DNA of 64,000 nt. It comes from Verrucomicrobiota bacterium. Its GTDB lineage: Bacteria > Verrucomicrobiota > Verrucomicrobiia > Chthoniobacterales > UBA10450. Below are positions 1-64,000 of the stretch, one piece after another. A program made the position numbers and the translations under genes. Positions within the stretch are counted from its first letter, which is position 1; the number at the start of each line of letters is the position of its first letter. The notes under the pieces are model-generated. The model was not told the DNA's origin, searched no databases, and was given only the letters and a program-made list of their open reading frames with translations. Location of the stretch: contig QHNH01000025.1 of the NCBI GenBank assembly GCA_003218375.1, positions 1-64,000 of the forward strand, written 5' to 3'.

Positions 1-591
1 TTCGTTATCCAACTCGGCTCGCGAGCGGTCGATCTTCGGCAGATCGTGGTGCGCGTCCACGGTCGCCGCCGAATAGCCGGGAAAATGCTTCCCGCAGCTC
101 AGGATCCCCTCGCCGCGCAGGCCGTCGTTGAACGCGCCCGCGAGACGGACCACCTGCTCGACGCTCTTTCCGTAACAGCGTCCGCGGAGGGAATTGTCCG
201 CATCGTCATCGAAGGAAATGTCGAGCACCGGGCAGAGATCGAGGTTGAACCCGAAAAGGCGGAGAAGCCGGCCGGTGATCTCGCCATGTTGCCTGACAAG
301 GGAAACGTCGTTGCGATCGCGGAGCTGTTGCGCGTTCGGCGGCTCGTTCCCGATCAGCCGCAGCCTCGAAACGCGGCCGCCTTCCTGATCGATCGTGATG
401 ATCGGTTCGACTCCGCTCACATCGCGCAGATCGTCGATCAATTTCCGAAGCTGCGCCGCGCTCTGGATGTTGCGCCCGAAAAGGATGAAGCCCCCCGGCT
501 GGACGCGTCGGAACAGCGCCGCCGTTTCCGGATCGAGTTCGTAGCCGGGGACGCCGGTGAGGATCAATTGACCAAGGGAAGCTCTGTTCAT
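1..591 (-). CDS. Glycoside hydrolase family 3 beta-N-acetylhexosaminidase (NagZ-like), 3' end outside window
   Basis: Reverse frame reads MNRASLGQLILTGVPGYELDPETAALFRRVQPGGFILFGRNI...TIDQEGGRVSRL...GILSCGKHFPGY, typical GH3 motifs (IDQEGGRV, KHFPG). The ORF track lists only antisense ORFs here because the gene runs off the edge. Confidence 0.88.
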   Translation of the reverse strand, partial: MNRASLGQLILTGVPGYELDPETAALFRRVQPGGFILFGRNIQSAAQLRKLIDDLRDVSGVEPIITIDQEGGRVSRLRLIGNEPPNAQQLRDRNDVSLVRQHGEITGRLLRLFGFNLDLCPVLDISFDDDADNSLRGRCYGKSVEQVVRLAGAFNDGLRGEGILSCGKHFPGYSAATVDAHHDLPKIDRSRAELDNE

Positions 592-645
592 AACGTCAAC
601 GTAACTTGATGTGCACCGCTGGAAACAAACACGGCCCATAGGGCC

Positions 646-1230
646 ATGGCTACAAAAAGGATTGAATTGAACAAGATCGGTATTTTCGGCGGCACGTTCG
701 ACCCAATTCATCACGGGCATTTGATCCTCGCGCGCGATGCATTCGAACAGCTCAGCCTCGACCGCCTGATCTTCATTCCGGCCGCCATTTCGCCGCACAA
801 GCTCAAACAGCAGCCGACTGCGCCCGAGCTTCGCCTGGAAATGCTGCGCGCCGCCATCGAAGGCGAGTCACATTTTTGTTTGGACGCGCTGGAGCTGGAG
901 CGGCCCGCGCCATCGTACACCGTCGACACAATGGAAGCGCTGAAGACGCGCGAGCCGGACGCGGATTTCGTGTATCTGATCGGCGAGGACAACGTCGTGC
1001 ACCTTCCCACCTGGCATCGCTTTGCCGATCTTTCCAGGATGGTCCAATTCGCCGTCTTGGACCGCAGCGGTTTGAAGACCACGCATCCCTATCCCACCAT
1101 CCGCCGGCACCTCGAAATTTCGGCGAGCGATATCAGAAACAGAGTTGCGCGCGGGCAATCCATTCGTTATCTCGTACCGCCAGCGGTCGAGAAAATCATT
1201 CGCGAGCGCCAGCTTTACCGGGAGTCTTAG
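646..1230 (+). CDS. nadD: Nicotinate-nucleotide adenylyltransferase
   Basis: KIGIFGGTFDPIHHGHLILARDA and terminal SASDIRNRVARGQSIRYLVPPAVEKII motifs. Confidence 0.95.
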   Translation: MATKRIELNKIGIFGGTFDPIHHGHLILARDAFEQLSLDRLIFIPAAISPHKLKQQPTAPELRLEMLRAAIEGESHFCLDALELERPAPSYTVDTMEALKTREPDADFVYLIGEDNVVHLPTWHRFADLSRMVQFAVLDRSGLKTTHPYPTIRRHLEISASDIRNRVARGQSIRYLVPPAVEKIIRERQLYRES

Positions 1231-1233
1231 AAA

Positions 1234-1596
1234 ATCACCGCCGAAAATTTAGCCAAAGCCTGCGCCCATCTCGCCGCGGACAAGAAAGCAGAGGATATCG
1301 TGGTCCTCGATCTTCAGGGCATCTCGAGTTTTACCGATTTCTTTGTCATCTGCTCGGGAACTTCGGAGCCGCACCTGAAGGCGATCGCCGGCGCGATCGA
1401 AGATGGATTAAGGAAAGACCACGGCGTTCGTCCCGTGTCCGTCGACGGTTTTCCGGCGAGCCAATGGATAGTGCTCGATTACATGCAGGTCATCGTGCAC
1501 ATCTTCCGCCGCGAGAAACGCGAATTCTACAGCCTCGAAGATCTCTGGGGCGATGCGCCCCGCGTGGCGTGGGAGCTGGCGCAAGCCAACCGGTAA
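1234..1596 (+). CDS. rsfS: Ribosomal silencing factor RsfS; conserved N-terminus lies upstream of the first GTG, probable AUC start
   Basis: ITAENLAKACAHLAADKKAEDIVVLDLQGISSFTDFFVICSGTSEPHLKAIAGAI...; ORF track starts at GTG 1300, but RsfS homology continues back to the nadD stop. Confidence 0.88.
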   Translation: MTAENLAKACAHLAADKKAEDIVVLDLQGISSFTDFFVICSGTSEPHLKAIAGAIEDGLRKDHGVRPVSVDGFPASQWIVLDYMQVIVHIFRREKREFYSLEDLWGDAPRVAWELAQANR

Positions 1597-1597
1597 A

Positions 1598-2422
1598 TTA
1601 CTTCGGCTTCGCCGATGGAGACGGCTTCGCGGGCGCCGAGGGAGCGGTGGAAACCGATGGCATTGGTTTCGCCGCTGGGCTGGTCGCCGTCGTGGGCGCC
1701 GGTGCGCCGGGCGCGACGGTCGCCGCTGGTTCTGGAGGCTTGATGCTCAGGAGTTCCACTTCAAAGATGAGCGTCGCGTTCGGGCCGATGAGCTGGCCTG
1801 CGCCCCGCTCGCCGTAGGCCAGCGACGACGGGATAACGAGCTGATACTTCGCGCCCGGCTTCATGAGCTGCAACGCCTCGATCCAGCCTTTAATGACCCG
1901 GTTGACCTGGAACGTCGCCGGTTCATTCCGTTTGTAGGAACTGTCGAATTCCGTGCCGTCGATCAACGTGCCGCGGTAGTTCGTCACCACCGTGTCGGTT
2001 TCCTTGGGCGACGGGCCCGCGCCTTCCTTCAGCGCTTTGTATTGCAACCCGCTGGCCGTTGTCTTCACGCCTTCTTTCTTTTTGTTTTCGGCGAGGAATT
2101 TTTCGCCTTCCGCAGCGTTCTTGGTCGCAGCCTCTTTGCTGGCCGCGATCTGTTTTTCCATCATCTCCTTCTGGAACGCCTGGAGGGTTTTCTCGCGTTC
2201 CTCCTTCGTCAAAAGGGCTTCCTTGCCCGCGAGCGCGTCCTTCAATCCGCCGAAAAGCGTGTCGGGATTCAGCTCGACATTTTGTTTCTTGAATGTCTCC
2301 CCGATATCATAGCCAATGCTGTAACTGGCCTTGTCCTTTTGATCTTTGAGCTGTGCTTTATCCTGCGCTAAACCAATCGAAGCGATGCAAACTGCGCCGA
2401 GGCAAATGATGAGACGTTTCAT
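1598..2422 (-). CDS. FKBP-type peptidyl-prolyl isomerase (Mip/FkpA-like), exported
   Basis: Signal peptide MKRLIICLGAVCIASIGLAQ; SYSIGYDIGETFKKQ; C-terminal FKBP domain GTLIDGTEFDSSY...VIKGWIEALQLMKPGAKYQLVIPSSLAYGERG. Confidence 0.93.
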   Translation of the reverse strand: MKRLIICLGAVCIASIGLAQDKAQLKDQKDKASYSIGYDIGETFKKQNVELNPDTLFGGLKDALAGKEALLTKEEREKTLQAFQKEMMEKQIAASKEAATKNAAEGEKFLAENKKKEGVKTTASGLQYKALKEGAGPSPKETDTVVTNYRGTLIDGTEFDSSYKRNEPATFQVNRVIKGWIEALQLMKPGAKYQLVIPSSLAYGERGAGQLIGPNATLIFEVELLSIKPPEPAATVAPGAPAPTTATSPAAKPMPSVSTAPSAPAKPSPSAKPK

Positions 2423-2426
2423 AGGA

Positions 2427-3299
2427 ATGGGACCGCGCGCGGTTGAGCTTCTGAATTTGGGCGCTGCGGGAACTGCCACGCTAGAGAAGAAACCATTAAC
2501 GTCAAGCCGCCGGGCGTCTCTCACATGCTCGGTCTTAGGCGTTTTGGTCACGCTCGCTGGCCAAAGTTTCGCTGCGATCAATCTTTCGCCGGCCGAGACC
2601 CGCCGGATCGGAAACCGGATCTGGCAAAACGAATGCGGCGGCACCGTCGCCGGACTGACTTCGTGGAATACCGGGGAAAATTTCGCGTCCCTCGGGATCG
2701 GCCACTTCATCTGGTACCCGAAAGGCCTCCGCGGGCCGTTCGACGAAAGTTTCCCGAAATTTGTCGAGTTCGCTGGGGCGCGACACGCGAAGCTCCCCGC
2801 CGTGCTCCTTGCGAAAGACGGCTGCCCCTGGAAATCGCACGCTGAATTTTATCAGTCGGCGCAGAGCCCGGCCATGAAGGAACTGCGCGCGTTCCTGGCT
2901 CGCACAATTGATCTCCAGGCCGAGTTTCTGGTTCACCGGCTGCGGGAGGCGCTTCCCAAAATGCTCGCGGAAGGCGGCGCGTCGAACCACGCGCAGGTGG
3001 AGGAGCGCTTCGATCGCGTGGCCGGCACGGCGGCGGGTTGCTATGCGCTGGTCGATTATGTGAACTTCAAAGGTGAAGGTGTTCTTGCCACAGAGCGTTA
3101 CGCAGGACAGGGTTGGGGCTTGCTACAAGTCCTCGAAAGAATGACGCAAGAGACTACTGGCCGCGCCGCGGTCAGAAGCTTTGCCGAGTCCGCTAAAATC
3201 GTTTTGAAGAACCGGGTGCGCAATTCACCGCCGGAACGCAACGAAGCGCGCTGGTTACCCGGTTGGCTCAAACGCGTCGACACGTATGCTGGAGGCTAA
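2427..3299 (+). CDS. Exported protein of unknown function
   Basis: ORF with signal-like N-terminus (VLGVLVTLAGQSFAA); GLTSWNTGENFASLGIGHFIWYPKG, GQGWGLLQVLERM; start uncertain. Confidence 0.7.
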   Translation: MGPRAVELLNLGAAGTATLEKKPLTSSRRASLTCSVLGVLVTLAGQSFAAINLSPAETRRIGNRIWQNECGGTVAGLTSWNTGENFASLGIGHFIWYPKGLRGPFDESFPKFVEFAGARHAKLPAVLLAKDGCPWKSHAEFYQSAQSPAMKELRAFLARTIDLQAEFLVHRLREALPKMLAEGGASNHAQVEERFDRVAGTAAGCYALVDYVNFKGEGVLATERYAGQGWGLLQVLERMTQETTGRAAVRSFAESAKIVLKNRVRNSPPERNEARWLPGWLKRVDTYAGG

Positions 3300-3305
3300 A
3301 TCAAG

Positions 3306-3983
3306 GTGAGCTCGCGGTTCCTTCGTTTTGTCCCGGTTCTGGCGCTCACCCTTTTCGCGTTTGACCAGGCAACCGCCCAGATTCCTCGGCGCACTCCGCC
3401 GCGGCCCGCGCCTTCCCCGACAGTCAAGCCAACTCAACCCGCGAATCGGCCAAAACCCTCGCCCACTCCCACCCAACCGATGAAGAAAGCGAGCGAGCTA
3501 ATTAGCAAGCAGCCGCCGATGAGTATAAACAACCCCGTTCTGCAGAGAGTCACACCGGAGAACGCGCACGTGATCGTTTCGCTCACGAAACAGCGCGCTT
3601 ATCTGATGATCGGTGATGAAATTGCGATCGACAGCCCGATCTCCTCGGGCAAGCGCGGCCATACGAGTCCGAACGGAAATTTCAGCGTGCTCGAAAAAGA
3701 CAAGGACCATCACTCCAGTCTCTACGGCGACTACAAGGACTCCGGCGGCCGCACCGTCCGCGGTGGCATCAGCTCGCAGATTGATTCAGCGCCGAGCGGA
3801 ACTCATTTCGTGGGAGCCTCGATGAAATGGTTCATGCGTTTGACCGGCGAAGGCGTCGGGATGCACGTGGGAATTCTGCCGGGTTATCCCGCGTCGCACG
3901 GATGCATCCGCATGCCCGAGCCGGCGGCCGCGCAATTCTACTCGCACGTTAAAGTCGGCACGCCGGTGCGCGTCGATCCCTGA
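3306..3983 (+). CDS. L,D-transpeptidase (YkuD domain)
   Basis: GMHVGILPGYPASHGCIRMPEPAAAQFYSHVKVGTPVRV matches the HxxxxxxxxxxxxSHGCIRM catalytic motif. Confidence 0.9.
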   Translation: MSSRFLRFVPVLALTLFAFDQATAQIPRRTPPRPAPSPTVKPTQPANRPKPSPTPTQPMKKASELISKQPPMSINNPVLQRVTPENAHVIVSLTKQRAYLMIGDEIAIDSPISSGKRGHTSPNGNFSVLEKDKDHHSSLYGDYKDSGGRTVRGGISSQIDSAPSGTHFVGASMKWFMRLTGEGVGMHVGILPGYPASHGCIRMPEPAAAQFYSHVKVGTPVRVDP

Positions 3984-3995
3984 CCGCGCGCTCGG

Positions 3996-6320
3996 TTAGT
4001 TCAGCGCGTACACTTCCACGAGCGCGACACCGGTACTCCCGTTTACACCGGCGACGACGGCTGTGTAGCCAGAGTTGGCCGGTGACAGGGTTGTGAGGAT
4101 CGCTGATTCGCGGCTATCGGTCGGTGGAATGCCGGTCGCTGATATCTGAGATGCGTTGGATGCATCGCCCCAATTATCATTCCGGACGAGCGTATTGCCA
4201 TTCGCATCGTGGAGTTCAAGCAGCGGGTCCTGTAAGGTACCGCCTACTCCATGCGCAGCTAACGAGGGTCCGAGCGCGCGGATTAAAACTCGCGCGGGCG
4301 AGCGGCCGTCGGGCCCCGGTATGAAGCCGCCAATCAATACACCTCCACTCGTGCCTACAAAACCGCGGCTGCTGATGTTGGCCAGTCTTGAATTGGCGCT
4401 TGCGGCGAGATCATAAATCTCCACAAGTCCAATGCCAGTCGCGCCGCCTTTACCGGCCAGGATTGCGGTGTAAGCTGCGCCACCCTGGTTCGCCGGCTTT
4501 GAGGCGAGACCAGTAACGCTCGCTGACTCCAATCCGTTACCGGGTGGGATACCAGTGGCGTTGATCTCATCGGTCTGGCTGTCTTTCCAGTTGTCGTTAA
4601 AGGCGAGCAGGGCGCCCGTGGAATCGTGTAGCTCGAGGGTCGGATCGGCCAGCGCTCCGCTTGCGCCTGCCTGCGCGAGTGAAGGACCCAGGCCACGCAG
4701 TATCACCTTTTTCTCATCCGTTCCGACGACGATGAAACCGGCAATCAATACATTGTCGCCGGTGCCGACAGTCGCCCGCGTCGAGATATTGAGCAGCTGA
4801 GCCTTCGCGGAGAAGGCGGGCGAAAACTCCGAGGTGTTACCAGATGAATCCGTAGCCGTCGCGCTATAGAATGGGCGGCCGGGGTCCGTGTCGAAACCTG
4901 TGTGAAAGGAAACGTTACCGCTCGCGTCGGTGGTCACGTTAGCTGATCTGACAAAAATCTCGCCCTCCGAAAGTCCAGCGGCAGAGCTAATGAAGAACTC
5001 CAGCTGGAAACTCGAGTTAGGTGCGCTATTAAGAGTTCCATCGACGAACGCAGTGGAGAACCCGCGAGGGCTGTTAAGAATCTTTACCGAGCTGATCAGC
5101 GGGTAATTCTGAAAATTGTTAGGCCCGCTGTCGGCATCGTTAGTATCATTAGGCGTCGCGCCGTCGCCGCCAAGGTCGATCCCGATCTGCCGGTTGTGAA
5201 GGATCGCATTCTGCGAAATCTGATTACCCTGGCTCGCCGCGCCACCGGTCACGATCACTCCGGAATCGTTGAATTCAATCCCATTACCGCCGGACACGCC
5301 GTTGTCCCCCGGTCCGCCGATTACGTTTTTTGATCCGGCGACAATTGTAATTCCCGATCCGTTCGGCAAAGCGCTGACCCCAATCTGGTTGCCTTGAATC
5401 CGAACACCCACCGAGGGCACGCTGGTGACCGCACCCATGCAATAGTTGAAGCCACCTACTTGGATCGCTGTGCCATTCCCCGAGATGATATTGCCGGCAC
5501 CGGTACCGGCCGTGCCGCCGATAATCATGCCGCCTTCGGCCTGAATTCCTATCGCGTTCCCGATCGCTTTGGTTCCTTTCGCATTCGTGCCGACATAGTT
5601 CCCCTGCACTATTCCACCACCACTCACGCCGTAATCGCTGTGCCCCGAGATAACGTTCCGCGAAGCGGGATCGCTTCCGCCAACCACTGTGTAATCGACG
5701 GTCAGTGCGCTGTCGGGATGGTCGGGGAGGCGTATGCCCCTGTCATTCGCGGCCAGTGTCTCGCCGTCAGGCAGAACGCCGATGAAATTACCAACGATGA
5801 AAGCCGAATAAACCGTCCCCACCTGGATGGCGTAGCTGTGTTGGACTTTGTCCGGACCACAATAACCTGCGGGAAGCGGGGCCTGGGCGGTGAAACCGGT
5901 TAATGATAACCCTTTGATCGTATAATGCGCCGGAAAATACTGGCCCCTTGGCGACGTTATACCGCTCAAGCCAAGGCCCGTCAGCGGGACCTTCGAATCA
6001 CTACCGTCAATCTGAATCAAGATCACCGCGTTATCACCGACGGAAAGCGTGTTCGGCTTCGCTCCCGGCTGGCTGTAGCCGTCGATCACCGTATCCCGCA
6101 TAAGCGGCGGCAACGGGTTCTGGCTGACATCAATCTTGTGCACACCGGCCCCTGGGATGTTGAAAAGGATTCGATTCGCTTCCCCGGTGTTATTCGCATC
6201 CGTGATCGCCTGATAAAGAGAGCCCGCCCCGAAGGCGTTTGTGTTCGTGACCGTGAAATCAGCCGCCGCTAATCGGCTCACTGCGGACACGAGAATTAAG
6301 AAAGGGAGAACACTTTTCAC
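3996..6320 (-). CDS. Secreted right-handed beta-helix-type protein with two C-terminal repeated modules
   Basis: N-terminal signal peptide; parallel beta-helix style repeats (NVISGHSDYGVSGG, NIISGNGTAIQVGG); two ~120-aa modules beginning LLNISTRATVGTGDNVLIAGF and LANISSRGFVGTSGGVLIGGF. Confidence 0.8.
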   Translation of the reverse strand: MKSVLPFLILVSAVSRLAAADFTVTNTNAFGAGSLYQAITDANNTGEANRILFNIPGAGVHKIDVSQNPLPPLMRDTVIDGYSQPGAKPNTLSVGDNAVILIQIDGSDSKVPLTGLGLSGITSPRGQYFPAHYTIKGLSLTGFTAQAPLPAGYCGPDKVQHSYAIQVGTVYSAFIVGNFIGVLPDGETLAANDRGIRLPDHPDSALTVDYTVVGGSDPASRNVISGHSDYGVSGGGIVQGNYVGTNAKGTKAIGNAIGIQAEGGMIIGGTAGTGAGNIISGNGTAIQVGGFNYCMGAVTSVPSVGVRIQGNQIGVSALPNGSGITIVAGSKNVIGGPGDNGVSGGNGIEFNDSGVIVTGGAASQGNQISQNAILHNRQIGIDLGGDGATPNDTNDADSGPNNFQNYPLISSVKILNSPRGFSTAFVDGTLNSAPNSSFQLEFFISSAAGLSEGEIFVRSANVTTDASGNVSFHTGFDTDPGRPFYSATATDSSGNTSEFSPAFSAKAQLLNISTRATVGTGDNVLIAGFIVVGTDEKKVILRGLGPSLAQAGASGALADPTLELHDSTGALLAFNDNWKDSQTDEINATGIPPGNGLESASVTGLASKPANQGGAAYTAILAGKGGATGIGLVEIYDLAASANSRLANISSRGFVGTSGGVLIGGFIPGPDGRSPARVLIRALGPSLAAHGVGGTLQDPLLELHDANGNTLVRNDNWGDASNASQISATGIPPTDSRESAILTTLSPANSGYTAVVAGVNGSTGVALVEVYALN

Positions 6321-6363
6321 GCACGCAGAGTATCTCGCTTCGCGCCTGAAACAAGCGAAGATA

Positions 6364-7590
6364 CTACAAGAGGCGGCGGCGCAGCATTTCCAGCGCAGCT
6401 TGCGTCGTCAGCTCTTTGAACGTCGGTCGATCGTCCGGGAAAAAACGGCGCTCTACTTTTGTCGGCTCACCCTCAGCAGCTAGCGCAATAAAAACTGTGC
6501 CGACCGGTTTCTCTTCGGTGCCACCGGAGGGTCCGGCGATACCAGTTGTCGCCAGGGCAAAATCCGCTTTCGAATTCGCGCGAGCGCCCTCCGCCATCGC
6601 GAGCGCGACCGCCTCGCTGACTGCGCCATGTTCTGAAATGAGACGCGGACCGATACCCAACATCGCGGTCTTCGCATCATTCGAATAGGTCACGTAACCG
6701 GCCAGCAAGATGGCAGAGGCGCCGGGCACGTTCGTGATTCGATGGGCCAGATAGCCGCCCGTGCATGACTCCGCGACCGCCAACGTCTGTTTGCGCACGG
6801 TTAACAATTTCACGACGGCCTCTTCCAATTCGCTGCCATCCGTCGAGAAAATCGCCGTTCCCAATTTCTCCCGGACGATTCGTTCCGCTCGATCGAGCGT
6901 CGCCGCCTCACCCAAAAGGCGCAAGTCGATTTCTCCCGGCCGGGCGCAATAGCCGAGCTCGAGGCCGGGCAATTCCAGTAACGGCGCGCCGACCGCTTCC
7001 TCGACTAGCGATTCTCCCATGCCGGCGATCCGAAATGTCCGCCGTTCCACCGTGACTGCCGTCGGCACGACCACGCGCAAAATCGGCAACACCCAAGCGC
7101 GGAACATCGGATGTAGTTCGCGCGGAGGGCCCGGCAGCAAAAACAGATGCGGCCGTTTCGTCATCGTATCCGCCGCGAGATACAAGCCAGGCGCGCTGCC
7201 ATGTTCGTTAGGCAGGACGGTTGCGCCTTCGGGCACGTCCGCCTGTCGCGCCACCCGGTCCGTCAGCCGGAAACCGCGGCGCGCCGCCCGCGCTTCGATC
7301 GCGCGCAGGATCGCCGGGTCGTGTCGCAATTTCAACCCGAGGAGGTCGGCCGTGACCTCGCGCGTGATGTCGTCCGTCGTCGGACCCAGGCCGCCGGTGA
7401 TGAAGATGATCTCCGCCTGTCCCAACGACTCCGCGATCGCGTTTCGGATCACGTCACCATCGGGGACGGTGGTTTGACGTTCGATCCGCAAACCGAGCGG
7501 AAAGATTTCGCGCGCGATGAACGACAGATGGGAATTGAGAACGTCGCCGAGAAGAAGCTCTGTGCCGGTATTGATGAGGATGGTGATCAC
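6364..7590 (-). CDS. cinA: CinA family nicotinamide-nucleotide amidohydrolase/competence-damage protein
   Basis: NTGTELLLGDVLNSHLSFIAREIFPLGL, FITGGLGPTTDDITREV, VAESCTGGYLAHRITNVPGASA. Confidence 0.95.
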   Translation of the reverse strand: MITILINTGTELLLGDVLNSHLSFIAREIFPLGLRIERQTTVPDGDVIRNAIAESLGQAEIIFITGGLGPTTDDITREVTADLLGLKLRHDPAILRAIEARAARRGFRLTDRVARQADVPEGATVLPNEHGSAPGLYLAADTMTKRPHLFLLPGPPRELHPMFRAWVLPILRVVVPTAVTVERRTFRIAGMGESLVEEAVGAPLLELPGLELGYCARPGEIDLRLLGEAATLDRAERIVREKLGTAIFSTDGSELEEAVVKLLTVRKQTLAVAESCTGGYLAHRITNVPGASAILLAGYVTYSNDAKTAMLGIGPRLISEHGAVSEAVALAMAEGARANSKADFALATTGIAGPSGGTEEKPVGTVFIALAAEGEPTKVERRFFPDDRPTFKELTTQAALEMLRRRLL

Positions 7591-7655
7591 GTTGAAGCGT
7601 TGAAGCGTTACAAATCGCCGCCCGCTCTAACGATTCAACGCTTTAACGCTGTAAC
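7591..7655. repeat. Iterated 8-bp repeat with inverted arms (GTTGAAGCGTTGAAGCGTTACA ... TTCAACGCTTTAACGCTGTAAC)
   Basis: Direct reading of the cinA-clpX spacer. Confidence 0.75.
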
Positions 7656-7677
7656 ATCGCGCGCGCCAGCGCGCGAT
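7656..7677. terminator. Strong GC hairpin ATCGCGCGCGCCAGCGCGCGAT just downstream of clpX
   Basis: Perfect 9-bp stem adjacent to the clpX stop codon; no clear U-tract. Confidence 0.5.
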
Positions 7678-7679
7678 CC

Positions 7680-8957
7680 TTACGCCGCGTCCTTGTCCTG
7701 CTTCTTCCGAATCAGCGGCAGCTTCTTTCCCTCGACCACCGCACGATTGATCGTGACTTCCGCGATGTCTTCCCGGCTCGGCACGTCGTACATGATCTCG
7801 AGCATGATCCGCTCGAGCATGGAACGCAGAGCGCGGGCCCCCGTTCCTTTCGTCACGGCCTGCGCAGCCAGCGCCTTCAAAGCGTCCTTCGTCACGCTCA
7901 GCCGCACGCCTTCCATCGAGAACAGCTTCGTGTATTGCTTGATCATCGCGTTCTTCGTGTCCGTCAGAATCGCGACCATCTCTTCTTCCGTGAGCGCGTC
8001 GAGCGCGCTGAGCACCGGCAGGCGTCCGATGAACTCCGGAATCATCCCAAAGCTCAGTAAATCCTCCGGCTCCACGTGGCGCACCGCTTCCCTCGCGAGC
8101 GCTGCTTCCACTTCGAGCGTCGGGCTGTTGAAGCCCATCGTCCGCTGCCCAATCCGTTTCTGGACGATCTTATCGAGGCCGACGAACGCGCCACCACAGA
8201 TGAAGAGAATCTTCTCGGTATTCACCTGGATGTATTCCTGGTGCGGATGCTTGCGCCCGCCCTGCGGCGGAACGTTGCAGGTGCTGCCTTCGAGAATCTT
8301 GAGAAGCGCTTGCTGCACCCCTTCGCCGGAAACGTCCCGGGTGATGCTGACGTTGTCGGTCTTGCGCCCGATCTTGTCGATCTCGTCGATGTAAACGATT
8401 CCGATCTCGGCGCGCTTCACGTCGTAATCGGCATTTTGGAGCAGTCGCAGGATAATATTTTCCACGTCTTCGCCGACGTAGCCCGCCTCAGTCAACGTCG
8501 TCGCATCGGCGATGCAAAACGGCACGTCGAGAATTTTAGCGAGCGTTTTCGCCAGCAACGTCTTGCCGGAACCGGTCGGGCCGATGAGCAAAATGTTGCT
8601 CTTCTCGATCTCGACATCGGCGAACGGATCCGGTTGAAACGCCGCCGACGTGTCCGGCGGGATGCTTTGCAAGACCCGCTTGAAATGATTATGGACCGCG
8701 ACCGAGAGCGTCTTCTTCGCGATGTCCTGCCCGATCACATACTGGTCGAGCGAACGCCGGATATCAGCCGGCTTCGGGACGCGAATCGTGGATGATTGCC
8801 GGCGCGCGTCTTCGTTCAGTTCCTTGTCGAGAATGCTTTTGCAGACGTTGATGCAACTGTCGCAAATGTAAACGCCGGGGCCGGCGATGAGCTTGCGCAC
8901 CTCCGCGTGGCTTTTGCCACAGAAGGAGCACATGGTGAGGTTGGAAGCGCGCGCCAT
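7680..8957 (-). CDS. clpX: ATP-dependent Clp protease ATP-binding subunit ClpX
   Basis: Zinc-binding [11 protein letters not shown]...[35 protein letters not shown]. Confidence 0.98.
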
Positions 8958-8981
8958 ATCAGGGGGTCAAAAGAGCAGCTT

Positions 8982-9677
8982 TTATTCCTCGATTTTCCGG
9001 GGCAACGCGGCCTCGGCGATGGCCGTTGAGGCGTCGGGACTGGCCCCGTCCAGCAGCTTCACTTCCTTGCGTGATTTGATCACCTCATCCACCAGCCCGT
9101 AGATCTTAGCTTCCGCCGCCGACATGTAATAATCGCGGTCCGAATCGAGCCGCACCTGGTCCTCGGGTTTGCCGGTGTGTTGCGAGATGATTTTGATCAG
9201 GCGCTTCTTGAGCTTGAACATGTATTCCACCTGGCGCTCGACGTCGCTCGCCTGGCCTTGGGCGCCGCCCGAGACCTGGTGGATCATGATGTCGGAATTC
9301 GGCAATGCGAAGCGCTTCCCTTTCGTCCCGGCGCAAAGCAGGACGGCGCCCATGCTCGCCGCCATGCCGAGGCAATAGGTGTTCACGTCGCAAGTCAGGA
9401 ACTGCATCGTGTCGTAGATCGCCAGCCCGGCGGTCACCACGCCGCCCGGCGAGTTGATGTAGATGCTGATGTCCTTCTTGCCGTCCTCCATTTGCAGGAA
9501 AAGCAATTGCGCGATCACCAGGTTCGCGATGTGGTCGTCGATCGAGGTGCCAATGAAAATGATCCGGTCCTTGAGCAACCGGGAATAGATATCGTAGCTC
9601 CGTTCCCCGCGGCCGGTCTGCTCGACCACCATCGGAATGAGCACTGATTGTGAGAAATTTTCGTTCGGAAAAGTCAT
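8982..9677 (-). CDS. clpP: ATP-dependent Clp protease proteolytic subunit ClpP
   Basis: [60 protein letters not shown]. Confidence 0.98.
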
Positions 9678-9680
9678 GTT

Positions 9681-11021
9681 TTATTCTGGCGGAGCGCTGG
9701 CCACCGCCGTATCGGGAGTCGTTTCGATGCTAACATTCGCCTTTAGGAAATCAAGGGTCTTGCCCAGCAGGATCTCTTCCGCGAGGCCGTTGATCCGATC
9801 GTTTTCCTCAAATTCCTTCCGCATTTTTTCGACCGAGACGTTGTAGTGCGCAGCCTGCGCCCGGATGCGCTCGTCGATTTCTTCGCGCGTCACCTCCAGC
9901 TTCTCCGCCTCGGCGATCCGGTGCAGGATGAAGTTGGTTTTCAATCGGTGCGCCGCCAGCGAACCGGCGCCTTCGATCAGTTCCTTCTCCTTGCCCTTGA
10001 GCAGGTCGTCGGGTACGCCCCGTTCGCGATTGCGATGCACCAGTTCGTTGAGGGCCCGGCGGGTTTCGTTTTTCAGAAGCGGCGGCGGCAGATCGAAGCT
10101 GATCCGCTCGTGCAAAAACTTCACGATTTGCTGTTCCTTCGCGCGATCCACCTCATGTTCCTTTTCGTGCTCGAGATTGTGCTCAATCGCGTGCCGTAAT
10201 TCGGCCAGCGTTTTTTCGGGCATGATTTTCGCCGCGAACACATCGTCCACGGTTGGCAAAACCTTTTCCTTGATCTCGTTCAGCGTGACCGCGTAATCGG
10301 CTTTCTTTTCCGCCAACTCGGTCACCGGAAAATCAGCCGGGAATTCCACCTGGACGCTCCGGGTGTCGCCCGGTTTCATTCCCACGATCTGCTCGCAGAA
10401 TTTCGGCAGGAAATTTTCCGGCGCGAGATGGAGCCAGAACTTCTTGCCGCCATGCAGGTTCTTGCTCGCCTCCGGCACGATCTCGCTGATCGGAATCCCG
10501 TCGATCGCCCCTGTAAAATCGAGCACCGCAAAATCTCCCATCGCCAGGCCGCGATCCGGAGCATCGACGAAATCCGCAGCCTGGTCGCGCAAACGCTCGA
10601 TGGCCGCGTCCACTTCCGCCTCGCTCACCGCGGTCGCTGGCAATTGCACGGGAATATTCTTGTATTCAGGCAGCTCGAACTCCGGCGCCGTCACGACCGT
10701 GGCGCGAAATCGCATCGAACGGTCCTCGCCGAATTCGACATCGCCCACATCAGCCAGCGAAACCACCCTCAGCTGCTTTTCCGCGATCGCTTCGTGATAG
10801 CTTTTCGAGACGAGCGCCTTCGTCAGCTCGTCCTGGATCTCCTTGCGAAATTTCTTCTCGATGACCTGGCGCGGCGCTTTCCCGGCTCGATAACCCGGGA
10901 TCCGCGCATTGCGCGAGTAATTGTTCGCGATCGCGTCCCATTCCTTGCGCACATCTTCCGGCGGCAGCTCGATCCGCAACGTCGCCATGCCCGGAGGTTG
11001 ATTTTCCACTTCTACCTTCAT
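9681..11021 (-). CDS. tig: Trigger factor
   Basis: MKVEVENQPPGMATLRIELPPEDV..., YSRNARIPGYRAGKAPRQVIEKKF; ORF track start 11060 looks too far upstream. Confidence 0.95.
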   Translation of the reverse strand: MKVEVENQPPGMATLRIELPPEDVRKEWDAIANNYSRNARIPGYRAGKAPRQVIEKKFRKEIQDELTKALVSKSYHEAIAEKQLRVVSLADVGDVEFGEDRSMRFRATVVTAPEFELPEYKNIPVQLPATAVSEAEVDAAIERLRDQAADFVDAPDRGLAMGDFAVLDFTGAIDGIPISEIVPEASKNLHGGKKFWLHLAPENFLPKFCEQIVGMKPGDTRSVQVEFPADFPVTELAEKKADYAVTLNEIKEKVLPTVDDVFAAKIMPEKTLAELRHAIEHNLEHEKEHEVDRAKEQQIVKFLHERISFDLPPPLLKNETRRALNELVHRNRERGVPDDLLKGKEKELIEGAGSLAAHRLKTNFILHRIAEAEKLEVTREEIDERIRAQAAHYNVSVEKMRKEFEENDRINGLAEEILLGKTLDFLKANVSIETTPDTAVASAPPE

Positions 11022-11073
11022 TTGCGGAGCGACGTTACGGGCAGCGCGCAGCATGCGCAAGGTAGCGACTCTT

Positions 11074-11153
11074 CTGTAGCCGCCGCCCTGTGGGCGGCGC
11101 GGGATTCAATTGATGCTTGCTAACCAACGCTTCGCACAGCGAAGCGGCTACAG
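11074..11153. repeat. 80-bp palindromic element, TIR CTGTAGCCGC/GCGGCTACAG, with two internal hairpins
   Basis: CTGTAGCCGCCGCCCTGTGGGCGGCG...CGCTTCGCACAGCGAAGCGGCTACAG; contains the hutI TAG stop. Confidence 0.85.
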
Positions 11154-12297
11154 GATCTGCTCACCGCGCACGTAAACCGAATGCGTCTGCAAAACACCGA
11201 AGTAGTACGCGATCTCGCGGTAATCGGCGCAATCGTAGAGCGCGAAATTCGCGAGCTTGCCCGACTCGAGCGAGCCGATCTTGTCGCCACGGTTTAAGCT
11301 ATACGCGGCGTTAATCGTCGCCGCGGTCACACATTCCGCCGGCGTCATTTTCATCTGCGTTGCCGCCAGCGACAATATCATCGGCATCGACGGCGTCGGC
11401 GATGAACCAGGATTGAAATCCGTCGCGAGCACAACCGCCAGGCCAGCTTCGATCATTTCCCGCGCCGGCGGATAACGCGTTTTGCCTAACGAGTAAACCG
11501 AACCCGGCAGCAGAACCGGTTGCACGCCCGTTTCGGCGAGCGCGGCGATCTCGGCCGCGTTGACTTGTTCCAGATGATCCGCCGTGGCCGCCCGCAGACG
11601 CGCCGCCAAAAATGCTCCGCCCGAGTTCGTGAGCTGGTCCACGTGCATCCGCAATCGCAAACCATATTCCTGCGCCGCTCTCAGCACTTTTTCCGATTCC
11701 GTAATGTCGAAGTAACCGCGCTCACAAAACACGTCGCAGCTCTCCGCCAATTGCTCCTCGACGACACGCGGCAGCATTTTGTGGATGACGAGCGCCACAT
11801 ATTGTTCGGGCGCGTTTCGAAATTCATCCGGGATGGCGTGCGCCCCAAGAAAGGTCGGGACGAATTCGACCGGCGTTTCTTTGTTCAGGCGTCGGATCAC
11901 GCGGAGTATCTTCAATTCATCGTCCATCGTCAGCCCGTAACCGGACTTCGCCTCGACGGTAGTAGTTCCTCCTTTGAGAAACCACGAAGCGTGCTTCTTC
12001 GTTTGCGTCAACAACTCCTCTTCGGACGCCGCCCGTGTTTTCCGCACGGTCGACCGAATACCACCACCTCTCTCGGCGATCTGCTCGTAGGTCGCGCCCT
12101 GCGTCGATCACGTTCGCGTCGCCGGACAATGCCTTTTCGATTTCCTCCGACGGCCCGGTGCTTACGATCCGGCCATCCTGAATGAGCATCGCACCATCCG
12201 GGATGATGCCTAGCTGGCGCATCTCCCCGGCGACCCGCGGCCGCTTCGGCCCCGCGAGCGTCACCAATTGGGCTGCGTGAAGAACCGCGGCTAACAT
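11148..12297 (-). pseudogene. hutI: Imidazolonepropionase, frameshifted with loss of the segment around the metal-binding HxH motif
   Basis: N-terminal ORF (12297-11917) reads ...GDANVIDAG then leaves frame; C-terminal ORF resumes [32 protein letters not shown]...; no room for the usual (V)xPGxxDxHTHLxFxGxRxxEF segment. Confidence 0.85.
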
Positions 12298-12308
12298 CGC
12301 GAGAAAAG

Positions 12309-13909
12309 TTAGCCTAGCTTGCTTTCCACAATGGCGTGAACTCGCTTGAACTCAGCTTCGGACTCACCGGCCACGCGCTGCATCTTTTCCCGAAGCGACG
12401 ACTTCAGGGCTTCGTCCTTCAAACCGCCCAAATTAATTCGCACGTTCATCGCGGCACCTTCGATGCAGGCACGCACAGCAAGCGTGCCGACGCCGACATC
12501 GGAGATCGAGGCCGGGTTTCCGTTTTCCGCCATTTCTCCAAGAAGCGAGTAAACCTTGAACGCCGTCTCCATGACTCGCAACGGAATCTCAGCTGCATAT
12601 TTATTTGCCGTTTGGATTGCGGCGGAACGCGTTGCCTTTTCCTCGGTCGAATCTTTCGGCAAACCAAATGCGGCCATGACCTTGTTGAAGGCAGCGGTGT
12701 CTTCATCGACGAGAAAGAGCAATTCGTCCTTGAGCTGCTGCGCTTTCACGGCCCAGTCGCTGAAATACTGGAGCTTGTCGTCCCAGCCGCGTTTCCCGGC
12801 CGAGAGATTCGCGACCATGCCGCCGAGAGAAACGCCGAGCGCGCCCATCAGAGCCGCGACAGAACCGCCACCCGGCGCCGGCGAATCGCTCAGGGTCTCG
12901 TTGCAGAACTGCCGCAGATCCATTTTCACCAGCAAACTCTTGTCGTCCGATTCCATCTTGTATTCGATGATCTTCTCTTTGGGATCGAACGGTTTCAACT
13001 CGCTTAATCCCATCGAGCGGATCGCTACATCAATCAGCTCCTCCTCCGAAGCGCCTTCCGACCACTTTTGTTTCCGCAAAAAATAGCGACCCGCGTCGAC
13101 CACGCATTTCTTCGGCATGTCTCCTCCAGGTTCGTCAGGTTCATGGACACCTGCGCGACCCCGTATTCCTCGACATACCAGCCGATCGCTTTCACGTGTT
13201 TGAGCATGCCCGGTTCGCGGACCGGCTCGCCCTTCGCATCGAGCACCGGTTTACCCGAAGGCGTGCCGTCGTCGGTTTTGACCCGCCCATTTTCGCGCAC
13301 GTCGAAAGCAACCGAGTGAGCCCGGCGAACGGCCTTCGTATTCAGGTTCACATTGTAAGCGACCAGGAACTCGCGGGCGCCGATGACGGTCGCGCCTGAT
13401 TTCTCGCCGAAAACCGCCGGCCCAAAATCCGGCTGCCATTGCGGCTCCTTTATCTTTTCGAAAAAGCCTTCGTACTCGCCGGCGCGGATGATCGAGAGAT
13501 TAGAGCGCGCCGGATTGCTCGCCGCTTTTTCATAGAGATAAACCGGAATCTTCAACTCCTCCCCCACCCGTTTCCCCAACTTCTTCGCGCACGCGATCGC
13601 TTCCTCCCAGCTCACGTTGCTCACCGGGATGAAAGGGCAAACGTCGGTCGCGCCCATGCGCGGATGCGCGCCCGTTTGCTTCCTCATGTCGATGAGCTCG
13701 GCTGCCTTCTGGATCCCGCGAAAGGCCGCTTCGACCGCCGCATCCGGAGTTCCCGCAAACGTCACCACCGTGCGATTCGTGCTCGCCCCCGGATCGACAT
13801 TCAGCAGTAACACGCCGTCGACCGATTCGATTGCGGCCGTGATCTGCCGAACCACGTCGAGATCCCGCCCCTCGGAAAAATTCGGCACGCACTCGATGAT
13901 TTTTTGCAT
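12309..13909 (-). pseudogene. ftcD: Bifunctional glutamate formimidoyltransferase/formimidoyl-THF cyclodeaminase split by an internal deletion and frameshift
   Basis: ORF 13909-13034 has the FT domain to QVSMNLTNLEET; ORF 13118-12309 resumes (M)PKKCVVDAGRYFLRKQ...FDPKEKIIEYKM and continues into the cyclodeaminase domain (DSPAPGGGSVAALMGALG). The frames differ and the usual intervening residues are missing. Confidence 0.8.
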
Positions 13910-14012
13910 GGATTAGCGGCTAATTAGCATAAGCCCTTGATTAACCAAAGCCCGATAGAGCCCGACCTATGCCGAACTTTCCAAACCCAAATGAATCGGC
14001 TAACCTCTCACC

Positions 14013-14201
14013 ATGAGCACGGTCAAAGAAATCGAGGCAGCGATTCCCGAGTTGTCCCGGGCCGAACTCGAACAAATTCGTGATTGGATCGATGAACGTC
14101 TCGAGAACAGTCTTGAATTGTCGGATGAAGTGAAAGCCAAGCTGGATCAGTCGCGGCGCGAAATCGCAGCGGACCAATTCACAACGCGACAGCCCAGTTA
14201 A
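14013..14201 (+). CDS. Addiction-module antitoxin-like protein, 62 aa
   Basis: MSTVKEIEAAIPELSRAELEQIRDWIDERLENSLELSDEVKAKLDQSRREIA; immediately upstream of a RelE-like gene. Confidence 0.7.
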   Translation: MSTVKEIEAAIPELSRAELEQIRDWIDERLENSLELSDEVKAKLDQSRREIAADQFTTRQPS

Positions 14202-14204
14202 GTT

Positions 14205-14468
14205 GTGGCGGCCGCCCTCCAGATTTGGTCGCCCACATTTTCGGCTGCATTCGATTCCCTGCCGGCACCGGTGCGCGATGCGGTCCAGCGCAAAATCGAT
14301 GACATGGGAACGCGGCTGAAGGCCTTTCCCCATGACCGACTTCAAGGCGCAGTGAGTTCAGACTCCGAGTGGGTGTTTATCGCGTTCTCTACGAATTCGA
14401 CGCTGACCAAGGCCGAATCTTTCTCCATTACGTCGGCCACCGTCGCGAGATTTATAGGCGAAATTGAG
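14205..14468 (+). pseudogene. RelE/ParE-type toxin, single-nucleotide frameshift
   Basis: Frame 1: WSPTFSAAFDSLPAPVRDAVQRKIDDM...HDRLQG; the other frame continues SEFRLRVGVYRVLYEFDADQGRIFLHYVGHRREIYRRN*. Confidence 0.8.
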
Positions 14469-14475
14469 GTACGCT

Positions 14476-16143
14476 TTAGTCGCGCGGTTGCGGGCTAATT
14501 GGGATATCGATTTTGTTTTCGGCAGCGAACTCGATGGCGCGGGAATAACCGGCATCGGCGTGGCGGAGGACGCCCATTCCGGGATCGCTCGTGAGGACGC
14601 GCTCGAGACGGCGGCGCGATTCATCGGTTCCATCGGCGACGACGACCATGCCGGCGTGTTGCGAGTAACCGATGCCGACGCCGCCGCCGTTGTGGATCGA
14701 AACCCAGGAAGCGCCGGCCGCCGTGTTCACCAGCGCATTGAGCAAGGCCCAATCGGCGATCGCGTCGCTGCCGTCGATCATTCCTTCGGTTTCGCGGAAA
14801 GGCGACGCAACGGAGCCGGTATCGAGATGGTCGCGCCCGATGACGATGGGCGCTTTGGTCTCGCCGCGCTTCACCAGGTCGTTCATGGCGACGCCAAACT
14901 CGGCGCGCTCGCCGAACCCGAGCCAGCAAATGCGCGCGGGCAATCCCTGGAACTGGATGCGCTCCTTCGCCAATTTCATCCAGCGCGCGAGCGTTTCATT
15001 TTCTGGAAACATCTCGAGCGCCAGCCGGTCGGTACGAGCAATGTCTTCCGGATCGCCACTGAGCGCGACCCAGCGGAACGGGCCTTTTCCCTCGCAGAAA
15101 AGCGGCCGGATGTATTCGGGAACGAAGCCGGGAATATCGAACGCGTTCTCGACGCCGGCCTTTTTCGCCTGGGTCCGAATGTTGTTTCCGTAGTCGAAAG
15201 TGATCGCGCCTTTCTTCTGGAGCGCGAGCATCGCCTCCACGTGTGTCGCCATCGAATGCATCGTGCGTTCGATGTACTTGTCGGGATCCCTCGTCCGAAG
15301 GGCGAGCGCTTCATCGAGCGACATACCGTTGGGCACATAACCATTGAGGGCATCGTGCGCGCTCGTTTGATCGGTTAGTATGTCAGGAACGAGATCGCGC
15401 CGCACCAGTTCCGGGACGACATCGGCGCAATTGCCGACGAGTCCCACCGAGATGGCTTGTTTGTTCTTGCGCGCGTTGTCGAGCAGACTGAGCGCCTCGT
15501 CGAGCGAGTGCGCGATCTCGTCGCAGTAACCGCTCTTGAGCCGTTTCTCGATCCGCGCCGCATCCACATCGATGCCGAGAAAGCGGGCGCCGTTCATCGT
15601 GGCGGCAAGTGGTTGGGCGCCACCCATACCGCCCATGCCGCCGGAGACGATGAGCTTGCCGGCCAGCGTTCCGCCAAAATGTTTCTCAGCCGCGGAGGCA
15701 AAAGTCTCGAAAGTGCCCTGCACGATTCCCTGGCTGCCGATGTAGATCCACGATCCGGCCGTCATTTGACCGTACATCGTCAGGCCAAGGCGTTCGAGGC
15801 GATTGAACTCAGTGGCGTTCGACCAATGACCGACAAGATTGGAATTCGCGATCAGAACCCGCGGCGCTTCTTCGTGGGTTCGAAATACTCCGACGGGTTT
15901 TCCGGATTGAACGAGCAACGTCTGGTCGTTCTCCAGCTCGCGTAACGAGCGCACGATCGCATCGAACGCTTCCCAACTTCGCGCCGCTCGCCCAGTCCCG
16001 CCGTAAACGATCAGCCGGTCCGGGTTCTCCGCGACGTCCGGATCGAGATTGTTCATCAACATCCGGAGGGCCGCTTCCTGGTGCCAGCCTTTGCAGCTCT
16101 TTTCGCTCCCGCGCGCGGCGCGAATGATCCGGTGTCCGCTCAT
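14476..16143 (-). CDS. hutU: Urocanate hydratase
   Basis: [64 protein letters not shown]. Confidence 0.97.
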
Positions 16144-17660
16144 ATCATTTTCTCGTCGCCATCGAATGCGCCTTCCCGGATTGCCGCCGCGACGAGCGCA
16201 ATGTCCGACGACATGGAACGATCCGCGTCGACCGCTGGAGAAATCTTACGGACGCGCGCGTAGGCTTCTTCCACTCCGACGCCAGCTTTGAGCGGATGCC
16301 GAAATTCCAAGCCTTCAGCCGCCGCGAGCAGCTCAATGGCAAGAACGTGTTCCGCGTTCTCCACGATGGTCCGCAGCTTAAGCGCCGCCGTCATGCCCAT
16401 CGAGACATGGTCCTCCTTCCCGCCCGAAGTCGGGAGATTATCGATGCTCGCGGGATGGGCGAGGACCTTCGCCTCGTTCAGCAAGGCCACCGCGGCCACA
16501 TGCAAAATCATGAAACCGGAATGCGTCCCGGCGTGCGGCGCGAGGAATGGCGGCAAGCCTTCGCTCGAATCGGGATTAACCAGCCGGTCGGTGCGGCGTT
16601 CGCTGATGCTCATCAAATCGGTCACCGCGATCGCCGCATAATCGAGGGCCAAGGCGAGCGGCGCGCCGTGGAAATTTCCGCCGGAAAGAACATCGCGGTT
16701 CTCCGCGAAAACCAGCGGGTTGTCGGTCGCCGAGGCCGATTCGATTTCCAAGATCTTTTCGCAATGCTCGAGCGCGCCGCGGACCGCGCCATGGACTTGG
16801 GGCATGCATCGCAGACTGTAGGCGTCCTGCACCCGCGAATCGTTCACAAGATGAGACTGCCGAATCTCGCTTTCTCGGAGGAGATGACGCAAGTGTTCGG
16901 CGACGGCTTCCTGGCCGGGATGCGGCCGGGCTTTTTGGATGCGGGAATCAAAAGCCGTCGGCGTCCCCTTTAGGGCCTCGAGGGTCATGGCGCCGGCGAT
17001 ATCCGCCACGCGCGCGAGGCGCTTCGCCCGGAATAACGCAAGCCCGCCCACGGCGTGCATGGCCTGGGTGCCATTGAGAAGGGCCAGGCCCTCTTTCGCT
17101 TCCAGGACCACCGGTCGCAGCCCCGCTTTCCTGAGCGCGTCACTGCTCGGCAACCGCTTGCCATTAGAAAAAGCTTCCCCTTCCCCGATCAAGGTCAGGG
17201 ACAGATGGGCCAGCGGCGCCAGGTCTCCGCTCGCCCCGACCGACCCTTTTTCGGGAACAACGGGAACGACGCCTCGATTATTCAGCTCGCAGAGCAGCTC
17301 AATCACTTCCAAGCGAATGCCGCTCAGGCCGAGCGCGAGCACGTTGGCCCGGAGCAGAATCATCGCGCGCACCTCCGGCGCCGAGAGCGGATTCCCGATT
17401 CCGCAAGCGTGGCTCCGGACCAGATTCAATTGGAGTTGTCGCAGTTCTCCTACCGGAACGTGAACGTCCGACAGTTTGCCGAAACCAGTGCTGACTCCGT
17501 AAACGACGCCACCCTTCGCGACGATCTCCTCGATCACTTTGCGCGATGCTTCGACCGGCTTATACGCCGACGTCCCGATTCGGAGCGGGGTTTCTCCGTA
17601 AGCGACGCGCGCGATCTCGGAGAGCGACAAGGGCTGGCCGGTCAGTTCCACGCCTCGCAT
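16140..17660 (-). CDS. hutH: Histidine ammonia-lyase
   Basis: [37 protein letters not shown] (MIO Ala-Ser-Gly), [15 protein letters not shown]. Confidence 0.97.
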
Positions 17661-17710
17661 TTTATGGATTGGTCCAGGAAAAGAAAGCGGCCGCCCACCA
17701 GGGGCCGCGG

Positions 17711-17746
17711 AAAAAAGGCCAGGCCGACGAAACGACCTGGCCTTTT
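17711..17746 (-). terminator. Rho-independent terminator downstream of the small lipoprotein gene
   Basis: Minus strand AAAAGGCCAGGTCGTTTCGTCGGCCTGGCCTTTTTT. Confidence 0.8.
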
Positions 17747-17783
17747 ATGGTTAAAGCTATCCGCAGACGGACAAGCTGGACGG

Positions 17784-17900
17784 TTATTTTGAGTAGGTCG
17801 AGGTGGTCGTAGTGGCCGCCTCCTTTTTCTGCGCGCAAGCCCCCAGGCTCAGCGCACTGGCCGCGACGGCCAAAATCATGATCACTTTGAAAATCTTCAC
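17784..17900 (-). CDS. 38-aa small lipoprotein, GTG start
   Basis: VKIFKVIMILAVAASALSLGACAQKKEAATTTTSTYSK with lipobox LGAC; GGAGG Shine-Dalgarno upstream; terminator downstream. Confidence 0.8.
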   Translation of the reverse strand: MKIFKVIMILAVAASALSLGACAQKKEAATTTTSTYSK

Positions 17901-18007
17901 GTAATATTTCGCCTCCTTTCCCTGCAAGTTGCTGCCGTCATTTAGGCAGTTAAGCCCCCTGACGCAACGCTTTTCTCGACTTTTTTCCGGGCCAGCCGCG
18001 CCGCTCG

Positions 18008-18472
18008 TTAGGGCGCGATCTCGACCGGCGTGCCCACTGCGACCCGCTCGAACAGCTCCAGTAAATCGGCGTTCTTCATCCGGATGCACCCGTGGCTGGC
18101 GGGCGTGCCGATCTTTTCCTCGTGGTTTGTGCCATGGATGTAGATGTAGCGATCGTGCGTATTCGCGTTGCGCCGCTCCAGCCCCTCGAGCCAGAGAATG
18201 CGCGTCATGACGAGGTCCTCTTCCCGCAAGAGTTTCTTCGTCGCCTTAACCGGCCGGCGACTCTTGAACACCGTCCCAGCCGGCATGCCATCGCCGATCT
18301 TGTCCGCGATGCGGAACTTTCCAGTCGGGGTTTTGAAGCTGCCTTCCTTCGATCCCAAACCGAATCGCGATGTGGAAATCGGATATTCTGCGAGCTTCTT
18401 TCGGCCGGATTTCAGAACGAGCTCCTGCCGGCGGACGGAGATGCGGATCTTCGGCTCGGGACTTTTTTTCAT
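18008..18472 (-). CDS. L,D-transpeptidase (YkuD domain)
   Basis: IHGTNHEEKIGTPASHGCIRMKNADLLELFERVAVGTPVEI. Confidence 0.92.
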   Translation of the reverse strand: MKKSPEPKIRISVRRQELVLKSGRKKLAEYPISTSRFGLGSKEGSFKTPTGKFRIADKIGDGMPAGTVFKSRRPVKATKKLLREEDLVMTRILWLEGLERRNANTHDRYIYIHGTNHEEKIGTPASHGCIRMKNADLLELFERVAVGTPVEIAP

Positions 18473-18495
18473 CGAAAACGGCGGTAGGATGCGCG

Positions 18496-19503
18496 GTGGT
18501 TAACGCAAAGAAAAGCTATCATGTCGCGATCGTCGGAGCCACTGGGGCGGTGGGCGAAGAATTGCTCAGGGTCCTGGAACGGCGCGCGTTTCCGGTGGGA
18601 CGATTGCTTCCGTTGTCCTCGGAGCGTTCAGCAGGCAGGAGCGTTTCTTTTCGCGGCGAAGAAATTGCGGCGCAGCAGCTTTCCTCGAGCTCGTTCAAAG
18701 GGATCGACCTCGCGTTCTTCAGCGCCGGCGGCAACATTTCCCGGGAGTACGGTCCGGTCGCGCGTGAGGCCGGCGCGATCGTCATCGACAACTCATCAGT
18801 TTTCCGGATGGAACCCGATGTGCCGCTGGTGATTCCCGAGATCAACGGCGACGACGTCCGGCAACATCGCGGCCTGATCGCCAACCCAAATTGCACGACG
18901 GCAGTCGCGCTCATGGCGCTCTACCCTTTGCACCGCGCATTTGGCGTCCGCCGGGTCATCGCTTCGAGCTACCAGGCCGTCTCGGGCAGCGGCGCCCGCG
19001 CGATCCACGAGCTGCGATCGCAAGTCCAGGCCGCGGCCGAGAACCAGCCGCCAGTCGCCGGCATTTACCCGCATCCGATTGCGTTCAATCTCCTGCCGCA
19101 CGTCGATTCTTTTTTGCCGAGCGGCTACACGAAAGAAGAAATGAAAATGCAGAACGAAGGCCGGCGCATCATGCACCTGCCTGATTTCCGCGCGTCGGTG
19201 ACGTGCGTGCGGGTTCCGGTTTACCGCGCCCATTCGGTTGCAATAAGCGCCGAATTCGAGAGAACGGTTTCCGTCGAGCAGGCGCATGAAGTCCTGGCGA
19301 AAGCGCCGGGGCTCGAGCTGGTCGACGAGCCGCAGAACAATCGTTACCCGATGCCGCTGTTTACCGCCGGGAAAGACAATTGCGAGGTGGGCCGCGTCCG
19401 GCGCGATTGCGCCTTCGAGAACGGACTTTCCTTCTGGGTCTCCGGCGACCAGTTGCTCAAAGGCGCCGCGCTGAATGCGGTGCAGATCGCCGAGCTGCTG
19501 TAG
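18496..19503 (+). CDS. asd: Aspartate-semialdehyde dehydrogenase
   Basis: HVAIVGATGAVGEELLRVLERR, GLIANPNCTTAVALMAL, SSYQAVSGSGARAIHEL; GTG start proposed. Confidence 0.95.
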   Translation: MVNAKKSYHVAIVGATGAVGEELLRVLERRAFPVGRLLPLSSERSAGRSVSFRGEEIAAQQLSSSSFKGIDLAFFSAGGNISREYGPVAREAGAIVIDNSSVFRMEPDVPLVIPEINGDDVRQHRGLIANPNCTTAVALMALYPLHRAFGVRRVIASSYQAVSGSGARAIHELRSQVQAAAENQPPVAGIYPHPIAFNLLPHVDSFLPSGYTKEEMKMQNEGRRIMHLPDFRASVTCVRVPVYRAHSVAISAEFERTVSVEQAHEVLAKAPGLELVDEPQNNRYPMPLFTAGKDNCEVGRVRRDCAFENGLSFWVSGDQLLKGAALNAVQIAELL

Positions 19504-19514
19504 CTCGTGCTGCG

Positions 19515-19551
19515 GCCCATAGGTCGTATACGTCGTATGCGACCTATGGGC
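19515..19551. terminator. Palindrome between convergent genes, possible bidirectional terminator/repeat
   Basis: GCCCATAGGTCGTATACGTCGTATGCGACCTATGGGC, 12-bp perfect stem. Confidence 0.6.
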
Positions 19552-19575
19552 AGGTATTGAGCGCCGCGACTACAC

Positions 19576-21285
19576 CTACGGCGTCGGCGAGGTCGCCGGC
19601 TCGTTTTTCTTTTGTTTCTTTCCTTCGTCGCGGCCGGGCGGATTCACCGGCGCGTTCGGCGCCGGAGCCGGAGGCACGACGCGCTCCTGCGGTGCTTGCT
19701 CCTTCTTTGGCTTTGGAATGTCAGCCGGCGCCTCTTTCTTCGGTTTTTCCACGGTTGCTTCCGGCTTCGTCATGTCCGGCTCTGGCTGCTTGTGTTTGGT
19801 CTCCGGAGTCGGTGGCGGAGCTACCCGCGGAGCGCTTTTGGGCGCCTCGGGCGGCGGTGGAACGGCGGATTCGTTCTTTCGCTTCTCCGGTTTTTCTTTG
19901 GGCGGTTTGGGCGTTACGGTGGGCGCGGTCGTTTCGGTCGCACCGGTTGCCGGCGGGACTGAAGCGCTCGGGGCTACATTCTCACGCTGCTTGTTCTTGC
20001 CTTTGTCGCGAGTGGGCGCCGGGCTCGTCGCGGGCGGGACCGAGGCCGAAGGTGTAGCAAGCGGCGAAACTTTCTCGTTCCGCTTGTTCTTATTCTTCTC
20101 CGGTGCCGTCGCCGGATTCACCGACGCAGACGCGCTCGGGGCCGGCGAAACCTTCTTGTTCTTGTCCTTGGCCGGCGAAACCGAAGGGCTCGCCGCAGTC
20201 GCGGGAGTGACGCTGGCAGCTGGGCTCGCCTTGGCCGGCACCGTCGGGCTCGCGGTTGTCGTCGCCGGCGTTGCGCTTGCCGTCGTGGTCGCAGGCGCCG
20301 TCGCAGCTGGACTCGTTTCAGCCTTTTCCGAAGCCTGGACCGTGGGCGGCGGCACCGCCTTCGGATCTTCCTTCTTCATTTTTTCCTTTAATTCTGTCTG
20401 CGCTTTCTGATCGCCGACCGGTTCCCAACCGCGCTCGACTGGGGCTTGCGCCAGGACCACTTTCTCTTTCACCACTTTCGGCGCGATGGTCTTCGTGGGC
20501 TTTTGGAACTGCTGCGGCGCCGCGATCACGAGCTTGTCGCCCTGCACTTTCATCAGCGATTTCGACTGCGCCGCAGCGGCTGGATCGACATTCGTCTCGC
20601 GCTGCAGACTCAGCCGTTGAATCGGCCGGGTCGAATAACGACTCAGCGTGTCATAATCCGGTCCGTAGTTGTAAACCGTCGAGTTGGTGTAAGTGATGTT
20701 CGTCACATTCACCGTCTTGCTGACGTAGGTGACGTTCTGGTCGGCGGCGAAAATTCGCTCCCGCAGAACAGGCTCACCGATGTAGCGAACATCGATGAAA
20801 TTGTAGTAGGCCGGTCCGATGTCGAAATCGATATCCACTCGCGAGTTGATCGGGCTAAAATCAACGTAGATGTCGCCCGCGCGGCGAGGCGGCAACGGGG
20901 CCCAACCGACATAATCGCCGCCGGTGCGCCAGGAAACCCAGGCCGGACCCCAATCGCGCCCGGGCACCCAGACCCAACCGCGGCCACGCAACCGGATCCA
21001 ACGGCCGTAGTGATACGTCGCCCAGCCGAAATCCTCGTAGGAGACCCAGGTCCAGCCGACGTCGGTGTAGGCCCAATATCCATCGGAATAAGGCCGCCAG
21101 CTTGTGTTGCTCACAGCGACACTGGGCTGCCAGCAATAGCCGTAATCGCTCACCTCGACCCAGTTCCCACCGTCGCCAAGGTTGTCGTAAAAGAAATCAA
21201 TCGAGATATCTGTCCGCGCCTCGGCCTGCCGGAGAGCAGGAAATGCCAGCGCCAACACCGCCATTGCCAGGAGTATTCGTTTCAT
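19576..21285 (-). CDS. Exported Trp/Tyr-rich protein (DUF6600-like) with long Pro/Ala/Lys/Thr low-complexity tail
   Basis: DYGYCWQPSVAVSNTSWRPYSDGYWAYTDVGWTWVSYEDFGWATYHYGRWIRLRGRGWVWVPG; low-complexity C-terminal half. Confidence 0.8.
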   Translation of the reverse strand: MKRILLAMAVLALAFPALRQAEARTDISIDFFYDNLGDGGNWVEVSDYGYCWQPSVAVSNTSWRPYSDGYWAYTDVGWTWVSYEDFGWATYHYGRWIRLRGRGWVWVPGRDWGPAWVSWRTGGDYVGWAPLPPRRAGDIYVDFSPINSRVDIDFDIGPAYYNFIDVRYIGEPVLRERIFAADQNVTYVSKTVNVTNITYTNSTVYNYGPDYDTLSRYSTRPIQRLSLQRETNVDPAAAAQSKSLMKVQGDKLVIAAPQQFQKPTKTIAPKVVKEKVVLAQAPVERGWEPVGDQKAQTELKEKMKKEDPKAVPPPTVQASEKAETSPAATAPATTTASATPATTTASPTVPAKASPAASVTPATAASPSVSPAKDKNKKVSPAPSASASVNPATAPEKNKNKRNEKVSPLATPSASVPPATSPAPTRDKGKNKQRENVAPSASVPPATGATETTAPTVTPKPPKEKPEKRKNESAVPPPPEAPKSAPRVAPPPTPETKHKQPEPDMTKPEATVEKPKKEAPADIPKPKKEQAPQERVVPPAPAPNAPVNPPGRDEGKKQKKNEPATSPTP

Positions 21286-21384
21286 AAGCTTGATTGGTTG
21301 AGGAAGTTTAGACCTGCGCCGGGCGCGGGTTATTCACTCGAATATGATTCGGAAACCAGACGGGTCTTGCGTGCTTCTTCCAAG

Positions 21385-21440
21385 GAGCGGCGATTTCCAA
21401 ATCACCGGCCTAACAAGCGGCGGTTTGAAAACCGCCGCTC
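21385..21440. repeat. Double-hairpin palindromic element downstream of htrA
   Basis: GAGCGGCGATTTCCAAATCACCGGCCTAACAAGCGGCGGTTTGAAAACCGCCGCTC. Confidence 0.75.
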
Positions 21441-21449
21441 TGTGAAAAA

Positions 21450-22952
21450 TCAGCGTGGCCGGACGACCACGAAAGATCGCGTGCGATGCCGGCAAACTGA
21501 GAGAACTTGCGTCCCATTCGGGTCGAGCGACGCGACGACTTTCTTGAACTCGGACACAGAAGTCACCGGTTGCTGGTTCACTTCTTCGATCACGTCGCCG
21601 GCGCGCAACTCGCCCGCTTCGCCGTCCACTTTTGTCACGAGTACGCCGCGAATTCGGTTCGGCAGATCGAGGCGCTTGACCACGTCAGCATTCACCTCCG
21701 CCACTTCCACCGAAACGAGCGGGTTCGTTTCGTCCGGTTGATCCTGCTGGTCTTCGGGCTGCTGGGGTGTCTGCGGCTGGCGCGGATTGTTGCGCGAAGT
21801 CAGATAATCAGCGGGTTGTTCCTTGATCTCCGCGGAGACCTTGAGCGTGTTTCCGTTGCGGACCAGCTCCAGCTCCACTTTTTTGTTCAACTCCACTTGC
21901 GCGACGAGACTCCGCAACTCCGTGATGTTTCGAACAGTGTGACCGTTGAATTTCTTGATCACGTCGTCCCGTTTCAATTTCGCTTCCGCCGCAGGCGAAT
22001 TCGCGACCACGTCATCGACGATCACGCCATCGGTCTCGGCCACGCCCTGCGTGGTCGGCCGCGCCTGGATGCCGAGATATCCGCGAATAATTCGGCCGTT
22101 CTTGAGCAAACTTTCCAACGCCGTCTTGACCGAATTCGATGGAATAGCGAACCCGATTCCCTGCGAACCGCCGCTGCGCGAAATGATCGCCGTGTTGATC
22201 CCGATGATCTCGCCGCGCAAATTCACCAAGGGCCCGCCGCTGTTTCCCGGGTTGATCGCCGCGTTGGTCTGGAGGTAATCGCCGAACCCGTCCACGCGGT
22301 TTGGGCGGCCTTTCGAGCTGATAATTCCGTCCGTCACTGTTTCCTCGAACCCAAAAGGATTCCCAATCGCGACCACAAAATCACCGGCCTGCACCGCGTC
22401 CGAGTCGCCGAACTTCAACGGCTTGAGGCCCGCTTCGTCCACCTTGAGCACCGCCAGGTCCACGACTGTATCGGACCCGACCAGACGCGCCTTCTTCGTC
22501 CGGCCATCGCTGAGCTGCACCTCGATCTCATCCACCTGATCCACCACGTGGTTGTTCGTGATGATGTGGCCCTCGGAGGTCACCACCACGCCCGACCCGA
22601 GGGAATTCTGCACCATCGCTTCCTCGTTTGGATTTCGGAATTGCCGCGGGTTGCGATTGAAAAAATCCCCCGGATCGAGCTGATACTGCTTCCGGACCGC
22701 GACCTTCCTCGAGGTCTTAATGCTCACCACTGACGGAACAACGGAACTGACTAGCGCCCGCCGTTCACGGTTGAGATTTTCCAAACCGGCGACGTCTTTC
22801 GGGTCCACGCTCGCATTCGCGGCGAGAGAGTATTTCTCCGAGGCGACCGCGAGAAATTTCAGGCCGCCCGTTTTGATCCGGTAATCGTAGAGGACGGAAA
22901 TCCCGCCGCTCACCAGCAGGACAAACAAAAGGAATTTGATCAGATTTTTCAT
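21450..22952 (-). CDS. DegP/HtrA-family serine protease with PDZ domains
   Basis: GSGVVVTSEGHIITNNHVVD, DLAVLKVD, NPGNSGGPLVNLRGEIIGINTAI. Confidence 0.95.
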   Translation of the reverse strand: MKNLIKFLLFVLLVSGGISVLYDYRIKTGGLKFLAVASEKYSLAANASVDPKDVAGLENLNRERRALVSSVVPSVVSIKTSRKVAVRKQYQLDPGDFFNRNPRQFRNPNEEAMVQNSLGSGVVVTSEGHIITNNHVVDQVDEIEVQLSDGRTKKARLVGSDTVVDLAVLKVDEAGLKPLKFGDSDAVQAGDFVVAIGNPFGFEETVTDGIISSKGRPNRVDGFGDYLQTNAAINPGNSGGPLVNLRGEIIGINTAIISRSGGSQGIGFAIPSNSVKTALESLLKNGRIIRGYLGIQARPTTQGVAETDGVIVDDVVANSPAAEAKLKRDDVIKKFNGHTVRNITELRSLVAQVELNKKVELELVRNGNTLKVSAEIKEQPADYLTSRNNPRQPQTPQQPEDQQDQPDETNPLVSVEVAEVNADVVKRLDLPNRIRGVLVTKVDGEAGELRAGDVIEEVNQQPVTSVSEFKKVVASLDPNGTQVLSVCRHRTRSFVVVRPR

Positions 22953-25621
22953 CAGCTAACGTTCGAGAAGGTTCGTCCGTGTTGTTCGACAATCAATCGG
23001 CGAAATCGTTGATTCTCGCGCGTTTCAAGCCGGGGATCCGCGCCCAGGATCGCAGTCGCCAAAGAGCGCGCCTTCCGCATCAGATCCGCGTCCCTAATCA
23101 AGTTGCCGAGTTTTAATGCAGGCAACCCGCTTTGCGCCGTCCCGAGCAAGTCGCCCGGTCCGCGCATTTCCCAATCCGCTTCCGCCACCGCAAATCCGTC
23201 CGTGGTTTTTTCCAGCACGGCCAGCTTCGCGGTTGTCTCCGGCGATTGTTCGTCGCTCAGGAGAATGCAATACGATCTGTGGCTGCCGCGCCCGATCCGC
23301 CCACGCAATTGATGGAGTTGCGCCAGCCCGAAGCGTTCCGCGTTCTCGATCAACATCAGCGTCGCGTTCGGAACGTCCACTCCCACTTCGATCACCGTGG
23401 TGCTGATGAGGGCGCTCGTTTCACCCCGGCGGAACCGCTCCATGATCGATTGTTTTTCGGGTCCCGGAATTCGTCCATGCAACAACTCGCAGCGAAACGG
23501 TCGCAGCCGCTCCTGCCATTGCTCGAATTCGGCGGCGGCTGCCTTAACCTCGAGCTTCTCGCTCTCGTCGATGAGCGGATAAACAACATACGACTGCCGG
23601 CCCGCCTCCAGTTCCCGGCGCATGAAGAGGAGCACCTCCGGAAGTTTTCCTCGCTCGCGGACGGCCGTGATGATTTTGCCTCGATCCGACGGCATCTCGT
23701 CGATCACCGAGACGTCGAGATCGCCGTAGACCGTCATCGTCAACGTGCGCGGAATCGGCGTCGCCGTCATCACCAGGACATCCGGCGCCGGTTCGCGCGC
23801 GGTGAGGCGCGCCCGTTGCGACACGCCGAACTTGTGCTGCTCATCGATCACCGCGAGCCCGAGGTTCTCGAACGAGACGCCCTCATAAAGCAGCGCATGC
23901 GTGCCGACGATGATGTGGGGGGCGTCGTTCCGGGTAGCGCGCGCGTCTCGCGCGTTGGTCGCGGTGTCTCGCCGCGACGGACTTTCCTTCCGCATCTCAT
24001 CTTCTTGCGTCCAGACCCACGAGTAATCCTCGTTTTGTATTGCCACTCCCGCCTCCCAGGGATTCCTCAAAATGTAATGAAACTTTTCTTCAAGATCCGC
24101 GTCGGATCGCACATAACGATCAAAGCTCTCCCGCTCCCAGACCGTGCCTTTGGTCTTTTCGATCGCGTTGATCTCGTGTGCTGAAAAGGATTTTACCGAG
24201 TGCAGCAACTCCTTTAGCGACCAAAAGAGCACATTGCCTTTGTCGTCCTCTCCTTTCGGCCATGGCTGAAAAAGAAAATGGACGTGATCGGGCATCACCG
24301 AGGCCGCGAACAATTCGTAACGGTCGTTGTGAAAGTGACGCAACGCATCGAGGACGATCGTCCGCGCAGCCGGTGACAAGCAGCGTCGCAACTTCGTGCC
24401 GATGGTTACGGCGTAGATCGCCCAAGGCTTCTCGAAATGGGGCAACCGTCGCCGAGAATAGTGCGCGGGACCGTCAGCGTCGCGTTCCGAAGTTCGCGAC
24501 GGCGAGACGCCGTCGCCCACACGCGAGACGCGTGCACTACCCCGAGCGAAGAGCGTCCCGCTTTCTTCCTGCCGCGCGCCGGTGCGCAGGGCGAGGTGCA
24601 CGCCGAGCGGGTCGAGCCAGCGGCAGAGGACGGCGTAATGTTGTTCGGCGAGAATCTGCGTGGGCGCCATCAGGGCGGCTTGCGAGCCGGATTCCACCGC
24701 GAGCAGCATGGCGGCGATCGCCACCACGGTCTTGCCGGAGCCGACATCGCCTTGAAGCAGGCGGTTCATGGGATGGATCGAGGCGAGATCGCGCCGCAAT
24801 TCCTCGATGACGCGCTCCTGCGCCGTGGTGAGGTCGAACGGTAATCCGCGCAGAAATTTTTCCAGCAACTCCCCGCTGGCGGAATGCATCTGGCCGGTTC
24901 GCGAGGTGGCCTCCGCGCGCCGGGAACCGATCAGCAACTGCATCGCGAAAAACTCGGCGAACACGAGATGCTCACGCGCGGCGTCGCATTGTACGGTCGT
25001 CGTCGGGAAATGGATTTCGTGCAGGGCGTGCTCACGCGTTCCGAGATTCGCGTCCTTCGGCAACAACGTGGGCACCGACGCCGGATCGAGATTCTCGAGC
25101 GCGTGGAAAATCATCGCGCGGAAAACACGCTGCGAAAGTCCCTCGGTGGCCGGATAAATCGGCGTGATCCGGCGAAAGTGAACCGAGATTTCGTCGTCAT
25201 TCTCGATCACCTCGAACTCCGGATGCTCCATGCAAAGCCGTTTTCCCCTCAGACGCGGTTTTCCGAAAACAACCAGGCGCTGCCCGGTCGCAATCATCTT
25301 CTGCACGTAATGCAGGTTGAACCAACGCAGGACCAGCGGCTGGCTGAGGGCGTTCGGATTCGATTCCTCCAACGTGGCTTCGAAAATCTTCTTCCAGCCA
25401 CCGAAACGAACGAGCCGTGTTCTTGCGACCTCTCCGCAAAGAAGAATCGGCGTGTCGCTTTCTTCGCGGGGGAAATCGACAAAGTGCGTCCGGTCTTCGT
25501 AACGACGCGGATAATGGGTCAGGAGATCTTCGACGGTTTCGATTTCGAGCCGGCGGAGCGCCGTCAGCTTGGGCCGCGGAATCCACTCCAATTCGCTGAG
25601 GGATTGCGAATACTCGATCAT
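22952..25621 (-). CDS. recG: ATP-dependent DNA helicase RecG with an in-frame RAYT transposase insertion (889 aa)
   Basis: RecG N-terminus (LRRLEIETVEDLLTHYPRRYEDRTHF), QGDVGSGKTVVA, DEQHKFGVSQR, TTVIEVGVDVPNATLMLIENAERFGLAQLHQLRGRIGRG; about 200 aa insertion between motif Ia and motif II. Confidence 0.95.
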   Translation of the reverse strand: MIEYSQSLSELEWIPRPKLTALRRLEIETVEDLLTHYPRRYEDRTHFVDFPREESDTPILLCGEVARTRLVRFGGWKKIFEATLEESNPNALSQPLVLRWFNLHYVQKMIATGQRLVVFGKPRLRGKRLCMEHPEFEVIENDDEISVHFRRITPIYPATEGLSQRVFRAMIFHALENLDPASVPTLLPKDANLGTREHALHEIHFPTTTVQCDAAREHLVFAEFFAMQLLIGSRRAEATSRTGQMHSASGELLEKFLRGLPFDLTTAQERVIEELRRDLASIHPMNRLLQGDVGSGKTVVAIAAMLLAVESGSQAALMAPTQILAEQHYAVLCRWLDPLGVHLALRTGARQEESGTLFARGSARVSRVGDGVSPSRTSERDADGPAHYSRRRLPHFEKPWAIYAVTIGTKLRRCLSPAARTIVLDALRHFHNDRYELFAASVMPDHVHFLFQPWPKGEDDKGNVLFWSLKELLHSVKSFSAHEINAIEKTKGTVWERESFDRYVRSDADLEEKFHYILRNPWEAGVAIQNEDYSWVWTQEDEMRKESPSRRDTATNARDARATRNDAPHIIVGTHALLYEGVSFENLGLAVIDEQHKFGVSQRARLTAREPAPDVLVMTATPIPRTLTMTVYGDLDVSVIDEMPSDRGKIITAVRERGKLPEVLLFMRRELEAGRQSYVVYPLIDESEKLEVKAAAAEFEQWQERLRPFRCELLHGRIPGPEKQSIMERFRRGETSALISTTVIEVGVDVPNATLMLIENAERFGLAQLHQLRGRIGRGSHRSYCILLSDEQSPETTAKLAVLEKTTDGFAVAEADWEMRGPGDLLGTAQSGLPALKLGNLIRDADLMRKARSLATAILGADPRLETRENQRFRRLIVEQHGRTFSNVS
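23933..24542 (-). mobile_element. REP-associated tyrosine transposase (RAYT, Y1/IS200-like) element with REP-like TIRs
   Basis: RRRLPHFEKPWAIYAVTIG...NDRYELFAASVMPDHVHFLFQP (HUH)...KGTVWERESFDRYVRSDADLEEKFHYILRNPWEAGV; ends GGTAGCGCGCGCGTCTCGCGCGTTGGTCGCGGTGTCTCGCCGCGAC and the imperfect inverse GGTAGTGCACGCGTCTCGCGTGTGGGCGACGGCGTCTCGCCGTCGC. Confidence 0.9.
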
Positions 25622-27321
25622 TCGATTGGCCCGGCGGCGCGCAGAGCTTCGACTTGGATTTGCAGTCGCGTTTCGCCTTCGTATTCATCCGCGTTCACCC
25701 GGAATGCGATGTCCCAGGGCGGTTTCGGCAGCGGGGCTGACGCTCCATCGAAAAAAATCGCGCGGCGGAAATGACTTTGCTGCCGCAAGCGCAAAACCAA
25801 ATGCTTTTCCTTGAGAACCTGGGGCTCCACCGCAGGTTCGACCCCGCGCGCGAAAAAGATCGGCTGGCGATTGCCGCTGCCGAAAGGTTCCAGCGCCTGG
25901 TGCCAGCGCAGCAGGTCGCTGTTGAGCTGTGAGAAGGTGAGCTCGTGATCGAGATGCAACCGTGGCTGGAAATCTTCTTCAGACAAGAGTTCCCGCGCTG
26001 CCTGACGGAAAGCATCAGCGAACGCCGCGAAGTTCTGCTCGCGAACGGCGAGCCCGGCCGCCATTTCATGGCCGCCAAATTTCTCCAGGTGTTTCTCACA
26101 ACGGTTGAGCGCTTCGACAAGCGACAATCCTTCAATGCTCCGCCCGCTCCCCTTCCCCAGTCCCGCCGGATCAAAGGCGACCAGGATCGTGGGACGATAA
26201 TATTTTCGCGCGAGTCGGGAAGCCACGATGCCGAGCACCCCTGGATGCCAGTCCCGCGAGCCGAGGACGATCGCCGCGTCGCGCGCCGGATCGAATTGGT
26301 CGGCCAGTTTCTTTTCCGCTTCGTCGTAAATCGTTCGCTCGACCGTCTGGCGATCGCGGTTCTGCGCATCGAGGAGGGTGGCCAGTTCTTCCGCTTCTTT
26401 TTCATCGCTGGTGAGCAAAAGACGCAATGCCTTTTCCGCCGTGGCCAGGCGTCCCGCCGCGTTTAGCCGCGGCCCGAGCCGAAACCCAATATCTTCGGCC
26501 ACAATCGGCGAGCGGACGGCGGCGATTTCCATTAATTTTCGCAGGCCCGGCCGCTTCGAACGCGCTAATTCCATCATCCCGCGCAGGACGAGAATCCGGT
26601 TCTCCTTTTCCAACGGAACGATGTCAGCGACGGTGCCGAGCGCGACGAGGTCGAGGTTTGCCTTCAAATCAAAGCTCGGTGCCGGGCGCGTTTTCAGCAG
26701 CGCGTGGCAAAGTTTAAAAACGATCCCGACACTGCAAAGATATTTGAAAGCGTTATTCGCTTCGGCTTTTGGATTCACGATCGCAACGCAATCCGGCAGC
26801 GCCGATTTCGGCTCATGATGATCGAGCACGATCACGTCGATCCCCCGCTCTTTCAGCGACGCGATCTCGGCGAGCGACGAGGTGCCGCAATCGACCGCGA
26901 CGAGGAGCTGCGGGTGATGCTGTTCGCAACAACGCTCCACGCTTTCCGGGCTGAGCCCGTAACCTTCCTCCATCCGCGACGGCAGAAACAATTCCGGACT
27001 GGCGCCGTAACTCCGCAGCAACTCTGCCAGCAACGCAAGTGACGTGACACCGTCCACATCGTAGTCGCCGAAGAGGACGATGCGCTCCTGCCGATCAATC
27101 GCGACAAGGATGCGCTCGACCGCCGTTGAAATGTTTGGAAGCAGAAAGGGATCACTGAGCGAGCGCAAACGCGGCTGGAGAAACGCATTTACTTCATCAA
27201 CGCAGGTGAAGCCTTTCCGTTTCAACACCTCGGCGATGCAGGGAAGGCCGCAAATTTTCGTCCACGGGATTTCCGCATTCGCTTCCGCGCACGCTTGAGC
27301 AACAATCCAACGCCGTTCCAC
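25618..27321 (-). CDS. recJ: Single-stranded-DNA-specific exonuclease RecJ
   Basis: IVLFGDYDVDGVTSLALL, DVIVLDHHEPKSALPDCVAIVNPK, RLNAAGRLATAEKALRLLL. Confidence 0.96.
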   Translation of the reverse strand: MERRWIVAQACAEANAEIPWTKICGLPCIAEVLKRKGFTCVDEVNAFLQPRLRSLSDPFLLPNISTAVERILVAIDRQERIVLFGDYDVDGVTSLALLAELLRSYGASPELFLPSRMEEGYGLSPESVERCCEQHHPQLLVAVDCGTSSLAEIASLKERGIDVIVLDHHEPKSALPDCVAIVNPKAEANNAFKYLCSVGIVFKLCHALLKTRPAPSFDLKANLDLVALGTVADIVPLEKENRILVLRGMMELARSKRPGLRKLMEIAAVRSPIVAEDIGFRLGPRLNAAGRLATAEKALRLLLTSDEKEAEELATLLDAQNRDRQTVERTIYDEAEKKLADQFDPARDAAIVLGSRDWHPGVLGIVASRLARKYYRPTILVAFDPAGLGKGSGRSIEGLSLVEALNRCEKHLEKFGGHEMAAGLAVREQNFAAFADAFRQAARELLSEEDFQPRLHLDHELTFSQLNSDLLRWHQALEPFGSGNRQPIFFARGVEPAVEPQVLKEKHLVLRLRQQSHFRRAIFFDGASAPLPKPPWDIAFRVNADEYEGETRLQIQVEALRAAGPIE

Positions 27322-27366
27322 CGGGCAGTTTATTGGCGAAGCATTCTGCTGACAACCGGTCGAAGG

Positions 27367-28236
27367 CTAATCGCGTAGCTTTTTCGCGAGGGTCTTCGCA
27401 TTGAACGGCGCGTGCACCTTCGCGTCGTTGTCGAAATAGACATAGACGTCGCGCTTTCCAATTTTAGCTCTTCGATCGGAAACTAACTTTGCATCGTGCG
27501 GTTGTTTTCCCTTGCGCCAGTGCTCGACGCGATTCGCCCACCAATCGAGCTCATGATCGCTGTATCCGCTCACGTAAAGCTGCTCCGCGCCGTGAAGCCG
27601 GCCGTAAACAAAATCCGCGGTGATGTCTTCCGCGTACGGCCATTTGCCGGCGGTGTCCGCGACGACAAACGCGATGTTGTACCTCCGAAGAAGCGCGAAG
27701 AATTCCGGCACCATGAACGTGCAATGGCGGATCTCGACCGCGTGGCGAATCGGCCGCGCGGCATCAGTTTTCGTCCACGCGCCAGCTTTCAATTTGTCGT
27801 CGTGGCGCTTCGCCAACTTCACCGCCTCGCGGGTATCGCGCGGGAGGAGCTCGAAGAATTCGGTGAAACGCTCCGGGTTCCAACCGAAATTGGGCGGAAA
27901 CTGCCAGAGAATCGGACCGAGTTTTTCGCGCAGGCACAATTTTTTCATGTGGGTAATGAACCGCGCCCCCTTCACGCTGAAGACAAATCCCGGCGGCGTC
28001 TCGGCATGCCAGCGTTGATAACTGGACGGACGCTGGAGCGAATAAAAGGATCCATTGATCTCGATGGAATTGAATTCGCCGCTGGCGAATTGGAGCTCCA
28101 TCCGATGCGGCAGTTTCTTCGGATAGAAAACGCCGCGCCAAGGTGGATACGTCCAGTCTGAGATCCCGATGTGCAGGTCCTGGCGCGGCCATCGCTTCGT
28201 CGCCGTCGTCAGATGATCAATCGCGAGTCGTGCCAC
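27367..28236 (-). CDS. DUF72 domain-containing protein
   Basis: LHIGISDWTYPPWRGVFYPKKLP, LGPILWQFPPNF, AVEIRH, YVYFDNDAKVHAPFNA. Confidence 0.9.
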   Translation of the reverse strand: MARLAIDHLTTATKRWPRQDLHIGISDWTYPPWRGVFYPKKLPHRMELQFASGEFNSIEINGSFYSLQRPSSYQRWHAETPPGFVFSVKGARFITHMKKLCLREKLGPILWQFPPNFGWNPERFTEFFELLPRDTREAVKLAKRHDDKLKAGAWTKTDAARPIRHAVEIRHCTFMVPEFFALLRRYNIAFVVADTAGKWPYAEDITADFVYGRLHGAEQLYVSGYSDHELDWWANRVEHWRKGKQPHDAKLVSDRRAKIGKRDVYVYFDNDAKVHAPFNAKTLAKKLRD

Positions 28237-28985
28237 AAAATCCCGTGCTTCTCGCAGAGCTTACGAAACATCGACAGGCCCTCTTTTTCCGGCGGGCCGT
28301 ACTGGTAGCGCAAACATTCTCGCAAATAAAACTGGCAGAAGTCCGGGTTGAATTCGGGTTCGGCCGCGATGAGCGAATCGAGCTCGCGCAGATTATTGTC
28401 CCGGCAGGCGCGGAGACCGTCGGCGATTGCCTTGGGCGATTGAATCTCGGGCCTGATCAACCAGAGCGCGTACACAAACGGGAGCTGCGTTCGTTTGTGC
28501 CATTCTTCGCCAAGGTCCCAGAATTGAAATGTATTGTCAGTCTCGTCCCGGAAGCGGATCGCCTGATCGCCGATGAAAAATTTCGCGAGACGCGGCGTGA
28601 TCGCACGCTGGATAAGCCGCGAGCGAACGACGAATTTCGGCGCCAGCCCAAGCTCAGAAAGAAGGCAGCGAAGCAGGTTTATTCCTGTCTGTGACGCGGG
28701 ATCGATTTCGATCTCCTCGATCTCAGCCAGGTCGCCATTATGGGCGACGAAAACGCTGTGGACCGGGCCATGCGATGAAATCGAGATTCCGTCCACGAGG
28801 GTGTAAACCGGGTTGCGCAGGAATTCGAAACTCGAGACGAGCGCCACGTCGAGCTCGCCAGCGGCCAGTTTTTCGCAGAGCACGCTCGGATGGTCGAACA
28901 CGACTTCGCCGGGCCATCCATGGATGAGGGGCCGGGCGTTGAGATACTTAACGCAACCGATCCGTAACAGCCCGCCGTCAGCCAC
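28209..28985 (-). CDS. mqnA: Chorismate dehydratase of the futalosine menaquinone pathway
   Basis: LRIGCVKYLNARPLIHG, LDVALVSSFEFL; adjacent to an MqnE-like gene. Confidence 0.88.
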   Translation of the reverse strand: MADGGLLRIGCVKYLNARPLIHGWPGEVVFDHPSVLCEKLAAGELDVALVSSFEFLRNPVYTLVDGISISSHGPVHSVFVAHNGDLAEIEEIEIDPASQTGINLLRCLLSELGLAPKFVVRSRLIQRAITPRLAKFFIGDQAIRFRDETDNTFQFWDLGEEWHKRTQLPFVYALWLIRPEIQSPKAIADGLRACRDNNLRELDSLIAAEPEFNPDFCQFYLRECLRYQYGPPEKEGLSMFRKLCEKHGILWHDSRLII

Positions 28986-28988
28986 GCG

Positions 28989-30140
28989 TCAGGCGTATGC
29001 CAGTTCGGACTCGACGGCCGGCGGGACCGTCGCGGCGGCCGGGAGTTTCTTCGGAAGATGCCGATAGTAGCTGTCCCGCTGGACCGGCTCGCGGCCGGCC
29101 TCGCGGATCACGTGCTCGAGGGTCTCGACCGTTTGTTCCTGCGGCGTCTTCGCGCCAGCCATATGGAAGATTTTTTCTTCCATGATCGTGCCGTGGAGGT
29201 CGTCCACGCCGTAGTTGAGCGAAACCTGCGCGAGCGGCAGGCCCATCGAAACCCAGTAGGCGGTGATGTGGTCGAAGTTATCGAGGTAAATCCGGCTCAC
29301 CGCCAGATTGCGGAGTTGCTCGATGGCCGAGGCCGGCTTCACGTGGGCCAGGATGGTGGTGTTCGGTTCAAAGGCGAAAGGAACGAAGCCGGTGAACCCG
29401 TGGGTTTCATCCTGCAATTCCCGGAGCTGGCGGAGATGATCGACGCGCTGCTCGAGGGTCTCGATATGACCGTAGAGCATCGTGCAGGTGCTGCGGCCGC
29501 CCATGTTGTGCCAGAGCCGATGGACATCGAGCCATTCCTCAGCGCTTTCCTTGCCCCGGCAAAGTTCGTCGCGCACTTCTGGATCGAAAATCTCGGCGCC
29601 GCCGCCAGTGAGTGCACCCAGACCCGCCTCACGCAAAATGGCGAGGGTGTCGGGGATGGAGAGCTTAAAGATCCGCTGGGCAAGATGGCGAATTTCGATC
29701 GCCGTAAAGGCTTTGATGGTGATGTTCGGGTCGAGTGCGCGCAGGCGGTGGAGCAAGGTCAGGTACCAATTCTTGTCCAGGGTGGGATGAAGCCCGCCGA
29801 CCATGTGGACCTCGGTAATGCCGAAAGCCAGGGATTCCCCGACGGCCGCGACGATATCGTCGATCGAGCGCTCGAAGGCATGGGCATCCCGCTTCTTGGC
29901 CGCGAACGCGCAGAACTGGCACGAGAGAATGCAGATATTCGAATAGTTGATGTAGCGATTAAGGATGTAGGTGGCCACATTGCCGTTCTTCCATTCGCGC
30001 ACCGCGCTCGCCATCACGCCCAGGGCATTGAGGTCCTTCGAGTGAAACAACTCGAGCGCGTCCGCATCGGAGAGACGCTGCCGGCCCTCGATCTTTTCGG
30101 CAATCGGTCGAAGGTCAGTGGGAATGAGCGAAAAGTTCAT
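28989..30140 (-). CDS. mqnE: Aminofutalosine synthase (radical SAM)
   Basis: YINYSNICILSCQFCAFAAKKRDAHAF (CxxxCxxC-type), EVHMVGGLHPTLD, GLGALTGGGAEIFDPEVR. Confidence 0.88.
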   Translation of the reverse strand: MNFSLIPTDLRPIAEKIEGRQRLSDADALELFHSKDLNALGVMASAVREWKNGNVATYILNRYINYSNICILSCQFCAFAAKKRDAHAFERSIDDIVAAVGESLAFGITEVHMVGGLHPTLDKNWYLTLLHRLRALDPNITIKAFTAIEIRHLAQRIFKLSIPDTLAILREAGLGALTGGGAEIFDPEVRDELCRGKESAEEWLDVHRLWHNMGGRSTCTMLYGHIETLEQRVDHLRQLRELQDETHGFTGFVPFAFEPNTTILAHVKPASAIEQLRNLAVSRIYLDNFDHITAYWVSMGLPLAQVSLNYGVDDLHGTIMEEKIFHMAGAKTPQEQTVETLEHVIREAGREPVQRDSYYRHLPKKLPAAATVPPAVESELAYA

Positions 30141-30275
30141 CGAAAGGCGGAGAATTTCGAAGCCATGATGCACATGCTGGTGTTGGGTTGCAACCGAAAG
30201 CGCCAATGAAGGTTGAATCGGTCACAATTGAAGCTTTCATCCCTGACCGCCCAACTGCGTCCGTTTTTCCTTAAC

Positions 30276-30881
30276 ATGCCCGGTCATCAAATCGGCCCGC
30301 CCGGCCGCACTCCAGAAGACGCCGAAGATATCCGGCTCATGGAACGGGTCGGTGCCGGGGAAGAGGGCGCGTTCGAGCAGCTCGTGGAGCGCCATCAACG
30401 ATTGGTGATCGGGACTGTGGGGCGCATGCTCGGGAGCGGTTCGGATGCGGAGGACATCGCCCAGCAGGTCTTCGTGCGCGTCTGGAAAAATGCGAAACGC
30501 TACGAGCCGCGGGCGAAGTTCACTACCTGGTTGCTCAAGATCACGCGCAACCTGGTTTTTAACGAATTGCGGCGCCGCTCGCGCCATCCGCAGGTCTCGC
30601 TCCAATCCGAGTCTGACGAAGAAGAGCGGCCGCTCAAGGACGAACACGCTGTCGCGCCCGATGCGTCGTTGCTCGAGCACGAACTTCAGCAGGCGGTAGA
30701 CGCCGCCATCGCCAATCTGCCCGAGACCCAGCGCATGGCCGTGGTCCTGCGCCGCTACGAGGAGCTTAGCTACGAGGAGATCGCCGACGCGCTCGATCAA
30801 TCGGTCTCGGCCGTGAAGAGCCTGCTCTTTCGGGCACGGACCGAATTGCGGGAAAACCTGAAGCGCTATCTCTCGTCGTAA
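30276..30881 (+). CDS. ECF-type RNA polymerase sigma factor
   Basis: GSDAEDIAQQVFVRVWKNAKRYEPRAKFTTWLLKITRNLVFNELRRR; sigma region 4 YEELSYEEIADALDQSVSAVKSLLFRAR. Confidence 0.93.
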   Translation: MPGHQIGPPGRTPEDAEDIRLMERVGAGEEGAFEQLVERHQRLVIGTVGRMLGSGSDAEDIAQQVFVRVWKNAKRYEPRAKFTTWLLKITRNLVFNELRRRSRHPQVSLQSESDEEERPLKDEHAVAPDASLLEHELQQAVDAAIANLPETQRMAVVLRRYEELSYEEIADALDQSVSAVKSLLFRARTELRENLKRYLSS

Positions 30882-30956
30882 ACATGCTCGTTCTCGATTT
30901 CGCTTTTCCTTCGATCACGATCACGAGCAGGAGCATGAGCGCGAGTAAGAAAAACA

Positions 30957-30993
30957 AAGAGGGCGGACCTCTCGCGAGAATCCGCCCCCTCTC
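30957..30993. terminator. GC-rich hairpin between convergent sigma factor and secretin genes
   Basis: GAGGGCGGACCTCTCGCGAGAATCCGCCCCCTC. Confidence 0.65.
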
Positions 30994-31014
30994 AACCCCA
31001 CATCTTTTGGTTGT

Positions 31015-32790
31015 CTAAAGTCCGCGCTCGTTCGCGCTCGTCTTGAAATCGATCGACTTCGTGGTCGTCGTGGTTTCGGGTTCCGTCCGGGCCGGGGCCG
31101 GCGGCGTTCCGGGTTTCGGGTAATCGGCGGCCACGTGCCGGGTTGAAGTCGGGACTAGGCGGACGGCGCCCTTGGCGTTGTTCCGCCAGCCGTTCGGGTC
31201 GGCGTATTCTTCGCCGCTGTGATGCAAGCCGCTGACCTGATCTTCGAGGCCGGTGCCATAATGCTGGTCGATGATGGTAGGGGTGACGAACACGAGCAGG
31301 TTGCGCTTGGTCCGGGCGTTTAATCTTTCTTGGAAGAAATAACCGAGGATCGGGATGTCGCCCACGATCGGAACCTTCGTCCGCGCCTTGGTGACTTCAT
31401 CCTGGAGCAATCCCCCGATCGCGAGCGTATCGCCGCTCTTGATCAACACGTTCGAGTCGAGCGATCGGGTGTCGATGATCGGGCTGGCCACAGTGCCGCC
31501 GCTGCCACCGGGGACGGTGAAAAATTGGTCGCCGACTTTGTTACTGATTTCCGGCTTCACCGCGAGGGTGATGAAATTGTCTTTGTTGACCGACGGCTTC
31601 ACGACCAGCGTATTGCCGAACTTCTTGTCCTGGAATCCGCCGAAAACGGCCGTGGCGGTTTGTTCGTTGAAGTTCATTTGCGGCACAGGCTGGCTGCGGA
31701 TGATTTCGATTTTGGCCTGCATGTTGTCCGCCGTAACCACGCGGGGATTCGCCAGGAATTCCGCATCGGAATCTTCGTTGAGGGCCCTCATCGTCACGGA
31801 CAACTGCGGGGCCGAAAGAATGGCGAACTGGCCGCCCAGGACATTGAGCGCTTTGTCGAAGAAGAAATCCTTACCCTGGAGCTTGCCGCTGCTGTCGACG
31901 CTAAACGTCGGGAACCTGAGAGTCTGCGGGTTATTCGCGCCGCCCAGGACTCCACCCCAGTTAATTCCGTACGATTGTCTTGGGTTGGCGGTTACTTCCA
32001 CCAGCCGCGCTTCGATCATGACCTGCTTGGTCGGCTTGTCGATTTGGAGCAACAGCTTGCGGACGTTGTCGATATTGCCGCGGGTTTCCCGGAAAAAAAT
32101 CGTGTTGGTGCGCTCATCCACCTGCGGCGCATCTTTGCTGGAGAGCTGCGCGGCGATGAGGGGCGCGGTTTCCTTAGCCCGAGCATAGCTGAACTGGTAG
32201 CTGTCGCTCTCGGTCGGCTCGGCGGTGCGCTCGGCCGCGGTTTTGATGTAGTAAACGTTTTCGATCTTATCGAGGAACAGGCCCTTGGCCTTGACAATAA
32301 TCGAAACCGCCTGCAGCGCCGTCACGTCTTCCAGGCGCATCGTCACGGTGCCGGTGACCGCTTCGCTGACGACCATGTTGATCTTGGCCTGGCGCGCGAG
32401 GAGACGCAGCACTGCGCCCACGTCGTCGCCCTGAAATTCGCGCACGCCGACGCCGCCATTATCGGCGACGCTGTCGGGCTCTACCGGGCCGGGAGAAGTG
32501 GTCGCGGTCGTCGTCGTGGTAGTCGTTGAAGTCGTGGGGGCGGGCGAAGTGGCCGCGTTGGAGGTTGAGGCTTGGACGAGGAGAAGGTTGTCGCTCTTGG
32601 TCGAGGGACCGATGGGGAGCGGCGGGCTAGCCGGTTTGGTTTTCGTTTCGGCGAGAGGAGCCTTCTGGACGGAATCCACAGAGCTCGAGCTGGGCGCCGG
32701 GGAAGGCGAGCTGGTCTGCGCGTTCACGACGGTAAAGGCGGTGAAAAATGCCGCTCCGGCGCAGAGGGCAGTTGTAAGGCGATTAGGCAT
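31015..32790 (-). CDS. Type II/IV pilus-type secretin
   Basis: REFQGDDVGAVLRLLARQAKINMVVSEAVTGTVTMRL, secretin signature VPIVGDIPILGYFFQERLNARTKRNLLVFVTPTII. Confidence 0.93.
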   Translation of the reverse strand: MPNRLTTALCAGAAFFTAFTVVNAQTSSPSPAPSSSSVDSVQKAPLAETKTKPASPPLPIGPSTKSDNLLLVQASTSNAATSPAPTTSTTTTTTTATTSPGPVEPDSVADNGGVGVREFQGDDVGAVLRLLARQAKINMVVSEAVTGTVTMRLEDVTALQAVSIIVKAKGLFLDKIENVYYIKTAAERTAEPTESDSYQFSYARAKETAPLIAAQLSSKDAPQVDERTNTIFFRETRGNIDNVRKLLLQIDKPTKQVMIEARLVEVTANPRQSYGINWGGVLGGANNPQTLRFPTFSVDSSGKLQGKDFFFDKALNVLGGQFAILSAPQLSVTMRALNEDSDAEFLANPRVVTADNMQAKIEIIRSQPVPQMNFNEQTATAVFGGFQDKKFGNTLVVKPSVNKDNFITLAVKPEISNKVGDQFFTVPGGSGGTVASPIIDTRSLDSNVLIKSGDTLAIGGLLQDEVTKARTKVPIVGDIPILGYFFQERLNARTKRNLLVFVTPTIIDQHYGTGLEDQVSGLHHSGEEYADPNGWRNNAKGAVRLVPTSTRHVAADYPKPGTPPAPARTEPETTTTTKSIDFKTSANERGL

Positions 32791-32886
32791 AGATGATGGG
32801 AAGTTGAAGAATGCAGCAGCGTTAAAAGCAGGAAGCAGACCAGCCCTGCTGCGGCCATCGCCGCCCCGCGCCGAACGGGCGGCTCC

Positions 32887-33516
32887 TCAACTGGCCCGTG
32901 CCGCGGCGATGAAATCGTGCATCCGGCCATGATTTTTGCGGCCCGGCGAAGACTCGATTCCGCTGGTTACGTCCACGCCGAATGGCCGGACGGCGGCCAC
33001 GGCTTCCGCGACGTTCTCAGGCGTCAATCCGCCCGCCAGGATCACGCGAAGATGCGGGTTGGCCCGCACGAAATCGCGCGCGATTTCCCAAGGGAAAGTC
33101 CGTCCGCTGCCGCCGAATTCCCCCGCCCCACCGGAATCGAGCAGCACGGTGGTCGTGAAGAAGTCCGGCACGTTGACCACCGAATCGGCGCCCATTACCG
33201 GAAGCGCTTTCTCGAACCGAATCCGTTCCTCCATCAATCGGCGGCAAAAGTCGGGCGTTTCCGCTCCGTGCAATTGCAAAGCGGTAATGCCCGGCGTTGC
33301 GGCCGCGGCTTTCGCCTCATCCCAGCTCGGATTCACCAGGATCGCCACCTTTTCGACATTGCCTGGCAGCGCCCCGATCCACTCGCTGGCAGTTTCCATC
33401 TGCAGGTAGCGCTTGCTGCCCCGAAAGAAATTGAAACCGAGTGCATCGGCGCCAAATTCGATAGCCGCAGCGGCGTCCTGCGGCGTCGTCAATCCGCAGA
33501 TTTTAACGCGCAGCAT
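32887..33516 (-). CDS. trpF: Phosphoribosylanthranilate isomerase
   Basis: LRVKICGLTTPQDAAAAIEFGADALGFNFF, LQLHGAETPDFCR, LAGGLTPENVAEAV, GVDVTSGIESSPGRKNHGRMHDFI. Confidence 0.96.
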   Translation of the reverse strand: MLRVKICGLTTPQDAAAAIEFGADALGFNFFRGSKRYLQMETASEWIGALPGNVEKVAILVNPSWDEAKAAAATPGITALQLHGAETPDFCRRLMEERIRFEKALPVMGADSVVNVPDFFTTTVLLDSGGAGEFGGSGRTFPWEIARDFVRANPHLRVILAGGLTPENVAEAVAAVRPFGVDVTSGIESSPGRKNHGRMHDFIAAARAS

Positions 33517-34287
33517 TTACGCCGCTGTCGCAAACCCGAGCGCCGGCTTGCTGAAATCGGGCGCGGGCATCTCGTTGACCAGCTTCACGATACCGTCCTG
33601 CCAGCGTTGGCTGATGGTTCGCAGGTAGGGATCGTTCTCATCTAGGTGCGCGCGCAACCGAGCCTGAAGCGAATCGGTTTCGTAGCACAAAATATCGATC
33701 GGCGGCCCGACGGCGACGTTGCTCGTCATCGTCGAATCGATCGAGATCATGCCCACCTTTACCGCGTCCGCGAGTCCGGTTTCGTAGGTGAATCCGCGAT
33801 CGAGAATCGGCTTGCCGTACTTTCGTTCACCGATTTGCAGGAACGGGCAATCGCGCGTCGCGTGGATGCTATTGCCCTGCGGATAAATTAGGTGCACCTC
33901 CGGAGCGAATCCCGCGATCTGTCCGCCCACGATGAGGTGAATGTTGAAATCGAATCCGTCCGCCTCGAGCGCTTCCCGGTCGCGTTTTTCCACTTCGCGC
34001 ACCTTCGAGCCGACATAACGGACCGTTTCGTTGAGCGTCTGCCGATTCGTCAATTGTTCGCGAACCGTATCTTGCTTCCCAAGGTGGAGGTCTTCGTCGA
34101 TCAACGCGATCGTCGCCTGCGTCAGCGAAAGATTACCCGAGCTGAGAATACAAATGACGCGGTCGCCGGGTTTCTCGTAGATCCGCATTTTGCTGCACAT
34201 CGTGATGTTGTCCATCCCGGCACTCGTGCGCGAGTCCGACAAAAACACCGCCCCGGCGCGGCAAATCATTCCGAGACAGTAGGTCAT
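33517..34287 (-). CDS. Anbu-type bacterial proteasome-like peptidase
   Basis: MTYCLGMICRAGAVFLSDSRTSAGMDNITMCSKMRIYEKPGDRVICILSSGNLSLTQATIALI, the N-terminal pattern of Anbu proteins. Confidence 0.85.
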   Translation of the reverse strand: MTYCLGMICRAGAVFLSDSRTSAGMDNITMCSKMRIYEKPGDRVICILSSGNLSLTQATIALIDEDLHLGKQDTVREQLTNRQTLNETVRYVGSKVREVEKRDREALEADGFDFNIHLIVGGQIAGFAPEVHLIYPQGNSIHATRDCPFLQIGERKYGKPILDRGFTYETGLADAVKVGMISIDSTMTSNVAVGPPIDILCYETDSLQARLRAHLDENDPYLRTISQRWQDGIVKLVNEMPAPDFSKPALGFATAA

Positions 34288-34712
34288 TCGTTGCGGCTCT
34301 CGGGTTCGATCACGCGGCCCTCCACGCGTTTCAATTGCGTGTGGTGCGTCAGCACATGAACCCGCCCATCGCTTCCGCGAAAGAACGCGCTCAACATCCA
34401 GCTGATAATCCCGACCACGATCGCGCCCCAGAACGCGCTGCGGTAACTGTCCACGTGAAATCCGCTGACGATGCTCGGCACCCAGTAAAGCATCAGGCCA
34501 TTCACGATCAGGATAAAAATTCCCAGCGTCAGCAGAATCAGCGGCGCACCGAGGATCAGGAGCACGGGACGCACAAACGCGTTCAAAATGCCCAGGAGCA
34601 AAGCGGCGCCAATGAGTGCGGCCGTCGTGTCGTAGCGAATGCCGGGAATGAATGCGGCCGCAGCCATGACGCCCACCGTTGTCACGAGCCAGCGGATAAC
34701 GAAGTGTCGCAT
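34284..34712 (-). CDS. Phage holin family / 4-TM membrane protein
   Basis: WLVTTVGVMAAAAFIPGIRYDTTAALIGAALLLGILNAFVRPVLLILGAPLILLTLGIFILIVNGLMLYWV. Confidence 0.85.
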   Translation of the reverse strand: MRHFVIRWLVTTVGVMAAAAFIPGIRYDTTAALIGAALLLGILNAFVRPVLLILGAPLILLTLGIFILIVNGLMLYWVPSIVSGFHVDSYRSAFWGAIVVGIISWMLSAFFRGSDGRVHVLTHHTQLKRVEGRVIEPESRNE

Positions 34713-34827
34713 GGCCGCACGTTAGGCGAACTCGGGCTCCATGCGCAACCGCCGCTTTGCAAAATCCGCTTGCACGGCCGCTCCATGCGGTATTCGGTCT
34801 GAGAGCATTTAGAAACGAAATAGAACC

Positions 34828-35181
34828 GTGGCCAGAAAACCGAAAACAACAGTCGAAGATAACCCGGGAGACAATGCCGCTGCGCCCTCTGCCAACGGCA
34901 AGATGAACGCGCCCGAGCCGAAGAAGAAAGCGCGCGCCAGCGCCATGCCTGCGACGAAAAAGAAATCGGCGGCCGCGAAGAAACCGTCCACGAAACCGCC
35001 GGCCACTTCTGTGGCGAAACCCGCCGCTTCACATCCCGTCGAACCAACGGACGACGAAATCCGCCTTCGTGCTTATTTCCTCGCCGAACGCCGTCAGAAG
35101 CTTTCGCTCCCCGGCGATTCCGCGCACGACTGGATCGAAGCCCGGCGGCAATTGATCGAAGAAGCCAGCCGCGGAACATAG
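34828..35181 (+). CDS. DUF2934 domain protein with Lys/Ala-rich N-terminal half
   Basis: DDEIRLRAYFLAERRQKLSLPGDSAHDWIEARRQLIEEA. Confidence 0.8.
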   Translation: MARKPKTTVEDNPGDNAAAPSANGKMNAPEPKKKARASAMPATKKKSAAAKKPSTKPPATSVAKPAASHPVEPTDDEIRLRAYFLAERRQKLSLPGDSAHDWIEARRQLIEEASRGT

Positions 35182-35278
35182 GCTTCCAGCCTGTGCGCCC
35201 AGCGGAGTTGCACTCCGCTGAACCATTGGCATCGGACAGAATGTCCGCTGGGCGCACAGGCCACAGGCCTATGTTCCG
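35172..35278. repeat. 107-bp inverted-repeat element between convergent genes
   Basis: CGGAACATAGGCTTCCAGCCTGTGCGCCCAGCGGA...TCCGCTGGGCGCACAGGCCACAGGCCTATGTTCCG. Confidence 0.9.
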
Positions 35279-35688
35279 ATCGCCTCGATTCCTGGCAAAC
35301 ATTCCTTCACCTTTTCGATCAGCCTATTGATCGCAAAAGGTTTCGGCACCAACCCGCGCACACCCGCTTCCTGAAGTAATTCCTGTGCCCGTTTTTCATC
35401 GCCCTTGCCGGTCACGAGCAGCAATGGGGGCACGATCCGCGGCGGCACCGAATGGTTGTAGACCTTGCCGATCAGGAAAAAAAGCATCGCCCCATCGATC
35501 ATCGGCATCTGAAAATCGAACATCAGCAAATCGTACGTTTTCTTCAGCGCCAACTCGAAGCCGTATTCCGGTTTCGGCGACGTATCCACCTCGCAGCGGA
35601 GCATCGAGGTCAGCGCCTCTCGCATCACCCGCATCAGGGCCACGTCATCATCCACGATCAGGATCTTCTTCGGCGCCACGTCACTCAT
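35269..35688 (-). CDS. Response regulator receiver protein
   Basis: KKILIVDDDVALMRVMREAL, LLMFDFQMPMIDG, LVPKPFAINRLIEKV. Confidence 0.92.
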   Translation of the reverse strand: MSDVAPKKILIVDDDVALMRVMREALTSMLRCEVDTSPKPEYGFELALKKTYDLLMFDFQMPMIDGAMLFFLIGKVYNHSVPPRIVPPLLLVTGKGDEKRAQELLQEAGVRGLVPKPFAINRLIEKVKECLPGIEAIGT

Positions 35689-35732
35689 AACCGACGCTTG
35701 CGCGAAAGCCCTCCGCGTTTCAAGCTTTTCCG

Positions 35733-35966
35733 ATGGACGAAACGTTAACCGCGCTCGCCGCCGCCCTCCGCGAACGCCTCGCCATTATCGACGACGAGCA
35801 AAGCCGCCGCGATCCCGATCGCCACACCAAACGACTCCGCGAAGTTTCCGAAAAGATCGAGCGCCTGGAACAATCCCTGCCGCCGAAGATCGATCCCCAA
35901 CTCCGCCATTTCCTCCAGCGTCGCAGCTACACCAAAGCACTCGAACTGCTCGAAAGCGCTCCCTGA
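35733..35966 (+). CDS. Small hypothetical protein, 77 aa
   Basis: ORF MDETLTALAAALRERLAIIDDEQSRRDPDRHTKRLREVSEKIERLEQ..., divergent from the response regulator. Confidence 0.6.
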   Translation: MDETLTALAAALRERLAIIDDEQSRRDPDRHTKRLREVSEKIERLEQSLPPKIDPQLRHFLQRRSYTKALELLESAP

Positions 35967-36001
35967 AACAAAAGCGAGCCTTGCCCGCGAAGGCCCGTTG
36001 T

Positions 36002-37162
36002 TTACAAGGGATACGAGAACGATTCAAACAACGTGGCCGTGCTGTTGGAGAAGTGTCCGTTCGGACGGCTGACCTGGTAATACTGCCCGGCAAACGCCGT
36101 CTTGGTGACGGTGATTTTGAGGAAGCCTGGCAGCTTTGTGTTCGACTTCTTGAGCTTGACCCCGGCTGGCGGAACCGCACCCGGCTTCAGTTGATGCATG
36201 TTGGAATAGCCTTCGTAGCCACCGGCGCCGGAAACGAGGTAGGGTACTTTGCGCGTGCCGATCTTTCGCTCGAAATGCTGGTAGTCGTGGACGTGGCCGG
36301 AAAGAATGGCCGTCGGAGTGAAACTCGCGTCGGCGAAAGCCTTGTCGAGCACGTCCTGAATCGCGGTGTGGCCGCCGTGTGAACTGTCGAGCGAATACGG
36401 CGGATGATGCACCGTCACCAGCACGCACTTGTCGCCGCGCTGCTTCGCATTTTTCAATTCCTCGGTCAGCCAATCCTGCTGGGCCTTGTTCTTGCCGTTA
36501 ATTTTTCCATCTACATTCGAGTAGAGCCCGATGATCGTCGCCAGCGGCGTAAGCAGCGTCCAATAAAAGTTCGGCTGAATCATCGTCGTCCGGTTCGAGT
36601 GACCCGCCATCCAGGTGTGAGTCGGTTGCGGCGCGCAGAAATTCATCTGGAAGCCTTCCAGCGTGGGAATGCTCTGGTCATCGCCTTTGGCGCCATCGTG
36701 ATTTCCCGCGATGGCTACGATCGGCGCCGTGTATTCGTCGTAGGGCTCGTAAAATTGCGAGTCGTAATCCTCCTTTTCGCCGTTGAAGTAGACGACGTCC
36801 CCGAGGTGATAAAAGAACTTGGGACGGTCGCGCTCGGGCAACGACTCCAATTGACCGACCATGTGAAATGCGATGGCGAATTGCGCTTCGGACCCATGAT
36901 CTTTGTGGCCCGTGTCGCCCATGGTGTGAAAGACAAGCTTCCCGGCCTGCCTGATCTTATCGACCTCAGCTGCGCCTAGCAGGTCTTCCAGATCGAGGTG
37001 GAAAGGATAATTCCCGGGCGGCGGCGGCGGCTCATGGTGAGAATTATCGTGATGATGTTTAGAAAGATCGTTGACCTGCGGGCTGCGCCGGTCACGGCCG
37101 AAGACGTGCCTTAAAGCGCGGGTATCAAGAGGGTCGGGAGCTAGAGTATTAGTATTGGGCAT
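36002..37162 (-). CDS. Metallophosphoesterase
   Basis: HTMGDTGHKDH, YHLGDVVYFNG, AIAGNHDGAKGDDQ, VTVHHPPYS, LSGHVHDYQHFER. Confidence 0.92.
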   Translation of the reverse strand: MPNTNTLAPDPLDTRALRHVFGRDRRSPQVNDLSKHHHDNSHHEPPPPPGNYPFHLDLEDLLGAAEVDKIRQAGKLVFHTMGDTGHKDHGSEAQFAIAFHMVGQLESLPERDRPKFFYHLGDVVYFNGEKEDYDSQFYEPYDEYTAPIVAIAGNHDGAKGDDQSIPTLEGFQMNFCAPQPTHTWMAGHSNRTTMIQPNFYWTLLTPLATIIGLYSNVDGKINGKNKAQQDWLTEELKNAKQRGDKCVLVTVHHPPYSLDSSHGGHTAIQDVLDKAFADASFTPTAILSGHVHDYQHFERKIGTRKVPYLVSGAGGYEGYSNMHQLKPGAVPPAGVKLKKSNTKLPGFLKITVTKTAFAGQYYQVSRPNGHFSNSTATLFESFSYPL

Positions 37163-37372
37163 AATAGAAGCGGACAGATCCGCACTTGAGGGTTAAATCG
37201 AGACGAAGCGCTGTTCGCCTCTCAACTGCTATCGATGGAAATCGTCGGCACCGGGGGAACATGGCCCGATGCTAATCAAGCCGTTTTCTCAAGACAAGCC
37301 GCAAATCACGGAGCCGATATGCGGCGTCGCCACGGAGACGCCGACGTTCCGCTGCTACTGAAAAAGCGGCGT

Positions 37373-37984
37373 TTAGCGCGAATACAACTCGACGATCAAC
37401 TGTTCGTTGACCATCGGCTGCATCTCTTCGCGGGTCGGGATGCGGGATACTTTGCCGCTGAGCGCGTCACGATTCGCGACGAGCCAATCGGGGACGGGAG
37501 CGATCTGGGTGAGCTCGAGATTGCGAAGGGCGAGCTGGCGGGATTTCGGTTTGTCTTTCACCATGACTTCGTCGCCGGCCTTCACGTTGTAGGAAGCGAT
37601 ATTGACGTTCCGGCCGTTCACCTGGACGTGGCCGTGAGAAACTAATTGCCGCGCACCGCTCCGGGTGTTCGCGAGGCCGAGGCGGAAGACGACGTTATCC
37701 AGCCGCGTCTCCAAAAGCTGGAGCAGCGTTTCACCGGTGACGCCGCGCTTGCGCAAAGCGGTCTGGAAAATCCGGCGGAATTGTTTCTCGAGCAAACCGT
37801 ATTGATACCGGAGCTTCTGCTTTTCTCCCAACGCGATCGCGTAATCGGATTGCTTGCGGCGCGACCCTTTCGGGCCGTGCATGCCGGGAGGATAATTCTT
37901 TCGCTCGAGCGCTTTGGCTGGTCCAAAAAGCGGGACGCCATAGCGGCGGCTCACTTTGGTTTTCGGTCCGGTGTATCTGCCCAT
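37373..37984 (-). CDS. rpsD: 30S ribosomal protein S4
   Basis: RLDNVVFRLGLANTRSGARQLVSHGHVQVNGRNVNIASY. Confidence 0.97.
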   Translation of the reverse strand: MGRYTGPKTKVSRRYGVPLFGPAKALERKNYPPGMHGPKGSRRKQSDYAIALGEKQKLRYQYGLLEKQFRRIFQTALRKRGVTGETLLQLLETRLDNVVFRLGLANTRSGARQLVSHGHVQVNGRNVNIASYNVKAGDEVMVKDKPKSRQLALRNLELTQIAPVPDWLVANRDALSGKVSRIPTREEMQPMVNEQLIVELYSR

Positions 37985-38024
37985 GAGAAGAAAAGTAGGA
38001 AGTAGAAATTAGGAAGTAGGAAAC

Positions 38025-38660
38025 TCAGACGCGGCGCTGTTTGGGTGGACGGCAACCATTATGCGGGACAGGGGTGACGTCGCGGATGACGGTGAGATCG
38101 AGACCGATGGCTTGCAACGCGCGGACGGCGGATTCGCGGCCGGCGCCGGGACCACGGACGAGGACTTCGACTTCTTTCAGCCCGTGGCCCATGGCCTGCC
38201 GGGAAGCGTCCTGCGCCACCATCTGGGCAGCGTAAGCGGTGCTTTTGCGCGAGCCTTTGAAGCCGACTTTGCCAGCGCTCGACCAGCCGATCACGTTACC
38301 CTTCAAGTCGGTGATGGTGACGATGGTGTTGTTGAAGGTGGAAAGGACGTGCGCGATGCCGGTGTGAACGTTCTTGCTCCCCTTGGCCTTGATGATCTTC
38401 GGCTTCTCGACGTCGTTCGGGTCGAGCGAGAGATTTTCTTTCGGCGGCTCGGGAGCCGGTGCGGCGGCGGCTTCTTCCTTTTTCGCTTTCGCCGGTTTCT
38501 TCGCGGGCTTGGCGGGAGCGGCGGGCGCTTCAGCATTCGCAGGCGCGGCCGACGTTGATTCTGGAGGAGCGGCTGAGACAGCCGCCTCTACATCTTCTGT
38601 CTTCGCTTTCGGTGCCTTTGTCTTTGCCGGTTTCTTTTCGTCGGAATCTGCCATGGTCAA
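38025..38660 (-). CDS. rpsK: 30S ribosomal protein S11 with long Ala/Lys/Pro-rich N-terminal extension
   Basis: [52 protein letters not shown]. Confidence 0.96.
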
Positions 38661-38673
38661 AAAATTCTAATCG

Positions 38674-39069
38674 TTAAACTTTGCCGGTTTTCGCTTCCTT
38701 GTTGCGAATGACGCCGACGGTCTTGCGAGGACCTTTCCGGGTGCGTGCATTCGTCGAGGTGCGCTGGCCCCGGACCGGGAGTCCGCGGCGATGCCGAATG
38801 CCACGATAACAATTAATGGCCTGGAGCCGCTTCAAGTTACCCTGCACCTCCCGGCGAAGGTCGCCCTCGATCAGCATTTTGTGACCGGTGATCGCCTGGA
38901 TGATCTCGTTGACCTGGTGCGGGGTGAGGTCCTTCGCGCGCAGGTTCGGATCGATGTTCGTCAATTCGAGCACCCGCTTCGCCGTGCTGGGACCGATGCC
39001 GTAGATGTAAGTCAGCGACGCTTCGATGCGTTTATCGGCCGGTATTTCAACTCCAAGTAATCTGGGCAT
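38674..39069 (-). CDS. rpsM: 30S ribosomal protein S13
   Basis: [34 protein letters not shown]...[25 protein letters not shown]. Confidence 0.97.
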
Positions 39070-39103
39070 AAATCAAACTTCGAATATCAAACCTCAAACA
39101 TTC

Positions 39104-39217
39104 CTATCCCTGCCGCTGTTTGTGCCGGGGGTTCGTGCAGATGACGCGGACAACATTCTTCCGCTTCACGATCTTGCACGCTACACAAAGTCTTTTTACT
39201 GATGGTCGCACTTTCAT
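39104..39217 (-). CDS. rpmJ: 50S ribosomal protein L36
   Basis: Reverse frame reads [37 protein letters not shown] (37 aa); below the size cutoff of the ORF track. Confidence 0.97.
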
Positions 39218-39267
39218 AAAATATTCGATTCGGCGAGACGAAAAACGCGGAGCGGGCTCCGCGGTTG

Positions 39268-39486
39268 TCACTTCTGGCGGTAGGTGATCCGCCCCTTCGA
39301 CAAATCGTAGGGGGAAACCTCTAGCATAACTTTGTCGCCTGGCAAGATACGAATGAAGTGGAGCCGCATTTTCCCCGAAATATGGGCCAGGACCCGGTGC
39401 CCATTCGGCAGCGCGACGCGAAACATGGTATTGGGCAGGAGCTCGACGACCGTGCCCTCTACTTCAATTGCGTCTTTCCGCGCCAT
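39268..39486 (-). CDS. infA: Translation initiation factor IF-1
   Basis: [53 protein letters not shown]. Confidence 0.97.
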
Positions 39487-40235
39487 GTCAGGATTTCCGG
39501 CTCGTCCCGGGTAATCAAAACCGTGTGCTCGAAATGCGCCGAGGGCATCCCATCCGCCGTGCATACTGTCCAGCCGTCATCGAGCAATTTGACGGAAGCG
39601 GTGCCGGAATTAATCATCGGCTCGATCGCCAGCGTCATCCCCGCCTTTAACCGCGGGCCGCTCCCGCGCCGGCCGTAGTTCGGCACCTGCGGTTCTTCGT
39701 GCAATTTCCGCCCCACACCATGCCCGACGAATTCCCGCACCACGTTGAACCCCTCCCGCATTGCGATTTCCTCGATGGTCGCGCAAACGTCGCCGAGCCG
39801 GACGCCTTCATGCATCGTTTCAATCGCGCGCCGCAGAGCGATCTCGGTCACGCGGAGCAATCGCTCCGTGCGTTCGTCGATCATCCCTACCGGAACCGTG
39901 AACGCCGTGTCCCCTACCCAACCGTCCTGGATCACGCCGATATCGAGCTTCACGATGTCGCCATACTGGATCCGGCGCTGGCTGCCAATCCCGTGGACGA
40001 TCTCGTCGTTGAGCGAAATGCAAATGTTGCCCGGGAAAACGCGATGACCGAGCCGGTAACCGAGAAACGCGCTTTGCACTCCCGCTTCCGCCATCAGGTC
40101 AGCCGCGGCCTGGTCGACTTCCTTCGTGGAAATGCCGGGCCGGATCAGTTCCGTCACCCGATCCAGGACCTCGCTCGCTGTGCGGCAGGCCTGCCGCATT
40201 TTATCGATTTCTTTCGGGCTCTTGATCGGGATCAT
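39459..40235 (-). CDS. map: Type I methionyl aminopeptidase
   Basis: [62 protein letters not shown]; 3' end overlaps infA by 28 nt. Confidence 0.96.
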
Positions 40236-40885
40236 GCCGGCTGCTCGATCAACCGCGAGATATCCGCGAAGACCGCGTCGCGGTCGCGATTCCCATCAAT
40301 CTTCCGGAGCGTGCTCATCTTCCCGTAGAAGTCGGCGAGCGGTTGCGTCTTGGAATTGAATTCCGAGAGCCGCGTTTCAAGGACCGAGGCATCATCGTCC
40401 GTGCGCCGGATAAGGTGTCCATCGCAATAAGGGCAGATCGCGCGCTCGGAAAACCCGGCTGCTCCTTCACTGGTCGTAAATCCGCAGGATTGGCATTGCA
40501 GCCGGTGCAAAATACGGTCTTTGATGGTGTCGGCGGAGACATCGAGCCAGAGCGCAAGATCCAACGGCGTCCGATGTCGTTGCAAAATACCCTGCAACGC
40601 TTCGGCCTGCGGGATCGTGCGCGGAAAGCCGTCGAACACGAAGCCGGCGGCGCCGTGGAGCCGGACCCAGTCCTCGATCAAGTCGATGATGATCTTGTCC
40701 GGCACGAGCTCGCCATGTTTCGTTTTTTCGGCCGTCTCTATTCCGAGCAGCGTGCCCAGCTCCACTTCGCGCCGCAGGATCGCGCCGGGCGACGTAACCG
40801 GAATCCCAAAGTGGCGTGTGATCATCTCGGCCTGGGTTCCTTTTCCGGAACCGGGCGCGCCCAGGAGCACGAGTCGTCTTTTCAC
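40232..40885 (-). CDS. adk: Adenylate kinase
   Basis: RLVLLGAPGSGKGTQAEMITRHFGI, FVFDGFPRTIPQAEAL; zinc lid cysteines. Confidence 0.96.
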   Translation of the reverse strand: MKRRLVLLGAPGSGKGTQAEMITRHFGIPVTSPGAILRREVELGTLLGIETAEKTKHGELVPDKIIIDLIEDWVRLHGAAGFVFDGFPRTIPQAEALQGILQRHRTPLDLALWLDVSADTIKDRILHRLQCQSCGFTTSEGAAGFSERAICPYCDGHLIRRTDDDASVLETRLSEFNSKTQPLADFYGKMSTLRKIDGNRDRDAVFADISRLIEQPA

Positions 40886-42394
<1,509 letters not shown>

Positions 42395-42425
42395 CGACTA
42401 AAACTGGGTGGTTGACCGCAAGGCG

Positions 42426-43037
42426 CTAGCTCTTCCGCGGTTTTTTCTTCGAGGCGGATTTCGCCGGCGATTTCTTCTTCGCCGCCGGCTTTTTTGTCCG
42501 CGTCGCTTTTGGTTTGGCAGCTGTTTCGCTTTCCGCCGCTTCAGTCGCAGGCATTTCCTGCTCGGCATCGCGCAGACCCTGGACCGGCTTTTGCCGCAAG
42601 GTCACGCTGCCGCCCGCCTTCTCGATTTTCTCGCGGGCCGACGCGCTGATCTTGTCGGCCTCGATCGTCAGCGCGTGCTTCAGTTCGCCGTCGCCGAGGA
42701 TCTTCAACCCGGCGCCGTTTCCGCGCAGCAACTTCGCTTCGCGCAGAATCTGTTCGTTCACGACTGTTCCCTCTTTGAAGGACGCGAGGTGGCTCAGATT
42801 CAGAATCGCATAATTCTTGTAGAAGGCTGCGTTGTTGAGACCGCGCTTGGGCTAACGCCGGATGAGCGGCATCTGACCACCTTCGAATCCGAGCCTGATG
42901 CTGCCGCCGGAGCGCGCCTTCTGGCCTTTGTGGCCCTTGCCGCTGGTCTTGCCGTGGCCGGAGCTTTCGCCGCAGCCGAGCCGTTTCACGCGGTGCTTCG
43001 AGCCGGGCCGCGTCCGCATGTTATGAAGCCGAATCAT
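42426..43037 (-). CDS. rplO: 50S ribosomal protein L15 reading frame interrupted by an in-frame TAG at 42852-42854
   Basis: ORF 43037-42852: [61 protein letters not shown] then in the same frame [42 protein letters not shown]... Confidence 0.93.
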
Positions 43038-43591
43038 GACTGCGCCGCTTCCTTTCCGTCATTCACGCGAATTCCGCGGGACTTCAAAATTTCATCGCGC
43101 CGGCGCAATGCGCGCAGGGCTGCGATCGTCGCCTTGACCACGTTGGAGTGATTGCTCGAGCCCAACGATTTCGCGAGCACATCGCGAATACCGACTGCTT
43201 CCACTACCGCGCGCACGCCGCCGCCGGCAATAACGCCAGTCCCCGGCGAAGCTGGCCGCAACAAAACGCGGCCGCCGCCAAATTCTCCGATCGTCTCGTG
43301 CGGAATCGTATTTCCATGCAGCGACATTTTTTCCATCGACTTGCGCGCGGCCTCCGAAGCTTTCCGGATCGCCTCCGCCACTTCGTTCGCTTTGCCGAAC
43401 CCGACGCCCACCTGGCCATCGTGATCGCCCGCGACGATGAGCGCGCTGAAGCTGAACCGCCGGCCGCCCTTCACCACCTTCGCGCACCGGTTGATGAACA
43501 CGACCTTCTCGGTCGTATCGCCCCGTGCCGCTGAACTCTTGTCTGTCTGGCGTTCCTGCCGTCGTCCGCCGCCGCTGTGTGGTTGTGCCAT
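43034..43591 (-). CDS. rpsE: 30S ribosomal protein S5
   Basis: [48 protein letters not shown]. Confidence 0.97.
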
Positions 43592-43597
43592 GATGTT

Positions 43598-43960
43598 CTA
43601 AAATTTGAGTCCGCCTTCGCGGGCCGCGTCCGCCAGGGCTTTCACTTTTCCGTGATAAAGAAAACCGCCCCGGTCGAAGATCACCTTGTCGACTTTCTTC
43701 GAGAGCAACCGCTCCGCGATCGCTTTGCCGACTTTCTCCGCCGAAGCGCGATTCGCCCCGGCCTTTTTGCCGCCAATCTTTTCTTCCGTCGTCGCCGCCG
43801 AGACCAGCGTCTTGCCAGCATCATCGTCGATGACCTGCGCATAAACATGCTTGCCGGAAAAGTGGACCGCCAGCCGTGGACGTTCCGCCGTCCCGCTCAC
43901 GCGTTTCCTGATCCGGGTATGAATCCGGTGCCGGATAATTTTACGATCGCGCAATGCCAT
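43598..43960 (-). CDS. rplR: 50S ribosomal protein L18
   Basis: [31 protein letters not shown]. Confidence 0.96.
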
Positions 43961-43962
43961 AA

Positions 43963-44502
43963 CTATTGAACGGTTTTGCCTTCCTTGCGCCGCACCACTT
44001 CGCCCGCGTAACGCACGCCTTTGCCCTTGTAAGGCTCCGGCGGGTAATACCGGCGAATGTCCGCCGCGACCTGGCCGACTAATTTCTTGTCAATGCCGGC
44101 GATCGTGAGTTTCGTGTTCTCGGTCACTGTGATTTTGATTTCCTTCGGGATCGGGAACAGGATCGGGTGCGATTTGCCCAGGCTGAGATTCAAGTTCGAT
44201 CCCTGGACCGCCGCCTTGAAACCGACGCCTTCGATCTCGAGGCTCTTCGAAAATCCTTCGCTCACGCCAAGGACCATGTTGTGGACCAGGCTGCGCGAAA
44301 GACCATGAAGCGCCTTCACGTTCCGCGCCTCCGCTTCGCGCACCAGCGAGACGCGATTATCTTTCACGCTCGCCTTGATTTCGCGCGGCAACGTCCACTG
44401 CAGTTTCCCCTTCGGTCCTTCGACGGCGACGGCGCCATCGTTGCCGATGTTCACCTTCACCTTGTCGGGAATCTCGACTGCTTTGTTTCCAATTCGTGAC
44501 AT
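43963..44502 (-). CDS. rplF: 50S ribosomal protein L6
   Basis: [19 protein letters not shown]..., [28 protein letters not shown]. Confidence 0.97.
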
Positions 44503-44538
44503 GAGTTCGTAATTCGTTAAATCGTTACAGCGTTAAAG

Positions 44539-44937
44539 TCACCAGACGTAAGCCAGCAGCTCGCCTCCCACGTTTTGTTTTTTCGCTTCCCGGCCGGACA
44601 AAATGCCGCGCGGGGTTGAGAGAATCGAGATGCCCATTCCGCCCAGGACGCGTGGAATTTCCTTCGCGCCCACGTAACGCCGAAGGCCGGGCCGGCTCAC
44701 CCGTTTCAGGCCGGTGATGGTGCTCGTCCGGTTCGCGATCTTGTTCGTAATCTTGATGCGCGGATGCGCCGCCTCGGTATCGACCGAGTAATCGATGATG
44801 TAGCCTTCCTCTTTCAAAATGCGCACGACCTCCGCCTTGATCTTGGAATAAGGAACAAACATCTCCGGCTTCTGCGCTGCCCCGGCGTTGCGCACGCGGG
44901 CGAGAAGGTCGGCAATAGGATCGGTAACTGTGCTCAT
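44539..44937 (-). CDS. rpsH: 30S ribosomal protein S8
   Basis: DPIADLLARVRNAGAAQKPEMFVPYSKIKAEVVRILKEEGYI; LSTPRGILSGREAKKQNVGGELLAYVW. Confidence 0.97.
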   Translation of the reverse strand: MSTVTDPIADLLARVRNAGAAQKPEMFVPYSKIKAEVVRILKEEGYIIDYSVDTEAAHPRIKITNKIANRTSTITGLKRVSRPGLRRYVGAKEIPRVLGGMGISILSTPRGILSGREAKKQNVGGELLAYVW

Positions 44938-44942
44938 CTTGG

Positions 44943-45551
44943 TTAGGCGGCTGGCGCGGCTGCGACTGGTTCCTCTTTTGCGGGACTCGCCGTGGCGAGC
45001 TTCTTGGCCCGGTCGCTGAACGGCATTCCCATTTCGCTCAGGAGCGATTTGGCTTCCTCATTCGTCTGCGCGGTGGTGACGATGGTAACATCAAATCCGA
45101 TGTTGCGCTTGATTTTATCGAGCTCGACCTCCGGAAAGATCGACTGGTCGGAAACACCCAGGGTGTAGTTGCCATGCCCGTCGAAACCTTTCGGCGAAAC
45201 GCCGCGAAAATCGCGGATCCGTGGTAGCGACGCCTTGATCAGGCGTTCGAGAAATTCATACATGTGCTCGCCGCGCAGCGTGACCTTCGCGCCAATCGCC
45301 TGTTCCTTGCGCAACTTGAAATTCGCGATGCTTTTCTTGGCCCGGGTTTCCGACGGCTTTTGCCCGCTGATCAACGCCAGCTCCGCCTTCGCATCTTCCA
45401 GCCCCTGCTTCACGTCCGACTGCGAGCCGACAGAGGTGTTAATGACGACCTTCTCTACCTTCGGAACCTGATGCGGATTCTTGTAGCCGTGCGTTTTTTG
45501 CAACGCCGGCACCACCCGCTCTTTGTAATGATCGTAAAACTCGTTCTTCAC
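44943..45551 (-). CDS. rplE: 50S ribosomal protein L5
   Basis: [45 protein letters not shown]. Confidence 0.97.
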
Positions 45552-45554
45552 TGC

Positions 45555-45884
45555 CTATTCCTCTTTCGCTTCCTTGGCCTTGCTCTTCGGCGTCTTTTCT
45601 TTCGTCGCTTTCTTCTTGGAACCTTTGCCTTTAGCGGCCGCACGTTCTCCGCGCTCCAGCACCCGCACGTTCGAGATGTGGATCGGGCCCTCGCGCTCCG
45701 CGATCTTGCCCTGCGGATTGTCCTGCGACTTCTTCAAATGCTTTTTGATGAGCCGCACGCCTTCGATCAGCACCCGCTGCTTGCGCGCGATCACTTCGAG
45801 CACCTTCCCGGAAGAACCGCGAAAGTTCCCCGAGATGACCTCAACGTTGTCGCCTTTCCGGACGTGCAGCTTGATTCGGTTCAT
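45555..45884 (-). CDS. rplX: 50S ribosomal protein L24
   Basis: [38 protein letters not shown]. Confidence 0.96.
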
Positions 45885-46249
45885 AAAACTTCCGGAGCGA
45901 GCGAAACGATCTTCATAAAATTTCGCTCACGCAATTCGCGCGCGACCGGTCCGAAAATACGGGTTCCACGCGGATTCAAATCCTTGTCGATTACGACGAT
46001 CGCATTGTTGTCGAAACGGAGGACCGAGCCGTCGCTGCGCTTGATCGGCTGGCGCGTCCGCACCACGACCGCGCGAATCACTTCACCTTTCTTCACCGTG
46101 CCAGTCGCGCTCGCTTCCTTCACGTTGGCCACGATCACATCACCAATGCCGGCGGACTGCGCGTTGCCTTTGCCGATAACGCCAATCATCGTGGCCATGC
46201 GCGCGCCGCTGTTGTCCGCCACGTCGAGTCTGGATCGCAGGTAAACCAT
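45881..46249 (-). CDS. rplN: 50S ribosomal protein L14
   Basis: [56 protein letters not shown]. Confidence 0.97.
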
Positions 46250-46279
46250 AAGAATCTTCCTCTTCCGCTTCCTCTAAAT

Positions 46280-46570
46280 CTACTTCTGGACGACCTCCAC
46301 CAGCCGCCAGCGCTTGAGCTTGCTCAACGGCCGCGTCTCCATGATCCGCACCGTGTCGCCCGCCTTCGCCTTGTTCTCCTCGTCGTGCGCGTAAAATTTC
46401 TTCATCTGCTTCACGATCTTGCCGAACTTCGCATGCGGCACCCGCGTCACCGTCCGCACCACGATCGTCTTGTTCATTCCGCTCGAAATCACCTCACCCG
46501 TGCGGGTCTTGCGCGCTCCGCGCGCCGCTGCGGTCTCGCTGGGTTTCGCTTCTTGATTTTCTTCAGCCAT
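46280..46570 (-). CDS. rpsQ: 30S ribosomal protein S17
   Basis: [70 protein letters not shown]. Confidence 0.96.
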
Positions 46571-46576
46571 AAAAAC

Positions 46577-46795
46577 TTATTTCTTCTCCGCTTTCGCGGC
46601 TTCGGTCTTCGCCACGCGCTGCGCGAGCACGGTCTCGATCTTTGCCACATCCCGCCGCAGCAAGCGCAACCGGCTCGGCTGCTCCAGTTGTCCGCTTTGC
46701 TGCTGCAGCCGCAAATGCAGACTTTCCTGGCGCATATCGCGCTTCTTCGTCTGCAACTCCTCGCTGCTCATTTCCGCTAACTCCTTGAATTTCAT
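46577..46795 (-). CDS. rpmC: 50S ribosomal protein L29
   Basis: MKFKELAEMSSEELQTKKRDMRQESLHLRLQQQSGQLEQPSRLRLLRRDVAKIETVLAQR. Confidence 0.95.
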   Translation of the reverse strand: MKFKELAEMSSEELQTKKRDMRQESLHLRLQQQSGQLEQPSRLRLLRRDVAKIETVLAQRVAKTEAAKAEKK

Positions 46796-46802
46796 AAACT
46801 CG

Positions 46803-47228
46803 TTAGGCCGCAGCCACGTGGTGCCGGGTCAAAAACTTCGTCCGCACCGGCAACTTGTCCGCCGCCAGCCGCAGCGATTCCCGCGCGACAGATTCCGGCA
46901 CGCCGTCCAATTCAAACAGAATGTTGCCCGGCCTCACCGTCGCCACCCAATACTCCGGCTGGCCTTTGCCCTTACCCATCCGGGTTTCCGGCGGACGCGC
47001 CGTCACCGATTTGTCGGGGAAAATCCGGATCCACAGCTTGCCTTTGCGTTTCATGCTGCGCGTCAGCGCCACGCGCGCCGCTTCGATTTGCGTGTTCGTG
47101 ATCCAGGCGCGCTCGAGCGTCTGGAGCCCGAATTCGCCAAAATCGATCCGCAGATTGCGCGAAGCCGTTCCCTTGCGGCTTCCCCGCTGGGTCTTCCGGT
47201 ACTTCACGCGTTTTGGCATCAATGGCAT
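46803..47228 (-). CDS. rplP: 50S ribosomal protein L16
   Basis: [24 protein letters not shown]...[26 protein letters not shown]. Confidence 0.97.
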
Positions 47229-47269
47229 ATCAGTCTTTCCTTATATGAGTCGTATGCGTCCTATATGAC

Positions 47270-47956
47270 CTATGCTTCCACCGGTTCCGGCGGCGGCGGC
47301 AACACCGAAGGCGCCGCTTCCGTGGTAGGCGCTTCTTCCTTCTTACAAAGCCAGCATTTCACGCCGATCTTTCCGTAAACCGTGTTCGCTTCCGCGAATC
47401 CGTAATCGATCGGCGTTCGCAAAGTGTGCAGCGGCACTTTCCCTTCGCGATACCATTCAGATCGCGAGATCTCCGCGCCGTTCAACCGGCCCGAGCTGCG
47501 CAACCGGATCCCCTGCGCTCCAAAATCCATCGCCACCTGCACCGCCTTCTTCATCGCGCGGCGATACGCAATTCGACGCTCGATCTGCAGTGCGACGTTT
47601 TCCGCCACCAACTGCGCGTCCAGCTCCGGCGTCTTGATTTCCTGGATGTCGATCTTGATTTGTTTCCCCTGCGCCATCTTCGAGATTTCCTCGGTCATCT
47701 TCTCGATCTCGGCTCCTTTGCGGCCAATCACGATCCCCGGGCGCGCCGTGTAAATCGTCACGCGAATGCTGTTCCAGGCGCGTTCGATCACGATCTTCGA
47801 GACCGCGGCAAACTGGAGCTTTTTCTTCACGTAATTGCGAATCTCGAGATCGCTGTGGAGAAACGCCGGCATCTCCTGGGGCGAGGCGTACCATTTCGAA
47901 CGCCAGTCGCGGTTCACCCCGAGACGAAAACCAATCGGATTAACTTTCTGTCCCAT
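47270..47956 (-). CDS. rpsC: 30S ribosomal protein S3
   Basis: [24 protein letters not shown]; start corrected from the ORF track. Confidence 0.97.
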
Positions 47957-47960
47957 AAAA

Positions 47961-48434
47961 TTATTCTTTCGCTTCCGACTTCTCAGCCTCAACCGTTTTG
48001 TCCTTCGCGCCCTTTGTGGCCTTTGTGCCCTTTGTGTGAGCCTTCTTCTTGGACGCACCGGCCTTTTTCCCGCCCTTTTTCTTGTCCCGCGTCTTGATCT
48101 CGATCTCGTCCGTTAAAATGATCCGAATGTGGCTGCTCCGTTTCAGGATCCGGCTGCCGCTGCCGCGCGCCCGCGTCATCAGCCGTTTCATCGTCGGGCC
48201 TTCGCCGACGGTCGCTTCCTTCACAACCAGGCCGTCCACGCGCAGATTCGCGTTGTTCTCCGCGTTCGCGACCGCGCTCTTGAGCGTCTTCGCGATCAAG
48301 TGCGCCGCCTTCTTCGGGCTGAATGCCACCAGGTCGAGCGCGGCCGAAACCGGCAAGCCCTGAATGGCGCGGGTGACTTCGCGCACCTTGAAGGGCGAAA
48401 TCTTCGCGTACCGATATGTCGATCTGACTTGCAT
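47961..48434 (-). CDS. rplV: 50S ribosomal protein L22 with Lys-rich C-terminal tail
   Basis: [57 protein letters not shown]. Confidence 0.96.
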
Positions 48435-49220
48435 TTATTTCAAACTCACATTCTTGCGAGCGTCCGCCTGGAGGCGATCGCCCACCTTTATCTTCTCTTT
48501 TTCAGAATCCATTTTTTGAATCACCGCGCCGCAAATCCGCTGGCGCACATCCACCACTCGCAGCGTCGCGATCTGTTTGTCGCCCCGCATCACCCGCATC
48601 GGCATTCCCATCTTCACGCCCTGTTTTTCCCCGATGTTGCCGACCACTAGCGACCATTCGTCTTTCACGCTGATCACAGTGCCGTCCATCAACGTCGCTG
48701 TTTCGGCCGGCGGGTTGTCCGCTTTCGCGATCAACTCGTTCAGGCTGCGCAACTGCGTTTCCACTTCCATCCGCGCCTGCGCGTCGCCTCCGGTCGAGGT
48801 CTTGAGCAGATGCAGGATCGCTTCGCTCAACCGCAAACTCTGGTCGCGATACTGTTCCCGTTCCTTCTGCAACAACTGCAGATCGGAAACCGCGCTCAGC
48901 AATCGCTGCTCGACCTTTGCCCGATCCTTGTCCGCTGATTCCAGCCCGAGCGCTTCCATTCGCAACTCGAGATCGGAAGACTTCCGGCGAAAAACTTCGG
49001 CCTGCAGGTTCGACTCCGCCAGGCTGTCCGTCAATGTCCGGACCGATTCGCGCGCGAGCGAAAGCTCCCTCCGCAGCGCCTCGTTTTGCGAGAGCAACTC
49101 CGCGGCGGTCACTTTCGTGTCCGCGTTTTCAACTTTGGATTCTGTCAAAGAACTATTCCCTTGCGCTGCCAGCTCTCCAGCCGAGCAGACGCTTCCCACA
49201 AACAAGATTATCGATCCGCG
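48435..49220 (-). CDS. Exported/anchored coiled-coil protein of unknown function encoded between rpsS and rplV
   Basis: ORF 48435..49277; coiled coil LLSQNEALRRELSLARESVRTLTDSLAESNLQAEV..., C-terminal beta-type region ISVKDEWSLVVGNIGEKQGVKMGMPMRVMRGDKQIATLRVVDVRQRICGAVI; true start uncertain because the ORF 5' end runs through a repeat. Confidence 0.75.
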   Translation of the reverse strand, partial: RGSIILFVGSVCSAGELAAQGNSSLTESKVENADTKVTAAELLSQNEALRRELSLARESVRTLTDSLAESNLQAEVFRRKSSDLELRMEALGLESADKDRAKVEQRLLSAVSDLQLLQKEREQYRDQSLRLSEAILHLLKTSTGGDAQARMEVETQLRSLNELIAKADNPPAETATLMDGTVISVKDEWSLVVGNIGEKQGVKMGMPMRVMRGDKQIATLRVVDVRQRICGAVIQKMDSEKEKIKVGDRLQADARKNVSLK

Positions 49221-49243
49221 ACTAACGACTACTGCCTTCAGCA

Positions 49244-49271
49244 ATCGAAAATCGAAAATCGAAAATCGAAA
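49244..49271. repeat. Tandem heptamer ATCGAAA x4
   Basis: atcgaaaatcgaaaatcgaaaatcgaaa directly read. Confidence 0.9.
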
Positions 49272-49278
49272 ACTCACA

Positions 49279-49557
49279 TCACTTCGTCACCTTCGCAGTG
49301 TGCGAACCGTGCTTCTTAAAGATTCGGGTCGGCGAAAACTCGCCGAGCTTGTGGCCGACCATGTTCTCCGTCACGAACACGGAGATAAAAGTTTTGCCGT
49401 TGTGCACCATGAAGGTGTGGCCGACGAAATCAGGCGTCACCATCGAGCGGCGGGCCCATGTCTTCACCGGCTTCTTCACGCCCGACGAATTCATCTTGTC
49501 GATTTTTTCGAGAAGATGCGCGGGAACGAACGGTCCTTTTTTCAATGATCTGGCCAT
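49279..49557 (-). CDS. rpsS: 30S ribosomal protein S19
   Basis: [19 protein letters not shown]...[35 protein letters not shown]. Confidence 0.97.
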
Positions 49558-49566
49558 AACTAAAAA

Positions 49567-50406
49567 TTATTTCTTCCGGCGATCCTGCATGATGAAGCGA
49601 TCGCTCGGCTTGTGTTTCGCGCGGGTCTTGAATCCTTTCGCGAGCTGTCCCCATGGGCTCACCGGATGATGCCGGCCGCCGCCGCCCTTCGATTTGCCCT
49701 GGCCGCCGCCCATCGGGTGATCGATCGGGTTCATGACCATGCCGCGCACATGCGGCCGTCGGCCCTGCCAGCGCGTCCGTCCAGCCTTGCCGCTCGAAAC
49801 GTTCATGTGATCGACGTTGCCGACCTGGCCGATCGTCGCGAAACAGGTCTCGTGAATTCGGCGAATCTCGCCCGAAGGCAACTTCACCAGCGCGTAACCG
49901 GCTTCGCGGTTACTCAACGTCGCCTGCTGTCCGGCACTGCGCGCAATCTGTCCGCCGCGACCCGGCGCGATCTCGATGTTGTGTATGTTAGCGCCGAGCG
50001 GAATCACGCTGAGCGGCAAAGAATTTCCGAGGTCCGGCGGCGCTTCATTCCCTGACATGACTTTCGCGCCCACATTCAATCCATCCGGCGCGAGGATGTA
50101 GCTCATCTCGCCGTCGCTGTACTTAATAAGAGCGATGCGCGCCGAACGGTTCGGATCGTACTCGATCGCCGCCACCTCGGCCGCAACGCCATGCTTGCGG
50201 CGTTTGAAATCGATCTTGCGATACTTCTGCTTATGCCCGCCGCCGATGTGGCGCGCGGTCAACCGGCCGTTGTTATTCCGGCCGCCGCTGCGCCGCTTGA
50301 TCTCGGTCAGCCCCTTGTGCGGTTTCGATTTCGTGATCTCGGTAAAAGCCGGGAGCGACTTGAAACGAAGGACGGGAGTTAATGGTCGAAAAGTTTTGAG
50401 CGCCAT
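49567..50406 (-). CDS. rplB: 50S ribosomal protein L2
   Basis: [33 protein letters not shown]..., [24 protein letters not shown]. Confidence 0.97.
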
Positions 50407-50412
50407 GAGGAA

Positions 50413-50697
50413 TTACACGAGATCGATCTTCTCGCCCTCCTTCAACGTCACGATCGCCTTTTTCCAATGCGGCTTGCGGCCGAAATCAGCGCGGCGTTCG
50501 CGCTTCTTTTTGCCGGCGTAATTGCAGGTGTTCACGCTCACGACCTTCTTGTTGAAGAGCCGCTCGATCGCCTGCTTGATCTGGATCTTGTTCGCGCGCG
50601 GCGAAACGCGGAAAACATACTTATTCAGCTTGTCGCCCAGGAGCGTCGCCTTTTCTGTCAGCTGAACGGTTTGGATGAGATCGTATGGTTCGTTCAT
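50413..50697 (-). CDS. rplW: 50S ribosomal protein L23
   Basis: LTEKATLLGDKLNKYVFRVSPRANKIQIKQAIERLFNKKVVSVNTCNY. Confidence 0.95.
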   Translation of the reverse strand: MNEPYDLIQTVQLTEKATLLGDKLNKYVFRVSPRANKIQIKQAIERLFNKKVVSVNTCNYAGKKKRERRADFGRKPHWKKAIVTLKEGEKIDLV

Positions 50698-51308
50698 TCG
50701 CGGTTCATCCTTTCCGCCAGGTGTTCCAACGCCGCCGGCGTAATCAAAATTTTGTCGAACGCGAGCAGTTGCTCGGTATTCACGTTCGCGGCTGTCGCGA
50801 GCAGGACCGGCTTCACGTTCCGGGCCGACCGATATGTGTTCTCGTCGAACGAATCGGAGAGAACCAAAACCTTCCGCGCGTCCGTCTGCTTTTTCACCAT
50901 CGTGACGAACGCCTTCGTTTTCGCTTCCGAGACTGCAAATTTATCGACCGTCAAAACGTCGCCCGCCTTGATCCGCTCGCTCAACGCCTTTTGAAACGCG
51001 AGACGACGCAACGTCTTGGAAGTCTTCTTCGAATAATCGCGCGGGTGCGGACCGAACACGACGCCGCCGCCACGCCACACTGGCGATGACTTGTAGCCGG
51101 CGCGCGCGCGGCCTGTTCCTTTTTGCCGCCACGGTTTCGCGCCGGAGAGGTTAACGGTGGCTTTCGTCTTCGTGCTGGCTGTACCCGAACGGCGCGCCGC
51201 CCGCATCGCCACGACCACATCGTGAAGGGCCTGTGTTCCGCGCCCAGTCTCGATCAACTCGATCTTGGCTTCCTTCGCCGCGGCTGCTGTCAAAACTTTC
51301 GCGCTCAT
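50694..51308 (-). CDS. rplD: 50S ribosomal protein L4
   Basis: GAKPWRQKGTGRARAGYKSSPVWRGGGVVFGPHPRDYSKK. Confidence 0.97.
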   Translation of the reverse strand: MSAKVLTAAAAKEAKIELIETGRGTQALHDVVVAMRAARRSGTASTKTKATVNLSGAKPWRQKGTGRARAGYKSSPVWRGGGVVFGPHPRDYSKKTSKTLRRLAFQKALSERIKAGDVLTVDKFAVSEAKTKAFVTMVKKQTDARKVLVLSDSFDENTYRSARNVKPVLLATAANVNTEQLLAFDKILITPAALEHLAERMNRE

Positions 51309-51958
51309 TATTTCTTCGCGCCTCCTGCTGCTGGGCGCTTGATCGCCGGACGAACCACGACATAACTCCCGTTCGCTCCCGGGACCGCGCCGCTGATCAA
51401 AATTACCTTCTCCGATTCGCGCACCTGCATCACCTGGAGGTTCTGCACGGTCACGCGCTCATCGCCCATGTGACCCGGCATACCCATGTTTTTCCAAATG
51501 CGACCAGGCGTGGAGCGATTGCCAACGGCGCCATTGCGCCGGTGCGTCTTGGAGCCGTGCGCCGCGCCTTGTCCCTGGAAGTTGTGTTTCTTCATCACGC
51601 CCTGGAAACCCTTGCCCTTCGACTTGCCGATGACATCCACCCAATCGCCAGGTTGGAATTGCGTGACGCTCAAATTGATCTCGCCTTCCGGCGCATCAGC
51701 CTTCAAACGGAATTCCTTCATCAGCTTCTTCGGCTCCGAACCAGCCGCCTTGAATTCGCCCAGGAGCGCCTTCGTCACGCGCGATTCTTTCTGCGCGCCG
51801 AAGCCCACTTTGATGGCGGAATATCCATCGTTCTCCGCCGTCACCCGGCGCAGGAGAACGTTATCGCCCGCCGCGATCACGGTCACAGGACGCATCCGAC
51901 CGTTCGCGTCGTAAACGCTGGTCATGCCAATCTTTTGTCCTAGTAAACCGATGCTCAT
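51308..51958 (-). CDS. rplC: 50S ribosomal protein L3
   Basis: IGLLGQKIGMTSVYDANGRMRPVTVIAAG, GKGFQGVMKKHNFQGQGAAHGSKTHRRNGAVG. Confidence 0.97.
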   Translation of the reverse strand: MSIGLLGQKIGMTSVYDANGRMRPVTVIAAGDNVLLRRVTAENDGYSAIKVGFGAQKESRVTKALLGEFKAAGSEPKKLMKEFRLKADAPEGEINLSVTQFQPGDWVDVIGKSKGKGFQGVMKKHNFQGQGAAHGSKTHRRNGAVGNRSTPGRIWKNMGMPGHMGDERVTVQNLQVMQVRESEKVILISGAVPGANGSYVVVRPAIKRPAAGGAKK

Positions 51959-51975
51959 TTTGGGAAAGCGATTGA

Positions 51976-52058
51976 ATCTGGAAGCCAGGAAGCCATGAAT
52001 TTCTCTGAATAATTTCTGTCTTGGTCTTTACCAATTCCTGGTTTCCTGGGTTCCAGAT
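51976..52058. repeat. Inverted, internally iterated 8-bp repeat (ATCTGGAAGCCAGGAAGCCA ... TTCCTGGTTTCCTGGGTTCCAGAT)
   Basis: Direct reading of the rpsJ-rplC spacer. Confidence 0.85.
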
Positions 52059-52369
52059 TAAATTTTAATCGTAATGTCCACGCCCGCCGGCAGGTTCAGT
52101 TTCTTCAGCTCATCGACCGTTTTCGCGGTCGGCTCGATGATGTCGAGCAGGCGTTTGTGGGTGCGAATCTCAAATTGGTCCATCGACTTTTTGTCGACGT
52201 GAGGGGAACGGTTCACGGTGAATTTCTCGATCAAAGTCGGGAGCGGAATCGGACCCGCCACGCGCGCGCCCGTGCGCTTCGCGGTCTCCACGATGTCGAT
52301 CGCGGATTGATCCAGCATCCGGTGATCGAACGCCTTCAAACGGATGCGGATTCGTTGGCCGTTCGTCAT
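52058..52369 (-). CDS. rpsJ: 30S ribosomal protein S10
   Basis: [40 protein letters not shown]. Confidence 0.97.
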
Positions 52370-54543
52370 TTCGTCTCCTTCTGATCGAGAATCGCTGCGA
52401 CCAACTGCTGCGGCACCTGCTCGAAATGCGATGGCTCCATCGAGTAACTCGACCGGCCTTTCGAAAGCGAACGGATCGCCGTCGCGTAACCAAACATTTC
52501 CGCGAGCGGCGCCTCCGCATTGACGATCGTGAGATTGCCGCGCGCTTCGATGCTGTTGACCTTGGCACGACGACGATTCAAATCGCCGATAATGTCGCCC
52601 TGATATTCTTCCGGCGTCGAGTTTTCGACTTTCATGATCGGCTCGAGCAGGATCGGCTTCGCTTTCTTGAACGCATCTTTGACCGCGAAAATCGCCGCGA
52701 GCTTGAACGCCATTTCGTTCGAATCGACGTCGTGATACGAGCCATCGGTGATGTCGATGTGCGCATCGATGACCTGATAGCCACCGACGACGCCGTTGAG
52801 CATCGCTTCTTCAATGCCCTTCTTGCAGGCCGGGATGTATTCCTTCGGAATATTTCCGCCGACAACCTTGTTCTCGATGGTAATGCCTTTGCCACGCTCG
52901 TTCGGATGAACCTTGATAATGACATGGCCGTATTGACCGCGACCGCCTGATTGCTTGATGAGCTTGCCTTCGCCGTCCGCCAGCGCGGTGATCGTCTCGC
53001 GGTAAGCGATCTGCGGCTTGCCCGCGTTCGCGTCCACCTTGAACTCGCGGAACATGCGGTCCCGAATGATCTCCAAATGCAATTCGCCCATGCCGGCGAT
53101 GATCGTCTGGCCCGTGTCTTCGTGCGTATAGACTTTGAAAGTCGGGTCCTCTTCGGACAACCGCTGCAAAGCGATGCCCATTTTTTCCTGGTCCTGCTTC
53201 GTCTTCGGCTCGATCGCCATCGAGATAACCGGATCGGGAAACGACGGCGGCTCGAGCAGGATCGTATGGTCCTCGTCGCAGAGCGTGTCGCCCGTCGTGA
53301 TATTCTTGATTCCGACGATCGCCGCGATGTCGCCCGAGTAACAAGTCTCGATGTCTTCGCGCTTGTCCGCCTGGATTTGAATCAAGCGGCTGATGCGCTC
53401 GCGCTTGTTCGTGCGCGGATTGTAAACCGTGTCGCCTTTCGAAAGTGTGCCGGAATAAACGCGGAAGAAAACCAGCTTGCCCACGAACGGATCGCTCCAA
53501 AGCTTGAACGCGAGCGAGCAGAAATTGCCGTTGTCGTCCGTGAGCGCTTCCATCTTCTCGTGCGTGTCCGGCTCCATGCCGATGGCTGGCGGAATGTCGA
53601 GCGGACTAGGCAGATAATCGATGACCGCATCGACGAGATACTGGACGCCCTTATTCTTAAAAGCGGATCCGCCAACAACAGGAACAAATTTGTTCGCGAT
53701 CGTTTGCCGGCGAATTCCAGCCTTCAGCTGCTCTGGTGTGACCGGTTTTTCTTCCAGTACCAGCTCAGCGACTTCGTCATCGAGGTTCGAGATTTGTTCG
53801 ACGAGATCGTCGTAGGCTTTATCCACAGCGGCCTTGTACTCATCCGGTACTTCGGCCAGCTCGTAAACCGAGCCCATCTCATCGCTGTCGGAATAAATGA
53901 CGGCCTTCTTGTTTACGACGTCGAGCTGACCTTTCAGGTAATCTTCTCTGCCCAGCGGAATCAGAACCGGCCAGGCGTTCGCCGCCAGTTTCTTCCGCAT
54001 CGAATCGATCGACATGACGAAGTCCGCGCCGACGCGGTCCATCTTATTAATGAAGGCAATCCGTGGAACGTTGTATTTGTTCGCCTGCCGCCAGACCGTT
54101 TCCGATTGCGGCTGGACACCAGCGACCGCATCGAACACGGCGATCGCGCCGTCGAGCACGCGGAGCGAACGTTCCACCTCGGCCGTGAAATCCACGTGAC
54201 CGGGCGTGTCGATGATGTTCACCCGCATCTTGATGCCCTCGAAAGTCTTGAAGACATCGGGCTCCGGCTTCTGCATCCAGGCGCAGGTCGTCGCGGCGGA
54301 AGTGATCGTGATGCCGCGCTCGCGTTCCTGCTCCATCCAGTCCGTCACGGTGGTGCCTTCGTGCACTTCACCGATCTTGTGGATCATGCCGGTGTAAAAA
54401 AGAATGCGCTCCGTCAGCGTCGTCTTGCCCGCGTCAATGTGCGCGGCGATCCCGATGTTTCGCGTCCGCTCGAGCGGGAACTTCCGGTCCGGCGAATTCG
54501 GATTCGCCGTCGCCTTGGGTTTATCGAGAGTCGCCGTAGCCAT
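52366..54543 (-). CDS. fusA: Elongation factor G
   Basis: [59 protein letters not shown]. Confidence 0.98.
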
Positions 54544-54551
54544 AAGATCAA

Positions 54552-54704
54552 AATGACGAATGACGAATAACGAATGACGAAGTAAGGCCGAAGCCCAAAT
54601 GACGAAACATCGTCACTGCGCTTCGCACCCTTCGTTTTTCGTTTTCGTTCATCGTTTCGTGTTTCGTCATTCCTTCGTCATTCGTCATTCGTGCTTCGTC
54701 ATTT
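54552..54704. repeat. TGACGAA-type iterated inverted repeat, fusA-rpsG spacer
   Basis: AATGACGAATGACGAATAACGAATGACGAAG ... TTCGTCATTCCTTCGTCATTCGTCATTCGTGCTTCGTCATT. Confidence 0.85.
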
Positions 54705-54714
54705 CGCGTAGCGT

Positions 54715-55188
54715 TCACCAGCGGAAATGGGCAAAGGCGCGGTTCGCTTGCGCCATTTTGTGAGTGTCGTCGCGTTTCTTGATCGCGTTACCCTGGCCTG
54801 ACGCAGCGTCTTTGAGTTCAGCCGCGAGCGCTTCGGCCATCGGCATGCCGCGACGGTTATCGGCGTATTGCACGATCCAGCGCATCGCGAGAGATACCTG
54901 GCGCGCCGGCGTCACTTCCATCGGCACCTGATAGGTGGCGCCACCGACCCGGCGTGATTTTACTTCGAGGCGCGGCCGGACATTCTCCAGCGCCTTGTTA
55001 ACGATTTCGAGCGGATCGACCGCGTCTGAGCCTTCGCGCGATTTATCGATCGCGGTGTAAACGATCCGTTCCGCGAGCGACTTCTTGCCTCGCTTCATCA
55101 CGGTGGAAATGAGGCGCGCGACCGCGGGACTTCCGTAACGCGAGTCGAGCTTCTCCTCTTTTTTGTAAACTTTCCGCCGGCGAGACAT
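54715..55188 (-). CDS. rpsG: 30S ribosomal protein S7
   Basis: [44 protein letters not shown]. Confidence 0.97.
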
Positions 55189-55228
55189 GGATTGCGTTCA
55201 GAGTTGTCAGGTTAGAGTTCAGAGTCCC

Positions 55229-55336
55229 AATGACGAATGACGAATGACGAATGACGAAGGCCCGTCATTGCGCCTGCAGTTTTCCTCGTTTCGCCATTCA
55301 TTCGATTCGTCATTCGTCATTAGAAATTCGTCATTC
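55229..55336. repeat. TGACGAA-type iterated inverted repeat, rpsG-rpsL spacer
   Basis: AATGACGAATGACGAATGACGAATGACGAAGG ... GATTCGTCATTCGTCATTAGAAATTCGTCATT. Confidence 0.85.
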
Positions 55337-55347
55337 CGCGTCAGCGG

Positions 55348-55761
55348 CTACTTCTTCGGCTTGGCTTCCTTGGCCGCGGCTTCTCCGGCGGCTTTCGGAC
55401 GCTTCGCGCCATATTTCGATCGGCTCCGGCGGCGGCCATCCACCCCGAGGCTGTCGAGCGTTCCCCGCACAATGTGGTAACGCACGCCCGGCAAATCTTT
55501 CACCCGTCCGCCCCGCACCAGCACGATCGAATGCTCCTGCAGGTTGTGCCCTTCGCCGGGAATGTAGGCAATCACTTCCTGGCCATTCGTCAACCGCACT
55601 TTCGCCACTTTTCGCAGGGCGGAATTCGGCTTCTTCGGCGTGCGGGTCATGACCTGCGTGCAAACGCCGCGGCGCTGGGGACAATTCTTCAGGGCCGGTG
55701 ATTTGGATTTCACCGAGACCTTCTTTCGTCCCTTGCGAATTAGCTGATTGATTGTTGGCAT
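55348..55761 (-). CDS. rpsL: 30S ribosomal protein S12
   Basis: [63 protein letters not shown]; start corrected. Confidence 0.97.
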
Positions 55762-55951
55762 CTTCGTTAAATTAAAAGCCGCCCGATCTTCAAATCCGGG
55801 CGACAAAAAAACCGCACAGGCCGGCGCGCTATCTACCCCACGCTCTTCCCACGCACCTGATGCGGAGAGCGGGCAATATAGGAACGATTCCCCAGCCCGC
55901 AACAATATTTTCACGGCATTTTCTCCCGGAGGCCGCTTTTATTTTTTTGAC

Positions 55952-55994
55952 TTGACGCCGCCTCACATTTCTCTATTTTCTGTCTAGACAGAAA
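55952..55994 (+). promoter_or_regulatory. Putative sigma70-type promoter (TTGACG-16 bp-TATTTT) overlapped by an 18-bp palindrome TTTCTGTCTAGACAGAAA
   Basis: Directly upstream of the MarR/GbsR-type gene; palindrome 55977-55994 overlaps the -10 and likely start region. Confidence 0.65.
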
Positions 55995-56006
55995 GGACGG
56001 AACAAC

Positions 56007-56546
56007 GTGAAAGACCTGCCGCCAGTCGCCCAAAAATTCATCCTTCACTGGGGTGAGATGGGGACGCGATGGGGAATCAATCGCACCGTGGCCCAGGTCC
56101 ACGCTCTCCTCTTCCTTTCCGAGAAGCCGCTCCCAGCGGATGAAATCGCCCGGACGCTCGGTGTCGCCCGCTCGAACATCAGCACCAGCCTGCATGAACT
56201 CCAGAACTGGGGCATCGTCCGCGTCGTTCATCTTGCCGGGGATCGTCGCGATCACTTCGAATCGATGAAAGACGTTTTCGCCATGTTCCGGGTCATCGCG
56301 CGCGAGCGAAAAAAGCGGGAGATAGAACCGACCTTGCGGGTCCTGCGGGATTGTATCGCGGAAGCGAGTAAACCGAAAGCGGCCGCGCCCCACACCCGCG
56401 AACGCCTGGCCGACCTGGTGAATTTCTTCGAGATCGCGACCAGCGCCTACGACCAGATGGAAAAACTGCCAACGCCGGCTGTGTTGAAGCTGGCGAAACT
56501 TGGGGACAGGGCCTTCAGGCTCCTGGGAATTTCCGCCGCCCCCTAA
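56007..56546 (+). CDS. GbsR/MarR-family transcriptional regulator
   Basis: MGTRWGINRTVAQVHALLFLSEKPLPADEIARTLGVARSNISTSLHELQNWGIVRVVHLAGDRRDHFES. Confidence 0.9.
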   Translation: MKDLPPVAQKFILHWGEMGTRWGINRTVAQVHALLFLSEKPLPADEIARTLGVARSNISTSLHELQNWGIVRVVHLAGDRRDHFESMKDVFAMFRVIARERKKREIEPTLRVLRDCIAEASKPKAAAPHTRERLADLVNFFEIATSAYDQMEKLPTPAVLKLAKLGDRAFRLLGISAAP

Positions 56547-56560
56547 AAAAAAATTGCCCT

Positions 56561-57883
56561 ATGATTTCTGAGCTGACAGAAATAACAGAAGGAGCGGAAG
56601 TGAATTCCTTCCGCGGCTGGATCTTCTACGATGAGGATTGCGGTTTCTGCCGTAATCTCGTCCTCCGTTTGGAGCGCGTCTTTGCGAAGCGCGGTTTCTA
56701 CTTCGAGCCGTTGCAGCGTCAGTGGGTTCGGGACCGACTAGACCTTACTCCACCGCAGGCGCTTGAAGAGATGCGCGTACTTACGGCAGACGCCCAGGTG
56801 TGCGGTGGCACCGATGCGGTGATCTTCCTCGCTCGGCAGCTCTGGTGGGCGGCGCCGTTCGCGGCGCTGGCCCGATTCGCCTTCATCCATGTCTTGGTGG
56901 ATCGCTTGTATCGCTGGGTCGCAGCTCAGCGCAGGTGCGCCCCAAAACTCGGAGGGACGTGCTTCCGCACGTCCCACTCTGCTAGGAACGCGTTGCCTCG
57001 AAGAATGGGACATGCAGAAGCACGTCGCTCCGAATATGGGTGGTTCGCTTTACTTCTCCTCCCGCTGCTCGGGCTGAGTACAAAGCCATTCCTGCCCGCC
57101 TGGGGCTTCATGTGGGCAATGGCCTTTGCGATTTTCTTCGCATGCAAATGGCTCACGCTCGGAATCGCGCTGAGAAGATCCAAGAGCGCCTCTCCCTTTC
57201 GCGCGCTGGCCTATCTCGTCGCGTGGCCAGGAATGGACGCAAAGCGCTTTCTGTCGCGAGATCCCGCGCCGCGGGTTCCTATTTCGACGATGCTGAAAAC
57301 TGCTGTTGTGGCGATTGCTCGAATCTTGGTTGGAATATCCTTGCTCTTCGCGATCGCGCGACGCGTCCACGATCCGATTCTCGCTGGCTGGATCGGAATG
57401 GTCGGGATGATTTTACTCCTGCACTTCGGGCTTTTCTCCCTCCTCAGCGCGGGATGGCGCACCGTGCGCATCGACGCGGCACCGATCATGGATGCTCCGC
57501 TGCGCTCCACGTCAGTCGCTGAATTTTGGGGCCGCCGCTGGAACGGTGCGTTTAACGATCTCGCCCTCGGTTTGGTTTTTCGTCCCATGGCACGCCGAGT
57601 CGGCGCGACGACAGCGACCGTCGCGGCGTTCGCAGTTTCCGGACTAATCCACGAGATGGTGATTTCGCTTCCGGCCGGCGCGGGCTTCGGATTACCAACC
57701 GGTTACTTCCTTCTTCAGGGCCTGGCAATCCTCGCCCAACGTAAATGGGCGGTCCTACGCGGCGATATTTCGGGCTGGCTCTTCACCATGATCATTGTCG
57801 CCGCGCCCGCGTCCTGGCTCTTTCATCCACCGTTCGTCCGGCGCGTGATCATTCCGTTTATGCAGGCGATCGGAGCGCTATGA
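56561..57883 (+). CDS. Fusion of DCC (DUF393) thiol-disulfide oxidoreductase-like domain and MBOAT/wax-synthase-like acyltransferase domain
   Basis: IFYDEDCGFCRNLVLRLE (DCC) and FWGRRWNGAFNDLALGLVFRP...VSGLIHEMVIS (MBOAT/wax synthase-like); a palindromic element encodes the junction. Confidence 0.8.
   Translation: MISELTEITEGAEVNSFRGWIFYDEDCGFCRNLVLRLERVFAKRGFYFEPLQRQWVRDRLDLTPPQALEEMRVLTADAQVCGGTDAVIFLARQLWWAAPFAALARFAFIHVLVDRLYRWVAAQRRCAPKLGGTCFRTSHSARNALPRRMGHAEARRSEYGWFALLLLPLLGLSTKPFLPAWGFMWAMAFAIFFACKWLTLGIALRRSKSASPFRALAYLVAWPGMDAKRFLSRDPAPRVPISTMLKTAVVAIARILVGISLLFAIARRVHDPILAGWIGMVGMILLLHFGLFSLLSAGWRTVRIDAAPIMDAPLRSTSVAEFWGRRWNGAFNDLALGLVFRPMARRVGATTATVAAFAVSGLIHEMVISLPAGAGFGLPTGYFLLQGLAILAQRKWAVLRGDISGWLFTMIIVAAPASWLFHPPFVRRVIIPFMQAIGAL
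56949..57033. repeat. 85-bp palindromic element inside the DCC-MBOAT reading frame
   Basis: TCGGAGGGACGTGCTTCCGCACGTCCCACTCT...AGAATGGGACATGCAGAAGCACGTCGCTCCGA; 16/17-bp terminal inverted repeat. Confidence 0.8.
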
Positions 57884-58290
57884 AAACGTTGCTTCTCGTT
57901 GGTGGGCTTTTGCACTTCGTGATTTTGATCGCGAGCGCACTCACGCCGCGCGTCCTCGATTGGCGAGCGAACCTCGCGGCGCTGCATCCATTCCTGCGCC
58001 GGCTCTTCTGGGTTTACGGCTGCTTCATCGTGCTGGTAATTATTTCTTTCGGACTAATCACGCTGCTCAATGCGGATGAGCTCTCCTCAGACACTCCCCT
58101 TGCCCGCTCGGTCTGCGCGATGATCGCGATCTTCTGGCTGGCGCGTCTGGCCGTGCAGTTCTTCGTTTTCGATGTGCGAGAGTTTCTCACCACGACATTT
58201 TTGCGGCTCGGCTATCACGGGCTGACTCTTCTCTTCACCGCGCTGGTCTTTATTTACGGTTGCGCAGCGCTCAACCTGCACCCGATATGA
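57880..58290 (+). CDS. Small integral membrane protein
   Basis: MKTLLLVGGLLHFVILIASALTPRVLDW...; ATGA overlap with upstream gene. Confidence 0.75.
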   Translation: MKTLLLVGGLLHFVILIASALTPRVLDWRANLAALHPFLRRLFWVYGCFIVLVIISFGLITLLNADELSSDTPLARSVCAMIAIFWLARLAVQFFVFDVREFLTTTFLRLGYHGLTLLFTALVFIYGCAALNLHPI

Positions 58291-59201
58291 AACGAATCAT
58301 TCTAGCAGGCGGCAGCGGTTTCGTTGGTCAGTCGCTTGCACCCCGTCTCGTCGCGAAAAGTTATGACGTCGTAGTGCTGGGGCGCGGCACGGCGCACCGG
58401 AAGGACGGAGTCGATTATTTGCAGTGGGATGGAGAAACAGTCAGCGATTGGGCAAGCGCGGTTGATAGCGCGGAAGCAATCGTCAACCTCACCGGCAAGA
58501 ACATAAACTGCCGTCACACTGAAGAGAATCGGCTAGAGATCATTCGTTCCCGTGTCGACTCGGTCCGCGTTCTCGGCGAAGCGATCGCAAAATGCGCGAG
58601 GCCGCCGAAGGTTTTCGTGCAGGTCAGCGGTGTCGGTTACTACGGGGATACCGGCGACCAGGTGGCCGATGAAGACGCGCCGCCCGGGAACGATTTCACA
58701 GCGAAAGTCTGCCGGCAATGGGAAGGCGCCTTCGACGCGCTGACCTTGCCCGCGACGCGCAAGATCGTTTTGCGACTTGGAGTTGTCCTTGGCCGAGAAG
58801 GCGGCGCTCTTCCGATCCTGGAAAAGTTAACTCGCTGGTTCCTCGGCGGCGCAGTCGGGAACGGTCGTCAGTTCATCAGCTGGATTCATGTCGCCGACGT
58901 CGTGCGGATGTTTGTTTCAGCGATCGAAAGCGCGGAGCTAACCCGCGTATTCAACACAACCTCCCCGGAACCGGTAACGAACAGCGAATTCATGCGCGGG
59001 CTGCGTCGCGCGCTCCATCGGCCTTGGAGTCCGCCCGTGCCGGCGCCACTCGCGCGAGCGGGCGCCTGGCTGATGGGCACGGAGGGCGATCTCGCGCTCT
59101 TGAGTTCTCGCTGCGTCCCGCGCCGGTTCTTGAAACACGGATTCCTTCTCGAATTCCCAACCTTGCGAGCTGCACTCGCCGACCTCTACGCAACAAAATG
59201 A
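58287..59201 (+). CDS. TIGR01777-type NAD-dependent epimerase/sugar nucleotide epimerase
   Basis: KRIILAGGSGFVGQSLAPRLVAKSYDVVVLGRG, VNLTGKNINCRHTEENR, FVQVSGVGYYGDTGDQ. Confidence 0.88.
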   Translation: MKRIILAGGSGFVGQSLAPRLVAKSYDVVVLGRGTAHRKDGVDYLQWDGETVSDWASAVDSAEAIVNLTGKNINCRHTEENRLEIIRSRVDSVRVLGEAIAKCARPPKVFVQVSGVGYYGDTGDQVADEDAPPGNDFTAKVCRQWEGAFDALTLPATRKIVLRLGVVLGREGGALPILEKLTRWFLGGAVGNGRQFISWIHVADVVRMFVSAIESAELTRVFNTTSPEPVTNSEFMRGLRRALHRPWSPPVPAPLARAGAWLMGTEGDLALLSSRCVPRRFLKHGFLLEFPTLRAALADLYATK

Positions 59202-59629
59202 AACTGTTCCTCGATAATCTCGAACTTTTCCTTCGACTTGCCGCGCTGGCACAGCTCGGTGTCGCAGTCCTGAACCTGTTCCTTGTCCGGATCATGAAAT
59301 GGCAGCGCGATCTGGTCAGCGCGCCGCTTCTTATTCGCGAGGTCTTTCAGATCCATATCTATTTCATCTCGATCACGCTCGCGGTTTTCGGGGCGTTGAC
59401 CTGGCGGTTTGCGGGCGAGATTGCGAATGCCGCGCATCCCATCTGCGTTTGGCTCGCGATCGGCATCGGCGTCTTCTGGGCGATCCGCTCGGTCATGCAA
59501 TGGTCGCACTACAGCGCAGTGCATTGGCGCGGCGATCGGTTGCGCACTTTCATTCATTGGATGCTGTTTCTCGGCTACGGACTATTCGCGGCGGTCTACT
59601 TCACGGCAGCTGCGCGCGGCGTGTTATGA
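59198..59629 (+). CDS. Integral membrane protein of unknown function
   Basis: MKLFLDNLELFLRLAALAQLGVAVLNLFLVRIMKW...; ATGA overlap with upstream gene. Confidence 0.75.
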   Translation: MKLFLDNLELFLRLAALAQLGVAVLNLFLVRIMKWQRDLVSAPLLIREVFQIHIYFISITLAVFGALTWRFAGEIANAAHPICVWLAIGIGVFWAIRSVMQWSHYSAVHWRGDRLRTFIHWMLFLGYGLFAAVYFTAAARGVL

Positions 59630-60012
59630 AAATGGCGGTCACAGTTTGCCGGCTTTCATTAGGCGCGGTCTGGTTCTACGAAGGTCTCGTCCCAAAACTT
59701 CTCTTTGTGCGCCCGGACCAAGTCGATCTCGTCCGGCGCTCCGGCATCTATTTTGGAACGCCGGAGTTTTTCCTGCAGTTGTTGGGCGCGGCGCAGGTCG
59801 CGTTCGCGATCTGGCTGCTGACAGGTTTCGCGGAACGACTGGCAGTCGCAATCGCTACCATCGGCATGTGGATCCTGATCGTGCTCGTCGCGATGGCGAA
59901 TCCGACGATGCTGACCGATCCCTACGGCGCGCTCGTCAAAGACCTTTGCCTGACAGCGTGTGCCTACACGGTCTGGTCGCTCTCCCCTTCAATCGTTAGG
60001 CCAGCAACCTGA
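59626..60012 (+). CDS. DoxX-like membrane protein
   Basis: MKMAVTVCRLSLGAVWFYEGLVPKLLF...LLGAAQVAFAIWLLTGFAERLAVAIATIGM; ATGA overlap. Confidence 0.75.
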   Translation: MKMAVTVCRLSLGAVWFYEGLVPKLLFVRPDQVDLVRRSGIYFGTPEFFLQLLGAAQVAFAIWLLTGFAERLAVAIATIGMWILIVLVAMANPTMLTDPYGALVKDLCLTACAYTVWSLSPSIVRPAT

Positions 60013-60018
60013 CTGCAC

Positions 60019-60789
60019 ATGGAAAGCGTCGCCGCGATTCGCAGCACCTTGAGTGAAGCGGCGCGCCGTCGGATGCTCGCGGTCCGGAGCGAACCGATGT
60101 TGTACGCGCGCTGGGATCGCGCCGTCTTCATTCACTACGCGGCAGACGCGGCGACGTTGCAGCGCGACGTTCCGTTCGCGCTCGATCTTCACGATGGGCG
60201 CGCCTACGTCAGTATTGTCGCTTTCACTTTGTCCCGGATGCGGCCGCGGATCGGGGGACGGATTGGCGAGTGGCTGTTCAAGCCGATCGCGACCCACGAA
60301 TTCCTCAACATCCGCACGTATGTCCGGCATCGGGGCGAACCGGGCATCTATTTCCTGGCCGAATGGCTCTCGAATCCATTGAGCGTGCGTCTCGGGCCGC
60401 GGACGTTCGGTTTGCCGTATCGATTCGGGCGCCTCGTTTATCAGAACGCGCCAAGTGGCCGTGGGCTGCGCGGGTTCGTTGACGCGCCTGAAGGGCGGCT
60501 CGCTTATGAAGGAAAAGTTTCCGGATCCGATTTCGCGGCCTCCGACCCGGACTCGTTCCCTGAGTTCCTGCTCGAACGCTACACGGCCTTCACTCAACGG
60601 CGAACGCGCGCCCGCTTCTTTCGCGTCTGGCATGCGCCATGGGAACATGCGCCGGCTGAAATCGAAGTCACCGCCGACACTCTTCTTGCCAGCACCGGAC
60701 CGTGGTGGAAAACCACGGAATACATCGGCGCGAATTATTCCCCCGGCGCCGAAGTCTGGATGGGCCGGCCGCACCGGATCCGAGTCTAG
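60019..60789 (+). CDS. DUF2071 (YqjF-like) protein
   Basis: WDRAVFIHYAADAATLQRDVPFALDLHDGRAYVSIVAFTLSRMRP...FLNIRTYVRHRGEPGIYFLAEWLSNPLSVRLGPRTFGLPY. Confidence 0.85.
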   Translation: MESVAAIRSTLSEAARRRMLAVRSEPMLYARWDRAVFIHYAADAATLQRDVPFALDLHDGRAYVSIVAFTLSRMRPRIGGRIGEWLFKPIATHEFLNIRTYVRHRGEPGIYFLAEWLSNPLSVRLGPRTFGLPYRFGRLVYQNAPSGRGLRGFVDAPEGRLAYEGKVSGSDFAASDPDSFPEFLLERYTAFTQRRTRARFFRVWHAPWEHAPAEIEVTADTLLASTGPWWKTTEYIGANYSPGAEVWMGRPHRIRV

Positions 60790-62396
60790 GCGGGCGAAAA
60801 ATTCGTGCGCTCTCGCCATCCAACGACAGTTTCGCACAAGAGCAAGGTCGCAAAAAACTGGGCCAGCAACGTAAAAAACATCTGCACGGTGGAATAGCGC
60901 GGCACTTCCAGCGAATTGATGATGGCGACTTCGAGGCAGGCAGTCGCATTATAGAGGAAGACGAACAAGGTCAACGCCACGAGCCAGCCGATGCGTCTGC
61001 GGTAGTCGCGGCGAAACAAAGTTGTAGCAGCGAGCGCGAGCGTGCTCGCGAACAAGGGCAGATACGCGCCGGCAAGGAAAGTGAGCGCCATTCGCACGAC
61101 CTTGCGTTGCTCGATGGCAGGCGCTCGTTGCGCCAGCGCCTCGGCGCGCCGCATGTATTCCACTGCCGGCGAGTAAGCTTTCCAGACGTCGGAATACGAA
61201 GAATGACCGAGGCTGGAGAACCCGAGCCGATACCAGACCGTGAGCGACATTGTTTTTGAACGATCGTAGGCCGGACAGAGCGGCGCGTAGAAGATCGCCA
61301 TCTGACGAACGACCTTCTTCATCATTTGGAACGGCCGCTGTCGCCACGTTCGCCAATAGTAGAAGCGATAGAACTCTGAGACCGCCCGCATATCGTAATT
61401 GAATTCCCGGGCTAGCCGGGCCGCGATCGAGTTTTCGTTATACATCAGGTAATCCGGGCAGAATCCGAGAGAAGGATAAAGTCCCCGATCGACCACGGCG
61501 GATTGCGCAATCTCGGCGCTCAACTGATCATGCACGCGGCTCAGCCAATCGCGCGGATACGGCAGCGTCGCCGTCCGCGCGAGGTCATCGGCCATTTGAT
61601 CACGAATCAAATCGGCGTGGACCACGAAGAGGGTCGTCGGGAGGAATGCCCGACTCAGATCATCATCGCGGCTTAGAAAATACTCGGGCAACACCAACAA
61701 TGTCGCGACGATCACAGCGCCACTCCCAAGCGCGATCTTTTGCCAGAGCCAATTCCGGCGAAGAAAAAAAAATCCGACCGGCAGGAGCGGAATCAACCCT
61801 ATAAACACGAAGCTCGGTTTAACCGAACAAAGCAGGATGGTTGTGAGCGCGGTCCAAATTCCAAACCAAACCGCCGGACGCCGTGGCTCGACAAAGGTGC
61901 GCGCGATGAATCCGATCGCGAAATAGACATTTACGCTCAGAAGAAAAGCGCAGACTGCTTCGGGCCGCAGTTGCATTTCGGCGCGGATCGGCTCGCCGGC
62001 GATGAGAAAGATTGCCGCCGCGATCAGCCCCATGCCGTCGTGAACGAACGGATTCAGTCGTGAATCCGGGATGAAAAGCCGGAGACGCCGCCACGTGACC
62101 AGCAACAGGGCGCCGGCTCCCAGACCGAGCAAATGCTGGACGATGGCGATGGCGCGGAAATCCCCAAATACGCGCAGGAGGAAAAAGAGAAACGCCGGAT
62201 AAACGAAGTTCCGTCCCTGGTGAACGAAGCCGGCGCCGAGCAACTTGTTGAGCGCGGGCGACAGGTAACCCCACGTATCGGGATCAGCGATTGGGTCGAG
62301 CGGGAGCGAGAATCGCAGCCACGCTGCCCAGGCAAAGAGAGACCCGAGCGCAATCCAGTAAACCAGCCGGGAAATTTCGATGCGGCGTGGGGGCAT
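60786..62396 (-). CDS. Polytopic membrane protein (GT-C/PMT-like glycosyltransferase)
   Basis: LPLDPIADPDTWGYLSPALNKLLGAGFVHQGRNFVYPAFLFFLLRVFGDFRAIAIVQHLLGL; multiple TM segments. Confidence 0.7.
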   Translation of the reverse strand: MPPRRIEISRLVYWIALGSLFAWAAWLRFSLPLDPIADPDTWGYLSPALNKLLGAGFVHQGRNFVYPAFLFFLLRVFGDFRAIAIVQHLLGLGAGALLLVTWRRLRLFIPDSRLNPFVHDGMGLIAAAIFLIAGEPIRAEMQLRPEAVCAFLLSVNVYFAIGFIARTFVEPRRPAVWFGIWTALTTILLCSVKPSFVFIGLIPLLPVGFFFLRRNWLWQKIALGSGAVIVATLLVLPEYFLSRDDDLSRAFLPTTLFVVHADLIRDQMADDLARTATLPYPRDWLSRVHDQLSAEIAQSAVVDRGLYPSLGFCPDYLMYNENSIAARLAREFNYDMRAVSEFYRFYYWRTWRQRPFQMMKKVVRQMAIFYAPLCPAYDRSKTMSLTVWYRLGFSSLGHSSYSDVWKAYSPAVEYMRRAEALAQRAPAIEQRKVVRMALTFLAGAYLPLFASTLALAATTLFRRDYRRRIGWLVALTLFVFLYNATACLEVAIINSLEVPRYSTVQMFFTLLAQFFATLLLCETVVGWRERTNFSPA

Positions 62397-62400
62397 GAGA

Positions 62401-64000
62401 TCAACGCTCGTTTGCGGTCGCGACTTCGCCCAGCTCCGCCCAGCGCGCGTAAAGGCGCGCGACTTCATCCCGAGCCACGCGCAGCTTCTTTTCAAACTCG
62501 GTAAGGTCGGCGGTGTGAGTCACGTAGAAATCCGGCGCGGCAAACAGCACTTCGATTTCGGCCACTTCATTCTCCGCGGCCAGGATCGCGCTCTCCATTC
62601 CTTCGAGTTCGCGTTCCTCTTTCCATTTCAATTTGCGAGGCTTCCGACTTTTTGATTGTAGGGCGGGCGCACCGCCTGCCCGTCCAGGATCGGCAAGCGA
62701 TGCGCTTGCCCTACAACTCTCTCGTTTCTCGAGGTAGTAATCGTAATTCCCGACGTGGTATCGGAGCACGCCTTCGCCTTCGAAGGCAAGGATCGCCGTG
62801 CAAACGCGGTTAAGAAAATACCGATCGTGACTGACCACCATCACGCTGCCGCCGAAGGCCACGAGCGCTTCTTCGAGCAACCGCAGCGTGCCGAGATCGA
62901 GATCGTTCGTCGGCTCGTCGAGGATCAGAACGTTCCCGCCGCGCTTAAGAATCTTCGCGAGCAGAACGCGGCTCCGTTCGCCGCCGCTAAGCTGATTGAT
63001 CTTCGTGTTGATCCGCTCCTCAGTAAAAAGGAACCGCCGGAGATAGCCGCGCAGCGTAATGTTTTCTTCGCCGAGCCGCACGTATTCGCTCCCCTCGCCC
63101 ACTTCTTCCCAGACCGTCTTCGCGTCATCGAGGAGGAGCCGGTTTTGATCGACGTAATTGATTTCAGTCCGCGAGCCGATCTCGACGGCGCCGCTCGTGG
63201 GCTCCACCTGCCGCATCATGACCTTGAGCAGCGTCGATTTTCCCAGTCCGTTTCGTCCCACGATGCCGAGTCGCTCTCCCGCCGTGAGATTCAGCGAAAC
63301 ATTCTCGAACAACGTGCGGCCACCCAGTTCCATCCCTACATCGCGCAATTCGATCACGCGATTCGCCAGCTTCGGCGCCGGCGGAATGATCAGATCGACG
63401 TCCAGCTCTGCCTCCGGCGCGTCCTGTCCCGCCATCTCGAAGTAGCGCTCCACGCGATCCACCGATTTCGTCCGGCGCGCGCGCGGCGCTTTCCGCACCC
63501 ACACCAGCTCGCGCTTCAGGAACTTCTGGCGTTTGCGCTCCTGCATCTCCTCCACCGCCTGACGTTCCGCACGCGCGATCAGGTAATCCGTATAGTTGCC
63601 CTCGTAGCTGTAAAATTTTCCACGGGAAAGCTCGAGCACCCCGGTCGCGATGCGGTCGAGAAAATAACGGTCGTGGGTCACGAACAGGCAGGTGCCCTGA
63701 TAGCGCGCGAGAAAATCTTCCAGCCATTCGATCGAGCCGGTATCGAGATGGTTCGTCGGCTCGTCGAGAATCAGAAAATCGGGGCGTGCCAGCAAGGCCC
63801 GGCAAAGCGCGACCCGGCGTTTTTCTCCGCCGGAAAGGGTGGCCACGATTCGCTCCGGATCCGGTGCATGCAGGTTCGTGATCAAACTCTTGATCCGGTG
63901 TTCGAGATTCCAGCCGTCGAAGTGCGCGATCTGGTCCAGGAGGATTCCACTCCGCGCGCTTTCCGCCGGCGCGGTCTCGTACTCGGTGATCAAATCCAGG
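62401..64000 (-). CDS. uup: ABC-F family ATPase (Uup-like), 5' end outside window
   Basis: TLSGGEKRRVALCRALLARPDFLILDEPTNHLD, GRNGLGKSTLLKVM, LSGGERSRVLLAKILKRGGNVLILDEPTNDLDLGTL; C-terminal coiled coil. Confidence 0.92.
   Translation of the reverse strand, partial: LDLITEYETAPAESARSGILLDQIAHFDGWNLEHRIKSLITNLHAPDPERIVATLSGGEKRRVALCRALLARPDFLILDEPTNHLDTGSIEWLEDFLARYQGTCLFVTHDRYFLDRIATGVLELSRGKFYSYEGNYTDYLIARAERQAVEEMQERKRQKFLKRELVWVRKAPRARRTKSVDRVERYFEMAGQDAPEAELDVDLIIPPAPKLANRVIELRDVGMELGGRTLFENVSLNLTAGERLGIVGRNGLGKSTLLKVMMRQVEPTSGAVEIGSRTEINYVDQNRLLLDDAKTVWEEVGEGSEYVRLGEENITLRGYLRRFLFTEERINTKINQLSGGERSRVLLAKILKRGGNVLILDEPTNDLDLGTLRLLEEALVAFGGSVMVVSHDRYFLNRVCTAILAFEGEGVLRYHVGNYDYYLEKRESCRASASLADPGRAGGAPALQSKSRKPRKLKWKEERELEGMESAILAAENEVAEIEVLFAAPDFYVTHTADLTEFEKKLRVARDEVARLYARWAELGEVATANER
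62656..62716. repeat. 61-bp double-hairpin palindromic element inside the uup reading frame
   Basis: TTGTAGGGCGGGCGCACCGCCTGCCCGTCCAGGATCGGCAAGCGATGCGCTTGCCCTACAA. Confidence 0.88.

Follow-up and report, generated by a model that had tools for sequence, protein, structure and literature searches.

Introduction

Few bacterial gene orders are as conserved as that of the S10 cluster, where genes for exported proteins of unknown function would not be expected. The gamma-proteobacterial boxA consensus, GYTCTTTAANA, is bound by NusB and NusE, the latter being ribosomal protein S10 (PMC5725501). Sites of boxA/Nus antitermination and autoregulation have been described in rRNA leaders and, in gamma-proteobacteria, at suhB and rpsJ (PMC5725501). 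Among envelope proteins, MreC (PF04085) combines an N-terminal membrane or export segment with a coiled coil and a C-terminal beta domain, and FlgT (PF16538; PDB 3w1e, 8z5n), a periplasmic H-ring protein of the flagellum, has a small six-stranded C-terminal barrel. Here we analysed a Verrucomicrobiota window, a stretch of 64,000 nucleotides that holds the str-S10-spc ribosomal cluster on its minus strand, with a gene, termed X, lying co-oriented between rpsS and rplV.

Results

Position of X in the ribosomal cluster

The features of the locus are collected in Table 1. A preliminary description of this DNA had reported that the rpsS-rplV pair is split by a co-oriented ORF of up to 280 aa; coordinates, orientation and sequence description were all found to be correct. 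An AAGGTGA motif resembling a Shine-Dalgarno sequence is located at the end of rpsS, 9 nt ahead of the GTG of X, and the junction between the X stop and the rplV start reads TAAATG. The nearest named relatives of the window are metagenome genomes of Spartobacteria/Chthoniobacterales and of Candidatus Udaeobacter. Two other peculiarities of the cluster were observed. At 44539-45551, rpsH directly follows rplE, and rpsN is missing from its usual slot between them. Furthermore, rplV has a lysine-rich C-terminal extension (47961-48120), which derives in part from a 9-bp tandem repeat (48009-48036).

Table 1. Coordinates of gene X, its neighbours and its features in the window.
Feature	Position	Strand	Remarks
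Gene X	48435..49277	-	280-aa exported coiled-coil/barrel protein (export predicted); GTG start; TAA stop abuts rplV ATG
rpsS (S19)	49279..49557	-	Upstream neighbour of X
rplV (L22)	47961..48434	-	Downstream neighbour; start codon immediately after X stop
Signal peptide/N-terminal region	49164..49277	-	Residues 1-38; predicted cleavage ELAA|QGNSS
Heptamer tandem repeat (AATCGAA x4.3)	49243..49272	.	100% matches; dispersed element over the 5' end of X
boxA-like element GTTCTTTGACAG	49142..49153	-	Inside codons 42-46 of X
Helical/coiled-coil region	48717..49106	-	Residues 58-187; AlphaFold2 model
C-terminal six-stranded barrel, FlgT-like fold	48462..48689	-	Residues about 197-272; AlphaFold2, Foldseek; FlgT_C Pfam sub-threshold
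Arg245 codon (DVR motif)	48543..48545	-	Arg in 95% of syntenic X; Glu in 15/21 paralogues

An ancestral gene of the S10 operon in Verrucomicrobiota

Searches of Pfam, NCBIfam, PDB sequences and Rfam returned no family above threshold for X, and no description of it was found in an open-access full-text library. The PVC signature protein (CT421.2, 53-80 aa) was considered and is a different protein. Homologues and loci were sought within the phylum Verrucomicrobiota, to which all counts given here refer. An X homologue was present in 51 of 58 relatives, and every strong homologue that was examined lay between rpsS and rplV. Profile matches were obtained in 140 of the 188 genomes of the class, a count that includes weak matches to paralogues. 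The order rpsS-X-rplV was also seen in loci from about 20 families outside the order and in families of other classes. In total, 153 fetched loci, spread over many of the phylum's families, have X immediately before rplV, at a median gap of 16 nt. The preliminary description would have been refuted by a lack of homologues at this locus, and had missed that they occur throughout the phylum. In a phylum sample of 129 genomes with rpsS and rplV both located, the two genes were separated by more than 350 nt, leaving room for X, in 43 genomes, by 150-350 nt in 4 and by 150 nt or less in 37; in the other 45 they lay apart.

X also stayed in place where the operon is interrupted. Among the distinct rplV regions that were fetched without a nearby rpsS, 24 of 31 had X directly upstream of rplV (one of these 24 'split' regions, L021, is a contig end and no true split). 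Thus the operon broke between rpsS and X, and X remained with rplV. In several families (L254-L282) the break lies exactly between rpsS and X, and X heads the X-rplV-rpsC half. In one split-operon genome (L274:475-2361), X comes straight after tatC (Pfam TatC, E 2e-47) and overlaps it.

Comparison of pairwise distances gave 0.62 for X against rplV, 0.67 for X against rpsC and 0.69 for rplV against rpsC. The X distances therefore follow those of rplV and rpsC about as well as those follow each other, as vertical descent predicts. Against the closest relative, dN/dS of X was about 0.09 (dN 0.032, dS 0.37), and X is under purifying selection. Nevertheless, X has been lost repeatedly. Several families, among them f20, f64 and most of f24, have no X between rpsS and rplV, and it must be dispensable there. 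Genomes of 0.9 Mb, putatively Xiphinematobacter-like, have no intact X in the gap, and a congener with a genome of normal size (G144) keeps it. In summary, X goes back to the ancestral S10 operon of Verrucomicrobiota and is tied to rplV. That an insertion found across the phylum remains joined to rplV even after operon breakage is a strong sign of function.

X encodes a predicted exported protein with a coiled coil and a small barrel

A strongly hydrophobic N-terminal segment was found in 133 of the 153 syntenic X members. Distant members have clean Sec signals ending in AxA|Q, for instance MKLAATAAGICALGLATLASAQ in L034. These relatives bear out the exported or anchored start that had been read from the window, with export being a prediction. 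Within the family to which the window belongs, dispersed heptamer repeats of three kinds often encode the signal region, and the segment is hydrophobic all the same. Residues 2-12 of X are encoded by a TTTTCGA heptamer repeat, an element type with about a dozen locations across the genome. The repeat had been noted before as ATCGAAA and is real (4.3 copies, 49243-49272); the promoter suspected there did not materialise, as no sigma-70-type site was detected at the repeat (0 found, 0.9 expected).

Further heptamer tandem repeats are located at 37993-38022, 54552-54703 and 55229-55336, and some form inverted pairs (AATGACG ... TTCGTCA upstream of fusA). Among relatives, three different heptamer types overlap the region coding for the X signal peptide, and a close relative with a mature X protein 94% identical has an unrelated, repeat-derived signal peptide. 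Hairpins of inverted heptamers at the start of X are strong in some relatives. The longest perfect inverted repeat in the window measures only 5 nt, and such hairpins are therefore not essential.

The protein was modelled with AlphaFold2 using 50 sequences. The whole chain reached a mean pLDDT of 71.9 and a pTM of 0.32, with a pLDDT of about 80-88 in the barrel domain; the barrel modelled in isolation had a pTM of 0.71. Both the coiled coil and the C-terminal beta domain that had been proposed from the sequence are present in the model, as helices (residues 58-187) and a six-stranded domain (residues 199-271). Foldseek placed flagellar FlgT (8z5n, 3w1e) at the top for the whole chain as well as for the isolated domain, the latter with E-values of 1.5e-4 and 1.0e-3 and TM-scores of 0.61-0.64 over the query. 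Judged from the model, the barrel thus probably has the FlgT_C fold. At the sequence level, the curated cut-off of PF16538 (FlgT_C), 27 bits, was not reached: 9 of 22 members gave sub-threshold matches (best E 2.9e-4), and the window protein itself gave none. The match of the barrel to FlgT is remote.

The shortest syntenic forms of X (~120-190 aa) keep signal and barrel and have shed most of the coil, which marks the barrel as the core. The window protein shares the three features of the proposed syntenic family, namely a barrel with the DVR-type Arg, a signal or anchor, and a gene directly upstream of rplV. The contrast between Arg245 and the Glu of genome-internal paralogues marks this family. 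One paralogue (L252:4264-5100; G000:C42:195287-195595) has Glu at the position of Arg245; glmS and a probable glgC are close by, and a gene for a small putative lipoprotein comes after it. Related paralogues exist in many genomes.

The start of X carries a boxA-like element

Codons 42-45 of X, just past the predicted cleavage site, are frozen at the nucleotide level (AGTTCTTTGACA) and read AGT TCT TTG ACA. By its sequence, this element is boxA-like: GTTCTTTGACA differs from GYTCTTTAANA by one substitution, A to G, the consensus being gamma-proteobacterial and the consensus on the X side having G. The preliminary description had overlooked this candidate RNA element. No second exact GYTCTTTGAMA is present in the window, and across the 11-kb ribosomal region the minus strand has a single TCTTTGA. 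In 53 genes at the order level, Ser43 was encoded by TCT in 96% (background 11%), Ser42 by AGT in 94% (15%) and Leu44 by TTG in 96% (29%). Codon columns 42-44 have the strongest codon bias anywhere in X.

As a control, element counts were compared with synonymous-codon shuffles that preserve protein and codon usage; related genes are not independent in these counts. The search used NTCTTTG[AT] within the first 110 codons, since a narrower YTCTTTRA misses TCTTTGTCA forms. Within the order, the element was found in 44 of 56 X genes (shuffle mean 6.3, max 11). Counts were 11 of 40 for the remaining members of the class (shuffle mean 1.2, max 5) and 5 of 17 for other classes in which the operon is intact (shuffle mean 0.3, max 2). 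It recurs in separate families. Codon bias and shuffles alike place the conservation at the level of nucleotides rather than amino acids. In the 'split' set, the element was detected in 0 of 24 X genes at a shuffle mean of 1.7; thus it goes with the mid-operon position. The boxA of split lineages may differ, as the rRNA leaders of G232 and G283 gave no match. Most X genes outside the order, including those of a putative Akkermansia-like genus, had no element match either, and boxA therefore cannot be the sole reason why X has been kept.

Matching elements in rRNA leaders

The core of the X element is also present in the organism's own rRNA leader. The 16S leader of the genome (G000, L293) contains GATCTTTGACAGTGCAATTTTGGAT at -284 and ATTCTTTGATCAAAAATTT at -177, and a corresponding pair was found in the relatives G007 and G019. 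The form GATCTTTGACAG is common to the -284 site and the leader of the congener G007, and GATCTTTGATAG occurs in the rRNA leader of G019. A TTCTTTGA-type element was also found in several further rRNA leaders from the phylum. Across the 3.96 Mb genome, GWTCTTTGACAG has four exact copies, one of them in X and one in the rRNA leader, and a reversed control pattern occurs 0 times. The other two exact copies (L315:1501-1512, L314:1501-1512), one at the stop codon of pheT and one downstream of lepA, are possibly due to chance. They show that roughly one or two chance copies are to be expected.

Discussion

A proposed feedback of S10 in the middle of its own operon

We lean slightly towards the reading that X is an ancestral exported envelope protein, and that the boxA-like element in its 5' coding region gives S10 (NusE) and NusB a site of action midway through the S10 operon. 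X would leave the cytoplasm by the Sec route or stay anchored by its N-terminus, its coiled coil would make it oligomerise, and the FlgT-like barrel, placed in the periplasm, would provide the cell envelope with a docking or scaffold module. When RNA polymerase reaches the middle of the operon, NusB and S10/NusE, made from the operon's first gene, rpsJ, would bind the element in the nascent X mRNA. The bound NusB-S10 could then modify the polymerase, either keeping up elongation or causing repression. Transcription and translation of X, rplV and the later genes would thereby be protected or tuned. Free S10 would in this way act back on the distal half of the operon that encodes it, and the output of X would keep pace with that of ribosomes. 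Such a feedback by S10 fits the finding that split operons, in which X heads its own half, lack the element.

The signal shared by the start of X and the rRNA leaders suggests that envelope protein and ribosome production are jointly controlled. More tentatively, we can imagine a phylum-specific circuit in which NusE(S10)-NusB reads a boxA in an exported-protein gene within its own operon, so that envelope material and distal ribosomal proteins are controlled together. The most likely role of X itself is that of a scaffold or adaptor in the periplasm, made in amounts that follow ribosome synthesis. A growth-coupled envelope role, as proposed in the preliminary description, may apply. The boxA-like element opens a direct test of the coupling of ribosome synthesis and envelope growth in Verrucomicrobiota, and also bears on whether Nus factors act within ribosomal-protein operons beyond proteobacteria.

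Other readings of the element and of the protein

The element might instead reflect the protein. An SSL or RSL peptide is kept right after the signal peptide in many X proteins, and 58 of 60 elements share the TCT.TTG reading frame, so that X could be merely a co-transcribed envelope protein, with Ser-Ser-Leu past the cleavage site acting, for example, in recognition of the mature N-terminus and no RNA signal involved. We regard this as unlikely. Six Ser codons are available, yet TCT makes up 96% at position 43 and AGT 94% at position 42; synonymous shuffles never approached the observed counts where the element is common, and almost the same nucleotides stand in the non-coding rRNA leader. 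Although many copies contain TTGACA, we consider it highly improbable that the conserved TCTTTGACA acts as a -35 box, with an internal promoter driving the rplV part of the operon. TCTTTG is constant, but the letters after it vary (ACA, TCA, AAA, AAT, AAG, ATG, ACG), and no sigma-70-like site was found in the region, which together make a -35 box unlikely; the near-identical copy in the rRNA leader also argues against it.

The protein, too, can be read in other ways. As an exported leader protein before rplV, X could act as a SecM-style nascent-chain monitor that gauges the capacity of the Sec system and sets rplV half-operon expression accordingly. Its predicted export, its place as first gene of the rplV half in several split operons, the tight junction to rplV (median 16 nt, TAAATG in the window) and a domain ending near the stop codon would suit such a role, but what is conserved is a folded barrel about 75 residues long and not a short arrest peptide, and the C-terminal tail is short, variable between families and free of a recognisable arrest motif. 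We therefore think this role improbable. Even more doubtful is a divergent MreC-type protein of the cell-elongation machinery. The preliminary description had compared the beta region to MreC or to secretion systems, and this was half right: the layout of membrane or export signal, coiled coil and beta domain is MreC-like, Listeria MreC was the third Foldseek match for the whole model, and NCBIfam gave a weak MreC match (E 0.01). However, FlgT ranked first, the isolated domain is closer to FlgT with MreC outside its best 50 matches, and PF04085 gave no match over its curated cut-off. The AlphaFold2 models have one barrel and not two as in MreC, and the X gene is unlinked to mreB or mreD. As a true MreC is encoded elsewhere in the genome (G000:C27, PF04085 E 6.5e-41), X is not the MreC of this organism.

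Comparison with known systems

X thus resembles MreC in the order of its parts and differs from it in having a single barrel, no Pfam match, another gene neighbourhood and a separate true MreC beside it in the genome. With FlgT it shares the small six-stranded C-terminal barrel, at about 15-18% identity; the rest of FlgT is missing, a coiled coil is present instead, and X is encoded with ribosomal proteins. The paralogue family has a membrane segment, a coiled coil and a homologous barrel like X, but lacks linkage to ribosomal genes and in most members carries Glu where X has the near-invariant Arg245. The element of X is like boxA in that its core, GNTCTTTGA, is that of boxA and of the organism's own 16S leader, and in that the first gene of the operon encodes S10/NusE. 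It is unlike known boxA sites in having G for A at one position and in lying inside a coding sequence in the middle of an operon rather than in a 5' leader.
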